Below are positions 1 through 64,000 of a stretch of 64,000 nt of DNA, in pieces (the first letter of the stretch is position 1; each line of letters opens with the position of its first letter). The DNA is taken from the NCBI RefSeq assembly GCF_030552475.1, contig NZ_JAUPED010000001.1, positions 124,001 through 188,000 of the forward strand. The letters run 5' to 3'. Source of the DNA: Mariniflexile sp. AS56 (GTDB lineage: Bacteria > Bacteroidota > Bacteroidia > Flavobacteriales > Flavobacteriaceae). The position numbers and the translations under genes were made by a program. Below the pieces are notes generated by a model, which was given only the letters and a program-made list of their open reading frames with translations, ran no database searches and had not been told where the DNA came from.

Positions 1-453
1 AACGTAGATGTTAATGGTGAAATGCACCGCTACATACCTGTGTTGGCTAAAAATGCTGGTTTTATAAAAATTACCGAAAAGGTTGTTAAACATCAAGCCA
101 GAAAATATGGCGAAACCAAATTTGGCATGAATCGTTTTGTAAATGGTTTTCTAGACCTCATAACCATCTGGTTTTTATCACGTTTCGGCAAACGCCCTAT
201 GCATTTATTTGGTGCTTTAGGCTTCATTATGTTTGCTATTGGCTTTGGCTTCGCTTTCTATTTAGGAGTCGATAAGTTATTTTTAAATAGAGCAGGAAGA
301 CTTATAACCGAGCGTCCTCAATTCTATTTATCGCTTTCAACTATGGTTATTGGCACTCAATTTTTTGTCGCTGGTTTTTTGGGTGAAATTATTTTGCGCA
401 CCAAACAAGATAAAAAACGCTACGCCATTAAAGAAGCCTTAAATTTAGAATAA
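1..453 (+). CDS. Glycosyltransferase family 2, C-terminal part (5' end outside window)
   Basis: The frame is open from base 1, so the catalytic GT-A domain lies mostly upstream of the window. The visible 150 residues include GEMHRYIPVLA, typical of the end of the catalytic domain in polyprenyl-phosphate hexose/mannose transferases (DPM1/GtrB-like). After it come GETKFGMNRF and two hydrophobic segments at about visible residues 67-94 and 105-131, which match the C-terminal membrane hairpin of this subfamily. The expected role is transfer of a sugar from a nucleotide donor to a lipid carrier at the inner membrane, for glycolipid or surface-glycan synthesis. The sugar cannot be judged from this fragment. 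The protein ends in a charged cytoplasmic tail. I see no clear terminator after the stop. Confidence 0.85.
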   Translation, partial: NVDVNGEMHRYIPVLAKNAGFIKITEKVVKHQARKYGETKFGMNRFVNGFLDLITIWFLSRFGKRPMHLFGALGFIMFAIGFGFAFYLGVDKLFLNRAGRLITERPQFYLSLSTMVIGTQFFVAGFLGEIILRTKQDKKRYAIKEALNLE

Positions 454-785
454 GCAATTACACGATCAAAACTCAAAGCAATACATAGTTTTCACTTATT
501 AATGTAATAACCAAAAAGCCTCTTAATGAGGGCAACAGTAAAAAAAACTGACTCATTTTCAATTAAAAAGACCTCTTGGATTATTAAAATATCATATATA
601 TTTTCACACAACACACCTTCACACACTCATATATTTATTAATTTTAAATAGTAAATCATGAGTAATCTTTAACACAACAGGTGAATTCTACTTTTTTTTT
701 TAATTCAACAAGAAAAATTCATTCTATATCATAAGATTTCACTTCAAATTAGTACCTTTTACCAAAATATTCTCTTACAATTTAT
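454..785. other. AT-rich intergenic region
   Basis: About 330 bases with no convincing open frame on either strand. It holds several homopolymer and AT-alternating tracts and a weak imperfect hairpin near 518-535 (GCCTC/GAGGGC). No RNA gene or repeat was recognised. Its right end leads into the promoter of the phosphoglucomutase gene. Confidence 0.6.
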
Positions 786-793
786 TACTTTTG
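786..793 (+). promoter_or_regulatory. Bacteroidota -7 promoter element of the phosphoglucomutase gene
   Basis: TACTTTTG matches the TAnnTTTG consensus exactly and ends 21 bases before the ATG at 815. No clear -33 TTTG is visible. Confidence 0.6.
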
Positions 794-814
794 AAACTTA
801 TTATTTAAGACATT

Positions 815-2545
815 ATGATACACATTGAACCAAAAATTTTAGATCGAATTAACTCCTGGTTAACCCCTACTTTTGATGCAGAAACCCAATCTATTATAAA
901 AAATAGCATTGCAAACAACCCAAAAGACATTCAAGAAAGTTTTTATAAAGACCTAGAATTTGGTACCGGTGGTATGCGTGGTGTTATGGGCGTAGGCACC
1001 AACCGTATAAATAAGTACACATTAGGTAAAAGCACACAAGGCTTAAGCGACTATTTAAACACATCATTTCCAAACGAAACACCAAAGGCAGTCATTGCTT
1101 ACGATTGTAGAAACAATAGTAAATCGCTTGCTAAATTGGTAGCCGATGTGTTTTCTGCAAACGGAATACAGGTCTATTTATTTGAAGATTTACGTGCAAC
1201 TCCAGAATTATCGTTCGCAGTAAAACATTTAAATTGCCATTGTGGTATTGTATTAACAGCATCACACAACCCACCAGAATATAACGGTTACAAAGTATAT
1301 TGGCAAGATGGTGGTCAACTAGTACCGCCACAAGATGGAGAGATTGTTAATGTTATTGATAATTTAAAATATTCAGATATTAAGTTTGAAGCAAACGATT
1401 CGCTTATTGAATATATAGGTAAAGAAGTTGATGATGCCTTTATAAATGAATCTGTTAAAAATGCAAACTTTAATACGCCTGCAGAAGCAAAAGACAATTT
1501 AACTATTGTTTTCACCTCACTTCACGGAACATCTATAACAGCAGTTCCAGAAACTTTGAAGCGAGCAGGATTTAAAAACGTTCATATTGTAAAAGAGCAA
1601 GAAGTACCAGATGGTAATTTCCCAACAGTAGCTTCTCCAAACCCTGAAGAACCTGCAGCCTTAAAAATGGCTTTAGAATTGGCTGAGAAAGTGAATGCAG
1701 ATATTGTTATTGGTACCGATCCAGACTGCGACCGTTTAGGTGTTGCGGTGCGTAATTCTGATAACAAATTACAATTACTTAACGGAAATCAGACCATGTT
1801 AATGATGACCGATTTCTTATTAAAACAATGGAAAGAAGCCGGGAAAATTAAAGGAAAAGAATTTATCGCTTCTACGATTGTTTCTACACCCATGTTAAAT
1901 AAACTTGCCGATGCTTATAAAGTAGACAGCAAAATTGTTTTAACAGGATTTAAATGGATAGCTAAACTTATTAAAGATTTCCCAGAACTTGATTTTATAG
2001 GTGGTGGCGAAGAAAGTTTCGGTTATATGGTAGGCGATTTTGTACGCGATAAAGATGCTGTTACTTCTACCCTATTAGCTTGTGAAATAGCTGCTGTAAC
2101 AAAAGCAAACGGTAGTTCTTTTTATAACGAGCTACTAAACCTATATGTAGAACACGGTTGCTATAAAGAAAAATTAGTTTCCTTAACTAAAAAAGGTATA
2201 GAAGGTGCTCAAGAAATCACACAAATGATGATTGATGCTCGTGAAAACCCTATCAAAATAGTTAACGGTTCTAAGGTTTTAAAAATTGAAGATTATGATT
2301 TATCAACTTCAAAAAACTTGATAACAGGAGAAACCTCATCTATAGACATTCCAAAATCGAACGTTATTATTTACTATTTAGAAGATGGTAGCCAGGTAGC
2401 TTTAAGACCAAGTGGTACTGAGCCAAAAATAAAATTTTATGTAAGTGTTAACACTTCATTAAATTCGGTTGCCGACTTTAGTAAAACCGAAGCTGCACTT
2501 GATGCCAAAGCCGAGGCCATTCTTAAAGACATGAAATTAATATAA
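815..2545 (+). CDS. pgm: Phosphoglucomutase / phosphomannomutase (alpha-D-phosphohexomutase)
   Basis: 576 residues, the usual length of the long bacterial PGM/PMM type. It interconverts hexose 1- and 6-phosphates in the cytoplasm and links glycolysis to nucleotide-sugar and glycan synthesis. All four family signatures are present in order. The phosphoserine loop is [16 protein letters not shown] (about residues 148-163). The metal-binding loop is [13 protein letters not shown] (about 300). The sugar-binding loop is [10 protein letters not shown] (about 394). The C-terminal phosphate-binding loop is [13 protein letters not shown] (about 530). The gene has its own promoter at 786-793 and a hairpin terminator at 2572, so it is probably monocistronic. 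Whether glucose or mannose phosphate is preferred cannot be read from the sequence. Confidence 0.95.
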
Positions 2546-2552
2546 TAACCCG

Positions 2553-2560
2553 TATCTTTG
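2553..2560 (+). promoter_or_regulatory. Possible -7 promoter element for the ABC exporter gene
   Basis: TATCTTTG fits TAnnTTTG. It lies just upstream of the hairpin at 2572, so a transcript starting here would carry that hairpin in its leader. The match may be fortuitous. Confidence 0.35.
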
Positions 2561-2571
2561 TTAAAAATTTG

Positions 2572-2603
2572 CATGCTTTTATGGTAACATAAAAGCATGT
2601 TTT
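2572..2603 (+). terminator. Hairpin terminator after pgm
   Basis: A perfect 12-bp stem (2572-2583 with 2588-2599, arm CATGCTTTTATG) closes a GTAA loop and is followed by TTTT. It sits 27 bases after the pgm stop. Confidence 0.7.
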
Positions 2604-2625
2604 ATAAACAGACAAATCTTAATTA

Positions 2626-4452
2626 ATGAATCAGTTTTTAAATATCCTTAAGTATGCGAAACCTTATAAAAAGTATGCTGTAGGACACATTATATCAAAC
2701 ATTCTTTATGCTTTATTTGGGGCATTATCGTTTGTGGCATTAATTCCTATGCTAGATATTTTATTTGAAAAAAATCAAATAAAACCAATAATCAAACCTG
2801 TTTATCAAGGCATTGATTCTTTAAAAGACTTTTACAAAGATTATTTAGCCTATCAAGTAAATCAATATGCTGAAAACGATCCACAAAAGGCATTACTTTT
2901 GGTGGTTAGTTTAATAATAGCTTTATTTCTTTTGAAAAACATCTTTGGCTATTTAGCTAATTACTTCATGGTTTTTTTAAGAAATGGTGTTGTAAGAGAT
3001 TTAAGAAATAAAGTTTACAAAAAAACAGTAGAGCTCCCGCTTTCTTTTTTATCTGAACAAAAGAAAGGAGATATTATGTCAAGAGTTACTGGTGACATAT
3101 CTACACTACAATATTCGATGTTACCCGTTTTAGAGCTTATTGCAAGAGAACCCTTAACCATTCTTTTCACCATTATCATGATGGTCATCATAAGCTTAAA
3201 ACTAACCATGTTCGTTTTTGTATTTATTCCTTTATCAGGGATTATCATTTCCAGAATTGGTAAAAGTTTAAAACGAAAATCAGACCGCGTTCAAGTAGAG
3301 CAAGGCGTTATTCTGTCAATATTAGAAGAAACATTAACAGGCCTTCGTATTATAAAAGGTTTTAACGCACAAGATAAGTTTAATGATAAATTCCAAGAGT
3401 CTTCAAGTCGCTCTTACCACTTTTCTAATAAATTATTTAACCGTCAAAACCTTGCCTCACCTACAAGTGAATTTTTAGGTATTTTGGTTATTTCCATTTT
3501 ACTTTGGTATGGTGGACAATTAGTTCTTGTAGACGAATCACTAGATGGTAGTTCTTTCATTGCCTATATGGGACTTGCATACAATATCATGGTGCCAGCA
3601 AAAGCCATTTCAAGAGGACTTTACAACATCAAACAGGGTGATGCTGCTGCAGAACGTATTCAGGAAATTATTGACACACCAAACCCTTTAAAAGATAAAA
3701 AAGACGCTATTACCAAAACTGGTTTCGACTCAGAAATTGTATTTAACAATATCTCTTTTAAATATGAAAAAGAATATGTTTTAAAAGACTTTTCATTAAC
3801 CATCCCTAAAGGAAAAACAGTGGCTTTGGTTGGTCAATCTGGTAGTGGAAAATCGACCATAGCCAATTTAATAACTCGTTTTTACGATGTGAATAAAGGA
3901 AGCATTTTAATTGATGGTATGGATATTCGTGATTTATCGACAAAATCTCTTAGACAACAATTGGGTATTGTAACACAAGATGCCATTCTATTTAATGATA
4001 GCATTAAAAATAATTTAAAACTAGGAAAAGATAATGCTACCGATGAGGAAGTTATTGAAGCTTTAAAAATAGCTAATGCTTGGGAGTTTGTTAAAGAGCT
4101 ACCAAACGGTATAGAAACCAATATTGGAGATGCGGGGAACAAACTATCTGGCGGACAAAAACAACGTTTAAGCATTGCTCGCGCTGTTTTAAAAAGTCCT
4201 CCTATCATGGTTTTAGATGAAGCAACCTCAGCACTCGACACAGAAAGTGAACGTTTAGTACAGGTCGCTTTAGAAAACATGATGAAAAACAGAACATCTA
4301 TTGTGATTGCACACAGACTTTCCACCATACAAAATGCCGATGAAATTGTTGTATTAAGCAAGGGTGAAATTGTAGAAAAAGGAAAACATGCCGAACTTAT
4401 TGCAAAAAAAGGAGTTTATCAGAAGCTTGTTGAAATGCAAAGTTTTGAATAA
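2626..4452 (+). CDS. ABC exporter, fused membrane and ATPase domains (MsbA-like)
   Basis: 608 residues, the normal size of an ABC half-transporter that works as a homodimer. The N-terminal 330 residues contain about six hydrophobic segments (ABC transmembrane type 1 domain). The ATPase half carries Walker A GQSGSGKST (about residue 403), the signature LSGGQKQRLSIARA (about 507), Walker B IMVLDEATSALD and the H-loop IVIAHRLST. This order is typical of lipid A, lipid or drug exporters. MsbA-type lipid A/phospholipid flipping is the likeliest role, but substrate assignment in this family is unreliable. It follows pgm in the same direction behind a terminator and has its own strong terminator, so it appears to be transcribed alone. 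Confidence 0.9.
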   Translation: MNQFLNILKYAKPYKKYAVGHIISNILYALFGALSFVALIPMLDILFEKNQIKPIIKPVYQGIDSLKDFYKDYLAYQVNQYAENDPQKALLLVVSLIIALFLLKNIFGYLANYFMVFLRNGVVRDLRNKVYKKTVELPLSFLSEQKKGDIMSRVTGDISTLQYSMLPVLELIAREPLTILFTIIMMVIISLKLTMFVFVFIPLSGIIISRIGKSLKRKSDRVQVEQGVILSILEETLTGLRIIKGFNAQDKFNDKFQESSSRSYHFSNKLFNRQNLASPTSEFLGILVISILLWYGGQLVLVDESLDGSSFIAYMGLAYNIMVPAKAISRGLYNIKQGDAAAERIQEIIDTPNPLKDKKDAITKTGFDSEIVFNNISFKYEKEYVLKDFSLTIPKGKTVALVGQSGSGKSTIANLITRFYDVNKGSILIDGMDIRDLSTKSLRQQLGIVTQDAILFNDSIKNNLKLGKDNATDEEVIEALKIANAWEFVKELPNGIETNIGDAGNKLSGGQKQRLSIARAVLKSPPIMVLDEATSALDTESERLVQVALENMMKNRTSIVIAHRLSTIQNADEIVVLSKGEIVEKGKHAELIAKKGVYQKLVEMQSFE

Positions 4453-4472
4453 TACCAAAACCTTATAAATAG

Positions 4473-4513
4473 AAAAAAGGATAGAGTCTTGGGGGCTTCT
4501 ATCCTTTTTTTTT
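4473..4513 (+). terminator. Intrinsic terminator after the ABC exporter gene
   Basis: AAAAAAGGATAG (4473-4484) pairs with CTATCCTTTTTT (4499-4510), with an extra A-T pair inside and a run of nine T. A classic rho-independent terminator. Confidence 0.9.
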
Positions 4514-4746
4514 GTTAGGTCAGATTTGGGGCCGGCTAACAACATAAGTAGGTTTCTGAAACAAACATAAAATAAAAAAACCTATTACACAAGAAAAACG
4601 GCGTTTTATCGTATTTATTTACATTTTATCGATTTTTAGATTGTCAATAAATTATAATTCAAAAATTTGAAACTTCAGTTTTAAATTAAATAAGTTCCTT
4701 TTTAAACTTTTAGTACATTTAGTAGTCTAACCTGTAAAGCGTATTT

Positions 4747-5289
4747 GTGATAGAAGAAACAGAGCTATTAGAACAATTAAAATCTGAAACACACAAAGAA
4801 CAAGCCTTTAGAGCCTTAATAACGCTTTACAAGGAGCGGTTATATTGGCACATTCGCCACATTGTAAAGTCTCACGACGATACAGACGACGTGCTACAAA
4901 ACACATTCATTAAAGTTTACAAAAACATACATAAGTTTAAAGGTGATAGTAAAATATTCTCTTGGATGTATCGTATTGCAACCAATGAATCTATTACATT
5001 TATTAACCAAAATGCAAAGAAGTTACAAATTACCAGTGAAGAGCTGCAAACATCAGCCCTAAACAATTTAACATCCGACGTGTATTTTGAAGGGGATGCT
5101 ATTCAACTTAAATTACAACATGCTATTGCTAGATTACCACAAAAACAACAACTAGTATTTAACATGAAGTATTTTCAGGAATTAAAATATTCTGAAATGT
5201 CTAATATACTAGAAACAAGCGAAGGCGCCCTAAAAGCTTCATACCACATTGCAGTAAAAAAAATTGAAACTTATTTAACTCAAGATTAA
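4747..5289 (+). CDS. ECF-family RNA polymerase sigma factor (triad 1)
   Basis: 180 residues with sigma region 2 (about residues 22-85: DDTDDVLQNTFIKVYKNI, then FKGDSKIFSWMYRIATNES) and region 4 (about 120-175: LPQKQQLVFNMKYFQ, with a helix-turn-helix in SEMSNILETSEGALKASYH). Only these two regions are present, which defines an ECF sigma factor. The start is GTG; no in-frame ATG lies upstream, and the N-terminus matches other family members. A small membrane protein and a Spy-like periplasmic protein follow closely in the same direction, forming a three-gene envelope-stress type unit. The target promoters are unknown. The upstream 230 bases are AT-rich and hold no TAnnTTTG element near the start, which would fit sigma-dependent autoregulation. 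Confidence 0.9.
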   Translation: MIEETELLEQLKSETHKEQAFRALITLYKERLYWHIRHIVKSHDDTDDVLQNTFIKVYKNIHKFKGDSKIFSWMYRIATNESITFINQNAKKLQITSEELQTSALNNLTSDVYFEGDAIQLKLQHAIARLPQKQQLVFNMKYFQELKYSEMSNILETSEGALKASYHIAVKKIETYLTQD

Positions 5290-5322
5290 ACCATTATAAA
5301 AATATGGAGTCTTATCAGTACA

Positions 5323-5823
5323 ATGAAAAAAAATAATATACATAATATAAAATCTACCGGATTTAAAGTTCCTAAAGATTATTTTGCATCGCTAGAAGCT
5401 GGAATTCTAAGTGAAGTAAAACTTAAGGAATTGGCATCCGACCCTGGTTATAAAGTACCCGAAAATTATTTCGATTCTCTAGAAGACAAAATAATTAACA
5501 CTGTTAAACCACAGAAAGAAACCAAAGTAGTAAAATTAGTTACATGGCGCAAAGCGGCCTATGCTGTGGCAGTAGCTGCTAGTTTAATTTTAACTATCAA
5601 CCTGTTTTTCACCAACACAACACCTGTTGCTATTGAAAATATAGAAACGGCAAGTATCGAAAATTATATTTTAAATGAAGATTTAGAACTAAACGAATTT
5701 GCTTCCCTGTTTACTTCAGAAGATTTATTAGACGTTCGATTAATACAAGATGGTTATAGTTCTAAAAACTTAGAGGATTATGTATTTGACCACATAGAAA
5801 TTGAAGATATCATTACAAACTAA
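5323..5823 (+). CDS. Putative anti-sigma-type membrane protein with duplicated N-terminal motif (triad 1)
   Basis: 166 residues, no named domain recognised. A short motif occurs twice in the N-terminal half: GFKVPKDYFASLE (about residues 13-25) and GYKVPENYFDSLE (about 42-54). One hydrophobic segment, AAYAVAVAASLILTINLFF, lies near residues 73-92 and would leave an N-terminal cytoplasmic part and a C-terminal periplasmic part of about 75 acidic residues. This layout, 33 bases after an ECF sigma gene, is what an anti-sigma factor would look like, with the duplicated motif as the likely sigma-binding region. That function is inferred from position and topology only. The next gene starts 6 bases after its stop. 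Confidence 0.75.
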   Translation: MKKNNIHNIKSTGFKVPKDYFASLEAGILSEVKLKELASDPGYKVPENYFDSLEDKIINTVKPQKETKVVKLVTWRKAAYAVAVAASLILTINLFFTNTTPVAIENIETASIENYILNEDLELNEFASLFTSEDLLDVRLIQDGYSSKNLEDYVFDHIEIEDIITN

Positions 5824-5829
5824 AAGAAA

Positions 5830-6255
5830 ATGAAAACACTTACAAGCCTACTATTTATATTAAGTTTTTCGCTATTAACGGTTGCACAATCGAATAGAGA
5901 TAAGATAAAGACATTAAAAATTGCCTACATCACCGAAAAATTAAATTTAAGCGAAAAAGAAGCTCAGAAATTCTGGCCTATTTATAATAATTTTGAAGAT
6001 GAAAATTCAAAATTAAGATCAGAAGCCTATGAAGCTAGAAAAAAAATTGATTTTGAAACCTTAACGGAAGAAAAGGCGCAACAAATTTTAAAAGAAAACC
6101 GCTATAAAGATAACAAAAGGCAAGATCTTGAAAATGAGTTTTTCACAAACTTAGCAAAAGTCATTTCAGCAAAAAAAATAATTCTTCTCCATAAAATTGA
6201 AGACGATTTTAAACGTAAAATGTTTGATGAATATAAAAAAAGAGGTCATCACTAA
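5830..6255 (+). CDS. Exported Spy/CpxP-like protein (triad 1)
   Basis: 141 residues with a clear signal peptide (MKTLTSLLFILSFSLLTVAQ, cleavage near residue 20). The mature part is nearly all charged helix and contains LNLSEKEAQKFWPIYNNFE, the pattern of small flavobacterial proteins often labelled sensors of ECF sigma factors and related in outline to Spy/CpxP LTxxQ proteins. Such proteins are thought to bind misfolded proteins or ligands in the periplasm and to tune a stress regulator. It is the last gene of the sigma/membrane-protein triad and ends just before a bidirectional terminator. The sensing role is inference. Confidence 0.75.
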   Translation: MKTLTSLLFILSFSLLTVAQSNRDKIKTLKIAYITEKLNLSEKEAQKFWPIYNNFEDENSKLRSEAYEARKKIDFETLTEEKAQQILKENRYKDNKRQDLENEFFTNLAKVISAKKIILLHKIEDDFKRKMFDEYKKRGHH

Positions 6256-6278
6256 AAAGGCAAACCCATTAAAAAATT

Positions 6279-6308
6279 TAAAAAGAGGCATTTAAAATGC
6301 CTCTTTTT
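6279..6308. terminator. Bidirectional terminator
   Basis: AAAAGAGGCATTT (6281-6293) is mirrored by AAATGCCTCTTTT (6295-6307), with T runs on both strands. It separates the convergent triad 1 and the propeller lipoprotein gene. Confidence 0.85.
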
Positions 6309-7361
6309 TTATTCCTTAAAACTAAGTTTTGAAATTTTACCAGCTCCTGCAGCGTAGGCTATACTATCATTTAAAAACCGAATGGTATAAAAACTTTCAT
6401 CACTTATATGCTTCCAAGAGGCTCCAGAATCATTACTATAATCAATTCCTTGAAAACCTACCGCAACTAGCTCCTTCCCTGCTCTATTTGGTATGTATTG
6501 CACACAACTTCTATAACCCGGGTTTTCGTTTTGTGCTACTAGCTCCCATGTTTTTCCACCATTAGTAGTTCGTATCTTATTTGCTGAATTAGCTTCCGGC
6601 TGGGTATAATCACCACCTATAGCAAAACCATTTAATGCATCATAAAAATCTATAGAATAAATCCCTGTGGTTTCTACTCCTTGAACTATAGGCGTTTCGA
6701 ATACTTGCCAAGTATCTCCTTTATCTGGCGAGTATAAAATTCTACTTGCTTTCCCTCCTGTAGCTACCCAAGTACGATCGCCTACTATGGCTATATTTGA
6801 ATTGCTCGCAGCAAAGGCTGCTTCACCCTCTATAGCGCTGGGCAATTTATCACAAAAAAGTTTCGACCACGTTTCACCACCATTTCTGGTAATGATAATA
6901 CTTATGCAACCATTCGTAGGATCACCTATTGCAATACCCTCTTGATTATTCCAAAAACGCATGGCATCATAAAAGGCTTTGGGATGATTTTCTTGATACA
7001 CTATCTCCATATTACCTGTATCACTGGTTTTATATAAAACCGCAGGACTTTCAATACTTAACATAAAGAAATCGGTAGCTGTATGCGCTACAGCCCTAAA
7101 ATGTAGTTTAAGACTATCTAATTCCTGCACAGAAGTCACCCAACTATCTTTTAAAGGGTTATAAAGCCCGAAAGCACCATTATTGGCCGCAAAAGCTAAA
7201 CTGCCATCATTCAACAATTCTAAAGCCCGAATGCTTAGTAACGAATCTTGCAAAAGTGTTTCTATTTCAACATTTACAATATGTCTAGGTTTAAATTCCT
7301 CCTTTTTTCCGCAGGAAACTAAACAAAGAGCACATAGCATTAAAAGACAAAGCTGTTTCAT
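6309..7361 (-). CDS. Lipoprotein with Ycf48-like / Asp-box beta-propeller
   Basis: 350 residues with a lipoprotein signal (lipobox LVSC, Cys near residue 17). The mature protein repeats the Asp-box (BNR) pattern, S/T-x-D/N-x-G-x-T-W. Examples are TRNGGETWSKL (about 158), SPDKGDTWQVF (about 211), TTNGGKTWELV (about 264) and SNDSGASWKHI (about 308). These mark a sialidase-like or Ycf48-like propeller, often annotated in flavobacteria simply as oxidoreductase. I see no catalytic residues of a true sialidase, so binding or assembly is more likely than hydrolysis. It lies 79 bases downstream of the SCO-type gene behind a weak hairpin and may be a separate unit or the tail of that operon. Confidence 0.75.
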   Translation of the reverse strand: MKQLCLLMLCALCLVSCGKKEEFKPRHIVNVEIETLLQDSLLSIRALELLNDGSLAFAANNGAFGLYNPLKDSWVTSVQELDSLKLHFRAVAHTATDFFMLSIESPAVLYKTSDTGNMEIVYQENHPKAFYDAMRFWNNQEGIAIGDPTNGCISIIITRNGGETWSKLFCDKLPSAIEGEAAFAASNSNIAIVGDRTWVATGGKASRILYSPDKGDTWQVFETPIVQGVETTGIYSIDFYDALNGFAIGGDYTQPEANSANKIRTTNGGKTWELVAQNENPGYRSCVQYIPNRAGKELVAVGFQGIDYSNDSGASWKHISDESFYTIRFLNDSIAYAAGAGKISKLSFKE

Positions 7362-7388
7362 AATTTACAATTTGGTATAAAAATAGAA

Positions 7389-7414
7389 AAGCTTCATGTA
7401 AAAACATGGAGCCT
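7389..7414 (-). terminator. Weak hairpin between SCO and propeller genes
   Basis: AAGCTTCATGT (7389-7399) and ACATGGAGCCT (7404-7414) pair with one mismatch around a four-base loop. The minus-strand side ends in a short T-rich stretch. It may be a partial terminator after the SCO gene. Confidence 0.35.
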
Positions 7415-7440
7415 TTCTGGTAAAAATCGAATCGACTAAC

Positions 7441-8136
7441 TCAAATTTCTTTTTTCAGCGCTATTACATCGGTAACTAGTTGCGCCATAGACGCTCTATT
7501 CAATCCATTATAAATACCTCTTATGTGTTTATTTTTATCAATGAGTAAGAAATTTTCAGAATGTAAAAAATCATTAATATCTTTTGGAGTGCCTAAATCG
7601 TTTTCAACAAAATATTGGTTTCGGCCTAAATCGTAAATTTCAGTTTTATCACCAGTTACTAAATGCCATTTTCCATCTATTACACCATTGTTTTCTGCGT
7701 AAGTTTTTAGAACTGGCACAGAATCTCTGGTTGGCGTTACGGTATGCGACAAAAACAAAACTTCCGCATCCTCTTTAAATTCTTCTTGAAGTTTAAACAT
7801 ATTGCCCGTCATTTGCGGACAAATACCTGGACAACTCGCAAAAAAGAAGTCGGTAATATATATTTTATTATCGAAGGAGTTTTGAGTCACCGTTTCCCCT
7901 AACTGATTTGTTAATTTAAAATCGGGGATTTTATGAAACTCTTTTTCTTCCTTACTATTTGGTATTAACCAATGCGGTGTAAAAGACTCATCGTTATAAA
8001 ACGGTAAAGACTCTACCCTACTTGTCTCTGCTTCCACACTTGGTTCTTTCTTCACTTCGCTTTTACACCCAACAACGAGTATTAATACTAAAGTAAAAAC
8101 CCAATAGAAACTTTTAATTTTTAATAACCACTTCAT
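7441..8136 (-). CDS. SCO1/SenC family lipoprotein (copper-binding thioredoxin fold)
   Basis: 231 residues with a lipobox VVGC (Cys about residue 24). The thioredoxin-like domain carries the SCO metal site, CPGIC within DFFFASCPGICPQMTG, and a downstream His in FLHSENFLLID, matching the two Cys and one His copper ligands. SCO proteins deliver copper to, or reduce, the CuA centre of cytochrome c oxidase; some act in redox signalling. Here no oxidase genes are adjacent. The gene instead overlaps the MORN lipoprotein gene by 23 bases, which implies translational coupling and a role linked to the CotH/YHYH cluster. The family assignment is firm; the partner is unknown. Confidence 0.9.
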   Translation of the reverse strand: MKWLLKIKSFYWVFTLVLILVVGCKSEVKKEPSVEAETSRVESLPFYNDESFTPHWLIPNSKEEKEFHKIPDFKLTNQLGETVTQNSFDNKIYITDFFFASCPGICPQMTGNMFKLQEEFKEDAEVLFLSHTVTPTRDSVPVLKTYAENNGVIDGKWHLVTGDKTEIYDLGRNQYFVENDLGTPKDINDFLHSENFLLIDKNKHIRGIYNGLNRASMAQLVTDVIALKKEI

Positions 8137-8743
8137 TTTCTAATTGATAACATAAGTTAGACCGTAATAAACCAAAAACACGACCGTTTTTAGCTTCATA
8201 ATTAATATACAAGGTGCCGTTTTTTAACCAAGCTTGTTGCATGCCGTTTTCATTTCCATCTACCAAACGGCGCAATTTTGATAATTGGCCGCTATCATAC
8301 CATTGCTTTTCTTCACCTTGCTTTAATCCGTTTTCATAAAAAGACGCTTCTGCTAGCACGCCATTTTCCCACCAAGATTTATAATCGCCTACCAATTTAT
8401 TTTGATGGTAGTAAGACTCAACTCTAAGCACGCCACTTTCAGACCATCGCTTAGCGATACCCTGTCTTTTTCCTTCATAAAAACCCAATCTTTCTTCTAA
8501 GCCTCCATTGGCATAAAATTTTAACGAATACCCATTATAAGGTTTGCTGTTAAAATACCAGGTTCCTTCCAACTGATTTAAAACCAGTTGACTTTTAGCC
8601 ACCTCCATGGAGTCTATAACAATAGAAGTATTTTCATCGAAAACAACACCACCATTTGAAGATGCATTATTTGAGGCTTGTTTACAATTAGTAAAACAAG
8701 CCACAAACAATAGCATTAAGAAAGATTTTATAAGTGTATTCAT
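8114..8743 (-). CDS. MORN-repeat (YwqK-like) lipoprotein
   Basis: 209 residues with a signal peptide and a lipobox-like FTNC (Cys about residue 20). From about residue 70 there are consecutive MORN/YwqK-type repeats of the form W-x-x-x-G-x-L-x-x-x-x-x-Y/F. Examples are KRWSESGVLRVESYY, KSWWENGVLAEASFY and KQWYDSGQLSKLRRL. Such repeats form beta-hairpin sheets used for binding; flavobacterial copies are often labelled antitoxin of a YwqK family without evidence. The start codon shares one base with the stop of the YHYH gene (TAATG), and the 3' end overlaps the SCO gene, so the three are almost certainly co-translated. Its role is probably structural or adaptor-like within the cluster. Confidence 0.8.
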   Translation of the reverse strand: MNTLIKSFLMLLFVACFTNCKQASNNASSNGGVVFDENTSIVIDSMEVAKSQLVLNQLEGTWYFNSKPYNGYSLKFYANGGLEERLGFYEGKRQGIAKRWSESGVLRVESYYHQNKLVGDYKSWWENGVLAEASFYENGLKQGEEKQWYDSGQLSKLRRLVDGNENGMQQAWLKNGTLYINYEAKNGRVFGLLRSNLCYQLENEVVIKN

Positions 8744-9483
8744 TAGTAACCTCTATATGGACCTGCAAATGCGATGTAAGACCCTGTGGTAGAATAAATT
8801 TCATTAATAATATGATAATGATATTCTGCTTCGCCATCTGTATATTGGGTAGCAGTTGTATGACCACCTGAAGCATCTAAATCGGTTGGATACGCTCCTG
8901 TAGAACTACATTTTCTACCATAAAGAAACACACCATCTTTTAAAACACCTACTAAATTTGAATCATCATCTGAAAATGCTTTTGGCTCTAAATGATAATG
9001 ATATACTCCAGGACCAATGTGTGCACCCGTCCAGTCTAAACTAGCAGCCGCTTGACTTAATGCACCATTACCTTCTTGATCATTAAATATGGAAGCGCCA
9101 CTTACAGAAATACCAATAGTATTTAATGCTGTTGCAACGGTGCTTCCAGATAAATTCGGAGTTGCATCTACCGTCATAGTTGTCGCGTTATTATTACTAG
9201 ACATGATACTTGGAGTAACATCTACTGTTGGTTCTGCCATATATAAACTATGTCCTTCCCCCCAATAAACACTTGTGTGGTTAGGTAAACCCGTTGTTTC
9301 GATAACGACATTTGACCCAGATAAGTAAATTGTTACGGCATCTGTATTAAATGCAGAATAGGCTGCGTGAAGTTCTGTTACAGCTTCCTCTTCTATTTCT
9401 GTTTCAGAATCACCGTTAGAACATGCTACAAAAGCAAAAACTAGTAAAGTCGCGATGATTGATAATTTTAATAAATTTTTCAT
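8743..9483 (-). CDS. YHYH-domain lipoprotein
   Basis: 246 residues with lipobox FVAC (Cys about residue 21) and an acidic linker. The C-terminal half contains the tyrosine/histidine motifs that name the YHYH family: GPGVYHYHLEP and, near the C-terminus, AEYHYHI, plus CSSTGAYPTDLDASGGH. The spaced histidines suggest metal binding, but the biochemical role of YHYH proteins is not established to my knowledge. It sits 74 bases after the CotH gene and overlaps the MORN lipoprotein gene by one base, so it belongs to a secreted-lipoprotein operon that also encodes a copper-type SCO protein. A metal-related envelope function is an inference from that context. Confidence 0.85.
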   Translation of the reverse strand: MKNLLKLSIIATLLVFAFVACSNGDSETEIEEEAVTELHAAYSAFNTDAVTIYLSGSNVVIETTGLPNHTSVYWGEGHSLYMAEPTVDVTPSIMSSNNNATTMTVDATPNLSGSTVATALNTIGISVSGASIFNDQEGNGALSQAAASLDWTGAHIGPGVYHYHLEPKAFSDDDSNLVGVLKDGVFLYGRKCSSTGAYPTDLDASGGHTTATQYTDGEAEYHYHIINEIYSTTGSYIAFAGPYRGY

Positions 9484-9557
9484 TATATTTTTTATTTGTT
9501 AAGTGTTATAATCCTTTAGATGGCTTTTAAAATAAAAACTTGTGGTAAGTCGGTAAT

Positions 9558-10991
9558 TTATTTTAAATAATTATTCACAGCCGTTGTTCTACTACTTACA
9601 TGAGTTTTAAGTGTACTGATGGCACTTTGAAAATCTGAACTCGTTTTTAAGAAGGTATACCCAGATATTTCTGAAGTTGCATAAGGCTCTATAAGTGTTG
9701 CATAGGTTGTATAGAGCGATTGCATCGTGTTCATGTTAAATGGTCCATTTACTACTTCTTGAACATAGGTATCATACTTCGCTTTATAAACAGCATCTTG
9801 ATATAAATACCCAATTAACGGCCATTGTGTAGCGTTTAAATCTGAAAAATCTAATGCCAATGCCCCACCTTGTTTACCTGTTTGCAATGCTTCATTATTA
9901 TCCCAAGGAATCCAAGTTAACTTATTAGTATCTGGACTGTTGTACAAATAGTAATTATGTGTCATTCGGCCATAAGTGTCCCAATTTTGAATAACGGTAT
10001 TGACTGCCAAATATTTCAGAAAGGTATCGGTATCAAAAACAGACTCTAAATTTGTTCTCCAAGTGGTTGCGTCTGTGGTTCTAGTACCGTCGTGCAACGC
10101 AGTTAATAAACTATTAACATCGCTCCAATCTGCATCATCTTCGTTTGTTTTCTTCACTAATTCATCTGTATCAAAAGTACCATTCGCAAAACTAGCTGCG
10201 TCACCATCTGGCTTATACAAATTACCTTTATCACTAGAAAACTGAGTATCAATAACAGTGTCGTCCACTTCTTCAGTTAGGGTATAAAGTCCAAAATAAA
10301 CAGGCCCCTCTCCATGATCTACATAAAGTGTATAAAATGCCGTATGTGAACCAGCTAAGCCTGCATTTCTAAATACATCGCCAGCCACTTTTTCGCGTAG
10401 CATCGACTTATCGTCGTAATTATTTTTAAGACTAAATTTTTTGAAGCCGTAAAAGCGTTGGTTTTTTATTTGCGGATAATCATCTTCATACTCGTCAAAA
10501 TCTATTTTAAAGGCCAATTTAAGTATACCACTTTGCCAAGTACTTGATAAACTCGAGTTCCCTTTAAAACGCACCCCCACTTTATACCATTGTTTTCCAT
10601 TGTAGAAAACTTCAGCAGGCACCATCATGGGGTCTTCATCAGAAAAACCACCGCCATTTGATCTACCAAAAGTTCCATAAAGGGAAGTCATATTTGCCAG
10701 CATTGCACTCCAGTTTTCTTTTGAAATAACAAAATCAAACCTTTTTACTGCAGTATCATCAAATACTTCATCAAAGTTAGGATCTGTATCTTTACTATGT
10801 GTTTCACTTGTCCAATCTGTTGGGGCAAAATCAAGGTCATCAATTACAACTTCCGTGTTTCCTTCTGCAGATTCTTCTATTTCTAAAGTTGAATCATTAT
10901 TTGAGCTACAAGCCACCATAAAGGCCGTTACTAAAATAAAACCTAAGGCCCTCGAAATGCTTACTGCATTATATTTAATAGTGTTTATCAT
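9558..10991 (-). CDS. CotH-kinase family lipoprotein
   Basis: 477 residues, lipobox MVAC (Cys about residue 28), then an acidic linker and a CotH domain. The family landmarks are visible: KRFDFVISKENW near the N-terminus, LREKVAGDVFRNAGL (about 198), YFGLYTLTEEVDD, and the catalytic stretch NWDTYGRMTHNYYLY (about 338) followed by LTWIPWDNNEAL with the conserved Asp. Spore-coat CotH proteins are atypical secreted protein kinases; flavobacterial homologues are surface or periplasmic and their targets are unknown. The gene starts 16 bases after the EF-hand gene, so a calcium-binding partner is co-transcribed. Kinase activity is predicted from the retained Asp residues, not shown. Confidence 0.88.
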   Translation of the reverse strand: MINTIKYNAVSISRALGFILVTAFMVACSSNNDSTLEIEESAEGNTEVVIDDLDFAPTDWTSETHSKDTDPNFDEVFDDTAVKRFDFVISKENWSAMLANMTSLYGTFGRSNGGGFSDEDPMMVPAEVFYNGKQWYKVGVRFKGNSSLSSTWQSGILKLAFKIDFDEYEDDYPQIKNQRFYGFKKFSLKNNYDDKSMLREKVAGDVFRNAGLAGSHTAFYTLYVDHGEGPVYFGLYTLTEEVDDTVIDTQFSSDKGNLYKPDGDAASFANGTFDTDELVKKTNEDDADWSDVNSLLTALHDGTRTTDATTWRTNLESVFDTDTFLKYLAVNTVIQNWDTYGRMTHNYYLYNSPDTNKLTWIPWDNNEALQTGKQGGALALDFSDLNATQWPLIGYLYQDAVYKAKYDTYVQEVVNGPFNMNTMQSLYTTYATLIEPYATSEISGYTFLKTSSDFQSAISTLKTHVSSRTTAVNNYLK

Positions 10992-11007
10992 AACTACAGG
11001 CTATATT

Positions 11008-11310
11008 TTATTGTTTACCATTTGATGGTCTCTCTCCTTTTGGTTTAGGTGCTTTTTCCAATTCTTCTTTTGATAAAAAGCCATCTTCATTGGTGTCAAT
11101 CTTTTTAAAATCATCTTTTAATGGGCCTTTTATTTCCTTTAAGGATAGTTTACCATCTTCATCGGCATCCATTTGTTTAAAAAGTTCTTCTACTGTTGGA
11201 GGTTTCTTTCCTTTTTCTTTATTGTTAGAAGATTGTGCAAATGCCGACGTTGATGCGATTACTGTGAATCCAAAAACCAAAAGTGCAATGCTTAATTTGT
11301 TACGTTTCAT
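11008..11310 (-). CDS. Small exported EF-hand protein
   Basis: 100 residues with a cleavable signal peptide ending AFAQ (about residue 26). Two canonical EF-hand loops follow: DADEDGKLSLKE (about 49-60) and DTNEDGFLSKEE (about 72-83), each with ligands at positions 1, 3, 5 and 12. The tail is basic and proline-rich. It should bind two calcium ions in the periplasm or outside the cell. It is the first gene of the run EF-hand, CotH kinase, YHYH, MORN, SCO. A terminator separates it from the sigma triad upstream, so it should have its own promoter, although I see no clear TAnnTTTG element before the start. Confidence 0.88.
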   Translation of the reverse strand: MKRNKLSIALLVFGFTVIASTSAFAQSSNNKEKGKKPPTVEELFKQMDADEDGKLSLKEIKGPLKDDFKKIDTNEDGFLSKEELEKAPKPKGERPSNGKQ

Positions 11311-11390
11311 AATGTATATTTTTTAAGTGTTTGATATTTTAGATGTCTTCTGTTTTAAAAACTTGTGTTGGCTTTTGTTAAATAATTCCC

Positions 11391-11428
11391 AAAAAAAAAA
11401 AGACCCTCAAAATTTGAGAGTCTTTTTT
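11391..11428 (-). terminator. Intrinsic terminator of sigma triad 2
   Basis: GACCCTCA (11402-11409) pairs with TGAGAGTC (11415-11422). The single odd pair is a G-U wobble only in the minus-strand RNA, where the stem is followed by a run of ten T. It therefore terminates the triad coming from the right. Confidence 0.85.
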
Positions 11429-11436
11429 AATATTAA

Positions 11437-11922
11437 TTAAGGTCTAGGAGGCGGTGGCGGTCCGTTTTGGTGTCCACCCATACCACCTTTGCGCAATGCA
11501 TCGTTCACAATAGCTTTAAAACGTTCCTTTTGTTTTTCATTACAAATTTGCTGAATACCTCTTAAATGTGTGAATTTAAGATACTCCATCTGACGTTCCT
11601 GCTCACCAATTAAGTTAACTAGTGAATCTACCTTTTCAGCCGAAACAACATCTATATTTATTTGCTTAAATAAGTCATCTTTTAAACCTTTGGTTCCGCC
11701 TAAAACAGCACGTATCGCTTTATGGTGTGCTTTACTTAACTTATCAAACTCCTGCATTTGGGTTTCGTTAAATCCCAATTCTTTAACTATAAAAACTTCT
11801 GGATTCCTGTCTCCTTCTCCTGTAGAAGGTCTGTTGGGACCTCCCAAGTAATTAAACAAGAAAAACCCATTTGCTACAATTAGAAAAACAAGAAAAACAT
11901 ATAAGATTAAATTTTTATTCAT
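11437..11922 (-). CDS. Membrane-anchored Spy/CpxP-like periplasmic protein (triad 2)
   Basis: 161 residues. A single hydrophobic N-terminal segment (LILYVFLVFLIVANGFFLF) acts as an anchor or signal. The periplasmic helical part includes ELGFNETQMQEFDKL and EKQKERFKAIV, the repeated pattern of the Spy/CpxP/zinc-resistance (heavy-metal sensor) group, and the tail ends in a glycine/proline-rich stretch with six successive prolines. It is the third gene of an ECF sigma triad, 15 bases after the small membrane protein gene, and a strong terminator follows. The likely role is envelope-stress or metal sensing that feeds on the sigma factor; this is inferred from family and context. Confidence 0.8.
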   Translation of the reverse strand: MNKNLILYVFLVFLIVANGFFLFNYLGGPNRPSTGEGDRNPEVFIVKELGFNETQMQEFDKLSKAHHKAIRAVLGGTKGLKDDLFKQINIDVVSAEKVDSLVNLIGEQERQMEYLKFTHLRGIQQICNEKQKERFKAIVNDALRKGGMGGHQNGPPPPPRP

Positions 11923-11937
11923 GTCAATTACACTTTC

Positions 11938-12252
11938 TTAATTAAATAAACTGGTTGTGGCTTCTGTTGTTTTAAGCCCATAACTTTCTGCAAACTCAGT
12001 AACATTCGAATTATAGGTATTCGAATTGTATTGTCTAAAAGCAAAAACATTTAGAACAATAAAACATAGCAAGGTTGCCAACTGCAATTGTGGCGTAAAC
12101 CAAGACCAAGTAGTTTGCTGTACCTCCTTTTCTGCAAACAATCGATTCATTGTTTTATCCTTAAAAAAAGGAGATACTTTCACTTCTTGAATAGCATCAA
12201 AAGCGTCGAAAGCCTCATCTATCTTATTTCGCATATCTGTATTTTTATCCAT
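11938..12252 (-). CDS. Putative small anti-sigma-type membrane protein (triad 2)
   Basis: 104 residues with no named domain recognised. The N-terminal 50 residues are charged and include KVSPFFKDKTMNRLF, resembling cytoplasmic sigma-binding segments in short flavobacterial anti-sigma-like proteins. One hydrophobic segment (LQLATLLCFIVLNVFAF) lies at about residues 56-72, and a short periplasmic tail follows. It begins 38 bases after the ECF sigma gene and ends 15 bases before the Spy-like gene. The anti-sigma assignment rests on topology and position, parallel to the product of 5323-5823, although the two share no obvious sequence. Confidence 0.65.
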   Translation of the reverse strand: MDKNTDMRNKIDEAFDAFDAIQEVKVSPFFKDKTMNRLFAEKEVQQTTWSWFTPQLQLATLLCFIVLNVFAFRQYNSNTYNSNVTEFAESYGLKTTEATTSLFN

Positions 12253-12290
12253 TCTTTATCTTTAGATGCAATAACTTTTAAAAACTTGCG

Positions 12291-12875
12291 TTAATTTTCA
12301 TTTTTATAAAAACCGCCTAATAAATCTTGTAAATTTTTCTTGGCTCGAAACATTAAAGATTCAATGGACGAGATACTTTTTTCTGTAATTTCGCTTACCT
12401 CATCATAACTTTTACCATCCACTTTACAAAGTGTGAAAACGACCTTTTGTGCCTCGGGTAGCTTATTAATAGCTTTAAACAAGGTTTCACTTTTCTCCTT
12501 ATTTTCTAATAATACACCAGGGTGGTTCATTTCGGTAAAATAGTTAGTTTTATCAAAGGGTATCTCATTCCCCATAATAGATTGTAAAAAGCCAAACCTT
12601 TTTTTAGTGCTTTTCTTTCTAATAAACTCTAAACACTTATTGGTGGTTATTCGGTAAATCCAGGTAGAAAGTTTAGAATCTCCTTTAAATTTAGAAATAG
12701 AATTAAACACTTCCACAAAAACATCTTGAGCAATATCTTCAGCATCTTCTTTATTAGGCACAAACGAGATGCAAGTGGCGAATACTTTTTGCTGAAAATC
12801 GTCTAGTAATTTGCCGTAAGCAGATTGCTTACCGTTTTTTAAATCTTCTATAAAATTGTCTTGTTCCAAACACAT
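12291..12875 (-). CDS. ECF-family RNA polymerase sigma factor (triad 2)
   Basis: 194 residues. Region 2 is seen in NKEDAEDIAQDVFVEVFN and FKGDSKLSTWIYRITTNKC (about residues 40-85). Region 4 is seen in LPEAQKVVFTLCKVDGKSYDEVSEI with a helix-turn-helix in EKSISSIESLMFRAKKNL (about 138-188). It is longer than the triad 1 sigma in the linker and only distantly similar, so the two are not recent duplicates. It is divergent from the RNA methyltransferase gene with a 71-base shared spacer. On the minus strand that spacer contains TTAATTTG, one base off the -7 consensus. Confidence 0.9.
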   Translation of the reverse strand: MCLEQDNFIEDLKNGKQSAYGKLLDDFQQKVFATCISFVPNKEDAEDIAQDVFVEVFNSISKFKGDSKLSTWIYRITTNKCLEFIRKKSTKKRFGFLQSIMGNEIPFDKTNYFTEMNHPGVLLENKEKSETLFKAINKLPEAQKVVFTLCKVDGKSYDEVSEITEKSISSIESLMFRAKKNLQDLLGGFYKNEN

Positions 12876-12920
12876 TATTTAATAGCCACAAATTAAGGAA
12901 ATTTATTGATGAATTAAACG

Positions 12921-12928
12921 TAACTTTG
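12921..12928 (+). promoter_or_regulatory. -7 promoter element of the RNA methyltransferase gene
   Basis: TAACTTTG matches TAnnTTTG and ends 18 bases before the ATG at 12947. It overlaps a possible TTG start at 12926, which argues against that longer start. Confidence 0.65.
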
Positions 12929-12946
12929 CAACCTTATTTGATTAAA

Positions 12947-14161
12947 ATGCGATTACACAGAAATTTATGCTTTTCGGTTATTGATGGTTTAACCTTAATT
13001 TTCAATGAAGGAAAGTATGCCGATAAAGTTATTCAACAACTATTAAAACGTGACAAACGTTGGGGCGCTCGCGACCGTGCTTTTGTTGCAGAAACAACCT
13101 ACGACATTGTACGTTGGAAACGTCTATATGCAGAAATTGCTGAAGTAAAAGAACCGTTTGACCGCGAGAACTTATGGCGCATGTTTGCTGTTTGGGCAAC
13201 CTTAAAAGGCATTAAATTACCCGATTGGAAATATTTTGAAGGCACACCTTTACGTAAAATTAAAGGCCGCTTTGATGAACTTTCTAAAATCAGAAAATTT
13301 AAAGAATCTATTCCAGATTGGATGGATGAAATTGGCCGAAAAGAATTAGGTGATGCTGTTTGGAATAAAGAAATAGCAGCTCTAAACCAACAAGCCGATG
13401 TTGTTTTAAGAGTAAACACACTAAAAACAACTAAAGAAAAGCTTCAAACAGAATTGTTTGATTTAGATATTGAAACCGATTTTTTAGAAAACCATCCCAA
13501 TGCTTTAAAATTGAAAGAACGTGCTAATGTTTTTTCTACTGAAGCTTTTAAAAATGGCTATTTTGAAGTGCAGGATGCATCCTCACAATTGGTTGCCGAA
13601 TATTTAAACGTGCAACCTGGTATGCGTGTGGTTGATGCGTGTGCAGGTGCTGGTGGAAAAACACTTCACATTGCCTCGCTCATGGAAAACAAAGGGCAAA
13701 TTATAGCCATGGATATTTATGACAATAAACTCCATGAATTGAAGCGTCGCGCTAAAAGAAACGGGGCTCATAATATTGAACCTCGCGTTATCGATTCTAC
13801 AAAGGTTATTAAAAAACTATATGACAAAGCAGACCGCGTTTTAATTGACGCACCTTGTTCTGGATTAGGCGTTTTACGTAGAAATCCAGATGCCAAATGG
13901 AAATTACAGCCTGAGTTTATTGACAAAATAAAAGAAACTCAACAAGAAATTATACAGCAATATTCTAGAATGGTAAAAGTGGGCGGACAATTAGTTTACG
14001 CAACCTGCTCGGTATTACCATCTGAAAATCAAGAACAAGTTGAGAAATTCTTAACCTCGGAGGCTGGAACAAATTTCAAACTTATAAAAGACAATAAAGT
14101 GCTCTCCCACAAATCTGGTTTTGACGGATTTTACATGGCGCTTTTAGAAAGAAAAGCTTAA
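12947..14161 (+). CDS. RsmB/NOP2/Sun-family RNA cytosine-5 methyltransferase
   Basis: 404 residues from the ATG at 12947. The in-frame TTG seven codons upstream lies inside the promoter -7 element and is rejected. The N-terminal third matches the RsmB-associated RNA-binding region (KRDKRWGARDRAFVAETTYDIV). The SAM-binding core is VVDACAGAGGKTLHIASL (about residues 230-247). The two family cysteines are in DAPCSGLGVLRRNP and ATCSVLPSENQEQV, serving as the release and nucleophile residues. It should make m5C in 16S rRNA or tRNA using S-adenosylmethionine. It is flanked by its own promoter and terminator. The exact target (position 967 as in RsmB, or another) is not certain. Confidence 0.88.
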   Translation: MRLHRNLCFSVIDGLTLIFNEGKYADKVIQQLLKRDKRWGARDRAFVAETTYDIVRWKRLYAEIAEVKEPFDRENLWRMFAVWATLKGIKLPDWKYFEGTPLRKIKGRFDELSKIRKFKESIPDWMDEIGRKELGDAVWNKEIAALNQQADVVLRVNTLKTTKEKLQTELFDLDIETDFLENHPNALKLKERANVFSTEAFKNGYFEVQDASSQLVAEYLNVQPGMRVVDACAGAGGKTLHIASLMENKGQIIAMDIYDNKLHELKRRAKRNGAHNIEPRVIDSTKVIKKLYDKADRVLIDAPCSGLGVLRRNPDAKWKLQPEFIDKIKETQQEIIQQYSRMVKVGGQLVYATCSVLPSENQEQVEKFLTSEAGTNFKLIKDNKVLSHKSGFDGFYMALLERKA

Positions 14162-14167
14162 CAAACG

Positions 14168-14195
14168 AAAGCGACTTTAACGAGTCGCTTTTTTT
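14168..14195 (+). terminator. Intrinsic terminator after the RNA methyltransferase gene
   Basis: AAAGCGACT (14168-14176) pairs with AGTCGCTTT (14183-14191) around a TTAACG loop and is followed by more T. Confidence 0.9.
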
Positions 14196-14265
14196 ATGTT
14201 TAAAACCCAGTGAATAACTCTAAATTTTCCTAGAAATATTTATATGGTTTTACGCCGAAAAAAAG

Positions 14266-14273
14266 TAAATTTG
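14266..14273 (+). promoter_or_regulatory. -7 promoter element of purL
   Basis: TAAATTTG matches TAnnTTTG; it ends 33 bases before the purL ATG. Confidence 0.6.
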
Positions 14274-14306
14274 CACATTCTTTAAACACACACAAATCAA
14301 TACATA

Positions 14307-17300
14307 ATGATTCATTTCTTTGGAGACGTAACCAGCAAGGTATTTGCTGTTCAAACAACAAAAGAATTATCAACCGAAACCATCGCTAAGTTAACGTGGT
14401 TATTTGGCAACCAGCCAAAAATAGAACAAGCATCTCTCGATGCTTTTTTTGTTGGGCCTCGTGCAGCCATGATAACACCTTGGAGTACCAATGCCGTTGA
14501 GATTACCCAAAACATGGGGGTTTCTGATATTATTCGCATTGAAGAATTCCAAGCTTCTACGGAAGACTTTAAAGGTTTCGACCCAATGATTTCTGAAAAA
14601 TTCGAAGGTTTAAACCAAGAGTCATTCACTATAAACATTCAACCAGAACCTATTCTAAATATTGAAGACATTGCGGCTTATAACCAAAAAGAGGGTTTGT
14701 CTTTAAGTGAAGAAGAAGTGGGGTATTTGGATGGTGTAGCAAAAAAAATCGGGCGTCCGTTAACAGATTCTGAGGTTTTTGGGTTCTCTCAAGTAAATTC
14801 AGAACACTGTCGTCATAAAATATTTAACGGCACCTTTGTGATTGATGGTGAAGAAAAACCAACGTCACTTTTCAAATTAATTAGAAAAACATCCGAAACA
14901 CATCCAAACGATATTGTTTCAGCATATAAAGATAATGTGGCTTTCGTAAAAGGGCCAGTTGTAGAGCAATTTGCACCTAAAACTGCCGACAAGCCAGATT
15001 ATTACCAACTAAAAGACTTCGAATCTGTTATTTCGCTTAAAGCGGAAACACATAACTTCCCAACAACCGTAGAGCCCTTTAATGGTGCTGCAACAGGTGC
15101 AGGAGGTGAAATTAGAGACAGACTTGCAGGTGGAAAAGGCTCGTTACCATTAGCGGGAACGGCCGTTTACATGACCTCATATTCTCGATTGGAAGAAAAT
15201 CGCCCATGGGAACAAAAGTTTGAAGCCAGAGACTGGTTATACCAAACACCTATGGATATTTTAATCAAAGCTTCAAACGGAGCTTCAGATTTCGGGAACA
15301 AATTTGGCCAACCCTTAATTACAGGTTCTGTTTTAACTTTTGAACACAACGAAAACGGATCTGCAAGCGACTCCAAAGCTAGAAAATTAGGATACGACAA
15401 GGTGATTATGCAAGCTGGTGGTATTGGCTACGGTAAAGCAGAACAAGCATTAAAAGACACACCTAAAAAGGGTGACAAAATTGTTATTCTTGGAGGAGAA
15501 AATTATAGAATTGGAATGGGCGGCGCAGCCGTTTCTTCTGCAGATACTGGCGCTTTCGCTTCTGGAATTGAATTAAATGCAGTACAACGTTCTAACCCTG
15601 AAATGCAAAAACGTGCAGCCAATGCGGTTCGTGGCATGGTAGAAAGCGATGAAAATTTCATTGTTTCTATTCACGATCATGGTGCTGGTGGACATTTAAA
15701 TTGTTTATCTGAATTGGTAGAAGATACGGGTGGAAACATAGATTTAGACGCCTTACCTGTTGGAGATCCTACGCTTTCTGATAAAGAAATTATTGGTAAC
15801 GAATCTCAAGAGCGTATGGGTCTTGTTATTTCTGAAAAGCATATTGACACTTTACAACGTATTGCCGAGCGTGAACGTTCACCTATTTACACGGTTGGTG
15901 ATGTTACTGAAGACGATCGCTTTACATTTCAATCTAAAACCAAAGGAAATAAACCTATGGATTTAGCTTTAGAAGACATGTTTGGTAGTTCTCCGAAAAC
16001 CATCTTAACAGATAAAACGATTGCTAGAAATTACAAAAACCCAAGATATAAAACCAAAAATTTACAAATCTATTTAGAGCAAGTTTTACAACTTGAAGCT
16101 GTAGCCTGTAAAGATTGGTTAACTAATAAAGTAGACCGTTGTGTTGGTGGTAAAGTTGCTAAACAACAATGTGTTGGTGCATTACAAATACCTTTAAACA
16201 ATGTGGGGGTTATGGCGCTCGATTTTAAAGGAAAAGAAGGTGTTGCCACCTCTATTGGTCACTCCCCTATTTCTGGCTTAATTAATCCTGCTGCAGGAAG
16301 TAGAAACGCCATTACCGAAGCACTTACCAACTTGGTTTGGGCACCTTTAAAGGATGGTTTACAAGCCGTTTCTTTATCGGCAAACTGGATGTGGCCTTGT
16401 AAAAACGAAGGTGAAGACGCTCGTTTATACGAAGCTGTAAAAGCTGTTTCTGAATTCGCCATCGATTTAGGTATCAATGTGCCAACGGGAAAGGATTCAC
16501 TTTCAATGAAACAAAAATACCCGAATGAAGATGTTATTTCTCCGGGAACCGTTATTATTTCAGCGGGAGCCAATTGTAACGATATCACTAAAGTTGTTGA
16601 ACCTGTTTTAAAACAAGATGCCGGTGCTATTTATTACATCAACATCTCGCAAGATGCGTTTAAATTAGGAGGAAGCTCATTCAACCAAGTATTAAATGCG
16701 ATTGGAAATGAAGCTCCGAATGTAAAAGACGCAGCTTTTGTTAAAACCGTTTTTAACACCATACAAGATTTAATTAAAGCAGATAAAATTAAGGCAGGAC
16801 ACGATGTGGCTTCTGGCGGTTTAATCACTACCCTTTTAGAACTTTGTTTTGCTGACACCAATTTAGGAGCCGATTTCGATCTTTCTAAATTAAATGAAGA
16901 AGATTCTATAAAGGTTTTATTTGCTGAAAATTCAGGAATTGTTTTTCAAGCAGATGCTTCTGTAGAAACTGTTTTATCTGAAAACAATATCGAGTTTTTC
17001 AATATTGGTTCTGTTAACAATACTGGAAATGTAACTATTAAAAACAACGACGACAGTTTCACTTTTGATGTTGCTAAAACAAGGGATGTTTGGTATAAAA
17101 CCTCTTATTTATTAGATCAAAAACAAACGGCTAACAACTTAGCTGAAGATCGTTTCAATAACTATAAAAATCAACCACTTCAATATACATTTCCTAAAAA
17201 TTTCACAGGAAAACTAGAAGCTTTTAAAGGCAAACGCCCAAAGGCAGCTATTCTTCGTGAAAAAGGATCCAACTCGGAACGTGAAATGGCAAACGCTATG

Positions 17301-17981
17301 TATTTAGCAGGTTTTGATGTGAAGGATGTACATATGACCGATTTAATTTCGGGTCGTGAAACACTAGAAGACATTCAGTTCTTAGGTGCTGTTGGAGGTT
17401 TCTCTAATTCAGATGTTTTAGGCTCTGCTAAAGGTTGGGCAGGTGCTATTAAGTACAATGAAAAAGCAAATAAGGTTATTAATGACTTCTTTAAAAGAGA
17501 AGACACACTATCTGTTGGTATTTGTAATGGATGTCAATTATGGATGGAATTAGAACTTATTAACCCAGAGCACGAGGTTCATGGTAAAATGGGTCATAAT
17601 GATTCGCATAAACATGAAAGTTCCTTTACCTCAGTAAACATACAAAAGAACAATTCCGTAATGCTTTCAACACTTGAAGGCACTACTTTAGGTGTTTGGA
17701 TTTCTCATGGTGAAGGTAAATTTAACTTACCTAATACGGAAGACCAATATAATATTGTTGCTAAATACGGTTATGAGGGCTACCCTAACAACCCAAATGG
17801 CTCTGACTTTAATACCGCTATATTAACGGATAAAACAGGTCGTCACTTAGTAACTATGCCACATATTGAACGTTCTACATTCCAATGGAACTGGGCAAAC
17901 TACCCAGAGAACAGAAAAGACGAAGTATCACCTTGGCTTGAAGCCTTTGTGAATGCTAGACTTTGGCTAGAAAATAACTAA
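14307..17981 (+). CDS. purL: Phosphoribosylformylglycinamidine synthase, long form
   Basis: 1224 residues, close to the large single-chain enzyme (PurL of the E. coli type), which carries both synthetase and glutaminase. It converts FGAR, ATP and glutamine to FGAM in step four of purine synthesis. The FGAM synthetase halves are recognised by SQVNSEHCRHKIF (about residue 166), LKAETHNFPTTVEPFNGAATG (its first 20 residues suffice, about 246) and the second AIR-synthetase core with GKDSLSMKQ. The C-terminal glutamine amidotransferase has the nucleophile in GICNGCQLWM (about 1071), with HGEGKF and a His near the end. It is transcribed alone, with a promoter at 14266 and a perfect palindromic terminator after it. 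Confidence 0.97.
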   Translation: MIHFFGDVTSKVFAVQTTKELSTETIAKLTWLFGNQPKIEQASLDAFFVGPRAAMITPWSTNAVEITQNMGVSDIIRIEEFQASTEDFKGFDPMISEKFEGLNQESFTINIQPEPILNIEDIAAYNQKEGLSLSEEEVGYLDGVAKKIGRPLTDSEVFGFSQVNSEHCRHKIFNGTFVIDGEEKPTSLFKLIRKTSETHPNDIVSAYKDNVAFVKGPVVEQFAPKTADKPDYYQLKDFESVISLKAETHNFPTTVEPFNGAATGAGGEIRDRLAGGKGSLPLAGTAVYMTSYSRLEENRPWEQKFEARDWLYQTPMDILIKASNGASDFGNKFGQPLITGSVLTFEHNENGSASDSKARKLGYDKVIMQAGGIGYGKAEQALKDTPKKGDKIVILGGENYRIGMGGAAVSSADTGAFASGIELNAVQRSNPEMQKRAANAVRGMVESDENFIVSIHDHGAGGHLNCLSELVEDTGGNIDLDALPVGDPTLSDKEIIGNESQERMGLVISEKHIDTLQRIAERERSPIYTVGDVTEDDRFTFQSKTKGNKPMDLALEDMFGSSPKTILTDKTIARNYKNPRYKTKNLQIYLEQVLQLEAVACKDWLTNKVDRCVGGKVAKQQCVGALQIPLNNVGVMALDFKGKEGVATSIGHSPISGLINPAAGSRNAITEALTNLVWAPLKDGLQAVSLSANWMWPCKNEGEDARLYEAVKAVSEFAIDLGINVPTGKDSLSMKQKYPNEDVISPGTVIISAGANCNDITKVVEPVLKQDAGAIYYINISQDAFKLGGSSFNQVLNAIGNEAPNVKDAAFVKTVFNTIQDLIKADKIKAGHDVASGGLITTLLELCFADTNLGADFDLSKLNEEDSIKVLFAENSGIVFQADASVETVLSENNIEFFNIGSVNNTGNVTIKNNDDSFTFDVAKTRDVWYKTSYLLDQKQTANNLAEDRFNNYKNQPLQYTFPKNFTGKLEAFKGKRPKAAILREKGSNSEREMANAMYLAGFDVKDVHMTDLISGRETLEDIQFLGAVGGFSNSDVLGSAKGWAGAIKYNEKANKVINDFFKREDTLSVGICNGCQLWMELELINPEHEVHGKMGHNDSHKHESSFTSVNIQKNNSVMLSTLEGTTLGVWISHGEGKFNLPNTEDQYNIVAKYGYEGYPNNPNGSDFNTAILTDKTGRHLVTMPHIERSTFQWNWANYPENRKDEVSPWLEAFVNARLWLENN

Positions 17982-17982
17982 T

Positions 17983-18014
17983 AAAAAGAGCATCTAAATT
18001 TAGATGCTCTTTTT
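17983..18014 (+). terminator. Perfect palindromic terminator after purL
   Basis: A perfect 16-bp inverted repeat with no spacer (17983-17998 with 17999-18014). It begins with AAAAAGAGCATC and ends in TTTTT. The real hairpin will have a small A/T loop. Confidence 0.85.
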
Positions 18015-18067
18015 ATTTAAAAAAATATCACACTCTATCATATTGAAGATTGCGGTTTTTATGTTAA

Positions 18068-18083
18068 ATTCACTTCGGTGAAT
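18068..18083 (+). other. C(UUCG)G hairpin in the leader of the LuxR-type gene
   Basis: ATTCAC-TTCG-GTGAAT: a six-bp perfect stem capped by the very stable UUCG tetraloop with its closing C-G pair, ending 21 bases before the ATG. No T run follows, so it is not a normal terminator. It may stabilise the mRNA or be a protein-binding dyad. Confidence 0.5.
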
Positions 18084-18104
18084 CTCATAATAACCCTATA
18101 ATGT

Positions 18105-18866
18105 ATGAGTACAGAAATTGATAAACTCAAAAATGTTTGGGACTACGTTAATAAAACCGCCATTCATAGCACTGTCTTACCTAAATTAAACTTTGAAGAA
18201 CTTCTTAATTCGATAACTAGCATTGGGCCCTTTTATTTTTATATCATCGATTTTTATGATATGTCACTGTCCAACGTGAGCCCATCAATTTATGACATTC
18301 ATGGTCTCGACCCTGAAACGGTTACTTTTGATACTATTTTAAACACCATTCACCCTGATGATATGGATTTTGTGGCAAAGGCAGAACATATAAATATCGA
18401 TTTCTTGTACAAAAACATAGGGAAAGATAAGATATTACACTATAAATCTAATTATTCATTCAGAAGTAAAATGAAAAACGGGAACTATGAGCTCTTAAAC
18501 CATCAAGCTATTGTACTTACTGTTGATGAAAGTGGCCGTTTTGGTAAAGCTTTAAACATTCACACAAATATTAGTCATTTAACTAAAGTAAACACGAATC
18601 AAATATCCTTGATTGGGCTGAACGGATTTATGTCTTACATGAATATCGAAATGACCCCTACTTTTGGAAATTACATAACTTATACCAAACGTGAAATTGA
18701 AATAATAAAATGTATTTCTAAAGGCCTTTCCAGCAAAAACATATCCAATATACTTCATATTAGTGAAGCTACTGTAAAAAAACATCGTAACAATATTAGT
18801 AAAAAATCAGGTTGTAAAAATTCGGTAGAACTCCTAAACAAAAGCATGCTTCAAGGACTTATTTAA
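18105..18866 (+). CDS. PAS-domain LuxR-family transcriptional regulator
   Basis: 253 residues. The N-terminal 170 residues look like a PAS fold (FYIIDFYDMSLSNVSPSIYDIHG, then HPDDMDFV, a pattern common in PAS sensors). The C-terminal 60 residues are a LuxR/GerE helix-turn-helix: YTKREIEIIKCISKGLSSK, ISNILHISEATVKKHRNNI, SKKSGCKNSVEL. No receiver domain or phosphorylatable Asp is evident, so signal input is probably a small ligand or redox/light cue through PAS. This architecture is common in flavobacteria and its targets are generally unknown. The downstream membrane protein and T9SS-tailed TPR protein are candidate targets only by proximity. Confidence 0.85.
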   Translation: MSTEIDKLKNVWDYVNKTAIHSTVLPKLNFEELLNSITSIGPFYFYIIDFYDMSLSNVSPSIYDIHGLDPETVTFDTILNTIHPDDMDFVAKAEHINIDFLYKNIGKDKILHYKSNYSFRSKMKNGNYELLNHQAIVLTVDESGRFGKALNIHTNISHLTKVNTNQISLIGLNGFMSYMNIEMTPTFGNYITYTKREIEIIKCISKGLSSKNISNILHISEATVKKHRNNISKKSGCKNSVELLNKSMLQGLI

Positions 18867-18920
18867 TTCAATAATCGAATTAAAAGAGACTCACCAGTTC
18901 GTTTACATACAACTTAAAAC

Positions 18921-18974
18921 CTACTTTTTAAACAACTTCAAAGCTTCATGAATACCTGTGCGTGGATCATATAA
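18921..18974 (-). pseudogene. Possible 3' remnant of a lost gene
   Basis: On the minus strand a protein-like stretch, YDPRTGIHEALKLFKK followed by TAG, is preceded after two leucine codons by TAA and TAG stops. It reads like the well-formed C-terminal end of a larger protein. No start or upstream body is present. I do not recognise the family. It could be coincidence. Confidence 0.25.
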
Positions 18975-19002
18975 TAATTACTATCTATAAAAGTGACCTG
19001 AA

Positions 19003-19041
19003 CATAATTGTACCGTCTAAACTTCAAATACTACAATTATG
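19003..19041 (+). promoter_or_regulatory. Inverted repeat that would sequester a start codon
   Basis: CATAATTGTA (19003-19012) is perfectly complementary to TACAATTATG (19032-19041), and the last three bases are the ATG of the following gene. As RNA this forms a 10-bp stem with a 19-base loop that hides the start codon. Confidence 0.5.
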
Positions 19042-19596
19042 AAAACAACAGAAAACAAACCAGATTCTATAGAGTCCAATACCAAAACACCTTCCAAAAT
19101 AGGGGTGTTTCTTAAAAAACACAAATACTATGTACTACTCATAGTGCTTTTAATGTCTAGTATCATTTGGCATTACGCTAGTATGGCACTGCTTAGAAAT
19201 AGTTTTACAACTGAAAAAGCAAGTATTGAAAGCACCTACAAACTAAAATTAGATAGTTTAAACAGTAACCGATTGCAACTAACAGCCAAAACTTTTTCAT
19301 GGGCTATTAGAAGTGAATTATTAAGAGAAAACACCGACCAAGTAAACCAATTCTTTAACGACTTCATTAAAAATGAAAGCATTGAAAAACTACAGTTTAT
19401 AGATTCTGAAACAAACACCATCACCATTTCTACCGACAAGAAAGATGAAGGTCTTGTTGATTCTAAATTCACCAACACTATTAATCAAGAAGTTATAAAA
19501 GACTCTACTTATTTTCAATTAGTAACTCCAATTACTGGATTAAATAAGAGAATAGGTGTTTTTGTTATGAAAGTAAAAAAACTGGATAATAAATAA
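19039..19596 (+). CDS. Single-pass membrane protein of unknown function
   Basis: 185 residues, not recognised. A polar, lysine-rich N-terminal 30 residues precede one transmembrane segment (YYVLLIVLLMSSIIWHYASM, about residues 31-50). The rest is an extracytoplasmic domain with a predicted helix (about 60-120: EKASIESTYKLKLDSLNSN) and a beta-rich end (IEKLQFIDSETNTITIS, GVFVMKVKKL). This layout, a helix after one membrane segment and then a small sensor-like fold, recalls PAS/Cache-type periplasmic domains, but the resemblance is loose. The start codon lies in the right arm of an inverted repeat. A hairpin terminator follows, so it is probably expressed alone. Confidence 0.7.
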   Translation: MKTTENKPDSIESNTKTPSKIGVFLKKHKYYVLLIVLLMSSIIWHYASMALLRNSFTTEKASIESTYKLKLDSLNSNRLQLTAKTFSWAIRSELLRENTDQVNQFFNDFIKNESIEKLQFIDSETNTITISTDKKDEGLVDSKFTNTINQEVIKDSTYFQLVTPITGLNKRIGVFVMKVKKLDNK

Positions 19597-19623
19597 CTTA
19601 TAAAAACAGGTGCACATGAAAAA

Positions 19624-19667
19624 AAAATCTACTTTAGTAAGAATTCTTTTATTAAAGTAGAATTTTC
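19624..19667 (+). terminator. Hairpin terminator before the TPR gene
   Basis: TCTACTTTAGTAA (19628-19640) pairs with TTATTAAAGTAGA (19649-19661) with one G-U pair. A-rich and T-rich flanks extend it and an eight-base loop closes it. Confidence 0.65.
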
Positions 19668-19675
19668 TAACCGGT

Positions 19676-21079
19676 ATGAAAAACCTAGTTTATATTTCTC
19701 TGTTACTCGCCCCTATTTTCTTATTCGCACAAGATGAAGAAGATGAGATTAAACGTTACTTTTTTAAAGATGGCATTACATCAATTGAAAGGTGGTATAG
19801 AAATGACAAGAAATTAGACAGCCTAAAAACCTACTATCAATCAGGTGAACTAAACGAGAGTTTTCATTATTTGAATGGACAATTCCATGGATTGTCTTAT
19901 AAATTTAATAAGTCTGGTGAGAAATTAACAACTTGGGAATTTGCAAAAGGACAACTCGTTGAAAGAACCGATCATACCATCGATTTCAATAAAAAAAACG
20001 AAGAAAAAGTAAAAAAAGCACATAGCGACTTGAAAGCGCTCAATGAAAAGCTCAGCAAAAACCCCAACGATTTCAGAGCATACTTTACTAGAGCCAACAT
20101 TAGAAACTTTCTTGGCGACCATGTTTTAGCACTTAACGATTTTAAAAAAATAGAAAAAAACATTCCAAAACTCTCTAAAAACAAGCAGATTCCTGAAAAA
20201 ATGTTAGGAAACATTTATGATAACCTAGCCACTATTTACGAAGGTTATGAAATGCAAAACCACTGCATACATTATAAACTTAAAGCCTTAAAAGCCTCTC
20301 CCAAAGAAAGTAGGCTATACCATAACTTAGGCGCCTATTTGGTAAAAGTTAAATCTTTCAGGTTGGGAATAGAATATTTAAACAAAGCCAAAGCCATGGT
20401 ACCCAACCATTCTTTTGCTAATTGGCTTTTAGCCGTTGCCTATACAGATTTAGAAGATTACGAAAAAGCCATGACTCATGTCAATACTGCAATAAAAAAT
20501 GAAGCAAGTATTTATAAAAGAAGCACAGGAACAGCAGAAAGAGACTTATGGACCACACGCGGGTTGTTATATCACAAATTAGGCGACACACATAAAGGAA
20601 TAATCGATTTAGAAGAAGCTTTAAGCATAAACAAGGACAATTCGTTTGCATATCGAAATCTTGGTGTTATATATTTTGACTTAGGAGATTATGCCAAATC
20701 TTGCCAATTTTTGCAAAAAGCACAGCAGCTAGGTTATGAAAAAACACATGACACATACGATTTACAAAGTTATCTAGATGTAGCCTGTGTAAACACGGAA
20801 TTATCTCAAGCCAAAACGGAGCTATCTGCTAATAACACCATTAAATTGGTGAACAAGCCTTATGCATATCCCAACCCTACTAGAGACGTCATCAACCTAA
20901 AGAATCTAACTTTTGAGAATTACGAATATTTAATTTTTGATTATGCGGGTAAATTGATAAAACAAGGTGTTTCTCAAGGCAACACCCCTATCAATCTATC
21001 CAATTTACCAACGGGTGTTTATATTTTAAAAGCGCATGATACAGCAACTTTTGAAACCTTTAGAATTATAAAAGAATAG
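19676..21079 (+). CDS. Secreted TPR protein with type IX secretion sorting tail
   Basis: 467 residues with a signal peptide (MKNLVYISLLLAPIFLFAQ). A short MORN/YwqK-like stretch (YYQSGELNESFHYLNGQFHG) comes first. It is followed by about six tetratricopeptide repeats from residue 120 to 370 (for example AYFTRANIRNFLGDHVLALN and FAYRNLGVIYFDLGDYAKS). The C-terminal 70 residues are a type A T9SS (por) sorting domain: YPNPTRDVINLKNL, then LIFDYAGKLIKQG, ending with LPTGVYILKAHD and FRIIKE. It should cross the outer membrane through the T9SS and be anchored or released, and probably acts in protein-protein interaction. The short leader after the preceding terminator is only a few bases long. Confidence 0.88.
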   Translation: MKNLVYISLLLAPIFLFAQDEEDEIKRYFFKDGITSIERWYRNDKKLDSLKTYYQSGELNESFHYLNGQFHGLSYKFNKSGEKLTTWEFAKGQLVERTDHTIDFNKKNEEKVKKAHSDLKALNEKLSKNPNDFRAYFTRANIRNFLGDHVLALNDFKKIEKNIPKLSKNKQIPEKMLGNIYDNLATIYEGYEMQNHCIHYKLKALKASPKESRLYHNLGAYLVKVKSFRLGIEYLNKAKAMVPNHSFANWLLAVAYTDLEDYEKAMTHVNTAIKNEASIYKRSTGTAERDLWTTRGLLYHKLGDTHKGIIDLEEALSINKDNSFAYRNLGVIYFDLGDYAKSCQFLQKAQQLGYEKTHDTYDLQSYLDVACVNTELSQAKTELSANNTIKLVNKPYAYPNPTRDVINLKNLTFENYEYLIFDYAGKLIKQGVSQGNTPINLSNLPTGVYILKAHDTATFETFRIIKE

Positions 21080-21133
21080 TTTTTAGGCATATATACTAAG
21101 AATTATGCTATTTTTACTTGATTTTTATAACAA

Positions 21134-21163
21134 TTTGAAAATATATTTTATTTTCATACTTTG
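21134..21163 (+). promoter_or_regulatory. Promoter of the acyl-CoA ligase gene
   Basis: A -33 element TTTG (21134-21137) and a -7-like ATACTTTG (21156-21163) are 18 bases apart. The ATG follows 26 bases later. The first base of the -7 differs from TAnnTTTG. Confidence 0.6.
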
Positions 21164-21189
21164 CATAACAAGAAACCCCCAACGAACCA

Positions 21190-22959
21190 ATGGCAGATAT
21201 TACTAGAATTTTTGATTTTCCTTACCATCAATTAGATACGTACAATTTAGAAAAAGCTTTCACTACGAAATATAATGGTGTATGGAAATCTATTTCTACT
21301 CAAGAATTCATCAATCAAGCCAATGCCATAAGCAGAGGTTTATTGCGTTTGGGAATACAACCGAATGATAAAATAGCTGTTATTTCTTCTACAAACAGAA
21401 CAGAATGGAATGTTTTAGATATTGGTGTACTACAAACGGGGGCACAAAATGTACCTATTTACCCAACCATCGCTTCAGAAGATTATGAATACATTCTAAA
21501 TCATTCCGAAGCTACCTTTTGTTTTGTTTCAGATGTTGAAGTTCTTAAAAAGTTAAACGCCATAAAGGATAAAACGGCACTAAAAAACATCTATACGTTT
21601 GATGTTATTGAAGGAGAAAACCAATGGACCGATGTTTTAACTTTAGGTCAAGACACCAGTAACCAAACAGAAGTACAAGCTAGAAAAGATGCTGTTAAAC
21701 CTTCAGATTTGGCAACATTAATTTACACTTCAGGGACTACCGGTAGACCAAAAGGCGTTATGCTTTCTCATAATAATTTAGTTAGTAATGTTCTAGATAG
21801 CGAAAAACGGGTGCCATTTCATTATGGAAAATCAAAAGGCTTAAGCTTTCTTCCTGTCTGTCACGTTTTTGAACGTATGATCCTTTACTTATATATATAC
21901 TGTGGTGTTGAAGTTTATTTTGCGGAGTCTATTGACAAAATGAGCGACAACCTAAAAGAGATAAAACCAAACGTTATGACCGCCGTTCCGCGTTTATACG
22001 AAAAGGTATTTGACAAAATAGTGGCTAAAGGAGCCGATTTAAAAGGTATTAAAAAAGCATTATTCTTTTGGGCTTTAAACTTAGGCTTGAAGTTTGAACC
22101 TTACGGTAAAAATGGTGCTTGGTACGAATTCCAGTTAAAAATAGCTAGGAAACTAATTTTTAGTAAGTGGCAAGAAGGTTTAGGTGGTAATTTAGACCTG
22201 ATGGTTTCTGGTAGTGCCGCTTTACAAACTAGATTAACACGGGTATTTGCAGCAGCCCAACTCCCTATTATGGAAGGTTACGGACTTACAGAAACCTCGC
22301 CAGTAATTACCGTAAATGATATGCGAAATGGTGGTTTCAGAATAGGAACTGTTGGAAAACCCATTAATAATGTTGAAGTTAAAATTGCCGAAGACGGTGA
22401 AATTCTAGCCAAAGGACCTAATATTATGCTTGGCTATTTCAAAGATCCTGAAAAAACAGCCTCGGTAATGACAGGCGATTATTTTCACACTGGGGATATT
22501 GGTGAATTTGATGCTGATGGTTTCTTAAAAATTACCGACCGAAAAAAGGAAATGTTTAAAACCTCTGGCGGAAAATATGTTGCGCCTGCACTTATTGAAA
22601 ATCAATTTAAACAATCTCTTTTTATAGAGCAAATTATGGTAATTGGTGAAGGTGAAAAAATGCCTGCCGCTTTAATACAACTTAATTTTGATTTTGTTAA
22701 AGACTGGGCGAAAAAACACCATATAGCTTTCAATAACACCAGCGACCTCATCACAAACACAACGTTATTAGAACGTATTCAAAGTGAAATAGACAAAGCG
22801 AATAGCTGTTTTGGTCATTGGGAACAAATAAAAAAGTTTGAAATAACACCAGATGTTTGGACTATTGAAGCAGGCCATTTAACACCAACAATGAAATTAA
22901 AGCGTAAGATAATTAAAGAAAAATACGCAGCCCTTATCGAAAATATTTACAGACCGTAA
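21190..22959 (+). CDS. Long-chain acyl-CoA ligase (AMP-dependent synthetase)
   Basis: 589 residues of the ANL superfamily. The P-loop motif IYTSGTTGRPKGVMLSH (about residues 180-196), the adenylate motif GYGLTETSPVI (about 364) and YFHTGDIGEFDADGF with KITDRKKEMFKTSGGKYVAP (A8 and hinge region) are all present. It activates fatty acids to acyl-CoA with ATP and so feeds beta-oxidation. It is the FadD15/long-chain type found widely in Bacteroidota. The marR-fadN-fadA-fadE operon begins 175 bases downstream in the same direction, which supports a fatty-acid catabolic role. A promoter lies directly upstream. Confidence 0.92.
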   Translation: MADITRIFDFPYHQLDTYNLEKAFTTKYNGVWKSISTQEFINQANAISRGLLRLGIQPNDKIAVISSTNRTEWNVLDIGVLQTGAQNVPIYPTIASEDYEYILNHSEATFCFVSDVEVLKKLNAIKDKTALKNIYTFDVIEGENQWTDVLTLGQDTSNQTEVQARKDAVKPSDLATLIYTSGTTGRPKGVMLSHNNLVSNVLDSEKRVPFHYGKSKGLSFLPVCHVFERMILYLYIYCGVEVYFAESIDKMSDNLKEIKPNVMTAVPRLYEKVFDKIVAKGADLKGIKKALFFWALNLGLKFEPYGKNGAWYEFQLKIARKLIFSKWQEGLGGNLDLMVSGSAALQTRLTRVFAAAQLPIMEGYGLTETSPVITVNDMRNGGFRIGTVGKPINNVEVKIAEDGEILAKGPNIMLGYFKDPEKTASVMTGDYFHTGDIGEFDADGFLKITDRKKEMFKTSGGKYVAPALIENQFKQSLFIEQIMVIGEGEKMPAALIQLNFDFVKDWAKKHHIAFNNTSDLITNTTLLERIQSEIDKANSCFGHWEQIKKFEITPDVWTIEAGHLTPTMKLKRKIIKEKYAALIENIYRP

Positions 22960-22993
22960 CTATAATTTATAGTTAAAACTAAATATTTTATCT

Positions 22994-23021
22994 AAATTTA
23001 TTATGCATGCATAATAAATTT
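22994..23021. promoter_or_regulatory. Perfect 28-bp palindrome, probable MarR operator
   Basis: Every base from 22994 to 23021 pairs with its mirror; the centre is GCATGC and the core TTATGCATGCATAA. It lies where the -33 element of the marR promoter should be, 3 bases upstream of the -7 element. A dyad at this position is the usual arrangement for an autoregulated MarR dimer. Binding is inferred. Confidence 0.75.
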
Positions 23022-23024
23022 TCA

Positions 23025-23032
23025 TATATTTG
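23025..23032 (+). promoter_or_regulatory. -7 promoter element of the marR-fadNAE operon
   Basis: TATATTTG matches TAnnTTTG. The -33 region is occupied by the palindrome at 22994. The leader to the marR ATG is about 100 bases and contains a 21-codon micro-frame (23057-23122). Confidence 0.6.
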
Positions 23033-23134
23033 AGTCAACCAACCAAAATATATGAAATGAAAGAACATATAAATACTCTCAAACAACATATAGTTTTTGC
23101 TTTTCATCTTAGCATTTTATAATAAAATAACCAG

Positions 23135-23581
23135 ATGACAGACAAAACAATAGATTATATATTAAGGACCACATGGCTATCTGTGCAAAAAATGTACAAC
23201 GAAGAAGCCTCAAAATTTGAAAGTACCATGGCTACTGGGTTTACATTACTTAGTATAGACCGCGAAAATGGTTCGCCTTCAACAGCATTGGGTCCTAAAA
23301 TGGGAATGGAAGCCACAAGCTTATCCAGGATTTTAAAAACCATGGAACAAAAAGGCTTAATAGAACGCCGCCCAAACCCAGAAGACGGAAGAGGTGTTAT
23401 TATTCACCTTACTGCGTATGGTCATGCACAACGGGCCTACTCAAAAGACAGGGTTTTAACCTTTAATGAGGCTATAAAAAAGAATATTTCAGAAGAAAAA
23501 CTAAAAAGTTTCTATGAAGTGGCCGATTTAATTAACGACCTAATATCTAACAAAAAAATTTACGATCAAAACGACAAGTAA
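23135..23581 (+). CDS. MarR-family transcriptional regulator of the fad operon
   Basis: 148 residues with the winged-helix MarR fold. An N-terminal dimer helix (WLSVQKMYNEEASKFESTM) comes first. A recognition-helix region follows, MGMEATSLSRILKTMEQKGLIERRPNPEDGRGVIIHLTAYG, in which the wing DGRGVIIHLT is typical (about residues 50-95). It is the first gene of an operon with fadN (6-base gap), fadA and fadE, and a perfect palindrome overlaps its promoter. It most likely represses its own operon until acyl-CoA or a fatty acid binds. The ligand is inferred from the neighbours and not visible in the sequence. Confidence 0.9.
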   Translation: MTDKTIDYILRTTWLSVQKMYNEEASKFESTMATGFTLLSIDRENGSPSTALGPKMGMEATSLSRILKTMEQKGLIERRPNPEDGRGVIIHLTAYGHAQRAYSKDRVLTFNEAIKKNISEEKLKSFYEVADLINDLISNKKIYDQNDK

Positions 23582-23587
23582 TTTAAA

Positions 23588-25981
23588 ATGAGCAAACGAA
23601 GAATTAAAAAAGTAGCCATTATTGGCTCTGGAATTATGGGTAGCGGTATTGCATGCCACTTCGCAAATATTGGCGTAGACGTGTTATTACTAGACATTGT
23701 TCCTAGAGAATTAACCCCTGCTGAAAAAGCTAAAGGTTTAACACTTGAAGATAAAGCAGTAAGAAACCGATTGGTTAATGATGCTTTAACAGCTTCATTA
23801 AAATCGAAACCATCCCCTATTTACCATTCAAGTTTCGCTAAAAGAATTACTACGGGTAATTTAGATGATGACATCGCTAAAGTAAAAGACGTAGATTGGA
23901 TTATGGAGGTTGTTGTAGAACGCCTAGACATAAAAAAAATAGTCTTTGAAAAATTAGAAAAACACAGAAAACCAGGTACGTTAATTACTTCGAACACTTC
24001 TGGTATTCCAATTCATTTTATGAGTGAAGGACGCTCGGAAGATTTTCAAAAGCATTTCTGCGGGACACACTTTTTTAACCCTGCTCGTTATTTAAAATTA
24101 TTTGAAATCATTCCTGGACCCAAAACCGATGCTTCTGTTTTAGAGTTTTTAAATGGTTATGGTGAACAATTTTTAGGAAAAACATCGGTAGTTGCTAAAG
24201 ACACTCCCGCCTTTATAGGTAACCGAATTGGAATTTTTGGAATTCAAAGTTTATTCCACCAAGTAAAAGCACTAGACTTAACGGTTGAAGAAGTTGATAA
24301 ACTTACAGGACCTGTTATTGGTCGTCCAAAATCTGCCACCTTTAGAACGGTAGATGTTGTTGGGTTAGATACTTTAGTGCATGTTGCTAACGGTATTCAT
24401 GAAAATTGCCCTAACGATGAGGCTCATGAACTTTTTAAACTTCCAGACTTCATCAACACCATGATGGAAAATAAATGGCTAGGAAGCAAAACAGGACAAG
24501 GTTTTTATAAAAAAGAAGGTCGAGACATTTTAGCACTAGACTTAAACACCTTAGAATATAAACCGACCAAGAAAACGAAATTTGCTACACTCGAGCTAAC
24601 AAAAACCATCGATAAAGTTATTGATCGTTTTACAGTGCTCGTTTCTGGAAAAGACAAAGCAGGTGATTTTTATAGAAAAAATTTCGCGGCTATGTTTTCA
24701 TATGTATCACATAGAATTCCAGAAATCACAGATGAATTATATAAAATAGATGATGCCATGAAGGCTGGTTTTGGTTGGGAACATGGTCCTTTCCAAATCT
24801 GGGATGCTGTAGGCGTTGCTAAAGGTATCGACATCATGAAAGCTGAAGGTTTAGAACCAGCAGCTTGGGTAAATGATATGCTTGCTTCAGGTAGCACATC
24901 GTTCTACTCTGTAAAAAATGGCACGACTCATTATTATGATATTCCTAAAAAATCACAAGAAAAAATACCTGGACAAGACGGCTTCATTATTTTAGATAAT
25001 ATTAGAAAATCTAAAGAAGTATTTAAAAACACAGGGGTTGTTGTAGAAGATTTAGGCGATGGCATTCTAAACTGTGAATTCCAATCTAAAATGAATACCA
25101 TTGGTGGCGATGTTTTGGCTGGATTAAATAAAGCGGTAGAAATTGCTGAAAAAGACTTTGCAGGTTTAGTTATTGGAAACCAAGCCGCAAATTTCTCTGT
25201 TGGCGCCAACATAGGCATGATCTTCATGATGGCCGTTGAACAAGAATATGACGAATTAAATGCTGCCATTAAATACTTTCAAGATACGATGATGCGCATG
25301 CGTTATTCATCAATCCCAACAGTATCTGCCCCTCATGGTATGACGCTTGGAGGAGGTTGTGAATTATCAATGCACGTTGATAAAGTGGTGGCTGCAGCCG
25401 AAACATATATTGGTTTAGTTGAATTTGGAGTTGGCGTTATCCCTGGTGGTGGCGGTTCCAAGGAAATGGCTTTACGCGCATCAGATTCCTTTAAGAAAGG
25501 TGATGTGGAATTGAACACCTTACAAGAATACTTCTTAACTATTGGTATGGCCAAAGTGGCAACCTCAGCTTATGAAGCTTTCGATATGGGCATACTTCAA
25601 CCAGGAAAAGATATCATTGTTGTAAACAAAGACCGACAATTAGCTACAGCGAAAGCCCATGCTAAACTAATGGCCGAAACTGGTTATACACAACCCGTAA
25701 AACGAACCGATGTTAAAGTTCTTGGAAAACAAGCCTTAGGTATGTTTTTAGTAGGAACCGATTCTATGGAAGCTTCAAAATTTATAAGCGAACACGACCA
25801 TAAAATAGCAAATAAATTAGCCTATGTTATGGCAGGTGGAGACTTATCTGAACCCACTTTAGTAAGTGAACAATATTTACTAGACCTAGAGCGTGAAGCT
25901 TTTTTAAGTTTATGTACAGAACGTAAAACTTTAGAGCGTATTCAACACATGTTAAAAACAGGAAAACCTTTAAGAAACTAA
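23588..25981 (+). CDS. fadN: 3-hydroxyacyl-CoA dehydrogenase / enoyl-CoA hydratase fusion
   Basis: 797 residues. The dehydrogenase is N-terminal, with the NAD-binding GSGIMGSGIACHFANIG (about residues 12-28), TSNTSGIPI and GTHFFNPARYLKLFEIIPG. The hydratase/isomerase (crotonase) domain is C-terminal (about 480-700), with the oxyanion-hole region MTLGGGCELSMH and FGVGVIPGGGGSKEM. This order is the reverse of E. coli FadB and matches the FadN type of Bacillus subtilis in order and length. It performs the hydration and second oxidation of beta-oxidation. It is followed after 2 bases by the thiolase gene. Confidence 0.93.
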   Translation: MSKRRIKKVAIIGSGIMGSGIACHFANIGVDVLLLDIVPRELTPAEKAKGLTLEDKAVRNRLVNDALTASLKSKPSPIYHSSFAKRITTGNLDDDIAKVKDVDWIMEVVVERLDIKKIVFEKLEKHRKPGTLITSNTSGIPIHFMSEGRSEDFQKHFCGTHFFNPARYLKLFEIIPGPKTDASVLEFLNGYGEQFLGKTSVVAKDTPAFIGNRIGIFGIQSLFHQVKALDLTVEEVDKLTGPVIGRPKSATFRTVDVVGLDTLVHVANGIHENCPNDEAHELFKLPDFINTMMENKWLGSKTGQGFYKKEGRDILALDLNTLEYKPTKKTKFATLELTKTIDKVIDRFTVLVSGKDKAGDFYRKNFAAMFSYVSHRIPEITDELYKIDDAMKAGFGWEHGPFQIWDAVGVAKGIDIMKAEGLEPAAWVNDMLASGSTSFYSVKNGTTHYYDIPKKSQEKIPGQDGFIILDNIRKSKEVFKNTGVVVEDLGDGILNCEFQSKMNTIGGDVLAGLNKAVEIAEKDFAGLVIGNQAANFSVGANIGMIFMMAVEQEYDELNAAIKYFQDTMMRMRYSSIPTVSAPHGMTLGGGCELSMHVDKVVAAAETYIGLVEFGVGVIPGGGGSKEMALRASDSFKKGDVELNTLQEYFLTIGMAKVATSAYEAFDMGILQPGKDIIVVNKDRQLATAKAHAKLMAETGYTQPVKRTDVKVLGKQALGMFLVGTDSMEASKFISEHDHKIANKLAYVMAGGDLSEPTLVSEQYLLDLEREAFLSLCTERKTLERIQHMLKTGKPLRN

Positions 25982-25983
25982 AA

Positions 25984-27174
25984 ATGAAACAAGCATATAT
26001 AGTAAAAGCATACAGAACGGCCGTGGGTAAAGCGCCAAAAGGTGTCTTTCGCTTCAAAAGAGCCGATGAATTGGGTGCTGAAACCATCCAACACATGATG
26101 AAAGAGTTACCAAACCTAGACGTGAAACGCATTGACGACGTTATTGTTGGTAATGCCATGCCGGAAGGTGCACAGGGTTTAAACATGGCACGGTTTATTT
26201 CTTTAATAGGACTAAACAGTGTGGATGTACCAGGAGTTACTGTAAACCGTTTTTGTTCATCAGGAATAGAAACTATAGGTATTGCAACAGCAAAAATTCA
26301 AGCAGGAATGGCCGATTGCATAATTGCAGGTGGCTCAGAAAGCATGAGTTCGGTACCTATGACGGGTTTTAAACCTGAATTGAATTATAATACGGTAAAG
26401 GCAGGTCATGAAGATTATTATTGGGGTATGGGAAACACAGCGGAAGCGGTTGCCAACCAATTTAAAGTATCTCGTGAGGACCAAGACGCGTTTGCTTACA
26501 ACTCACACATGAAGGCCCTTAAGGCGCTTGCTGAAAACAGATTTCAAGACCAAATTGTGCCAATAAATGTAGAGCAAGTTTATATAGATGCTAACGGAAA
26601 AAAAGCAACAAAATCTTATACGGTAACAAAAGATGAAGGTCCTCGTGCAGGAACAAGTATGGAGGCCTTAGCCAAATTAAGACCAGTATTTGCAACTGGC
26701 GGAAGTGTTACAGCAGGTAACTCCTCGCAAATGAGTGATGGTGCTGCTTTTGTAATGATTATGAGTGAAGATATGGTTAAAGAACTAAATCTAGAACCTA
26801 TCGCTCGATTAGTAAGTTATGCAGCTGTTGGTGTTGAACCTCGCATCATGGGTATCGGCCCAGTAAAAGCCATCCCAAAAGCGCTAAAGCAAGCCGGATT
26901 ACAACAAAAAGATTTAGACCTAATAGAATTAAACGAAGCCTTTGCGTCCCAATCATTAGCCGTTTTAAGAGAGTTGAACCTCAACCCAGACATTGTAAAT
27001 GTTAACGGTGGAGCCATCTCCTTAGGACACCCTCTGGGTTGTACAGGGGCGAAACTTTCAGTTCAATTGTTTGACGAAATGCGCAAACGCGACATGAAAG
27101 GTAAATATGGTGCTGTAACTATGTGTGTAGGAACAGGACAAGGCGCTTGTGGCGTTTTTGAATTTTTGAATTAA
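25984..27174 (+). CDS. fadA: Acetyl-CoA acyltransferase (3-ketoacyl-CoA thiolase)
   Basis: 396 residues, normal thiolase length. The acyl-accepting cysteine is in VNRFCSSGIETIG (about residue 90). The C-terminal active-site motifs are NVNGGAISLGHPLGCTGAK (catalytic His, about 346) and CVGTGQGACGVFEF (second Cys, about 380). It cleaves 3-ketoacyl-CoA with CoA to give acetyl-CoA and a shortened acyl-CoA. It lies in the marR-fadN-fadA-fadE operon, 2 bases after fadN and 15 bases before fadE. Degradative function is supported by this context; a biosynthetic acetoacetyl-CoA thiolase is less likely. Confidence 0.94.
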   Translation: MKQAYIVKAYRTAVGKAPKGVFRFKRADELGAETIQHMMKELPNLDVKRIDDVIVGNAMPEGAQGLNMARFISLIGLNSVDVPGVTVNRFCSSGIETIGIATAKIQAGMADCIIAGGSESMSSVPMTGFKPELNYNTVKAGHEDYYWGMGNTAEAVANQFKVSREDQDAFAYNSHMKALKALAENRFQDQIVPINVEQVYIDANGKKATKSYTVTKDEGPRAGTSMEALAKLRPVFATGGSVTAGNSSQMSDGAAFVMIMSEDMVKELNLEPIARLVSYAAVGVEPRIMGIGPVKAIPKALKQAGLQQKDLDLIELNEAFASQSLAVLRELNLNPDIVNVNGGAISLGHPLGCTGAKLSVQLFDEMRKRDMKGKYGAVTMCVGTGQGACGVFEFLN

Positions 27175-27189
27175 ATAACAAACAGAATA

Positions 27190-28992
27190 ATGGAAAAAGA
27201 TATATTACGTGGTGGTCAATTTTTAGTTGTAGAATCAAAGTGTGAAGACATTTTCACCCCAGAAGATTTCTCGGAAGAGCAATCTATGATGAAAGAAGCT
27301 GTTACCGAATTCGTTGACAGAGAAATTTGGCCGAATAAAGCACGCTTTGAAGCCAAAGACTATGCCTTGACGGAGTCTTGCATGCGTAAAGCAGGTGAAA
27401 TGGGATTCTTAGGTGTTTCTGTACCTACTGAATACGGTGGTATGGGCATGGGTTTTGTAGACACCATGTTAGTATGTGATTATATTTCTGGTGCCACAGG
27501 ATCTTTTAGTACCGCTTTTGGTGCGCATACAGGTATTGGTACCATGCCAATTACCTTATACGGAACTGAAGAACAAAAACAAAAATATGTGCCAAAATTG
27601 GCTACTGGCGAATGGTTTGGTTCATATTGTTTAACAGAACCTAGTGCTGGTAGTGATGCCAATTCTGGTAAAACAAAAGCTGTTCTATCATCAGACGGAA
27701 AAACATATAATATTACAGGACAAAAAATGTGGATTTCCAATGCCGGTTTTTGTAGTTTAATGATTGTATTTGCTCGTATTGAAGATGATAAAAACATTAC
27801 TGGTTTTATTGTTGAATACGACCCTAAGAACCCAAATGGAATTACAATGGGTGAAGAAGAGCACAAACTAGGTATTCGCGCCTCTTCAACCAGACAAGTA
27901 TTTTTTAGTGATACGGTAGTTCCTGCAGAAAACATGCTATCTACAAGAGGAAACGGTTTTAAAATAGCCATGAATGCCTTAAACGTAGGTAGAATTAAGT
28001 TGGCAGCAGCTTGTTTAGACGCGCAACGTCGTACTATAACCGAATCTGTTAAATACGCCAATGAGCGCGTTCAGTTTAAAACTCCTATTTCAAGTTTTGG
28101 TGCTATTCGTCAAAAAATAGCTGAAATGGCCACCAACTGTTGGGTTGGAGAAGCTGCTAGTTACCGTGCAGCAAAGAATATTGAAGACCGCATTATTATG
28201 CGTCAAAATAACGGAAAAGACACGCACCAAGAAGCAGAATTAAAAGGTGTTGAAGAATATGCAATTGAATGTTCTATCTTAAAAGTAGCCGTTTCTGAGC
28301 ATACACAGAAATGTACAGATGAAGGTATCCAAATTTTTGGAGGTATGGGATTCTCTGAAGAAACCCCTATTGAATCGGCCTGGAGAGATGCACGTATCGC
28401 TAGAATCTATGAAGGTACCAACGAGATTAACCGTATGTTAAGTATTGGTATGCTTATTAAAAAAGCCATGAAAGGGCATGTCGATTTATTGGGCCCTGCA
28501 ACAGCAGTAGCAAATGAGTTAACAGGTATTCCATCATTCGATACACCAGATTTTTCAGAATTATTTTCAGAAGAAAAAAGCATTATAGCCAATCTTAAAA
28601 AATTATTTTTAATGGTTGCGGGTGCTACACTTCAGAAATATGGTGAAGAAGTTGAAAAGCATCAACAACTTATGCTTGCTGCTTCAGATATTCTAATTCA
28701 AATATATATCGCAGAATCTGCTATCTTACGTGCAGAAAAAATATCTAAAAAAGAAGGAGAAGCGAATGCAAAAGAACACATCGCTATGGCTAAATTAAAT
28801 TTATTCCATGCTATCGATGTTATTGAAACTGCTGGAAAACACTCCATCATTTCATTCTCTACAGGCGACGAACAACGTATGATGCTTATGGGCCTAAAAC
28901 GCTATATAAAGTATGTGAACATGCCTAATATTATCGAATTAAGAAATATTATAGCTTCTAAAGTTATTAAAGAAAATAAGTACTGTTTTTAA
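27190..28992 (+). CDS. fadE: Acyl-CoA dehydrogenase, long (FadE/VLCAD-like) form
   Basis: 600 residues, longer than the common 380-residue dehydrogenases. The extra C-terminal helical part is like that of B. subtilis FadE or mitochondrial VLCAD. FAD and substrate-site landmarks are YGGMGMGFVDT, YCLTEPSAGSDANSG (about 153), KMWISNAGFCSLMIVFA (about 180), QIFGGMGFSEETPIE and YEGTNEINRMLSIGMLI (about 410). The base Glu is expected in the last motif. It makes the first oxidation of beta-oxidation and passes electrons to ETF. It is the final gene of the fad operon, and a 16-bp terminator stem starts 28 bases after the stop. Confidence 0.93.
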   Translation: MEKDILRGGQFLVVESKCEDIFTPEDFSEEQSMMKEAVTEFVDREIWPNKARFEAKDYALTESCMRKAGEMGFLGVSVPTEYGGMGMGFVDTMLVCDYISGATGSFSTAFGAHTGIGTMPITLYGTEEQKQKYVPKLATGEWFGSYCLTEPSAGSDANSGKTKAVLSSDGKTYNITGQKMWISNAGFCSLMIVFARIEDDKNITGFIVEYDPKNPNGITMGEEEHKLGIRASSTRQVFFSDTVVPAENMLSTRGNGFKIAMNALNVGRIKLAAACLDAQRRTITESVKYANERVQFKTPISSFGAIRQKIAEMATNCWVGEAASYRAAKNIEDRIIMRQNNGKDTHQEAELKGVEEYAIECSILKVAVSEHTQKCTDEGIQIFGGMGFSEETPIESAWRDARIARIYEGTNEINRMLSIGMLIKKAMKGHVDLLGPATAVANELTGIPSFDTPDFSELFSEEKSIIANLKKLFLMVAGATLQKYGEEVEKHQQLMLAASDILIQIYIAESAILRAEKISKKEGEANAKEHIAMAKLNLFHAIDVIETAGKHSIISFSTGDEQRMMLMGLKRYIKYVNMPNIIELRNIIASKVIKENKYCF

Positions 28993-29019
28993 ACAGAAAG
29001 TGTGACTAACTCAATTCTT

Positions 29020-29060
29020 AAAAGCGTTTCAAAATATAATTTTGAAACGCTTTTTAAATT
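29020..29060 (+). terminator. Intrinsic terminator of the fad operon
   Basis: A 16-bp perfect stem (29020-29035 with 29039-29054, containing AAAGCGTTTCAAAA) with a three-base loop and a run of T. It lies inside the longest possible frame of the next gene and so rules out that gene's GTG at 29002. Confidence 0.88.
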
Positions 29061-29085
29061 TAAGTATTTTAGTAAAAAATTACTA

Positions 29086-29556
29086 ATGACCAAAATAAGC
29101 TTAATTGTACTATTTTTCATAACCATCTCAACATGTGCTCAACAAGAACTAGTACTTGAGCCCACGGTAAAAAATATTGCTTGGATTTCTGGAAATTGGA
29201 AAGGTGAAGCATTTGGAGGGCTAACCGAAGAAAATTGGAGTGCTCCATCTGGCGACTCGATGATGGCTACTTTCAAATTAATAGTTAACGACAAAGTCGC
29301 TTTTTATGAAATTGAAATAATTAGGGAAGTAAACAAAACATTAATACTTCAACTAAAGCATTTTAATAACGACTTAAAGGGTTGGGAAACCAAAGATGAA
29401 ACAATCGATTTTCCTCTTAAAGAAATAACAGCGAATAAAGTCGTTTTTGAAGGCATGATTTTTGAAAAAATCAATACCAATGAAATGAATATTTATGTAG
29501 ACATCCAAAACGAAACGGGCACTACTGAAACTATAAAATTCAATTACAAAAAATAA
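29086..29556 (+). CDS. Exported DUF6265-type protein
   Basis: 156 residues from the ATG at 29086. A frame open from a GTG at 29002 would run through the operon terminator, and only the shorter start gives a proper signal peptide (MTKISLIVLFFITISTCAQ). The mature protein is a small beta-rich domain with IAWISGNWKGEAFGGLTEENW and a middle SMMATFKLIVNDKVAFYEI, the pattern of the DUF6265 family (lipocalin-like). Function is unknown; the fold suggests binding of a small hydrophobic ligand. It is followed 4 bases later by the M28 peptidase gene, and the two are probably co-transcribed. Confidence 0.75.
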   Translation: MTKISLIVLFFITISTCAQQELVLEPTVKNIAWISGNWKGEAFGGLTEENWSAPSGDSMMATFKLIVNDKVAFYEIEIIREVNKTLILQLKHFNNDLKGWETKDETIDFPLKEITANKVVFEGMIFEKINTNEMNIYVDIQNETGTTETIKFNYKK

Positions 29557-29560
29557 AAAC

Positions 29561-30892
29561 ATGAAGCTTCAAAAACTGATAATTATATCTTTACTTTCCA
29601 TAATTTCAAACGCTCAAACACCTCAAGATTTCTATAACATTATAGATGCTGTTTCAGAAAATCAGATTGAAAAAAATATTCAAACACTTGTTAATTTTGG
29701 AACACGTAATACCTTTAGTGACACGCTTTCTAACAGCAGAGGTATTGGCGCTGCAAGACGTTGGATAAAATCTGAATTTGAAACCATCTCCAATGACTGT
29801 AACAATTGTTTAAATGTATTTTATCAGAAGGACCTCGTTACTAAAAAAGGCAATAACAGGGTGCCACACGATGCTTGGGTTGTAAATGTACTGGCTGTTC
29901 AAAAAGGCACAAAACACCCAAACAACTACATCATAATGAGTGGTGACATTGATTCACGCGGTAGCGATACAATGGATTTCACCACAGACGCCCCAGGAGC
30001 CAATGATAATGCCTCCGGTATGGCTGGAACCATTGAAGCTGCTAGAGTTTTATCGCACTATCAATTTGAAAATAGCATAATTTATGTAGGACTGTCTGGT
30101 GAAGAACAAGGTTTATTTGGTGGCGCTGGACTTGCTGCCTATGCTAAAAAGCAAGGTTGGAATATTATTGGTGTTTTTAATAATGACATGATTGGTAATA
30201 TTCAAGGTGTTGATGGTGTTATTGATAATAGAACCTTTAGAATTTTTTCTGAACCAGTCGCTGCAAATGAAAGCGAAAGAGAACGAACATTAAGACGCTT
30301 TTATGGTGGTGAAGTAGATGGTATTTCAAGACAATTAGCTCGTTATATCCATAAAAACACACATACTTTCATGCCAGAGATGAACCCAATGATGGTTTAC
30401 AGACTGGATAGATTTGGCAGAGGTGGTCACCATCGCCCCTTTAATGATTTAGGTTTTGCAGGCATCAGAATTATGGAAGCTCACGAAAATTACACGCAAC
30501 AACATCAAGATATTCGCGAAGAAAACGGCATTGCATACGGCGATGTCATAGAACATGTTAATTTTAATTACACAAAAAAACTAACAGCCGTTAATGCCAT
30601 TAATTTAGCGAGTTTAGCTTGGGCGCCTGCGGCTCCTAAAACGGTTGTGATTGGCGGTATTGTTGAAGCAAATGCCAAGTTCAAATGGGATAAAGTAGAA
30701 GGCGCTAAAGGTTACAAAATTTATTGGAGAGATACCACGTCACCCACCTGGGACCATAGCCGCTACGTTGGCAACGTCGATGCATTCACACTAGAGGGAA
30801 TCGTTATTGATAATTACTTTTTTGGTATCGCTTCCGTTGGAGAAAATGGTATTGAAAGCGTTATAACCTTCCCAAATAACATTATTAAATAA
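29561..30892 (+). CDS. Exported M28-family metallopeptidase with C-terminal Fn3-like domain
   Basis: 443 residues with a signal peptide (MKLQKLIIISLLSIISNAQ). The M28 zinc site is recognisable: GDIDSRGSD (about residue 128), PGANDNASG with the bridging Asp (about 147), LSGEEQGLFGG with the Glu pair (about 183), NNDMIGN (about 206) and HENY near residue 306. The first ligand, usually His in a GHxDS motif, is Asp here. The last 90 residues (KFKWDKVEGAKGYKIYWRD) look like a fibronectin type III domain. It probably acts as an exported aminopeptidase in nutrient-peptide use. It ends at a long bidirectional terminator. Confidence 0.87.
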   Translation: MKLQKLIIISLLSIISNAQTPQDFYNIIDAVSENQIEKNIQTLVNFGTRNTFSDTLSNSRGIGAARRWIKSEFETISNDCNNCLNVFYQKDLVTKKGNNRVPHDAWVVNVLAVQKGTKHPNNYIIMSGDIDSRGSDTMDFTTDAPGANDNASGMAGTIEAARVLSHYQFENSIIYVGLSGEEQGLFGGAGLAAYAKKQGWNIIGVFNNDMIGNIQGVDGVIDNRTFRIFSEPVAANESERERTLRRFYGGEVDGISRQLARYIHKNTHTFMPEMNPMMVYRLDRFGRGGHHRPFNDLGFAGIRIMEAHENYTQQHQDIREENGIAYGDVIEHVNFNYTKKLTAVNAINLASLAWAPAAPKTVVIGGIVEANAKFKWDKVEGAKGYKIYWRDTTSPTWDHSRYVGNVDAFTLEGIVIDNYFFGIASVGENGIESVITFPNNIIK

Positions 30893-30928
30893 TAAGAAAA
30901 CGACTTGATGTCAAGTCGTTTTCTTATT
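30891..30928. terminator. Bidirectional terminator between convergent peptidase genes
   Basis: An 18-bp perfect stem (30891-30908 with 30911-30928, with AAAACGACTTGA in the arm). A/T-rich flanks give T runs on both strands. The left arm overlaps the M28 stop codon. Confidence 0.88.
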
Positions 30929-30945
30929 ATTTACATTCTAAATAT

Positions 30946-31938
30946 TTAATTATTACTCCAAGAAGCCCAATTACTGCAATGTCCAGCATTATCTGTTTTC
31001 CCTATAGTAGTTTGCACACCACTATAGGTTGCATTCATGACTGCTCTAGGCGAAAAATGTAATTTTGAATTTCCTGAAGACCTGAAAGCTTTACCAAAAT
31101 GCCCCTGACTTAAGCCATGCCCTGCTTCATGTAATGCAATTGTTTCAACATCAAAAGTTCCTCCATCATTCCATGCAAAATTATCGTTATAATATATTTC
31201 TCTAAAAGCTACATCTGCTTTTCCATTATTATCTAAATCTACAGGAGCACCTAATTCATCTGTAAACGTAATTGTAAATGTTACACCTAAAATAAAACTA
31301 GAACCACCTGGTGCAACAAGATCAAAGGCGCTTGCGGGCAACCAACCACCATGCATCACATCGGCAACATAATCTTCACTACCCCCAAAATTTTGTCCAA
31401 GAATTTCACCTACTATAAGTGCTATCAATCCTGTATTTCTACCATCATAAGGCCTTTCAAACATCCCTAAATTAGAACAATTAACCATGTCCCATGTATT
31501 CATGGCGCGGTCTATGGCATTATTACTTAGCGACACATCCAAATCTAAAGAAGGTCTATTATCATCTACATAATAAGAAATGGCATCTGTACCATCTAAG
31601 GCTAAACCAGGAACGAAATCGGCGCCAAGTTGCTTGTTCCCTCGATCGTTAAAATAAACGACGTTCCCCATCTCATTTGAGGTTCCTGCTGTTATATATT
31701 CTGCCATATACAAGGCTACATTATAACTTTTAGCGGCATTATTTGCCTTTTCTGATTTTGACAATCCTTGTGTTTTATTCTTAATTTCAATAGTCCTCAT
31801 GGTATTTCCAATATCCATATAAAGAGGTTGTTCAGGGGTTATTTCAATTTGAGAATCACTACCTACAGTAGATGTGTTTTCACATGCAAAACATAAAGCA
31901 ATGATAGAAGCTAGTACAAATGGTTTTGTTAATTTCAT
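30946..31938 (-). CDS. Metzincin-like zinc metalloprotease lipoprotein
   Basis: 330 residues with lipobox CFAC (Cys about residue 19). The zinc motif is HEAGHGLSQGH (about residues 273-283): three His ligands and the catalytic Glu are in the metzincin spacing, but the usual Gly at position 8 is Ser. A Met-turn candidate, AVMNATYSG, lies about 30 residues further on, which supports a metzincin fold. The precursor region (about 30-120) is polar and could be a prodomain. It is likely a surface-anchored protease. Family placement beyond metzincin (M10-like or M57-like) is not certain. It is divergent from the M1 peptidase gene. Confidence 0.82.
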   Translation of the reverse strand: MKLTKPFVLASIIALCFACENTSTVGSDSQIEITPEQPLYMDIGNTMRTIEIKNKTQGLSKSEKANNAAKSYNVALYMAEYITAGTSNEMGNVVYFNDRGNKQLGADFVPGLALDGTDAISYYVDDNRPSLDLDVSLSNNAIDRAMNTWDMVNCSNLGMFERPYDGRNTGLIALIVGEILGQNFGGSEDYVADVMHGGWLPASAFDLVAPGGSSFILGVTFTITFTDELGAPVDLDNNGKADVAFREIYYNDNFAWNDGGTFDVETIALHEAGHGLSQGHFGKAFRSSGNSKLHFSPRAVMNATYSGVQTTIGKTDNAGHCSNWASWSNN

Positions 31939-32223
31939 AATTCTAAATATTTAAATGGATTAAAATGATTAATTTCTAATATCTAAAAAACTTAGGGAAT
32001 ATTCTACTTAATAGGTCACATCAGCATTTTTAAAAATGTAATACAAAACACAATTACATAGTAGTATTAAATATACGAATTAAATTAATACCTATGCATA
32101 ATAAAGAACTAAAGGCAAATCCTTTTTATAGATAAAAGTTAATAAACAATAATTCTTTAAAAACGGTCTAACTCCATATCAAAATATTAAGCAAACATTA
32201 ACTGTTTTGATACTCACTTTTCT
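31939..32223. other. Divergent intergenic region
   Basis: About 285 bases between divergent peptidase genes. It is very AT-rich with no open frame of note. It must hold both promoters; only the plus-strand -7 element at 32224 is clear. A short sequence at 32095-32105 (TGCATAATAAA) matches half of the MarR palindrome, probably by chance. Confidence 0.5.
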
Positions 32224-32231
32224 TAATTTTG
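32224..32231 (+). promoter_or_regulatory. -7 promoter element of the M1 peptidase gene
   Basis: TAATTTTG matches TAnnTTTG; it ends 16 bases before the ATG. A TTTG at 32206-32209 is only 14 bases upstream of it, shorter than usual for a -33 element. Confidence 0.5.
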
Positions 32232-32247
32232 ATTAAAACATCCACGA

Positions 32248-33891
32248 ATGCAAAACAAATACGGTTTACTTTTTCTTCTATTAGTGCTACCTGTCACTCT
32301 TATTCATGCACAATTACTTTCAGAAAAAAATCATTTTACTAGGCAAGACAGCTTAAGAGGTAGTATAACCCCGGAACGTGCCTGGTGGGATTTAACGTAT
32401 TATCATTTAGATATTACAGTAAACCCAGATGAGAAATATATTTCAGGAAAAAATACCATTCAATATAAAGTCCTTGAAAGCAACTCGGTAATGCAAATTG
32501 ATTTGCAAGCGCCTCTGAGAATAACAAAGGTGACGCAAAACGCCAAGGAATTAGATATAAAACATGATGGCAACGCCCATTTTATAACCTTAAAGAACCC
32601 ACAGAGCATAGGAGAGGTTCATAGTATAACCGTGTATTATGAAGGCCACCCAAAAGAAGCCATAAATGCCCCTTGGGATGGTGGAATTTCTTGGGAAAAA
32701 GATGTCAACGGCAACCATTTTATAGCCTCTTCCTGTCAAGGTTTGGGTGCCAGCGTCTGGTGGCCTTGTAAAGACCATATGTATGATGAAGTAGACAGCA
32801 TGCTAATAAGCGTTAATGTACCCGATAACTTAATAAATGTATCTAATGGTAGATTACGAAGTGTTGAGCGCTTTGGAGACACCAAAACTTATAGTTGGTT
32901 TGTAAAAAACCCCATAAACAATTACGGTGTTAATATTAATATTGGCGATTATGTGAATTTCGCTGAAGTCTACGATGGCGAAGGCGGCAACCTAGATATG
33001 AATTATTACGTATTAAGAGACAACCTCGAAAAAGCTAAAGAGCATTTTAAAGACGCCCCTAAAATGATGAAAGCGTTTGAACATTGGTTTGGGCAATATC
33101 CATTTTATGTAGATAGCTTTAAACTCGTTGAAGTACCGTATCTAGGCATGGAACACCAAAGTTCGGTAACCTATGGTAACCAATATAAAAAGGGCTATTT
33201 AGGTCGCGATTTATCGGGGACTGGTTGGGGATTAAAATTCGATTTTATTATTATACACGAAGCTGGGCATGAGTGGTTTGCCAATAACATCACTAATAAA
33301 GACATTGCCGACATGTGGATTCATGAAAGTTTCACGGCCTATTCAGAGAATTTATTTTTAGACTATTATTATGGTAAAAAAGCATCTTCTGAGTATGTTG
33401 TAGGAACACGCAGAAGCATTCAAAACGACCGACCTATTATAGGTGTTTATAATGTGAACAACGAAGGCTCTGGCGACATGTACTACAAGGGAGCTAACAT
33501 GCTACACACCCTTAGACAACTTATTGAGGATGATGAAAAGTGGCGTCAAACTTTAAGAGGTATGAATAGAACATTTTACCACCAAACGGTGACTACACAA
33601 CAAATTGAAGCTTATTTATCAAAAGAGACAGGTATCGATTTAACCGCGTTTTTTAATCAGTATTTAAGAACCACCAAAATTCCAACTTTAGAATACAAAA
33701 TAGAGAATAAAGAACTTAAATACAGATGGACAAACACTGTTGGCGCATTCGATATGCCCATTAAGGTGACTATTGAAGGAAAGGAAACATGGCTATTCCC
33801 TAAGGCAGAGTGGAAAACAAAAGTTTTAGAAACTAAAAATGCGACATTTGATATAGACCCAGATTTTTATGTTGAATCAACAAAGATTTAA
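32248..33891 (+). CDS. Exported M1-family aminopeptidase
   Basis: 547 residues with a signal peptide (KYGLLFLLLVLPVTLIHAQ). The M1 gluzincin site is complete: HEAGHEWFANNITNKD with the third ligand Glu in MWIHESF (about residues 338-361). The exopeptidase motif is LGMEHQSSVTYGN (about 300), the flavobacterial form of GAMEN. It is shorter than full M1 enzymes because it lacks the C-terminal helical domain. It should release N-terminal amino acids from peptides in the periplasm. A promoter element lies just upstream, and the YdeI-family gene follows after 5 bases. Confidence 0.9.
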   Translation: MQNKYGLLFLLLVLPVTLIHAQLLSEKNHFTRQDSLRGSITPERAWWDLTYYHLDITVNPDEKYISGKNTIQYKVLESNSVMQIDLQAPLRITKVTQNAKELDIKHDGNAHFITLKNPQSIGEVHSITVYYEGHPKEAINAPWDGGISWEKDVNGNHFIASSCQGLGASVWWPCKDHMYDEVDSMLISVNVPDNLINVSNGRLRSVERFGDTKTYSWFVKNPINNYGVNINIGDYVNFAEVYDGEGGNLDMNYYVLRDNLEKAKEHFKDAPKMMKAFEHWFGQYPFYVDSFKLVEVPYLGMEHQSSVTYGNQYKKGYLGRDLSGTGWGLKFDFIIIHEAGHEWFANNITNKDIADMWIHESFTAYSENLFLDYYYGKKASSEYVVGTRRSIQNDRPIIGVYNVNNEGSGDMYYKGANMLHTLRQLIEDDEKWRQTLRGMNRTFYHQTVTTQQIEAYLSKETGIDLTAFFNQYLRTTKIPTLEYKIENKELKYRWTNTVGAFDMPIKVTIEGKETWLFPKAEWKTKVLETKNATFDIDPDFYVESTKI

Positions 33892-33896
33892 GCCTT

Positions 33897-34460
33897 TTGG
33901 AACTACCCGAATTATATTTTAAAACAGATAAAGAATGGCGCGAGTGGTTGCATAAAAACCACAAACTACACAAAGGTGTTTACCTTATATTTTATAAAGT
34001 AGAACACGAAAATGCCTCCATGCGCTGGGAAGAAGCCGTAAAAGTAGCTTTATGTTATGGTTGGATAGACTCTACTGTAAAAAGTTTAGGAGACGGGAAG
34101 CGACGCCAGTACTTTACACCACGAAACGAAAAAAGTGTTTGGAGTGCTTTAAATAAAAAACATTTAGACCTATTAATTGCTAAAAATTTAATGCATGAAA
34201 GCGGTTTTGCCATTATTGAAATAGCTAAACAAAATGGTTGTTGGACAGCCCTTGATGCGGTAGAAAAAGGCATCATACCCGAAGACTTACAATTAGAATT
34301 TAACGCAAACCACAGTGCTTTTGAAAACTACCAAAACTTTGCACCTTCATATAGAAAAAGCTATCTATACTGGTTAAATCAAGCAAAGCGGGAAGCTACC
34401 AGAAAAAAACGCATAACCGAAATCATTCAGTTATGCGCTAATAATATTAAAAGTAGATAG
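33897..34460 (+). CDS. YdeI/OmpD-associated family protein
   Basis: 187 residues, starting at a TTG codon 5 bases after the M1 gene stop. No ATG in the first 40 codons would keep the conserved N-terminus ELYFKTDKEWREWLHKNH. The signature region is MRWEEAVKVALCYGWIDS, followed by YFTPRNEKSVWSALNKK. The C-terminus is basic (WLNQAKREATRKKRI) and resembles the helical tail that defines the YdeI/OmpD-associated group. Members are sometimes described as protecting against peptides or bacteriocins, but the function is not settled. The close spacing suggests translational coupling with the M1 peptidase. Confidence 0.8.
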   Translation: MELPELYFKTDKEWREWLHKNHKLHKGVYLIFYKVEHENASMRWEEAVKVALCYGWIDSTVKSLGDGKRRQYFTPRNEKSVWSALNKKHLDLLIAKNLMHESGFAIIEIAKQNGCWTALDAVEKGIIPEDLQLEFNANHSAFENYQNFAPSYRKSYLYWLNQAKREATRKKRITEIIQLCANNIKSR

Positions 34461-34476
34461 TAACAAACGCCCATAG

Positions 34477-35760
34477 TTAGTGCGTATATATATTTGATTC
34501 CATAGATTGCTGATTGATAGAACTTGCAAATATTTTTAGGATGCGTTTGGCAATGCCTGTCCATCCGAAATTTCTACGTGCAAAACGAGCTCCTTCCACA
34601 GATAGTTCATTTCTTAATCTAGGGTATAGAAGTGGCATGGACATCATCGTACCAAATTCTACAGGGCGGTGAGGATCTGCAAATAATGCTTGGTTGCCAA
34701 AATCAATTAAATCGCACAAACCGCCGTGAACTGTTACAACACTAGGCGTACCACAAGCCATAGCCTCAATAGCAACCATTCCGAAAGGCTCATACCGTGA
34801 TGGCATTGCAAAAATATTAGCCGATCTATACACATTGGCTAAATCTTCATCTGCCACGTAGTTTTTCCATTTTATTTTATCTAAAACACCTAATTCTCCA
34901 GCCAAGGTTTTTAGTTTTTCTACACCTTCATTATCTTGATTGGATTGATCGCCACCAATAGCAGCTACTAAACGGGCTTCGGGGCAAAGTTCCAAAACGG
35001 TAGGTAATGCTTGTAAAAGTAAATCATAGCCTTTATTATGTGCCATACGCCCCAGTGCCAGAATATCATTTGGATGGATATCATATTTAGACCGAACTCT
35101 ATCATTTTCTTTTGAAGGTACCGGGAAAAATCGATTTTCATCAATTCCAGGAGGGATCATACCACAATTCCTAGGTAAAACATCATATTGTTTGGTAAGT
35201 AAATCTATTTGTGGTAATGTGGTAGCAATAACAAAATTACACATTTGGTAAACAAAGTATTCTTTTCGAATTCGTTCTTTAAATCGATACGTTTTTTCCA
35301 TTTCCACTTCATCCATATCGCTCCCCATACTATGGCGTTTCCACCACCCAAGTGAATGTGGAGTATGTACATGAGAAATCCCCAACTCTTCGGCTATCTT
35401 TTGACCTGCCCAACCCGCATCCCAATAGTGAGTATAAACGGTGTCATATTTCTTTCGTTCTTTTTTGATGGCCGCCAAACAATTGGTTACAAACTTTTTT
35501 AAATGGTCGTGCATATCCTCTTTTCTAATGAACTTTTTTCCACCAAAAGGAATACGCCACACACTATAATTTTCATCAACATGATCATACTCTGGTTGAT
35601 CTTCAAATTGACGCGTCACTAAATCTACATTCTTTCCCAATCTGCTAAAACGCTCTGCGAGCTCTAAAACATAAACAACTTGCCCTCCTGTATCTGGTTT
35701 TCCTAATTCGGCATTAGCACCAACATATCCATGTAAAGAGATCATTAATATCGATTTCAT
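34477..35760 (-). CDS. GT4 glycosyltransferase of the sucrose/mannosylfructose-phosphate synthase type
   Basis: 427 residues. The N-terminus MISLHGYVGA...GKPDTGGQVVYVLELA has the acceptor/donor loop DTGGQ typical of sucrose synthase, sucrose-phosphate synthase and mannosylfructose-phosphate synthase. The middle has HVHTPHSLGWWKR, and the C-terminal half has the EX7E motif EPFGMVAIEAMACGTPSV (about residue 322). It should transfer glucose or mannose from a nucleotide sugar to fructose 6-phosphate. The upstream gene, 15 bases away, encodes a sucrose-phosphatase-like HAD domain, which strongly supports a disaccharide-phosphate product. The donor (UDP-glucose or GDP-mannose) cannot be told from the sequence. 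No signal peptide, so it is cytoplasmic. Confidence 0.85.
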   Translation of the reverse strand: MKSILMISLHGYVGANAELGKPDTGGQVVYVLELAERFSRLGKNVDLVTRQFEDQPEYDHVDENYSVWRIPFGGKKFIRKEDMHDHLKKFVTNCLAAIKKERKKYDTVYTHYWDAGWAGQKIAEELGISHVHTPHSLGWWKRHSMGSDMDEVEMEKTYRFKERIRKEYFVYQMCNFVIATTLPQIDLLTKQYDVLPRNCGMIPPGIDENRFFPVPSKENDRVRSKYDIHPNDILALGRMAHNKGYDLLLQALPTVLELCPEARLVAAIGGDQSNQDNEGVEKLKTLAGELGVLDKIKWKNYVADEDLANVYRSANIFAMPSRYEPFGMVAIEAMACGTPSVVTVHGGLCDLIDFGNQALFADPHRPVEFGTMMSMPLLYPRLRNELSVEGARFARRNFGWTGIAKRILKIFASSINQQSMESNIYTH

Positions 35761-35775
35761 AAGTTTCTATTTTAG

Positions 35776-37863
35776 TTATTTTTTAATAATTTTCAAATCA
35801 TGACAAGCAGAAATATATTGGGCTGCAGACCACGCCTGATACGCTTTCCCCATAGCTCTCCCTGTTGTACCGTGTGCCCACTCTGTAAACTCCCATGCTT
35901 CGTTAATACCTTCTTTATTGATTAAGGCAAGCTTATGAAGTTCTGAAATAGCCATTTCTTTTAACCCTAATTTATTTATAAACTTCACCCAGAAACCTCC
36001 TACAAAAGGCCAAATACCACCATTATGATAATGGTTAGGCAGATTTAAAAGGTTTACTGTATAATAAGGTCTCCAATCTGGATCGCCAGGAGTTACTACA
36101 GGGTAGACATTGGTTACAGGAAATGGATCATTCACACCAACCCCCAACATAAAACGAAAGGTTTGATGCGCCTTTTCGGCATCTATGGTACCGTGTAAGA
36201 AGGCTAATATATTTCCGAAGACATCACAACGCCAACTAAAATCGAACGGTGTTGTTTGCGCTATTAAATATGAAGTATCACCTAATGTAAATTGCCGTTC
36301 TGCAAAGGAGACCGATTGAAATAATTTCTGCTGTGTTGAAGGCCAAAAATTTTGAATAATTTCTTTTTTAATAACTTGAGACCACCTAATATGCTCCCCC
36401 GCTTGATCATAATCGCCCAACATTTCGAGCATACGCCCAAAACACACATTGGCACGATACCAAAGAATTTCATCATAAAGAATGTTATAACTTCTTCCAA
36501 ATAAGTCTGTCCAATCACCCGCTTCCGGTATTTCTAATAAGGCATCGTTATTACTATCATGCGCACCTAGCCACCGCATGGTTTCCTTAATATCTGATAT
36601 GTGTTTCCTAAGAAACTCGATATCTTTAGTAACATTCACGTATTCATAAAACGCTATAACCACCCAAATACCACTATCAATGGAACAAATCCCTCCCACT
36701 CCAGAATAATCTGGCACATTATCTTTTAAGCGTACGTTGGATGGAATTTGGCCATTCCTTGAAATATGTTCGAATAATGTTGAAAGTGTTTGACGCTGGC
36801 ATTGATGAATTTCTTCATCGTGGACAAGCGATAAGGACCCTATTACTGTTATGGCCCCATCTCTCGCCCAAACACTATGGTAATTTTCATCTGTCCCATT
36901 TGGGATATTATCTTTAATAGAACAAGCCGAAAAACCAAGTGGTGTTATATTTCTCCTTAATGCTTCAATTGCTTTTTTATAGCCCTCTCGTATTAAGTCG
37001 ACCTTTTCTCCTTCATCTTCCGCTGCAATACTGCTTAGTTCTTGCTGAATAAAAAAATCTTCTTTATGGTTGTTTTCACTATTAATAACGGCATCATTGG
37101 GCAATATCCCATAGTAAATTAAACCTTCAATAACACCAGCTCCATTCATTCCTTCTGAATGATATACTTGTCTATACTTAGTGAATTTGTATAATTCTTC
37201 ATGTGCATTACCTACAACAATACCCCGTATGTCATTCATTTCAAACATAGCTGAGTCGTTACCACTATCTCCTGCAACCAAAACTTGGTTAGTATTTAAT
37301 TTAAGTTTATTAAGTAGCCATTGTAAAGCATTGCCTTTATTGGCCCATTTAGGAAGAATATCCAAGAACTTTTCACCAGAATAAACCACATTGATGTACA
37401 TATTTGCTTTGATAAAGTCTTGCTCGATACTTGTAATAAGCTCTGGTGTTGCATCATAAAAATAATAACTTCGCTTATAATCGTGCTGAAACTTAGTATG
37501 CTGTTCGCTTATAGGGTGTTGTATATTTTGAATAACCTCTTCAACAGCCTTTAAATTCCAACCATCATCCAACACCTCATTAAACTCTTTAACGATGCAT
37601 TTCTTTTTAAAGTCATAAATAAGTGTCCCAACTCCCGAAATAATATAATCGGGTTCTGGTAAGATTCCGTTTTCTACTAAGTTTAAGGCATCATCAATTA
37701 AACGCCCTGTATTATATGTAAGTAAAACCTTAGAATTCGCCTTGTATGTATTCCATACTTTAGTGAAATCGCCCTTTAGTGTATGAAAGTCTAAGAGCGT
37801 ATTATCAATATCAAAGGAGAGAAGTTTAATATCTTGTTTTTCGTTACTGTTTTTTTCATCCAT
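35776..37863 (-). CDS. Fusion of HAD-IIB sugar phosphatase and (alpha/alpha)6 glycoside hydrolase
   Basis: 695 residues in two parts. Residues 1-260 are a HAD-IIB phosphatase of the sucrose-6-phosphate phosphatase type: SFDIDNTLLDF (nucleophile Asp), LLTYNTGR and VLVAGDSGNDSAMF with Lys-containing WANKGNAL before it. Residues about 285-690 are a toroid glycosidase resembling amylo-1,6-glucosidase or neutral invertase: HSVWARDGAITVIGS, EAGDWTDLFGRSYN, NGGIWPFVGGFWV and EWAHGTTGRAMGKAY. The first part would remove phosphate from the disaccharide made by the downstream GT4 enzyme. The second would hydrolyse a glycosidic bond, possibly of the same sugar. The two activities face opposite directions of one pathway. 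The glycosidase family is uncertain. Confidence 0.82.
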   Translation of the reverse strand: MDEKNSNEKQDIKLLSFDIDNTLLDFHTLKGDFTKVWNTYKANSKVLLTYNTGRLIDDALNLVENGILPEPDYIISGVGTLIYDFKKKCIVKEFNEVLDDGWNLKAVEEVIQNIQHPISEQHTKFQHDYKRSYYFYDATPELITSIEQDFIKANMYINVVYSGEKFLDILPKWANKGNALQWLLNKLKLNTNQVLVAGDSGNDSAMFEMNDIRGIVVGNAHEELYKFTKYRQVYHSEGMNGAGVIEGLIYYGILPNDAVINSENNHKEDFFIQQELSSIAAEDEGEKVDLIREGYKKAIEALRRNITPLGFSACSIKDNIPNGTDENYHSVWARDGAITVIGSLSLVHDEEIHQCQRQTLSTLFEHISRNGQIPSNVRLKDNVPDYSGVGGICSIDSGIWVVIAFYEYVNVTKDIEFLRKHISDIKETMRWLGAHDSNNDALLEIPEAGDWTDLFGRSYNILYDEILWYRANVCFGRMLEMLGDYDQAGEHIRWSQVIKKEIIQNFWPSTQQKLFQSVSFAERQFTLGDTSYLIAQTTPFDFSWRCDVFGNILAFLHGTIDAEKAHQTFRFMLGVGVNDPFPVTNVYPVVTPGDPDWRPYYTVNLLNLPNHYHNGGIWPFVGGFWVKFINKLGLKEMAISELHKLALINKEGINEAWEFTEWAHGTTGRAMGKAYQAWSAAQYISACHDLKIIKK

Positions 37864-37943
37864 ATATAGTTATTAGAAATCAATTAATTAAACAATTTGA
37901 GTGCTTGCAGGACTGCTAAACACATAGAACAATTACTTAAAGA

Positions 37944-37980
37944 TAAAAAAAAACAGGAACCACCTTTTTGGCGATTCCTG
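37944..37980 (-). terminator. Intrinsic terminator after the VWA/MoxR operon
   Basis: CAGGAACCACC (37954-37964) and GGCGATTCCTG (37970-37980) form an 11-bp stem in which two pairs are G-U only in the minus-strand RNA. A run of nine T follows on that strand. It closes the operon transcribed from the right. Confidence 0.82.
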
Positions 37981-38092
37981 CTTAAATCATTGATTTCATT
38001 ATTATTGAGCCTCTATAATATCATATCAATTTTTAAAGACGCCTTAAATATTAATTATTTAAAAATTCGCCTCTATTTTTAACGATATTTAT

Positions 38093-39559
38093 TTAGATAC
38101 CACTTATAAAACTGCCATATGGATCTTTAAACTGAGTCCCCTCCGTAAACCTTAATTTACTAAGCAACTTAAACTCTACTAAAGCCCAAAGCACAAATTC
38201 CTTCAGGAAATAACTATCTTCTTTTGATAGGTTTGGCTGGTATTCTCCTAGTAAATCATTTAATGGAGAAATAGCGTCCAATATCATTTGGTACTCTTTG
38301 TCTTTTAGATCATCTAATAATTCAAAGCCCTCTTTCTGATTAAAAAACCATGAAACAATAGCATCATAAGCACCTTCCTCGTCTTGTTTCTTAAGTTTTT
38401 CAATTTTTGGAAAAAACTCTTCAAACAAACTTTTTACGGCTTCACCTATTAAATTGTAGGCAACAACAGCGGCTCCCTCTTGCTCGCCTTCATAAACCAA
38501 CTCCACCTTACCTGTAATCGATGGGATGATACCCACAAAATCACTTAAACGAACCATGGTTTTAGCATCGCCCGATTTTAAAGCACGACGTTCTGCTGTA
38601 CTTAATAAATTTTCCAATGCTGTGATACTTAAACGGGCACTCACGCCACTTTTCGCATCTACATATTCACTATCTCGTGCTTCAAAAACAATCTGCTCTA
38701 ACAAATCTCTGGCTAAATCGGGCACCACGACCGTTTCCTTTTGCGCTTCCACTAATTTAGCTTCTTGCTCTGTAATTAATCGTGCTGTTTCAATATCAAC
38801 CGGATAATGTGTTAGAATTTGTGAACCAATTCTATCCTTTAGAGGCGTTACAATACTCCCCCTATTTGTATAATCTTCTGGGTTTGCCGTGAATAAAAAC
38901 TGAATATCTAAAGGCAACCTTAGCTTAAACCCTCTAATTTGCACATCGCCTTCTTGTAAAATATTAAACAAAGCTACTTGTATTCTTGCTTGTAAATCTG
39001 GTAACTCATTAATTACGAAAATACAACGATTGGCTCGAGGAATCATTCCGTAGTGAATTACCCGATCATCAGCATAACTCAACTTTAAATTTGCTGCTTT
39101 TATAGGGTCTACATCGCCAATAATATCTGCTACGGTAACATCTGGAGTTGCTAGTTTTTCAGCAAAACGTTCACTTCTATGTAACCATGAAATGGGTGTT
39201 TTATCAGCTTGCTCTATAATCAATTCCTTGGCGTATCTTGAAATGGGATGAAAAGGATCGTCGTTAATTTCAGAACCTTCCACGCATGGAATGTATTCAT
39301 CTAACAAATTCAACATTAAACGTGCTAAACGGGTTTTTGCCTGCCCACGTAAACCTAATAAGTTAATATTATGGCGCGATAAAATGGCGCGCTCCAACTC
39401 TGGAATCACGGTGTTTTCATACCCATGAACCCCTTCAAAAGTGGTTTCTTTATTTTTTATTTTCTGAATTAAATTATCACGCAATTCATCTTTAATAGAT
39501 TTTGATTGATACCCTGATTTTTTTAAGTCTCCTAATGTTTTTATATTCTTTATTTCCAT
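38093..39559 (-). CDS. MoxR/magnesium-chelatase-I-type AAA+ ATPase
   Basis: 488 residues. The P-loop is LLGLRGQAKTRLARLM (about residues 72-87), a variant in which Ala replaces the usual Gly before the Lys. The Walker B region is CIFVINELPDLQARIQ (about 184), and the sensor/arginine region includes FLFTANPEDYTNRGSI. The C-terminal 200 residues are helical. It resembles ChlI/BchI-type and MoxR ATPases, which remodel partner proteins together with a VWA-domain subunit; the adjacent upstream gene encodes one (64-base gap). No chlorophyll or cobalamin genes are nearby, so metal chelation is unlikely. The substrate of the pair is unknown. Confidence 0.85.
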   Translation of the reverse strand: MEIKNIKTLGDLKKSGYQSKSIKDELRDNLIQKIKNKETTFEGVHGYENTVIPELERAILSRHNINLLGLRGQAKTRLARLMLNLLDEYIPCVEGSEINDDPFHPISRYAKELIIEQADKTPISWLHRSERFAEKLATPDVTVADIIGDVDPIKAANLKLSYADDRVIHYGMIPRANRCIFVINELPDLQARIQVALFNILQEGDVQIRGFKLRLPLDIQFLFTANPEDYTNRGSIVTPLKDRIGSQILTHYPVDIETARLITEQEAKLVEAQKETVVVPDLARDLLEQIVFEARDSEYVDAKSGVSARLSITALENLLSTAERRALKSGDAKTMVRLSDFVGIIPSITGKVELVYEGEQEGAAVVAYNLIGEAVKSLFEEFFPKIEKLKKQDEEGAYDAIVSWFFNQKEGFELLDDLKDKEYQMILDAISPLNDLLGEYQPNLSKEDSYFLKEFVLWALVEFKLLSKLRFTEGTQFKDPYGSFISGI

Positions 39560-39623
39560 ATTTTATTTTTAGTTTGAAAAACTATAAGCCTTTCAACTTT
39601 TAATTTTTCATTCTTAACTTATT

Positions 39624-40751
39624 TTATCCTCTAATTCTCTTTTTTCTATTGGTTTCATAATCTTCAAAAATCATTTCTCCCAAACCTTTTATTCCTGTGT
39701 AAAACGCTTTCCCTTGATTAGCATAAGTAAACTCGCGTACAAACTGCATTAAATACGAATCTTTCGCAATCATAAATGTAGTAATTGGAATATGCAAACG
39801 ACGGGCTTGTTGCGCCATAGCGTAGCATTTATTTACAATATGCCTATCTAAGCCATTACTGTTTTTGTAATATTCACCATCGGGTAGTCGCAAACAACTA
39901 GGTTTCCCATCGGTAATCATAAAAATTTGCTTGTTCGTGTTCCGTTTTCGTCGTAATAAATCCATCGCTAATTGAAGACCTGCAACAGTATTGGTGTGAT
40001 AAGGACCTACTTTTAAATATGGCAAATCTTTAATTTCAATTTGCCACGCATCGTTACCAAATACCAAAATATCTAAAGTATCTTTCGGGTAGCGTGTGGT
40101 AATTAACTCGGCCAATGCCATGGCTACTTTTTTAGCGGGTGTTATTCGATCTTCACCATAAAGTATCATACTGTGACTAATATCAATCATTAATACAGTA
40201 CTCATTTGTGATTTGTGGAGCGCTTCTTCTACAACCAAATCATCCTCTGAAATATTAAAATCGCCAATACCATGGTTAATTTGAGCGTTCTTCAAACTCT
40301 CCGTCATAGAAACCTTATCTAAGGCATCACCAAATTGGTAGGCTCTGAAATCGCCTGTATGCTCGTCGCCAATTCCGGGGCTTTTACTTTTATGACTCCC
40401 TTGGCCACTGCGTTTTATATTTCCAAAAATTTGATCTAAGGCCTGTTGCCTAATGGCACGCTCTGTTTTGGCTGTTATACTGATACCTCCGTTACCATCA
40501 GCATCAATTTCCTCTCGTATATACCCTTTCTTTTTAAGATCTTCAATAAAATCATCAACAGTATATTCTGGTGTTGTTAATTTATATTCTTTATCCAACT
40601 CACGCAGCCAATCGATGGCCTCGTCAAAATCGCCAGATGTATGTGTTATTAGTTCTTTAAAAATATCAAAAAGTTTATCAAAAGGTGCTTGTTCTGGAGC
40701 TTCGTATTTTTTAAAAACGAAACCTTTTCTTGAAGTAGTCTGTTTTGTCAT
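39624..40751 (-). CDS. VWA-domain protein, partner of the adjacent MoxR-type ATPase
   Basis: 375 residues. The C-terminal half is a von Willebrand A domain with a full MIDAS: DISHSMILYG (DxSxS, about residue 191), the Thr in NTVAGLQLA, and MITDGKPS (about 275). The N-terminal half is charged and helical, with RQQALDQIFGNIKRSGQGS as a linker before the VWA fold. Cytoplasmic, no signal peptide. VWA proteins paired with MoxR ATPases act as adaptors that bring the ATPase to its target in a Mg-dependent way. It is the first gene of a two-gene operon ending at the terminator 37944-37980. The target is unknown. Confidence 0.87.
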   Translation of the reverse strand: MTKQTTSRKGFVFKKYEAPEQAPFDKLFDIFKELITHTSGDFDEAIDWLRELDKEYKLTTPEYTVDDFIEDLKKKGYIREEIDADGNGGISITAKTERAIRQQALDQIFGNIKRSGQGSHKSKSPGIGDEHTGDFRAYQFGDALDKVSMTESLKNAQINHGIGDFNISEDDLVVEEALHKSQMSTVLMIDISHSMILYGEDRITPAKKVAMALAELITTRYPKDTLDILVFGNDAWQIEIKDLPYLKVGPYHTNTVAGLQLAMDLLRRKRNTNKQIFMITDGKPSCLRLPDGEYYKNSNGLDRHIVNKCYAMAQQARRLHIPITTFMIAKDSYLMQFVREFTYANQGKAFYTGIKGLGEMIFEDYETNRKKRIRG

Positions 40752-40997
40752 AGCTGTATAAAAATACTTTATTTTGAATCAAAAAAAGCCAAGGAATTAT
40801 TAAATTTCTCTATACCCTTATAAATAAATAATTATTTCAGCTTCATAAGAGTTCCCATACCTCTAACACACTTGATTTCAATACTTCCCTTTTCAAGTCA
40901 CATAACACCTTTGTTAAAAACAGGATAATTACAAGGTATAACAGTTGCAATTTGTATATTAGTACTTTAACTTTCCTTAAAATAAAAATCATTCAAA

Positions 40998-41564
40998 ATG
41001 AAAAAATTAAGCATCCTATTAATCTCCCTATCCTTAAGCACTATAGCTTGTAAAAACGAGAAAAAAAGTACTGAGACTGTAGTAAAAGAAACTATTGAAG
41101 AAGTTCTTGCTCCAAAAAGCATTACAGTAAACCTATCTGCAAAAAGTGACAGTAATGTTAGCGGAACCGTAGTTTTTACGGAAACCAATGGAACTGTAAA
41201 CATGGTAGCCACTGTTAGCGGATTAGAAGCTGGCGAACATGCCATTCACATTCACCAATCGTCTGATTGCTCTTCTCCTGACGGAAAATCTACAGGCGGG
41301 CACTGGAACCCTACAAACCAACCACATGGCAAATGGGGCATTGAAACTGGCTACCACAAAGGTGATATTGGAAACTTTACTGCGGATGAAAATGGAAATG
41401 CCAGTATTTCTGTAGAAACGGATGAATGGTGTATTGGCTGTGGAGATGATACTAAAGACATTCTTGGTAAAGGTATTATTGTACATGCAGGCGTAGACGA
41501 CTTCACAACACAACCAACAGGTGATGCTGGTGGACGCGTAAGTTGCGGTGGTATTATCGAGTAA
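40998..41564 (+). CDS. sodC: Cu/Zn superoxide dismutase lipoprotein
   Basis: 188 residues with a lipobox TIAC (Cys about residue 18). Metal ligands are in HAIHIHQSSDCSS, GGHWNPTNQPHG, HKGDIGNF and IIVHAGVDDF, and the active-site Arg is in GDAGGRVSCGGI; the disulphide cysteines are also present. It converts superoxide to peroxide and oxygen in the periplasm. A short insertion, DEWCIGCGDDTKDILGKG, carries an additional CxxC that canonical SodC lacks. A terminator follows, and the ECF sigma/anti-sigma pair starts about 90 bases downstream. I see a TAACTTTC near-match to the -7 consensus at 40968-40975, too weak to call. Confidence 0.93.
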   Translation: MKKLSILLISLSLSTIACKNEKKSTETVVKETIEEVLAPKSITVNLSAKSDSNVSGTVVFTETNGTVNMVATVSGLEAGEHAIHIHQSSDCSSPDGKSTGGHWNPTNQPHGKWGIETGYHKGDIGNFTADENGNASISVETDEWCIGCGDDTKDILGKGIIVHAGVDDFTTQPTGDAGGRVSCGGIIE

Positions 41565-41589
41565 AACATACATAATCAAATAATTATAC

Positions 41590-41619
41590 AAAAGCTACTC
41601 TAAAAAAGTAGCTTTTGTG
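41590..41619 (+). terminator. Intrinsic terminator after sodC
   Basis: AAAAGCTACT (41590-41599) pairs with AGTAGCTTTT (41607-41616) around a seven-base loop. It contains the GTG at 41615, so that codon is not the start of the sigma gene. Confidence 0.8.
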
Positions 41620-41656
41620 TTTATTATTCATTACATTCGATACTTTAAACCTATTT

Positions 41657-42187
41657 ATGCAACTAGAGATTCTTATAGAAAAATTCCAACAAAAGGACGA
41701 AAAGGCTTTTGAAACGTTATATAACATGTATAGCAGTAGTATGCAGGGTGTTATTTATAATATTGTTCGTGATACAGATATCGCTGAAGAAGTAATGCAA
41801 GACGTTTTTATAAAGGCATGGCATAATGCCAGTACTTACTCTGCAAAGAAAGGCCGTTTCTTCACTTGGATATTGAATATCGCAAGAAATTCAGCCATTG
41901 ATAAAACACGTTCTAAAAACTTTAAGAACTCAAAACAAAACCTTAATTCCGATTTTTTCGTAGATATACTTGAAACCAGTGAAAGCTTAGACACTAAAAC
42001 TGATGCCATTGGCATCGCAAAGTTTGTAGACAAGCTTGCTAAAAAATGTATAGAAGTTATAGAACTTCTATATTTTAAAGGTTACACACAGCTTGAAGCA
42101 TCTGAAGCTCTTGACATGCCAATAGGCACTATTAAAACAAGAAACAGGAACTGCATTCAAGAATTAAGAAACATGGTATTAGAATAA
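41657..42187 (+). CDS. ECF-family RNA polymerase sigma factor (SigK-like)
   Basis: 176 residues from the ATG at 41657; the longer frame from a GTG at 41615 would begin inside the sodC terminator. Region 2 shows in DTDIAEEVMQDVFIKAWHN and KGRFFTWILNIARNSAID (about residues 36-78). Region 4 shows in KCIEVIELLYFKGYTQLEASEAL and MPIGTIKTRNRNCIQELR (about 128-172). The next gene, one base after the stop, encodes an RskA-type anti-sigma factor, so the pair corresponds to a SigK/RskA-type oxidative or redox-responsive cassette. The adjacent superoxide dismutase gene could be part of the regulon, which is only inferred from proximity. Confidence 0.9.
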   Translation: MQLEILIEKFQQKDEKAFETLYNMYSSSMQGVIYNIVRDTDIAEEVMQDVFIKAWHNASTYSAKKGRFFTWILNIARNSAIDKTRSKNFKNSKQNLNSDFFVDILETSESLDTKTDAIGIAKFVDKLAKKCIEVIELLYFKGYTQLEASEALDMPIGTIKTRNRNCIQELRNMVLE

Positions 42188-42188
42188 T

Positions 42189-42983
42189 ATGGAAATTAAA
42201 GCATACATAGAAACTGGAATTTTAGAACTATACGTTGCAGGTGCCCTTTCTGAACAAGAAAGCAGGGAAGTCTACGACATGATGCAACAACATCCTGAAA
42301 TTCTTCAAGAAGTTTTAGAAATTGAAGCTGCTATTATTAAATTAACTGCTGCGACATCACGTAATAAAAACGAAAACTCGTTACAAATTATTAAAGATCA
42401 ATTAGGTTTCAATACGAATGACACTAAAGTGATTTCTATTGCAAAACCTAAATATAATTGGTTAACCTATTCGGGGTGGGCAGCATCTGTTGTTCTAGCC
42501 GCTGGTTTATTATGGACTGTAGGGCAAAACGATCAATTAAAATCGGATATACAAATATCTGAAACACAACAATCATTATTAGAAACCCAAATAGACAATT
42601 CTAAAAACAACTTAGAACAAGCAAACACCTTAATAAGTGTTTTACGTGACGATTCTATTACCAAAGTACCTCTAGCAGGTCAAGGTAATTTCGCGAGTAC
42701 GTATGCTAAAGTATATTGGGATAAAAATACAGAACGTATTTTCTTAGATGCACAAGGTTTACCAGCACCTCCAGAAGGTAAGGTATACCAAGTATGGTCT
42801 TTAAAACTAAGCCCGTTAACACCTACAAGTTTAGGCACTATTGATAACTTCACTAGCGATAGTAACAAGATTTTTGAAATTAAAAATGCAAACGAAAGTG
42901 AAGCCTTTGGTATTACTTTAGAACCAGCTGGCGGTAGCAAAACCCCAACAATGGAAGAATTATATACACTTGGTGTAGTTTAG
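42189..42983 (+). CDS. RskA-type anti-sigma factor
   Basis: 264 residues. The N-terminal zinc-less anti-sigma domain (ETGILELYVAGALSEQESREV, about residues 7-27, the usual L-YV-G-L pattern) would bind the sigma factor. A transmembrane segment (YSGWAASVVLAAGLLWTV) lies near residues 93-110, then a short coiled coil (QQSLLETQIDNSKNNLEQA). The C-terminal RskA domain includes FLDAQGLPAPPEGKVYQVW and GITLEPAGGSKTPTMEELY. It keeps the sigma factor inactive at the membrane and releases it after a signal. It overlaps no gene and ends 5 bases before a 23-bp terminator stem. Confidence 0.92.
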   Translation: MEIKAYIETGILELYVAGALSEQESREVYDMMQQHPEILQEVLEIEAAIIKLTAATSRNKNENSLQIIKDQLGFNTNDTKVISIAKPKYNWLTYSGWAASVVLAAGLLWTVGQNDQLKSDIQISETQQSLLETQIDNSKNNLEQANTLISVLRDDSITKVPLAGQGNFASTYAKVYWDKNTERIFLDAQGLPAPPEGKVYQVWSLKLSPLTPTSLGTIDNFTSDSNKIFEIKNANESEAFGITLEPAGGSKTPTMEELYTLGVV

Positions 42984-42988
42984 TGATT

Positions 42989-43042
42989 CATTCTAAATAA
43001 AATAATCTGTCTTTTTTGGGACGGATTATTTTATTTAGAATG
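42989..43042. terminator. Very long bidirectional terminator (23-bp stem)
   Basis: A 23-bp stem (42989-43011 with 43020-43042) with one G-U pair and an eight-base TTTTTTGG loop, AT-rich throughout. It separates the convergent anti-sigma and pseudouridine synthase genes. Confidence 0.85.
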
Positions 43043-43050
43043 AACGCCTA

Positions 43051-44091
43051 CTATTCAGCACCTTGATGTTTTGAATAGGCACGCCATTTTTCAATACATT
43101 GTTCCATATCACTCGGAATTGGCGTATTAAAACTCATGAATTTTTCTGTTCTTGGATGCACAAACCCTAATGTTTTTGCGTGAAGTGCTTGTCTTGGCAA
43201 CACTTTAAAACAATTATCTACAAATTGTTTATACTTAGTAAACGTAGTTCCCTTAAGTACCTTTTCACCACCATAGCGCTCATCATTAAACAAGGTATGC
43301 CCTATATGCTTCATATGTACACGTATTTGGTGTGTACGTCCTGTTTCTAACTTACAAGACAACAAGGTAACATAGCCCAAACGCTCTAACACTTTATAAT
43401 GTGTCACAGCCGGCTTTCCCTTATCGGCTTCATCACCTAGAAACACGGTGTTCTGTAATCTGTTTTTTGGGTGACGCCCAATACTGCCTTCAACCGTCCC
43501 TTCTTCTTCATCTAAATTCCCCCAAACAATAGCGACATATTCACGTTCACTCGTTTTTTCAGCAAATTGAAGCGACAAATGCGTCATGGCTTCTTCCGTT
43601 TTAGCTACAACCAATAGACCACTCGTATCTTTATCAATTCTATGTACTAAACCTGGACGCTCACTAGAGTTATTCGGTAGGTTTTCAAACCTATAAATCA
43701 ACGCATTTATTAGTGTTCCCGAATAATTACCGTGACCGGGGTGCACAACCATACCTGCTGGTTTGTTAACAACCAATAAGTCATCATCTTCATAAACAAT
43801 ATCTAGCGGAATATCTTCACCAACCAATAAATTTTCATGAGGTGGGTGCGTAAACAAAACCCTGATTTTATCAAAAGGTTTTACTTTGTAATTTGATTTT
43901 ACTGCTATTCCGTTAACAAAAATACTTCCATTTTTGGCGGCAGCTTGAATTTTACTACGAGTCGCATTTTCCACAAAATTCATCAAATATTTATCAATAC
44001 GTAATGGATTTTGTCCTTTTTCTACATCAAACGAATGATGCTCATACAGGTCACTTTCATCATCTAAAAACTCTGGGGTATAATCTTCCAT
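43051..44091 (-). CDS. RluA-family pseudouridine synthase (RluD-like)
   Basis: 346 residues with an N-terminal S4 RNA-binding domain (about 25-90: RIDKYLMNFVENATRSKIQ) and a catalytic domain with the nucleophile Asp in VHRIDKDTSGLLVVAKT (about 149-165). Other landmarks are VNKPAGMVVHPGHGN and TGRTHQIRVHMKHIGHTL. It should convert specific uridines of 23S rRNA to pseudouridine; RluD-type (helix 69) is the best guess from the S4 domain and length. It lies 48 bases downstream of the PASTA-domain gene on the same strand and is probably co-transcribed with it, ending at the long terminator. Confidence 0.92.
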   Translation of the reverse strand: MEDYTPEFLDDESDLYEHHSFDVEKGQNPLRIDKYLMNFVENATRSKIQAAAKNGSIFVNGIAVKSNYKVKPFDKIRVLFTHPPHENLLVGEDIPLDIVYEDDDLLVVNKPAGMVVHPGHGNYSGTLINALIYRFENLPNNSSERPGLVHRIDKDTSGLLVVAKTEEAMTHLSLQFAEKTSEREYVAIVWGNLDEEEGTVEGSIGRHPKNRLQNTVFLGDEADKGKPAVTHYKVLERLGYVTLLSCKLETGRTHQIRVHMKHIGHTLFNDERYGGEKVLKGTTFTKYKQFVDNCFKVLPRQALHAKTLGFVHPRTEKFMSFNTPIPSDMEQCIEKWRAYSKHQGAE

Positions 44092-44139
44092 GTAATATGT
44101 AAACTGCGCTAAAGCACAGTTATTTTTTTCTTTAAATAG

Positions 44140-44769
44140 TTAGTTTAAATCTTCCGAAGGGTTACTATCGTCCGATTCGTTTGAAGCTGTTCCATCTTCA
44201 TCATCCAGTCCTGAAGACGGTCTGTTTCCATTTCCAAGCACCAAATCTATGGCAGTTGTTTTTGGCAATTTATCGCCTGGTTTTATACTTTGGCCTTTAT
44301 AAGTCATTTCTAAAACTAAATCTTTGGCAATATTATTCACATAAGTAAGCTTTCCTACTTTAAAACCTACCGCTTCTAAGGTTGGTTTAGCTTGCCTAAA
44401 TGTACGTTCTTTTAAATTTGGAACTGTAATTTTTCTGAATCCAGAAGGATTTACAGTAATATATATTTTACGTTCTTCTTTTACTTTAGAACCTGCTGCT
44501 GGCGATTGGTCGATCACTGAAAACTTAGGATAGTCCGGATTGTAATTAGCAGAGTCTTGAACTTGCATTTCCAACCTATTCTCCTCCACCTCTATGGTCG
44601 CAACACTTAAAGATTTCCCTTTTAAATCGGGTACTGTTTCAAATTCACCATGATTGGTTGTGTAGCTTAACCACCTTAAAATGATAAAACTTAGTACTAC
44701 TACGGCACCTATTGCCAATAGTAATTGTTTGAAAAAGACTTTACTAGTTAGAAATTTAATAACGCTCAT
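44140..44769 (-). CDS. PASTA-domain membrane protein
   Basis: 209 residues with one N-terminal membrane segment (LLLAIGAVVVLSFIIL, about 16-31) and then two PASTA repeats: VPDLKGKSLSVATIEVEENR with SVIDQSPAAGSKVKEERKI (about 42-105), and VPNLKERTFRQAKPTLEAVG with SIKPGDKLPKTTAIDLV (about 113-180). The tail is acidic and disordered. PASTA domains bind peptidoglycan fragments or beta-lactam-like ligands, here on the periplasmic side without a kinase domain. The divergent gene is ddl (D-Ala-D-Ala ligase), which fits a cell-wall context. This stand-alone form is common in Bacteroidota. Confidence 0.88.
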   Translation of the reverse strand: MSVIKFLTSKVFFKQLLLAIGAVVVLSFIILRWLSYTTNHGEFETVPDLKGKSLSVATIEVEENRLEMQVQDSANYNPDYPKFSVIDQSPAAGSKVKEERKIYITVNPSGFRKITVPNLKERTFRQAKPTLEAVGFKVGKLTYVNNIAKDLVLEMTYKGQSIKPGDKLPKTTAIDLVLGNGNRPSSGLDDEDGTASNESDDSNPSEDLN

Positions 44770-44789
44770 GTATAAAATTTTCGATTAGG

Positions 44790-44797
44790 CAAATATA
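44790..44797 (-). promoter_or_regulatory. -7 promoter element of the PASTA-rluD operon
   Basis: On the minus strand TATATTTG matches TAnnTTTG, 20 bases upstream of the ATG at 44769. Confidence 0.55.
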
Positions 44798-44894
44798 TAA
44801 AAACAGAACTGTTTTTTCTTTTGCAATTTAAGTGATATTTTAGCTTAACTAATAATAGATACGTTTTATTGTAGTTTTTAGACTAATAATAGTG

Positions 44895-44924
44895 AAACAA
44901 CCTGATTTACAAGGTTGTTTTATT
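44895..44924 (+). other. Hairpin with T-rich flank upstream of ddl
   Basis: AAACAACCT (44895-44903) pairs with AGGTTGTTT (44912-44920) around GATTTACA and is followed by TATT. It looks like a weak terminator, but no gene ends on the plus strand here, since both flanking genes start from this spacer. It may lie in the ddl leader. Confidence 0.5.
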
Positions 44925-44957
44925 GAAATACTAAAGACGAATGACAAAATATAATAT

Positions 44958-45935
44958 ATGAAAAAGAATATTGCGATCATTATGGGAGGTTATTCAAGTG
45001 AATACCAAATCTCATTAAAAAGCGGACAAGTGGTTTATGAAACACTAGACGCTTCAAAATACAACGCTTACAGAATACATATTTTCAAAGAAAAATGGGT
45101 ATATGTTGATGGTGATAATACCGAATTCACGATAGACAAAAATGATTTTTCGGTGACTATTAATAAAACAAAAACCACTTTTGATTGCGTATTCAATGCC
45201 ATTCACGGGTCGCCTGGAGAAGATGGTTTTATGCAAGCGTATTTTAAATTGCTAAACATACCACAAACAAGTTGCGATATGTACCAAGCCGCATTAACCT
45301 TTAATAAGCGTGATTGCTTGAGTACTTTAAAACCATATGGCATTAAAACTGCCGAATCGTTTTTCATAAACTTAGGAGACACTATTAATGAAGACAGCAT
45401 TATTGCCAAAGTAGGCTTGCCCTGTTTTGTTAAAGCCAACAAAGCCGGCAGTAGTTTTGGAGTTACCAAAGTGCACAAAAAAGAAGACATAAAAAACGCT
45501 ATTGAAGTTGCTTTTAAGGAAGATGATGAAATTATAGTTGAATCGTTTTTAGATGGTACTGAAGTCTCTGTAGGTGTTATAAACTTTAAAGGTGAAACAA
45601 AAGTATTACCCATAACCGAGATTATTAGTGAAAATGATTTTTTTGATTATGAAGCAAAATATTTAGGAAAATCACAAGAAATCACCCCTGCTAGATTAAC
45701 CAAAGATGAAGAAGACCAGGTAACAGCCATTGCTAAAAAGGTCTACGAAGTTTTAAAAATGAAAGGCTTTAGCCGAAGTGAATATATCTTCAAAAATGGG
45801 GTACCTCATTTATTGGAAGTAAACACCGTGCCAGGGCTAACCTTAGCGAGTATTTTGCCTCAGCAAGCAGCAGCAGCAGGAATTACGTTAGTCGACTTAT
45901 TTGACAATGCCATTGTAGAAGCTTTAAAAAATTAA
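44958..45935 (+). CDS. ddl: D-alanine--D-alanine ligase
   Basis: 325 residues, slightly short but normal for flavobacterial Ddl. The N-terminal domain has the substrate loop IMGGYSSEYQISLKSG, and the ATP-grasp part has FVKANKAGSSFGVTKV and a Glu-rich IIVESFLDGTEVSVGV. The C-terminal signature is LLEVNTVPGLTLASILPQQA (about residue 291). It makes the D-Ala-D-Ala dipeptide for peptidoglycan, using ATP and Mg, in the cytoplasm. It is divergent from a PASTA-domain gene and followed by coaD after a spacer with two hairpins. The hairpin at 44895 lies in its leader region. Confidence 0.95.
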   Translation: MKKNIAIIMGGYSSEYQISLKSGQVVYETLDASKYNAYRIHIFKEKWVYVDGDNTEFTIDKNDFSVTINKTKTTFDCVFNAIHGSPGEDGFMQAYFKLLNIPQTSCDMYQAALTFNKRDCLSTLKPYGIKTAESFFINLGDTINEDSIIAKVGLPCFVKANKAGSSFGVTKVHKKEDIKNAIEVAFKEDDEIIVESFLDGTEVSVGVINFKGETKVLPITEIISENDFFDYEAKYLGKSQEITPARLTKDEEDQVTAIAKKVYEVLKMKGFSRSEYIFKNGVPHLLEVNTVPGLTLASILPQQAAAAGITLVDLFDNAIVEALKN

Positions 45936-45940
45936 TCATA

Positions 45941-45963
45941 TTATTACCTATATTTGGTAATAA
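45941..45963. other. Small hairpin after ddl
   Basis: TTATTACC and GGTAATAA form an eight-bp stem with a seven-base loop. No T run follows. It may act as a weak terminator or an mRNA end. Confidence 0.4.
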
Positions 45964-45980
45964 CCATTCAAAACAATGAG

Positions 45981-46011
45981 ATTCCCGTTTAAGTTCAACT
46001 TGAGCGGGAAT
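45981..46011. repeat. REP-like hairpin element between ddl and coaD
   Basis: ATTCCCGTTTAAGTT and AACTTGAGCGGGAAT are complementary across a single C, a 15-bp stem with two G-U pairs. It begins with the ATTCCCG/CGGGAAT ends seen in dispersed bacterial intergenic repeats. It lies just before the coaD start. The repeat assignment is from memory and has only one copy in this window. Confidence 0.55.
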
Positions 46012-46025
46012 AACAAACCATCAAA

Positions 46026-46481
46026 ATGAAAAAAGCCATCTTTCCGGGATCTTTTGACCCCATAACTCTAGGACACTATGATATTATAAAACGTGGTGTA
46101 ACACTTTTTGATGAAGTAATCGTGGCTATTGGAGTGAATTCCGATAAAAAATACATGTTCACTTTGGAAGAACGCAAAGCCTTTATAGAAAAATCTTTTG
46201 CAGATGAACCTAAGGTAAAAGTAGTTACCTATGAAGGTTTAACTGTGGATTTTTGCAATAAAATTGATGTTGAATTTATTTTGCGAGGACTCCGTAATCC
46301 AGCTGATTTTGAGTTTGAGAAAGCCATTGCCCATGCCAACAGAACCTTAGCAACTATTGAAACTGTATTCTTACTAACCTCTGCGAAAACATCCTTTATA
46401 TCATCTTCCATTGTACGAGATGTTATTAAGAACAACGGAGACTACACGAAGTTTGTTCCTGACAGTGTTCGAGTTAAATAA
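46026..46481 (+). CDS. coaD: Pantetheine-phosphate adenylyltransferase
   Basis: 151 residues, normal length for CoaD. It carries the nucleotidyltransferase motif PGSFDPITLGHYDII (about residues 7-21, where TLGH stands for TxGH) and the C-terminal ISSSIVRDV. The middle has EFILRGLRNPADFEFE, a family signature. It transfers AMP from ATP to 4'-phosphopantetheine in the fourth step of CoA synthesis. It is preceded by a REP-like hairpin whose end is only 14 bases before the ATG, and it converges with the SulP transporter gene. No operon partner is evident. Confidence 0.95.
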   Translation: MKKAIFPGSFDPITLGHYDIIKRGVTLFDEVIVAIGVNSDKKYMFTLEERKAFIEKSFADEPKVKVVTYEGLTVDFCNKIDVEFILRGLRNPADFEFEKAIAHANRTLATIETVFLLTSAKTSFISSSIVRDVIKNNGDYTKFVPDSVRVK

Positions 46482-46530
46482 TTTCAGCCTGCAGACAAAA
46501 ACAGAAGTTACCTCCTTGCCTTTAACACAT

Positions 46531-48195
46531 CTAAAACTTATACTCTGATAATGCTTTTGAGAATTTCTCAGGGTTTTCAGCTAAATGATAACGTGGGTCG
46601 TCAATGGCTTCAACAATCACTTCTCTAAATTTCGGGCTTGCCTTATACAGCAACTCCTTACAGTCTGCACTTAAATGTTTCAGTCTTATTGTTTTACCTT
46701 CAGCTTCGTATTTACTCACTAAATTAAATATAGCTTCTAAGGCTGAATGATCACTCACACGCGATTCTACAAAGTCTATTTCAACATGATCTGGATCATT
46801 TTTTACGTCAAACTTATCATTAAAAGCTTGAATGGAACCAAAGAATAAAGGGCCCCAAATTTCGTAAATTTTTGTTTGTCCGTCTTCAGAAAGACGTTTT
46901 CTTGCTCTAATTTTCTTAGCATTTTCCCAAGCAAAAACTAATGCTGAAATAATAACACCCACAAATACAGCAATAGCTAAATCGTAAATTACAGTAACAG
47001 CAGAAACAACAATTAATACAAAAGCATCCGATTTTGGTATTTTTCTAAGAATTCTAAAACTAGACCATGCGAATGTTTCAATTACCATCATAAACATTAC
47101 CCCTACTAAAGCAGCGATAGGCACTTGTTCAATATATCTATCAGTAAATAAAATAAAAGTTAACAAGGTTAAAGCCATCATAATTCCAGATAATCTTCCA
47201 CGACCACCTGCGTTGATGTTAATAACCGTTTGGCCAATCATACCACAACCACCAGTACCACCAAATAAGCCACTAATCATATTTCCGGCACCTTGGGCAA
47301 CACATTCACGATTTCCGTTTCCTCTGGTTTCTGTTAATTCATCAACTAAATTCATTGTCATTAACGACTCTATCAAACCAACCGAAGCCGCTAAAAAGGC
47401 ATACGGCAATATAAATTTAAGTGTATCGATGTTAAAAGGTAAATTCTCCCATAATTCTAAATTCGGCGTTGGAAATTCGCCTTTAAGACCATTACCACCA
47501 CCTTCAATAATATAAGAGCCCACAGTACTCACATCCAATCCGCCAAACACCACAATACCTGTTGTTACAAGAATAGCCGTTAAAGCTGCTGGAATTTTGG
47601 TTGTTAATTTAGGCAACAACCAAATAATACCCATAGTAAGTAACACCAAACCAAGCATCACATAAAGTTCGCTACCTTGCATTGGTATGTCTATATATTT
47701 ATTAATACCTTCAACAGAAACTTGAAGTTCTTTATGAGAAAACATGCGTACTTGGGCTAAAAAGATAACAATGGCCAAACCATTTACAAACCCTAACATA
47801 ACAGAGTGCGGAATTAAGCGAACAAACCTACCCAGTTTAAACACACCCGCTCCTATTTGAAATAGCCCCATTAATATAACAGCAGCCAGTAAATAGAAGT
47901 ACCCCATGTTTTCAACAGGCGTATCGAACAACATCCCTTTAGCATGTCCTTCTGAAATTAAATGCACAAAAATAACGGCAACAGCACCTGCTGCACCAGA
48001 AATTAAACCCGGTCTACCACCAAAAACGGCTGTAATTAAACCTATAATGAAAGCACCAGAAAGCGCAACTAGAGGGTCTATTTGAGCCACAAAAGCAAAC
48101 GCAACCACTTCTGGAATCATAGCTAGTGATACGGTAATACCTGATAACACATCATCTTTAACATTCGGTGTTATCTTCCTTACAAATTCTGTCAT
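46531..48195 (-). CDS. SulP-family inorganic anion transporter
   Basis: 554 residues with about 10-12 hydrophobic segments up to residue 420 and a C-terminal STAS domain (about 435-545: YEIWGPLFFGSIQAF, then EIDFVESRVSDHSALEAIF). The family signature region is GLISGAAGAVAVIFVHLI. SulP proteins move sulfate, bicarbonate or other anions across the inner membrane, with protons or sodium. Many marine bacteria use them for bicarbonate uptake (BicA-like). The exact anion cannot be told from sequence. It has its own promoter element and no operon partner. Confidence 0.92.
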   Translation of the reverse strand: MTEFVRKITPNVKDDVLSGITVSLAMIPEVVAFAFVAQIDPLVALSGAFIIGLITAVFGGRPGLISGAAGAVAVIFVHLISEGHAKGMLFDTPVENMGYFYLLAAVILMGLFQIGAGVFKLGRFVRLIPHSVMLGFVNGLAIVIFLAQVRMFSHKELQVSVEGINKYIDIPMQGSELYVMLGLVLLTMGIIWLLPKLTTKIPAALTAILVTTGIVVFGGLDVSTVGSYIIEGGGNGLKGEFPTPNLELWENLPFNIDTLKFILPYAFLAASVGLIESLMTMNLVDELTETRGNGNRECVAQGAGNMISGLFGGTGGCGMIGQTVININAGGRGRLSGIMMALTLLTFILFTDRYIEQVPIAALVGVMFMMVIETFAWSSFRILRKIPKSDAFVLIVVSAVTVIYDLAIAVFVGVIISALVFAWENAKKIRARKRLSEDGQTKIYEIWGPLFFGSIQAFNDKFDVKNDPDHVEIDFVESRVSDHSALEAIFNLVSKYEAEGKTIRLKHLSADCKELLYKASPKFREVIVEAIDDPRYHLAENPEKFSKALSEYKF

Positions 48196-48214
48196 GGGTT
48201 CTTTTTTGAGGGTG

Positions 48215-48222
48215 CAAATTTA
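48215..48222 (-). promoter_or_regulatory. -7 promoter element of the SulP gene
   Basis: On the minus strand TAAATTTG matches TAnnTTTG, 19 bases upstream of the ATG at 48195. Confidence 0.6.
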
Positions 48223-48345
48223 CGGGTAAATAAATAAGTATCACCTATAGAAACTCATTTTTAAACCTTAAACCTACTAAAACGTTTGAGAAGATATTTA
48301 TATAAAAATTATTCAGCCAATAACATAAGGAATAATCAAGTACTT

Positions 48346-48927
48346 TTATATCAAACCTTTGATGTTAGCATATGAATTTTCAAGAGCGTCGACCACCTGC
48401 TTTTGGTTTAACCATTCCACTTTTGTGATGCCTTCTTCTTCTTGAGCGTACAAGTTGCCTTCAAAGTTAGTTTTCATTTCAAACCAATAAGTCACCTTAA
48501 TTTTATGGTTTCCATTACGCTTAAAAATGTGGTAAGTAGTCTCTAATGATTTTGTAATATGCAACCCAGCAACCCCAGTTTCTTCTGTTACTTCGCGAAT
48601 CGCGGTATTCTCGATAGATTCGTTTCCTTCTATTTTACCTTTAGGTAAATCCCATTTATCATTTCGGTATATAAACAATATCTCATCGTTATTATTATAT
48701 ACTTTTCCACCGCCAGCTACCACATTAGGAAGTTTCTTCAAAAACTTTTTAAGAAGTTTTTCACCATTTTTATGAATAAGTCGCACTTCCTCCAACTTGG
48801 TTGTATTAAGTTCCTTTATAACTTTTCCAATATTTACCGTGTCCAGTAAATAATTTTTAAAATTAGTTTCCTGCTCAACAACTGTGGTTAAAATGATAGG
48901 CTTATCACCAACAAAAACTTTGTACAT
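48346..48927 (-). CDS. Nudix hydrolase with N-terminal extension
   Basis: 193 residues. The C-terminal Nudix domain (about 70-190) has the box GKIEGNESIENTAIREVTEE followed by TGV (first residue about 96), matching Gx5Ex7REUxEExGU. The surrounding WDLPKGKIEG is typical of the MutT/diadenosine-polyphosphate class. The first 65 residues (VFVGDKPIILTTVVEQ and later KLEEVRLIHKNGEKLLKKF) form an extra domain seen in flavobacterial homologues, with unknown role. It hydrolyses a nucleoside diphosphate linked to some moiety, substrate unknown. It is divergent from pyrE and shares a 130-base spacer with it. Confidence 0.88.
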   Translation of the reverse strand: MYKVFVGDKPIILTTVVEQETNFKNYLLDTVNIGKVIKELNTTKLEEVRLIHKNGEKLLKKFLKKLPNVVAGGGKVYNNNDEILFIYRNDKWDLPKGKIEGNESIENTAIREVTEETGVAGLHITKSLETTYHIFKRNGNHKIKVTYWFEMKTNFEGNLYAQEEEGITKVEWLNQKQVVDALENSYANIKGLI

Positions 48928-49044
48928 GCTTTACGTAAATTATTACACTTTGGTAAAAATATCATTTTTAGCCACAAACTTCACATTGTTGAAAAAAAAT
49001 TTTTTATTAAATGCCTCGTAACCATGTAAAACTAAATTTATGTT

Positions 49045-49052
49045 TATTTTTG
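49045..49052 (+). promoter_or_regulatory. -7 promoter element of pyrE
   Basis: TATTTTTG matches TAnnTTTG and ends 5 bases before the ATG at 49058, so the transcript would be nearly leaderless. It lies within the extra codons of the longer possible start at 49040. Confidence 0.55.
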
Positions 49053-49057
49053 CTACT

Positions 49058-49702
49058 ATGATTTTTAATAAAGATACCGCTAGAAAAACTGCTGAAGTAT
49101 TATTGCAAGTGAATGCTATAAAACTTAGCCCGACGGAGCCTTTTACTTGGGCTTCTGGATGGAAATCACCTATTTACTGCGATAACCGCATTGTATTGTC
49201 ATTCCCTCCTATTCGAAATTACATTCGTGAAACCATGGCTAAACAAATTGAAAAGCAATACGGCAAGCCCGATGTTATTGCTGGTGTAGCCACAGGAGCC
49301 ATAGGCATTGGCATGTTGGTTGCCGAATATATGGGATTGCCCTTTATTTACGTGAGACCAGATGCTAAAGGACACGGACGTAAAAACCAAATTGAAGGCT
49401 TTATTGAAGCTGGACAAAATGTGGTGGTTGTGGAAGACTTAATAAGCACGGGCGGCAGTAGCTTAAATGCTGTAAAAGCGTTAAAAGAAGCACATATAAA
49501 CGTAAAAGGAATGATTGCCATTTTTACTTACGGCTTTGATGTGTCTATTAAGAATTTTGAAAACGAAAACATCGATTTACAAACCTTAAGTGATTATAAC
49601 AGCTTATTGGAGCAAGCACTTAAAACTAATTATATTTCGGAAAAAGAGGTAACCACCTTATCAGAATGGAACGTCAATCCTAGCGAATGGAGTCCTAATT
49701 GA
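49058..49702 (+). CDS. pyrE: Orotate phosphoribosyltransferase
   Basis: 214 residues from the ATG at 49058. An in-frame ATG six codons upstream adds residues that overlap the promoter -7 element and are not conserved. PRPP-binding motif VVVVEDLISTGGSSLNAV (about residues 124-141), the loop YVRPDAKGHGRKNQIEG, and FTWASGWKSPIYCDNR near the N-terminus identify the family. It makes OMP from orotate and PRPP in pyrimidine synthesis. It is divergent from the Nudix gene, and an SRPBCC-domain gene follows in the same direction. Confidence 0.94.
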   Translation: MIFNKDTARKTAEVLLQVNAIKLSPTEPFTWASGWKSPIYCDNRIVLSFPPIRNYIRETMAKQIEKQYGKPDVIAGVATGAIGIGMLVAEYMGLPFIYVRPDAKGHGRKNQIEGFIEAGQNVVVVEDLISTGGSSLNAVKALKEAHINVKGMIAIFTYGFDVSIKNFENENIDLQTLSDYNSLLEQALKTNYISEKEVTTLSEWNVNPSEWSPN

Positions 49703-49787
49703 TATATAACAGTGACCTTATTGTAACTATTAACTGAATACCATTTTAGTTAAGGCAACAATTCCATAGAAACCTAAAATAAAACAA

Positions 49788-50183
49788 ATGAAATTAGAAT
49801 CCCCAAAAATAACCGTTAGCAAATCACCTGAAAATGTTTTTGATTTTTTAGCCGATGTTAAAAACTTCAAATCGCTTATGCCTGAAAACATTAGCAAATT
49901 CGAAGTTTTAAGCGAAGACACGTTTGTATTTGCTTTAAAAGGCATGCCAGAAATCATATTAAAAAAGAAAGAAGTTACACCTCCAAACAAAATAGTTTTA
50001 GGTGCAGCTGGTGGAAAACTGGACTTTTCACTTATTGGGAATATCACCAAACTAGATGACGCTTCTAGCGAAGTACAATTGCAGTTTTCGGGCGACTTTA
50101 ACCCGATGATGGCTATGATGATAAAAGGCCCAATTAGCAAATTTATAGAAACACTTGCTACAAGTATCCCAAAAGTTATTTAA
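49788..50183 (+). CDS. SRPBCC-superfamily protein
   Basis: 131 residues of the START-like (SRPBCC) fold. It opens with KITVSKSPENVFDFLADVKNF, the common pattern of polyketide-cyclase-like or CoxG-like proteins, and ends with a helix (MIKGPISKFIETLATSI) that would close the ligand cavity. It probably binds a hydrophobic ligand; no catalytic residue can be named. It follows pyrE by 85 bases, and its last four bases overlap the end of the convergent birA gene, so the two genes have no terminator between them. Confidence 0.8.
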   Translation: MKLESPKITVSKSPENVFDFLADVKNFKSLMPENISKFEVLSEDTFVFALKGMPEIILKKKEVTPPNKIVLGAAGGKLDFSLIGNITKLDDASSEVQLQFSGDFNPMMAMMIKGPISKFIETLATSIPKVI

Positions 50184-50911
50184 TATAGAAGTGATATTGT
50201 TTTTAAATCGTATTCTTTTACGACTTCATCTTCAAGTAAAATTTGAAGATATCCAGTATCAGAAACACCTTTTATAAAACCAGAAAACATCAAACCTTCA
50301 GCATCTTGAAATGTTGAAGGTTTATTTTTTCTAAAAAGAGCCGCTTCATATGCTCCTTTCAGTTCTGCCAAATCACCTTTCTTCAAAGCATCAAAGTAAT
50401 ATTTCAAATTAGAAATAATCACTTTGGCGACTTCATCTAAGTCAAAAACACGTCCAGAAATCGCCCCTAACGAAGACGCTTTTGGCAAATTTTCAAACTC
50501 TAATTGGTTCACATTAAGCCCAATTCCTATAATTGTACTCGAAAACTTAGTCTGTTTAAATACATTTTCTATTAAAATGCCACAAACTTTTTTATTTTCT
50601 GACAAAATGTCGTTAGGCCATTTCACACTTATTTTAGGAATAGAGAAAAAACTTAAGGTCTTTAATAATGCCAAAGAAGTGACAATATTTACATAAAAAG
50701 GATTCCCTAATTCATATTCAGAAAGATCCTTATACACACTGAATGTAAGGTTTTTAGCCGCCTCAGCATCCCAAACCGTCCCCATTTGCCCACGACCTTC
50801 GGTTTGCACTGCAGTAACCACAGCGGTATAATCTGCAACAGGTTCTGCTACAGAAAGTCTTTTTAAATAACTATTTGTAGAATCGGTGGCATTAAGTTTG
50901 ATTATAAGCAT
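50180..50911 (-). CDS. birA: Biotin--[acetyl-CoA-carboxylase] ligase (class I, no DNA-binding domain)
   Basis: 243 residues. The biotinyl-AMP loop is GRGQMGTVWDAEAAKN (about residues 38-53), and VKWPNDILSENKKVCGILIE (about 98-117) is the second signature. There is no N-terminal helix-turn-helix, so it cannot act as a repressor as in E. coli. It attaches biotin to the carboxyl-carrier protein of acetyl-CoA carboxylase with ATP. It is divergent from rsfS with a 94-base spacer. The minus-strand TAATAACTTG before the start is a near match to the -7 element. Confidence 0.93.
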   Translation of the reverse strand: MLIIKLNATDSTNSYLKRLSVAEPVADYTAVVTAVQTEGRGQMGTVWDAEAAKNLTFSVYKDLSEYELGNPFYVNIVTSLALLKTLSFFSIPKISVKWPNDILSENKKVCGILIENVFKQTKFSSTIIGIGLNVNQLEFENLPKASSLGAISGRVFDLDEVAKVIISNLKYYFDALKKGDLAELKGAYEAALFRKNKPSTFQDAEGLMFSGFIKGVSDTGYLQILLEDEVVKEYDLKTISLLY

Positions 50912-50977
50912 TTACAAGTTATTAGTAGTCTCTGAAATCTTATGATAATTTTAAAGCATAAAGAACTAAAAAAATAA

Positions 50978-50985
50978 TAACTTTG
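50978..50985 (+). promoter_or_regulatory. -7 promoter element of the rsfS-ftsH operon
   Basis: TAACTTTG matches TAnnTTTG and ends 20 bases before the rsfS ATG. Confidence 0.65.
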
Positions 50986-51005
50986 CAAAAATTTAAAAAA
51001 TTTTA

Positions 51006-51377
51006 ATGGCGAAAGAAAATATAAGTGCAGACCAATTAATATCAGTTATAGTTAGTGGCATTGAAGACGTTAAAGGAAAAGAAATAAACATTCTTGATTT
51101 AAGAGAAATTGAAAATACAGTTTGCGATTATTTTATAATTTGTGAAGGTACTTCAAACACACAAGTAAACGCAATAGTTAATTCTGTCCAGAAAAAAGTA
51201 AGCAAAGAACTTAAGGATCATCCTTGGCACACAGAAGGTTTGGATAATTCCGAGTGGGTTTTAATGGATTACGTTAATGTTGTAGTACATGTGTTTCAAA
51301 AACAGATTAGAGAGTATTACGACATTGAAAGTCTTTGGGGCGATGCAAAAACAACCGTTATACAAACTAGTTACTAA
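51006..51377 (+). CDS. rsfS: Ribosome silencing factor
   Basis: 123 residues, full length for RsfS/Iojap. Family features are KGKEINILDLREIENTVCDYF (first 20 residues suffice, about 24-43), IICEGTSNTQVNAI, and HTEGLDNSEWVLMDYVNVVV (about 80-99). It binds ribosomal protein L14 and prevents subunit joining under low-nutrient conditions. It is the first gene of an operon with ftsH, 9 bases apart, an order I know from other Bacteroidota. Confidence 0.93.
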   Translation: MAKENISADQLISVIVSGIEDVKGKEINILDLREIENTVCDYFIICEGTSNTQVNAIVNSVQKKVSKELKDHPWHTEGLDNSEWVLMDYVNVVVHVFQKQIREYYDIESLWGDAKTTVIQTSY

Positions 51378-51386
51378 AAATTAAGG

Positions 51387-53321
<1,935 letters not shown>

Positions 53322-53359
53322 CAAAGCCAGTTGTCGAGTATAATGCTTCGATAAGCAGT

Positions 53360-53400
53360 AAAAATCTTAAATTAAACGTCTGTTTAATTTAAGATTTTTT
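53360..53400 (+). terminator. Intrinsic terminator after ftsH
   Basis: A perfect 18-bp stem (53360-53377 with 53382-53399, arm beginning AAAAATCTTAAATT) closed by a GTCT loop, with T at the end. The -7 element of the next operon begins in its last base. Confidence 0.88.
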
Positions 53401-53407
53401 ATATTTG
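53400..53407 (+). promoter_or_regulatory. -7 promoter element of the LUD-cdsA-psd operon
   Basis: TATATTTG matches TAnnTTTG. It starts at the end of the ftsH terminator and lies 39 bases before the LUD ATG. Confidence 0.55.
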
Positions 53408-53446
53408 ATAACCTCAAAGAAATTTACATTAATAGCAGCTTACTAA

Positions 53447-54055
53447 ATGAGCCTTTTTAGAAAAATTTTTGGTCTGAAACCAGACGAATCCGATGAAGAC
53501 GTAAAGTCTGGAGACCGAGGCAAATACATGCCCGAAATCAAACTCCCAATTGACGAAAAGTTTACTATAAACTTTAAGGGAAATGGGGGCAAATTTCTCT
53601 ATTGCGAAAATTTAAACGAGGTCTATTTAAACTTACAAAACATTATTGAGGAAAATAACTGGGATGATGCCGAAACATTGATATTAGACCAGAATATAAA
53701 AGATAAATTTAAAAACTGCCAATTAAAGTCTACAATTAAAATTAGTGACGCTACTATTTTCTTAACTACCTGCGAAAATTTAATTGCAAACGATGGCTCC
53801 CTTCTAATTTCCTCAAAACAAATATTCGAAAAAAAACTACCTGAATTGCCAACAAACTTCGTTGTTTTTGCTACAACAAGTCAAATTGTTGAAAACATAG
53901 GCGAAGGTTTACGAGGCATCAAATCTAAAAACAGGCAAAAAATACCAACCAACATTACCACCATAAAACACTTTAAATCTAACGATGAAAAAGACTTTTT
54001 AAGTTATGGTAGTAGTGCTAAAAACTTATACCTACTTCTTCTAGAAGACTTATAA
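53447..54055 (+). CDS. LUD-domain (LutC-like) protein
   Basis: 202 residues. The C-terminal two thirds match the LUD domain (formerly DUF162): STIKISDATIFLTTCENLIAN, LISSKQIFEKKLPELPTNF and FVVFATTSQIVENIGEGLRG. LutC-type proteins work with iron-sulfur proteins in lactate use, but here no lutA/lutB neighbours exist. The gene is instead tightly linked to cdsA and psd (1-base gap to cdsA), an arrangement I recall from other flavobacteria. A role in membrane lipid synthesis is therefore possible but not shown. Confidence 0.82.
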   Translation: MSLFRKIFGLKPDESDEDVKSGDRGKYMPEIKLPIDEKFTINFKGNGGKFLYCENLNEVYLNLQNIIEENNWDDAETLILDQNIKDKFKNCQLKSTIKISDATIFLTTCENLIANDGSLLISSKQIFEKKLPELPTNFVVFATTSQIVENIGEGLRGIKSKNRQKIPTNITTIKHFKSNDEKDFLSYGSSAKNLYLLLLEDL

Positions 54056-54056
54056 G

Positions 54057-54878
54057 ATGAAAGAAATTCTTATTCGATCGCTTTCAGGATCCGTTTATGT
54101 TTTACTCTTAATTTTGAGTTTAAACAACCAACATGCACTCATTGCTTTGTTTTTTGTATTTGGCATTATTTGCTTAGCTGAATTTAAAAAACTCATTCAG
54201 CTTAAAAGTATCATCCCTTACTTTATTTTTGTTATCCTTTATGCCTTCTTCGTGTATTGGAAATTTATATTAAACACAAATTCAGGGATAGACGAATCTG
54301 TTCAAATCCTTATGGTCCTAACCATTTTTATTGAACTGTTTCTAATTAAAGACTTATTCTCTGAAAAGGTAACGCCTCTGTTTAGTTCCAAACGTTTTAT
54401 ACTAACAACATTTTACATATCTAGTGCTTTTGTTTTTTTAATTTTAATAGCCGATTATCACGATACCTATAATCCAAACATACTTTTAGGAGCGTTTATT
54501 TTGGTATGGGTTAACGATTCTTTCGCCTATTTGGTTGGTAAAAATTTTGGCAAACAAAAGTTATTTGAAAAGATTTCACCAAAAAAAACTGTAGAAGGAT
54601 TTCTTGGCGGCTTATTTTTTTCGTGTATAGCAAGCTATTTTATTGCTACCTTTACACAAACGTTAGATTTTACAAGTTGGCTTGTTTTAAGCATTGTTAT
54701 ATCCGTATTTGGAACCCTGGGCGACCTTATAGAGTCTAAGTTTAAAAGACAAGCAAACGTTAAAGATAGCGGCACTATTATGCCTGGTCACGGTGGTTTA
54801 TTAGACCGGTTAGACAGTATTATTTTTGCAGCACCATTTATTTATTTATTTTTAAGAATTTTACACTATGTTTCATAA
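54057..54878 (+). CDS. cdsA: Phosphatidate cytidylyltransferase
   Basis: 273 residues with about eight hydrophobic segments. The CDS signature is in SKFKRQANVKDSGTIMPGHG followed by GLLDRLDS (about residues 227-253). The earlier LVWVNDSFAYLVGKNFGKQK and KISPKKTVEGFLGG are also typical. It makes CDP-diacylglycerol from phosphatidic acid and CTP in the inner membrane, the branch point of phospholipid synthesis. It overlaps psd by 11 bases. Confidence 0.95.
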   Translation: MKEILIRSLSGSVYVLLLILSLNNQHALIALFFVFGIICLAEFKKLIQLKSIIPYFIFVILYAFFVYWKFILNTNSGIDESVQILMVLTIFIELFLIKDLFSEKVTPLFSSKRFILTTFYISSAFVFLILIADYHDTYNPNILLGAFILVWVNDSFAYLVGKNFGKQKLFEKISPKKTVEGFLGGLFFSCIASYFIATFTQTLDFTSWLVLSIVISVFGTLGDLIESKFKRQANVKDSGTIMPGHGGLLDRLDSIIFAAPFIYLFLRILHYVS

Positions 54879-55524
54879 AGAAGGTCATAAAATTATATTT
54901 CTAGCATTTGTATTTGTTGTTGGTTGTTCTTTATTAGCCGATAATTTCATACCTCTAGCTTGGCTACGAATCATTGTTTTAGTCCTATTACTTGGGTTTT
55001 TAATAATTATTCTTCAATTCTTCAGAAACCCAAAACGCCATACAACACTTAACGACAAACAAGTAGTATCACCGGTTGATGGTAAAGTAGTGGTGATTGA
55101 AGAAGTTTTTGAAAAAGAATATTTCAACGAAAAACGTTTACAAGTAAGCGTCTTTATGTCTCCAATAAATGTACATGTTACACGTTACCCTATTAGTGGA
55201 AATGTTATTTTTAGCAAATACCACCCTGGTAAATTTTTAGTAGCATGGCACCCAAAAGCAAGTGAAGAGAACGAACGTACAACGGTTGTTGTAGAGAATG
55301 AAGCTTACGGTAAAGTATTGCACAGGCAAATTGCAGGTGCATTAGCAAAACGTATTGTTAACTACGCTAAAATTAACGATAAAGCCATTCAAGGAGGTGA
55401 GTCTGGGTTTATAAAATTCGGTTCTCGAGTTGATTTATTTTTACCATTAGGCACAAAAATAAAAGTACAACTTAACCAAAAAGTTCGTGGAGGTGAAAGT
55501 ATTATTGCAGAAGCAAATGACTAA
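54868..55524 (+). CDS. psd: Phosphatidylserine decarboxylase, short form
   Basis: 218 residues, the PSD-A type. Two N-terminal membrane segments (IIFLAFVFVVGCSLLAD and LRIIVLVLLLGFLIIILQFF, about 8-24 and 33-52) precede the catalytic part. VSPVDGKVVVIEEV is near the start of this domain, SVFMSPINVHVTRYPISG lies in the middle, and the maturation site is GESGFIKFGSRVDLFLP, in which the Ser of FGS becomes the pyruvoyl group. It converts phosphatidylserine to phosphatidylethanolamine. The gene overlaps both cdsA and the acyl-CoA-binding protein gene, so the three are translationally coupled. Confidence 0.92.
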   Translation: MFHKEGHKIIFLAFVFVVGCSLLADNFIPLAWLRIIVLVLLLGFLIIILQFFRNPKRHTTLNDKQVVSPVDGKVVVIEEVFEKEYFNEKRLQVSVFMSPINVHVTRYPISGNVIFSKYHPGKFLVAWHPKASEENERTTVVVENEAYGKVLHRQIAGALAKRIVNYAKINDKAIQGGESGFIKFGSRVDLFLPLGTKIKVQLNQKVRGGESIIAEAND

Positions 55525-55783
55525 TGAAGAATTAGAAATAGAATTCCAGGATGCTGTTGATCGCGTAAATGCTTTCAAACAACCTTTTCCTGCGGATACG
55601 CTTTTAAACCTATATGCCTTCTACAAAAAGGCAACGAACAACTACAGCAGACCTAGCAGTAAAAAAGCGATTATAAACGCATTTAAAACCAATGCTTTAT
55701 TTCAAGTACAAGACATTTCGCCAAACGAGGCAAAACGCTTGTACATCGACTTAGTTAACAAGTACTTTTTATACGGAAAATAA
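55517..55783 (+). CDS. Acyl-CoA-binding protein
   Basis: 88 residues from the ATG at 55517, which overlaps the psd stop by 8 bases; a start ten codons earlier adds residues not seen in the family. The ACBP pattern is present: EIEFQDAVDRVNAFKQPFPA, LLNLYAFYKKATNNYS, and the helix-4 end AKRLYIDLVNKYFLYG. ACBPs are four-helix proteins that hold acyl-CoA in the cytoplasm. In the operon with cdsA and psd it may supply acyl-CoA for lipid synthesis. Confidence 0.88.
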   Translation: MTNEELEIEFQDAVDRVNAFKQPFPADTLLNLYAFYKKATNNYSRPSSKKAIINAFKTNALFQVQDISPNEAKRLYIDLVNKYFLYGK

Positions 55784-55804
55784 AAAGTTCATTTCCCAAT
55801 AATT

Positions 55805-57580
55805 CTACATACGTTCTGGCACTTGAATACCTAAAAGACTAAACGCATTTTTAATGGTGGATGCTACTTGGTTAGAAAGTTGCACTCTGAATGTTTTTTC
55901 TTCCTGATTATCTGCCCCTAAAATAGACACGTTTTGATAAAAGGAATTAAATTCCTTTACCAAATCATACGTGTAATTTGCTATTAAAGCAGGACTATGT
56001 TGTGAAGCTGCATTTTGAATTACTTCTGGAAACAACTCCAATTGTTTTATTAATTCTTTTTCTTTTATATGAAGTGGTATATCAATACGAACCGATACAT
56101 CGAAATCTGCTTTTCTTAAAATAGCCTGAATTCTCGCATAAGTATATTGAATAAATGGCCCTGTATTACCTTGAAAATCGATAGATTCTTTAGGGTCAAA
56201 AAGGATACGTTTTTTAGGATCTACTTTTAGAATGTAATATTTCAAAGCACCTAAACCAATGGTTTTATAAAGTGCTTCCTTCTCATCATCTGAATAGCCA
56301 TCAAGCTTCCCTAATTCTTCTGAAATTTCACCAGCTGTTGAAGCCATTTCATCAATTAAATCATCAGCATCCACTACTGTCCCCTCTCTACTTTTCATTT
56401 TTCCGCTAGGCAAATCGACCATACCATAACTTAAATGATATAAGTTTTTAGCCCACTCAAACCCTAATTTCTTCAAAATTAAAAAGAGTACTTGAAAATG
56501 GTAATCCTGCTCATTACCAACTGTATAAACCATCCCTCCTACGTCTGGAAAATCTTTAATACGTTGTATGGCTGTACCAATGTCTTGAGTCATATAAACC
56601 GCGGTTCCATCAGAACGTTGAACTATTTTCTTATCTAGCCCGTCTTCCGTTAAATCACACCACACAGATCCGTCTGCTTCTTGAACAAACACTCCCGTTT
56701 TCAAACCTTCAGTAACAAACTCTTTCCCTAATATATAGGTATCACTTTCATAATATAAGGTATCAAAATCCACTCCTAAATTTTTATAGGATTCGTTAAA
56801 ACCTTTATACACCCAACTGTTCATCATTTTCCAAAGAGCTACAACTTCCTCGTCGCCAGCTTCCCATTTTTGAAGCATATTTTGAGCTTCTAATAAAAGT
56901 GGTGCGTTTTTTTTAGCTTCTTCTTCTGTATTACCAGAAGCCATAAGCGTTTCAATTTCTTTTTTATACTCTTGGTCGAATTTCACATAATAATTTCCAA
57001 CCAATTTATCTCCTTTTAACCCTGTGCTTTCCGGAGTTTCCCTATTTCCATAACGTTTCCAAGCCAACATACTTTTACAAATATGAATACCACGATCATT
57101 TATAATTTGAGTTTTATAAACTTTCTTACCAGATGCTTTTAAAATCTCGGCAACACTATAACCTAACAAGTTATTTCGAACATGCCCTAAATGCAGTGGT
57201 TTGTTGGTGTTTGGTGATGAGTATTCAACCATCACAGCCTTATCTGCTAGGTTTGCAGATACAAAACCATAAGTAGTCTCATCCTTGATCCCATTAAAAA
57301 AGTTACTATAATACGAGTCGCTTATTTCAATATTTAAAAATCCCTTAACAACGTTAAACGCTTTAACAACATCTACGTTTTCTAATAAATAAGCTCCAAT
57401 TGTTTCACCTATTTGAACAGGATTCCCTTTAACAACTCGCAACATTGGGAATATTACAACAGTAACATCTCCAGCAAATTCTTTTCTGGTAGCTTGAAAT
57501 TCAACCGTTTCTAATTCAAGATTAAAGGTTGTTAAAATTGCTTGTTTTACTTGCTGTGCTAAAGTCTCTTGAAGGCTCAT
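55805..57580 (-). CDS. argS: Arginyl-tRNA synthetase
   Basis: 591 residues, usual ArgRS length. The class I HIGH motif is SPNTNKPLHLGHVRNNLLG (about residues 121-139), the KMSKS-equivalent is LPSGKMKSREGTVVDADDL (about 396), and the C-terminal anticodon-binding DALR domain has YTYARIQAILRKADF and ANYTYDLVKEFNSFYQN. The N-terminal Add-1 domain has the tRNA D-loop contact region. It charges tRNA-Arg with arginine. It converges with the acyl-CoA-binding protein gene and has its own promoter. Confidence 0.97.
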   Translation of the reverse strand: MSLQETLAQQVKQAILTTFNLELETVEFQATRKEFAGDVTVVIFPMLRVVKGNPVQIGETIGAYLLENVDVVKAFNVVKGFLNIEISDSYYSNFFNGIKDETTYGFVSANLADKAVMVEYSSPNTNKPLHLGHVRNNLLGYSVAEILKASGKKVYKTQIINDRGIHICKSMLAWKRYGNRETPESTGLKGDKLVGNYYVKFDQEYKKEIETLMASGNTEEEAKKNAPLLLEAQNMLQKWEAGDEEVVALWKMMNSWVYKGFNESYKNLGVDFDTLYYESDTYILGKEFVTEGLKTGVFVQEADGSVWCDLTEDGLDKKIVQRSDGTAVYMTQDIGTAIQRIKDFPDVGGMVYTVGNEQDYHFQVLFLILKKLGFEWAKNLYHLSYGMVDLPSGKMKSREGTVVDADDLIDEMASTAGEISEELGKLDGYSDDEKEALYKTIGLGALKYYILKVDPKKRILFDPKESIDFQGNTGPFIQYTYARIQAILRKADFDVSVRIDIPLHIKEKELIKQLELFPEVIQNAASQHSPALIANYTYDLVKEFNSFYQNVSILGADNQEEKTFRVQLSNQVASTIKNAFSLLGIQVPERM

Positions 57581-57603
57581 TAATCGTCTTATTTTTAAGT
57601 GAA

Positions 57604-57638
57604 CAAAGATAAAACTTTTATTAAAGGATTATATCAAA
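57604..57638 (-). promoter_or_regulatory. Promoter of argS
   Basis: On the minus strand a -33 TTTG (57638-57635) is followed 23 bases later by TATCTTTG (57611-57604), matching TAnnTTTG. The argS ATG is 23 bases further. Confidence 0.65.
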
Positions 57639-58034
57639 ATTTAGTTTAATAAAAAAAGCATGATATAAAGGTTTCAACAATTCCAACATAAAAAAAGTTA
57701 TTTAACGATAAAAACAATACTCCAAAAATCTAGCAAAACTCGCGAACATTTTACTTACAAAAATATTTCTTTTCCTTGATTTTTGCCGTTAATCTATTCG
57801 TCGATTATTCGTCTTTTTTAGTATGTTCCTTTCATCTAATTTATTGGTAGAAAAACGCAGAAATTAGATTTTAAGTCTGCTTTTTCCAACTTTTGTCTTG
57901 TAAAGCTATTAACATCCTTCAAAGGATTTTCATTTAAACCAACAAAACATTACAGCTTAATAGGTAATACTTATTTCCCTCAAAATAAGACGTACTTAAT
58001 TATGGTTTTATTACTGTTGTAATATACTGATAGT
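57639..58034. other. Long intergenic region upstream of the sensor kinase
   Basis: About 395 bases without an open frame of note. It contains the direct repeat at 57795-57813 and several TAnn-like A/T tracts but no exact TAnnTTTG near the kinase start. The size suggests a complex regulatory region for the kinase gene; I see no RNA gene. Confidence 0.5.
57795..57813 (+). repeat. Direct repeat TATTCGTC with 11-base period
   Basis: TATTCGTC occurs at 57795-57802 and again at 57806-57813, one helical turn apart, the layout of many response-regulator binding sites. It lies 222 bases before the kinase start. Confidence 0.5.
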
Positions 58035-60089
58035 ATGAGGAAAGTAATTATTTTAACTATTTTTTTATCTGCATTCTCAGGTTTCTCTCAAACCAAAGAA
58101 TTGGATAGCCTCTCTATACAACTTGCTTTCGAAACTCAAGATTCTTTAAAAGTAAGAACTTCTTTAAAACTTATTAAATCGCTTTATGAGATAAACGATT
58201 ATGATAGAGCTTTAAAATATATTATTGAAAGTGAAAAACTTTCAAATTCACTGAATTTCACAAAAGGCATTGCCGAAACCACCTATTATAAATCGCTTAT
58301 TTATGCACAAAAGGGCGACTATATTAATGCTGTTACTGGCTATGAAAAATCTAAAGCATTATTTAAACATTTAAATGACACTTTAGGCATTGCAAAGGTG
58401 AACAATAGCATTGGCTTGATAGAAATTAATCGTGGTAATTACTCTAAAGGTTTACAATATTCACTGGCTGCCATTAAGGAACTAGAAAAGCAAAAACTAA
58501 AAAAAGACCTAAGTTTAGCCTACAGCAATTTAGCAAAGGCGTACCAAAGCATACATGCGGTAGATAAAGCCATCGAGTTCAACTTAAAGGCTGTAGACGT
58601 TCAACGACAATTGAACCAGACCGTAGCACTCTCGCAATCGTACAACCAACTAGCCGAACTTTATTCATCTAAGGATGAAAACAGAAAAGCTATTGAGTAC
58701 TACATCAAAGTTTTAAGCGCTAAAACAAACGATTCAGATTCTTTACAAGCACTTATTTACCCAAAGCTGGGTGCTGAATATTTAAAATTTAACGATTACG
58801 AAAAAGCCACTCAATATTTAATTCAAGGCTTGAGTATCAATAGAAAATCGGATAATAAAGTAGGCATCTTAATGTCTTTAAATAGTCTTGGTGAACTAAA
58901 CTTGCACACAAAACGTTTAATATTAGCCGAAAACCAACTCTATGAAGCCAGTATTATTGCGAAAAGCCTAAATAACAAACCAGAACTTCTTAAATACTAT
59001 AAGTTAATGATGGTTCTAGACTCTACAAAAAACAAATTTGATAGAGCCTTTATATGGCAACGCGAATACCACAACTTAAAAAATAGTCTTTATAGCAATA
59101 CGAACCTTAAAAATGCCGATTCTGTTGAATTAGATTTGAATCCGAATTTTGAGAAAGAGCTCACAACTACAACCCCACAGCCACCAATTAAAGGCAGCTT
59201 TTACGAATCGAAAGATGAGTTTAATAAGTTTCAATTAATATTTTATGGTCTTTTAGCGGCACTCGCTATTGTATCTACCTTCTTAATTTTAATTTATTTA
59301 AAACGCAGTAGTAATATAAAATACACACAAGAATTAGAAGAGAAAAACCTGAAAATTGAGTTACAAAACGAAGCTTTTTCAGAGCAAACAAAACACCTTG
59401 AGAATGTAAATAATGTAAAGGATAAACTCTTTTCTATTGTTTCACACGATTTAAAGGATTCTCTTTCTTCCATAAACGGTTTTATCGATTTATTAAAAGA
59501 TGGTTCTCTATCTCGAGAAGAATTCGATAATTTAGTTCCAGAATTAAGTGAAAACGCGAATAATGCCTCCTTACTTTTATTCAACTTACTTAACTGGTCC
59601 AAATCGCAAATGCAATCTTTAGAACCAAAACCAACCTTGTTTGATATCCAAGAGGTGTTTGAAGATAAAGTTCGATTAATCGAGCAGCGCATGGAAAACA
59701 AAGGCATCGAATTAATAGACCATTCTTTACGCGATTTCACTTATGCCGATAGAAGTATGTTTGAAATAGTGGTGCAAAACCTACTTGCCAACGCTTTAAA
59801 ATTCTGTAAAAACGGCGACACCATTACTATTTCAAACCATATAAGCAATGGTAGTTGTATTGTGAGTATTGCAGATACGGGTATAGGTATTTCTAAAGAA
59901 AACATAGAAAAACTATTTAAAAACAGTTCATTTACAACAGTTGGTACAAATAACGAAAAAGGTACCGGTTTGGGCTTATCAATTTGTAAAGAATTGATAG
60001 AATTAAACAACGGTAAAATTTGGGTAGAAAGCACTCTAAACGTAGGTAGTACTTTCTATGTACAATTACCAAAATCTAGACCATCTTAA
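58035..60089 (+). CDS. Periplasmic-TPR sensor histidine kinase
   Basis: 684 residues with a signal peptide (MRKVIILTIFLSAFSGFSQ). About eight tetratricopeptide repeats follow (residues 40-330, for example AYSNLAKAYQSIHAVDKAIE). One transmembrane segment (LIFYGLLAALAIVSTFLILI) lies near 400-420, then a coiled-coil linker and a kinase core. The H-box is SIVSHDLKDSLSSINGF (His about 471; the usual Pro after the acidic pair is Ser). The ATPase has the N-box NLLANALKFCKNGDTITI, ADTGIGIS and GTGLGLSICKELI. It should sense a periplasmic cue and phosphorylate an unknown response regulator; none is encoded nearby. Confidence 0.9.
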   Translation: MRKVIILTIFLSAFSGFSQTKELDSLSIQLAFETQDSLKVRTSLKLIKSLYEINDYDRALKYIIESEKLSNSLNFTKGIAETTYYKSLIYAQKGDYINAVTGYEKSKALFKHLNDTLGIAKVNNSIGLIEINRGNYSKGLQYSLAAIKELEKQKLKKDLSLAYSNLAKAYQSIHAVDKAIEFNLKAVDVQRQLNQTVALSQSYNQLAELYSSKDENRKAIEYYIKVLSAKTNDSDSLQALIYPKLGAEYLKFNDYEKATQYLIQGLSINRKSDNKVGILMSLNSLGELNLHTKRLILAENQLYEASIIAKSLNNKPELLKYYKLMMVLDSTKNKFDRAFIWQREYHNLKNSLYSNTNLKNADSVELDLNPNFEKELTTTTPQPPIKGSFYESKDEFNKFQLIFYGLLAALAIVSTFLILIYLKRSSNIKYTQELEEKNLKIELQNEAFSEQTKHLENVNNVKDKLFSIVSHDLKDSLSSINGFIDLLKDGSLSREEFDNLVPELSENANNASLLLFNLLNWSKSQMQSLEPKPTLFDIQEVFEDKVRLIEQRMENKGIELIDHSLRDFTYADRSMFEIVVQNLLANALKFCKNGDTITISNHISNGSCIVSIADTGIGISKENIEKLFKNSSFTTVGTNNEKGTGLGLSICKELIELNNGKIWVESTLNVGSTFYVQLPKSRPS

Positions 60090-60100
60090 AAATTATTTGA

Positions 60101-60182
60101 GCGTTACCCTAAAGGGTCGGGCTGTTCGTTACAAGTCCTCGCTCGTGCCTCGCTGTGGGCTTTTCACTACCATCCCTAACGC
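60101..60182. repeat. Structured GC-richer intergenic repeat (GCGTTACCC...CCCTAACGC type)
   Basis: 82 bases with terminal inverted repeats GCGTTA/TAACGC. An inner ACCCTAAAGGGT dyad and a hairpin formed by AAGTCC and GGGCTT (60133-60165 region) lie between them. It is visibly richer in G and C than its surroundings. It fits a dispersed intergenic element I have seen in several flavobacterial genomes. It lies between the convergent kinase and CtlX genes and may act as a terminator. Confidence 0.7.
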
Positions 60183-60202
60183 AAGACCTAGTTTCAAATT
60201 AA

Positions 60203-61138
60203 CTAAGACTTAGGCAAGAACACTTCCGCCATCATACAACGCGCACTACCGCCACCACAAGCTTCAATAGTATCTAAAGAACTTGAAAGTATTTGGGTAT
60301 GTTTTTTAAGCGTTTCAATTTGTTTCTCGGTTAACGCCTCATAAGCTGCCTGACTCATTACTAAATATCGTGTATCGTCTGCGCCTTTAACTTGTAACAT
60401 ATTACCAGCAAAGTTATTTACTTGCGCTTCGGTAATATCAATAATTTCTTTGCCACCATCTTTCAAATGGTTAATCACACTTTTACGCTCCTTCTTATCA
60501 TCAATACTACTTAAACAAATAACTGCAAAAGTTTCACCCAAACACATCATCACATTGGTATGGTAAATGGCTTTACGTTCACCGTTTACCGTTTGGTTTG
60601 CATTAAAAACAACAGGCGTATATTCAAAATCCTCACAGAATTCAACAAACAAATCCTCATCAGCTCTAGGCGATAAAGCACAATAGGCTATACCATTGGC
60701 ACGATCTAACAATACGCTTCCAGTACCTTCAAGAAAAACACTTTCTTCCTCAGCATCTGTATAATCAACAATATTATTAATTACAAAACCAGCTTGTTCA
60801 ACAGCCTCCAAAACGTCTTCACTACGCTCTAAGCGTCTGTTTTCGGCAAACATGGGGTATAAACCAACATCGCCACTTTCGTGAAAGGACACCCAGTTAT
60901 TTGGAAAAATAGAATCGGGTGTATCAAACTCATCGGTATCGTTCACTACAATCACATTTACACCAACACTTCTAAGCTTTTCAACATAAGCATCAAACTC
61001 TTGTTGCGCTTTGGAATTAACAATTTGTGGTAATAAATTATCTATTACCTTTTGGTAATAATTATTAACGGCCGTTTGCTCGTTCATCCTGAAATTAATA
61101 GGACGAATCATTAAAATGGTGTTTGTAGTTTGTTGCAT
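60203..61138 (-). CDS. ctlX: CtlX-type citrulline (guanidino-group) hydrolase
   Basis: 311 residues of the amidinotransferase/guanidino-group-modifying superfamily. Landmarks are DSIFPNNWVSFHESGDVGLY (about residues 70-89), EGTGSVLLDR (about 137), a His in AIYHTNVMMCLGE (about 194) and the catalytic Cys in EACGGGSARCMMAEVF (about 303). This matches the CtlX group, named for citrulline utilisation. The next gene upstream encodes a second superfamily member, so the two may act in one arginine or citrulline degradation route. Its own promoter lies upstream. Confidence 0.88.
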   Translation of the reverse strand: MQQTTNTILMIRPINFRMNEQTAVNNYYQKVIDNLLPQIVNSKAQQEFDAYVEKLRSVGVNVIVVNDTDEFDTPDSIFPNNWVSFHESGDVGLYPMFAENRRLERSEDVLEAVEQAGFVINNIVDYTDAEEESVFLEGTGSVLLDRANGIAYCALSPRADEDLFVEFCEDFEYTPVVFNANQTVNGERKAIYHTNVMMCLGETFAVICLSSIDDKKERKSVINHLKDGGKEIIDITEAQVNNFAGNMLQVKGADDTRYLVMSQAAYEALTEKQIETLKKHTQILSSSLDTIEACGGGSARCMMAEVFLPKS

Positions 61139-61158
61139 AACTAAACGATATTAAAAGG

Positions 61159-61166
61159 CAAAAGTA
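61159..61166 (-). promoter_or_regulatory. -7 promoter element of ctlX
   Basis: On the minus strand TACTTTTG matches TAnnTTTG, 20 bases upstream of the ctlX ATG. Confidence 0.55.
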
Positions 61167-61229
61167 AAACTATTTGTCTAATTAATAAGGAAGTTTAGGC
61201 ATTTGATTTTGCAGGAAAAAAAACAGAAT

Positions 61230-62144
61230 TTAATCCCTAATCAACGGCATCGTGCTACAACGTAATAAACCTTCCTGTTTTGATATTTCGGAATAAGGCA
61301 CTTCTTCAACCGTGAAACCTTGGTCGCGTAACCAAGTATTTAGGCGAGTAAAACTTCTTTCAGAAATAACTACCTCTTCTGAAATCGAAAAGATATTACT
61401 ATTCATGTTATACATTTCGTCTTTAGTAATTTCAAAAACGTTTTCCTTTCCAAAGAAATTCACCAACCATTCATACTCCCGTTCTACAAGAAATCCGTTT
61501 TTATGAATAATAGCTTTCCCCTTCCCAATGGGTTGAAAACAACAATCTAAATGCAGCGCATTATCTTTGGCGATAGTGTTCGATTTTCTAAGTTCGAAGG
61601 ACTTGACGATTTTATCTGGAAACAATTCTTGTATCGCTATAACAGCATCCATATTGGTGCGCGCTGTAATAATCTCTGGATAATCTTCACCCGAATAAGT
61701 GCCAATAAAAATATAATCGTTCCAAGGCATCACGTCTCCACCTTCCACATGGCATTCCTCTGGTAAAATAATTCTGTTTTCACGCGCCACTTGATCCCAT
61801 ACATAACGAATAGCTTCCACCTCTGGTTCCCTATCTGGTAAAATATTGGCACGAATAATCTTGTCATCAATCACAAAAGCAATATCACGAGAAAATATTT
61901 GATTACAATTTTGAATAACCTTGGGTCTAAAAACTTGAACGTCATATTTCTTAAAAACAGCAGCAACAGCGTCCATTTCCAGAACCATATCAGCCTCTAG
62001 CGGATACGTTCCAGCTAATACGTGTTCAACGCTTTTAGGGTCGTAGCAATCTTCAACACTTGGTGTTGGTCCATTACTTTCGGCTGTTCCTAAGATAACA
62101 GCTCTTAACCTCGCGGTTTCGTTATTTATATTCAGTTTTAGCAT
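61230..62144 (-). CDS. Arginine deiminase / DDAH-like guanidino hydrolase
   Basis: 304 residues from the ATG at 62144. The longer frame from 62168 would start inside the citrate synthase terminator. Superfamily landmarks: IFSRDIAFVIDD (about residue 79), CHVEGGDVMPWNDYIFIGT (His and acidic residues, about 126), LHLDCCFQP (catalytic His, about 196) and LLRCSTMPLIRD with the nucleophilic Cys near the C-terminus. It is closest in pattern to dimethylarginine dimethylaminohydrolase and arginine deiminase; the substrate is undecided. It lies 91 bases upstream of ctlX on the same strand. Confidence 0.85.
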   Translation of the reverse strand: MLKLNINNETARLRAVILGTAESNGPTPSVEDCYDPKSVEHVLAGTYPLEADMVLEMDAVAAVFKKYDVQVFRPKVIQNCNQIFSRDIAFVIDDKIIRANILPDREPEVEAIRYVWDQVARENRIILPEECHVEGGDVMPWNDYIFIGTYSGEDYPEIITARTNMDAVIAIQELFPDKIVKSFELRKSNTIAKDNALHLDCCFQPIGKGKAIIHKNGFLVEREYEWLVNFFGKENVFEITKDEMYNMNSNIFSISEEVVISERSFTRLNTWLRDQGFTVEEVPYSEISKQEGLLRCSTMPLIRD

Positions 62145-62154
62145 AGTGTAAATA

Positions 62155-62188
62155 TAAAAAAGCTTCATAATGTTTAGTTATGAAGCTT
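62155..62188 (-). terminator. Intrinsic terminator after citrate synthase
   Basis: AAGCTTCATA (62160-62169) and TATGAAGCTT (62179-62188) form a ten-bp stem with a nine-base loop; on the minus strand a run of six T follows. It lies 25 bases after the gltA stop. Confidence 0.8.
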
Positions 62189-62212
62189 CGTTTATTTTAC
62201 ACTAAAAGAATA

Positions 62213-63499
62213 TTATCTTTTTTCTATCTCTACAAAAGACCTTAAAGTTGCACCAGTATATACTTGTCTTGGTCTTCCAATAGGCTCTTTGCGTAAACGC
62301 ATTTCACGCCACTGTGCGATCCAACCTGGTAAACGACCTAAGGCGAACATTACGGTAAACATATCGGTTGGGATGCCCATACCTCTGTAAATAATACCAG
62401 AGTAGAAATCTACGTTAGGGTATAATTTTCTATCTACAAAGTATTTATCTTCTAAAGCTTCTTTCTCAAGACCTTTAGCGATATCTAAAATAGGATCTTC
62501 AACACCTAGGTTTCCTAATACTTCATCTGCAGCTTTCTTAATGATTTTAGCACGCGGATCGAAGTTTTTATATACACGATGACCAAAGCCCATTAAACGG
62601 AATGGATCATTCTTGTCTTTAGCTTTCGCCATGTATTTTTTAGTATCTCCACCATCTTCCTTAATAGCTTCCAACATTTCTAACACTGCTTGGTTAGCAC
62701 CACCATGAAGTGGCCCCCAAAGTGCCGAAATACCAGCCGAAATAGAAGCGAATAAACCAGCGTGAGATGAACCTACAATTCTAACTGTAGATGTTGAACA
62801 GTTTTGTTCATGATCTGCATGTAAAATTAAAAGTTTATCTAAAGCATCTACTAATATTTTATTTTGAACATACTCGCTGTTAGGCTGTCTGAACATCATT
62901 TTTAAGATATTTTCTACATATCCTAAATTTTTATCACCGTAATCTAATGGTAAACCTTCTTTTTTACGAAGAGTCCAAGCTACCAATACTGGAAATTTAC
63001 CTAATAAGCGCACTACCGATTTGTACATATCCTCTTCGGAATCTACATTTACTGAAGATGGGTTAAATGCTGTTAAAGCACTTGTTAATGAAGAAATAAC
63101 CCCCATTGGGTGAGCCGATTTTGGAAATGCATCTAAAATCTTCTTAATATCTTCATCTACTACAGATTGCGCTTTAATATCATTATGAAACTTTTCGTTT
63201 TGCTCCTTTGTTGGAAGCTCTCCAAAAATTAAAAGATATGCTACCTCTAAAAAATCAGCTTTTTCAGCTAATTCTTCAATAGAATATCCTCTATACCTTA
63301 AAATACCTTTTTCACCATCTAAAAACGTAATAGCACTTTCACAAGATCCTGTGTTTTTAAACCCTGGATCTATAGTAATCACACCTTTTGATGCGTTTCT
63401 AAAACTAGAAATATCAATTGCTAATTCGTTTTCCGTTCCTTCTATTACGGGAAGTTCTATTTTATTTCCGTTAATTTCAATGGTAGCAGTATTCGCCAT
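62213..63499 (-). CDS. gltA: Citrate synthase
   Basis: 428 residues, normal length for the type II (hexameric) bacterial enzyme. The active-site histidines are in LHADHEQNCSTSTVRIVGSS (about residue 229) and FGHRVYKNFDPRAKIIK (about 306), and the catalytic Asp is in YPNVDFYSGIIYRGMGIPT (about 363). GPLHGGANQAVLEML is the family signature. It condenses acetyl-CoA and oxaloacetate to citrate in the TCA cycle. A terminator follows the stop. The enolase gene lies upstream on the same strand, separated by a terminator and a spacer. Confidence 0.96.
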   Translation of the reverse strand: MANTATIEINGNKIELPVIEGTENELAIDISSFRNASKGVITIDPGFKNTGSCESAITFLDGEKGILRYRGYSIEELAEKADFLEVAYLLIFGELPTKEQNEKFHNDIKAQSVVDEDIKKILDAFPKSAHPMGVISSLTSALTAFNPSSVNVDSEEDMYKSVVRLLGKFPVLVAWTLRKKEGLPLDYGDKNLGYVENILKMMFRQPNSEYVQNKILVDALDKLLILHADHEQNCSTSTVRIVGSSHAGLFASISAGISALWGPLHGGANQAVLEMLEAIKEDGGDTKKYMAKAKDKNDPFRLMGFGHRVYKNFDPRAKIIKKAADEVLGNLGVEDPILDIAKGLEKEALEDKYFVDRKLYPNVDFYSGIIYRGMGIPTDMFTVMFALGRLPGWIAQWREMRLRKEPIGRPRQVYTGATLRSFVEIEKR

Positions 63500-63622
63500 A
63501 TGTTTGAATAATTTTTTTAATTCTTAAATTGGATTGCTAATTTACAAAATATCTCCTTAGGAATATAAGTGTTGAAAGCAAAGATTTAATCATTTAACAA
63601 ATTATTTGAAATTAATGCAAAA

Positions 63623-63657
63623 AAAAAAGCGATTATTAAAATAATAACCGCTTTTTT
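63623..63657 (-). terminator. Intrinsic terminator after enolase
   Basis: AAAAAAGCGATTATTA (63623-63638) and TAATAACCGCTTTTTT (63642-63657) pair fully on the minus-strand RNA, where the odd pair is G-U, and a T run follows. It terminates the enolase transcript. Confidence 0.85.
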
Positions 63658-63673
63658 ATAAAAATTTATTTTC

Positions 63674-64000
<327 letters not shown>

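Follow-up and report, generated by a model that had tools for sequence, protein, structure and literature searches.

The window, by which we mean the whole stretch of 64,000 nucleotides that was analysed, carries a perfect palindrome between an acyl-CoA ligase gene and a series of genes headed by marR and continuing with beta-oxidation enzymes. The ligase gene ends just before the site in many relatives too. The features of the locus are as follows.

21190 to 22959, + strand: acyl-CoA ligase gene, upstream of the proposed operator (profile annotation)
22994 to 23021, no strand: perfect 28-bp palindrome AAATTTATTATGCATGCATAATAAATTT (dyad search of the window)
22996 to 23019, no strand: putative operator proper, about 24 bp (arms co-vary among relatives)
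23002 to 23013, no strand: core TATGCATGCATA with half-sites TATGC/GCATA (sequence and close-locus comparison)
23026 to 23033, + strand: TATATTTG, predicted -7 box of the marR–fad promoter (TAnnTTTG also in relatives)
23034 to 23134, + strand: leader between -7 box and marR start; that of most relatives is shorter by about 83 bp
23135 to 23581, + strand: marR, 148 aa, proposed binder (Pfam MarR, 9e-13; AlphaFold2 MarR fold)
23588 to 25981, + strand: fadN-like 3-hydroxyacyl-CoA dehydrogenase/enoyl-CoA hydratase gene (profile annotation)
25984 to 27174, + strand: fadA-like thiolase gene (profile annotation)
27190 to 28992, + strand: fadE-like acyl-CoA dehydrogenase gene (profile annotation)

The box TATATTTG lies 18 bp after the centre of the dyad. 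TATG at 23002–23005, 20 bp before this box, occupies what we take to be the place of the TTTG -33 element of the consensus. Within the marR leader we also noted a 21-codon open reading frame (23057–23122), the start of which resembles the marR start of relatives.

The initial annotation described a 28-bp perfect dyad that chance would hardly produce, and both points were confirmed. The sequence is identical to its own reverse complement, with 14 bp in each arm, and is the second longest gapless palindrome in the window; the only longer one is a terminator-like 38-mer. The longest arm was 12 bp in 60 order-1 Markov copies of the window and 11 bp in 60 order-3 copies, so that no arm of 14 bp arose in 120 simulated windows. 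No second copy of the 28-mer with up to 3 mismatches was found in the window or in 100 shuffles, and the 14-mer core, again with up to 3 mismatches, showed no enrichment in the window (7 matches versus 7.1 expected). The 38-mer (17980–18017) is itself a perfect gapless palindrome that ends in T and follows a purL-like gene, and is probably a terminator.

To define the extent of the site, we applied a symmetry test to 60 distinct 28-mers from relatives. Positions ±2 to 6 and ±9 were invariant, and ±8 was paired in 58. Paired changes exceeded expectation at ±7 (52/60 versus 31.5), ±10 (44/60 versus 28.2) and ±11 (47/60 versus 31.6), and weakly at ±12 (52/60 versus 45.9), with no excess in these 28-mers at ±1 (31 versus 36.0) or at ±13 to 16; the genomes are akin, and the p-values of this test are not those of independent events. 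Because the arms co-vary to about ±12 and not at ±13 to 16, we place the putative operator at 22996–23019, about 24 bp. Paired changes of this kind are what a two-fold symmetric protein site of that size would look like. The full 28 bp did not hold as a conserved unit, and we dropped the importance first given to its complete perfection: the two outermost pairs of each arm lack co-variation among relatives, and their match is probably incidental in AT-rich DNA.

Conservation was examined at three depths. In the close set, consisting of the window and the best 80 of 552 marR relatives, TATGCNNGCATA was present within 250 bp upstream of marR at all 81 loci. In 72 of the 81, a distance of 40–47 bp separated the centre of the nearest site from the start codon downstream; in the window it was 127 bp. 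From 129 genomes of the order with a MarR orthologue (a genome with a weak match, G076, E 3e-5, was not counted as having one), we picked 40 mostly diverged loci; within 200 bp upstream, 33 had TATGCRYGCATA and a further 4 TATGCTTGCATA, so that 37 of 40 had TATGCNNGCATA. The others were L268, which had GTGCACGCATA alone, and L277 and L280, where the pattern search found nothing similar at marR. Outside the order, TATGCNNGCATA was present at 6 of 9 loci, a count that leaves out six hits of at least 72 bits (G430, G365, G258, G345, G329 and G379); two further loci (L351 and L357) had a one-base variant and one (L361) had none. A fadN-like open reading frame follows in eight of the nine. We had considered that the motif might be peculiar to the genus, and abandoned this idea in view of the diverged loci and those outside the order. 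Conservation upstream of orthologous operons, on which the initial annotation had staked its model, was found at all three depths.

The placement of the dyad where a -33 element would stand, before a clean -7 box, also proved general. TAnnTTTG follows the dyad centre by 17 bp at 60 of the close loci, 18 bp at 19 and 19 bp at one, and is absent from one. At these 80 of 81 loci, where the spacing is 17–19 bp, a bound dimer would therefore cover the -33 region. Tandem sites 27–29 bp apart occur at marR in 18 of the 81 close loci (including L024, L045 and L046) and also at L304 and L305; they possibly permit cooperative binding.

The marR product has a MarR winged-helix domain (PF01047, 9e-13, above the curated cut-off), and its AlphaFold2 model (pLDDT 91.9) adopts the MarR fold. 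All fold matches listed belong to the MarR type; they include CouR, MepR and FabT, which have been solved with DNA. None of 11 named NCBIfam MarR equivalog families, HpaR, SlyA and OhrR among them, reached its cut-off (best, 39.5 bits versus 200). The recognition-helix region is nearly invariant in the orthologues compared, and a palindromic site at its own promoter, as found in the MarR family, accompanies the gene throughout the close set.

Across genomes, the motif and MarR go together. In 60 genomes of the family, TATGCRYGCATA matched 244 times and its reversed pattern 15 times; 54 genomes had both motif and MarR, 4 had neither, one (G038) had MarR only and one (G020, 84% complete) the motif only. 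In 196 genomes of the order, 119 had both, 10 MarR only, 5 the motif only and 62 neither (p 4e-34); leaving out family f15, which consists of genomes of 0.3–0.6 Mb, the counts were 119, 10, 4 and 23 (p 6e-16). These p-values overstate independence, as the genomes are akin and the family and order samples overlap. Six of the ten order genomes with MarR and no TATGCRYGCATA keep TATGCTTGCATA at marR (G078, G088, G102, G103, G197 and G204), as does G038; the other four (G100, G146, G252 and G152) have neither TATGCRYGCATA in the genome nor TATGCTTGCATA at marR. The motif-only genomes of the order are G074, G075, G085, G099 and G253. G074, which is 99% complete and has no detected MarR orthologue, carries three sites (L308, L309 and L310), one of them at an NMO-like gene.

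We consider it highly probable (about 0.87) that the palindrome serves as operator for the product of the next gene, the MarR-family protein. We infer which protein binds, in which direction it acts and what releases it: a MarR dimer would bind the half-sites TATGC/GCATA, cover the -33 region 17–18 bp upstream of TAnnTTTG and keep RNA polymerase off the promoter. Expression of marR, fadN, fadA and fadE would thereby be kept low, combining autorepression with repression of beta-oxidation, until the protein is released by a ligand derived from fatty acids, for which a long-chain acyl-CoA is the most likely candidate. The same motif would also serve etfB/pdhB, the NMO-like enzyme, FabH-like genes and the TonB receptor beside glmS. 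Autorepression by covering the -33 region, as the initial annotation proposed, gains support in silico from the conservation, the fixed spacing and the co-occurrence. A study of Flavobacterium psychrophilum reports strong up-regulation of beta-oxidation genes by fish mucus and plasma (PMC9723704), as would fit an inducible system; the main text of that paper makes no mention of MarR.

The genome of the window (4.65 Mb) contains 6 exact sites versus 1 control match, with about 1.3 predicted from base composition. They lie at the marR–fad operon, a TonB receptor gene by glmS, another by aspS, rpmF/fabH, the gene for an NMO-like enzyme and the gap between etfB and pdhB. The acyl-CoA ligase gene, where a further site had been anticipated, has none of its own among these six. 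We read 81 of the 244 family sites, from 19 genomes: all 6 in the window's genome, plus 75 from 18 others, with G035 represented by 1 of its 3 sites. The adjoining genes were marR (18 sites), etfB (18), pdhB (17), NMO-like (12), TonB receptor (10), FabH-like (10), a 166-aa protein (6) and a 646-aa protein (4), and 69 of the 81 sites face a recurring gene of the clustered set. The remaining 12 face single genes, among them those for a FadL-type protein (L174) and a GDSL lipase (L201) and others with no evident link. Sites L206, L223 and L230, inside long open reading frames, look accidental. In family f4, the four etfB sites read do not adjoin pdhB. In other organisms, the electrons of acyl-CoA dehydrogenation are carried by electron-transfer flavoproteins, according to a review (PMC9329746).

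Four of the ten FabH-like neighbours represent the rpmF/fabH place (L106, L222, L226 and L233). Here the site comes right after the rpmF stop codon; a hairpin resembling a terminator comes next, then fabH, and TAnnTTGY lies 69–70 bp on from the site. We had regarded L106 as accidental, a view given up once the same place was found in 4 of 19 genomes, and we keep it as a possible target. Facing the motif at L178, L184, L190 and L224 is a secreted-looking protein of 166–167 aa with no Pfam match, often divergent from the NMO-like gene.

To compare promoter layouts, we searched 149 family genomes for TATGCNNGCATA followed by TAnnTTTG at 10–40 bp or by TAnnTTGY at 36–66 bp; spacings above 40 bp for TAnnTTTG and below 36 bp for TAnnTTGY fall outside this search. 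Among the matches listed, TAnnTTTG spacings peaked at 17–18 bp (83 of 150 rows) and at 14–15 bp (24 of 150), and TAnnTTGY spacings at 45–49 bp (67 of 90); the reversed control patterns gave 18 matches in all in the TAnnTTTG search and 16 in the TAnnTTGY search. TAnnTTGY is the SM5 box of F. psychrophilum, which differs from the sigma-A consensus (PMC9723704). In the read set, all 18 marR segments had TAnnTTTG and none had TAnnTTGY. TAnnTTGY occurred in 8 of 10 TonB segments (0.9 expected) and 8 of 10 FabH-like segments (1.5 expected), and TAnnTTTG in none of these 20. At etfB, 21 of 26 segments had a relaxed box at 27–30 bp. With the start of the box taken as -12, site centres fall near -30 at marR, near -40 at etfB and at -58 to -62 at the TonB, FabH-like and pdhB genes. 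The position at marR suits a repressor; those at etfB, TonB, FabH-like and pdhB genes are compatible with an activator without proving activation.

This split into two geometries, 14–18 bp before TAnnTTTG versus 45–49 bp before TAnnTTGY, hints at dual control in the manner of FadR. Tentatively, and with the odds somewhat against it, one MarR-type protein might act as a lipid master switch in Bacteroidia, having reached the logic of FadR independently. It would repress beta-oxidation and the NMO-like gene from 14–18 bp before TAnnTTTG, and activate FabH-like and TonB-receptor genes from 45–49 bp before TAnnTTGY and electron-transfer genes (etfB/pdhB) from 27–30 or about 50 bp, with acyl-CoA flipping both programmes. 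We gave this reading less weight because the etfB sites of family f4 have a repressor-like spacing, with the relaxed box at 17–18 bp in 3 of 4 segments. The review describes dual control as seemingly specific to Escherichia coli FadR (PMC9329746).

Several other explanations for the dyad were weighed. A chance palindrome in AT-rich DNA is next to impossible: although the outermost pairs are not kept as pairs and TATGCRYGCATA is expected about 1.3 times per 4.65 Mb from base composition, its presence at a matching place in the promoter of all 81 close loci already contradicts it, as do the 120 simulated windows, none of which had an arm of such length. The dyad could instead act as an RNA hairpin, either ending transcription of the acyl-CoA ligase gene upstream or forming a leader structure. 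Its RNA is foldable (-11.2 kcal/mol, z -1.99, with 7 of 200 shuffles folding as well), and the upstream gene is on the same strand in 78 of 81 close loci. We judge this highly improbable, as that gene is divergent in the other 3, the etfB sites of the family sit between divergent genes, the site lies upstream of the -7 box at a fixed spacing, and the half-site letters are invariant whereas an RNA stem would need pairing alone; the hairpin at 17980–18017 is also far stronger (-20.8 kcal/mol, z -8.49).

The remaining alternatives accept a protein site. Another transcription factor might bind the motif, with marR merely lying within one of its target operons. The five motif-only genomes of the order, with the three sites of G074, would fit this, a Crp-type gene adjoins the NMO site of this genome, and marR is always inside the presumed target operon where examined, so that the binder cannot be identified from the marR site alone. 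We nevertheless regard another factor as unlikely: across genomes, the motif and MarR tend to be present or absent together, and the Crp-type gene forms a single-member cluster beside the sites read. MarR dimers are known binders of symmetric sites of about this size, and the fold matches include CouR bound to a 23-mer. It is also very unlikely that the same protein at the same site mainly activates the fad operon. Some MarR proteins activate, and sites at other genes are in activator-compatible positions, but the centre of the marR site, 17–18 bp before the -7 box and near -30, lies over the -33 region. The dyad is thus very probably the docking site of a repressor made from the next gene. 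The initial observation and model stand, with an operator that is probably about 24 bp, is kept by most orthologues examined and appears tied to a lipid-related gene set.

The initial annotation knew of no such operator for flavobacterial fatty-acid regulators, and among the open-access matches listed, judged by titles and the starts of abstracts, we found no earlier description of operator or regulator; one elsewhere is possible. The analysis thus proposes candidates for the regulator, the operator and the targets of fatty-acid use in a group with none among those matches. The motif appears specific enough for target prediction in sequenced relatives, and the two geometries raise the testable question of dual control.

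Among known systems, PsrA and the TetR-type FadR repress beta-oxidation genes in other phyla; unlike the MarR protein here, they belong to the TetR family, and they use other operators. CouR, which has an aromatic-CoA ligand, shares the MarR fold, and its complex with a 23-mer duplex (6c2s) is our fifth fold match, but identity is 22%; CouR and other acyl-CoA-sensing MarR proteins govern aromatic-acid catabolism from other operators. Streptococcus FabT is likewise a MarR-family lipid regulator, and its DNA complex (6jbx) is among the fold matches, but identity is about 20%, and FabT regulates fatty-acid synthesis through a different operator. A further parallel is E. coli FadR, of the GntR family, where one regulator also uses a symmetric operator before beta-oxidation genes. 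The GntR DNA-binding domain is absent from our protein, in which only MarR/winged-helix families match at E ≤ 0.001; the candidate binder is thus a MarR protein and not a FadR, although it may work like one. FadR also activates fatty-acid synthesis genes, bound upstream of -35, according to the review (PMC9329746). Some of our sites likewise have FabH-like genes as neighbours; activation is here something that we only infer. FadR shows no autoregulation according to the same review (PMC9329746); by contrast, the site described here stands at the regulator's own gene.
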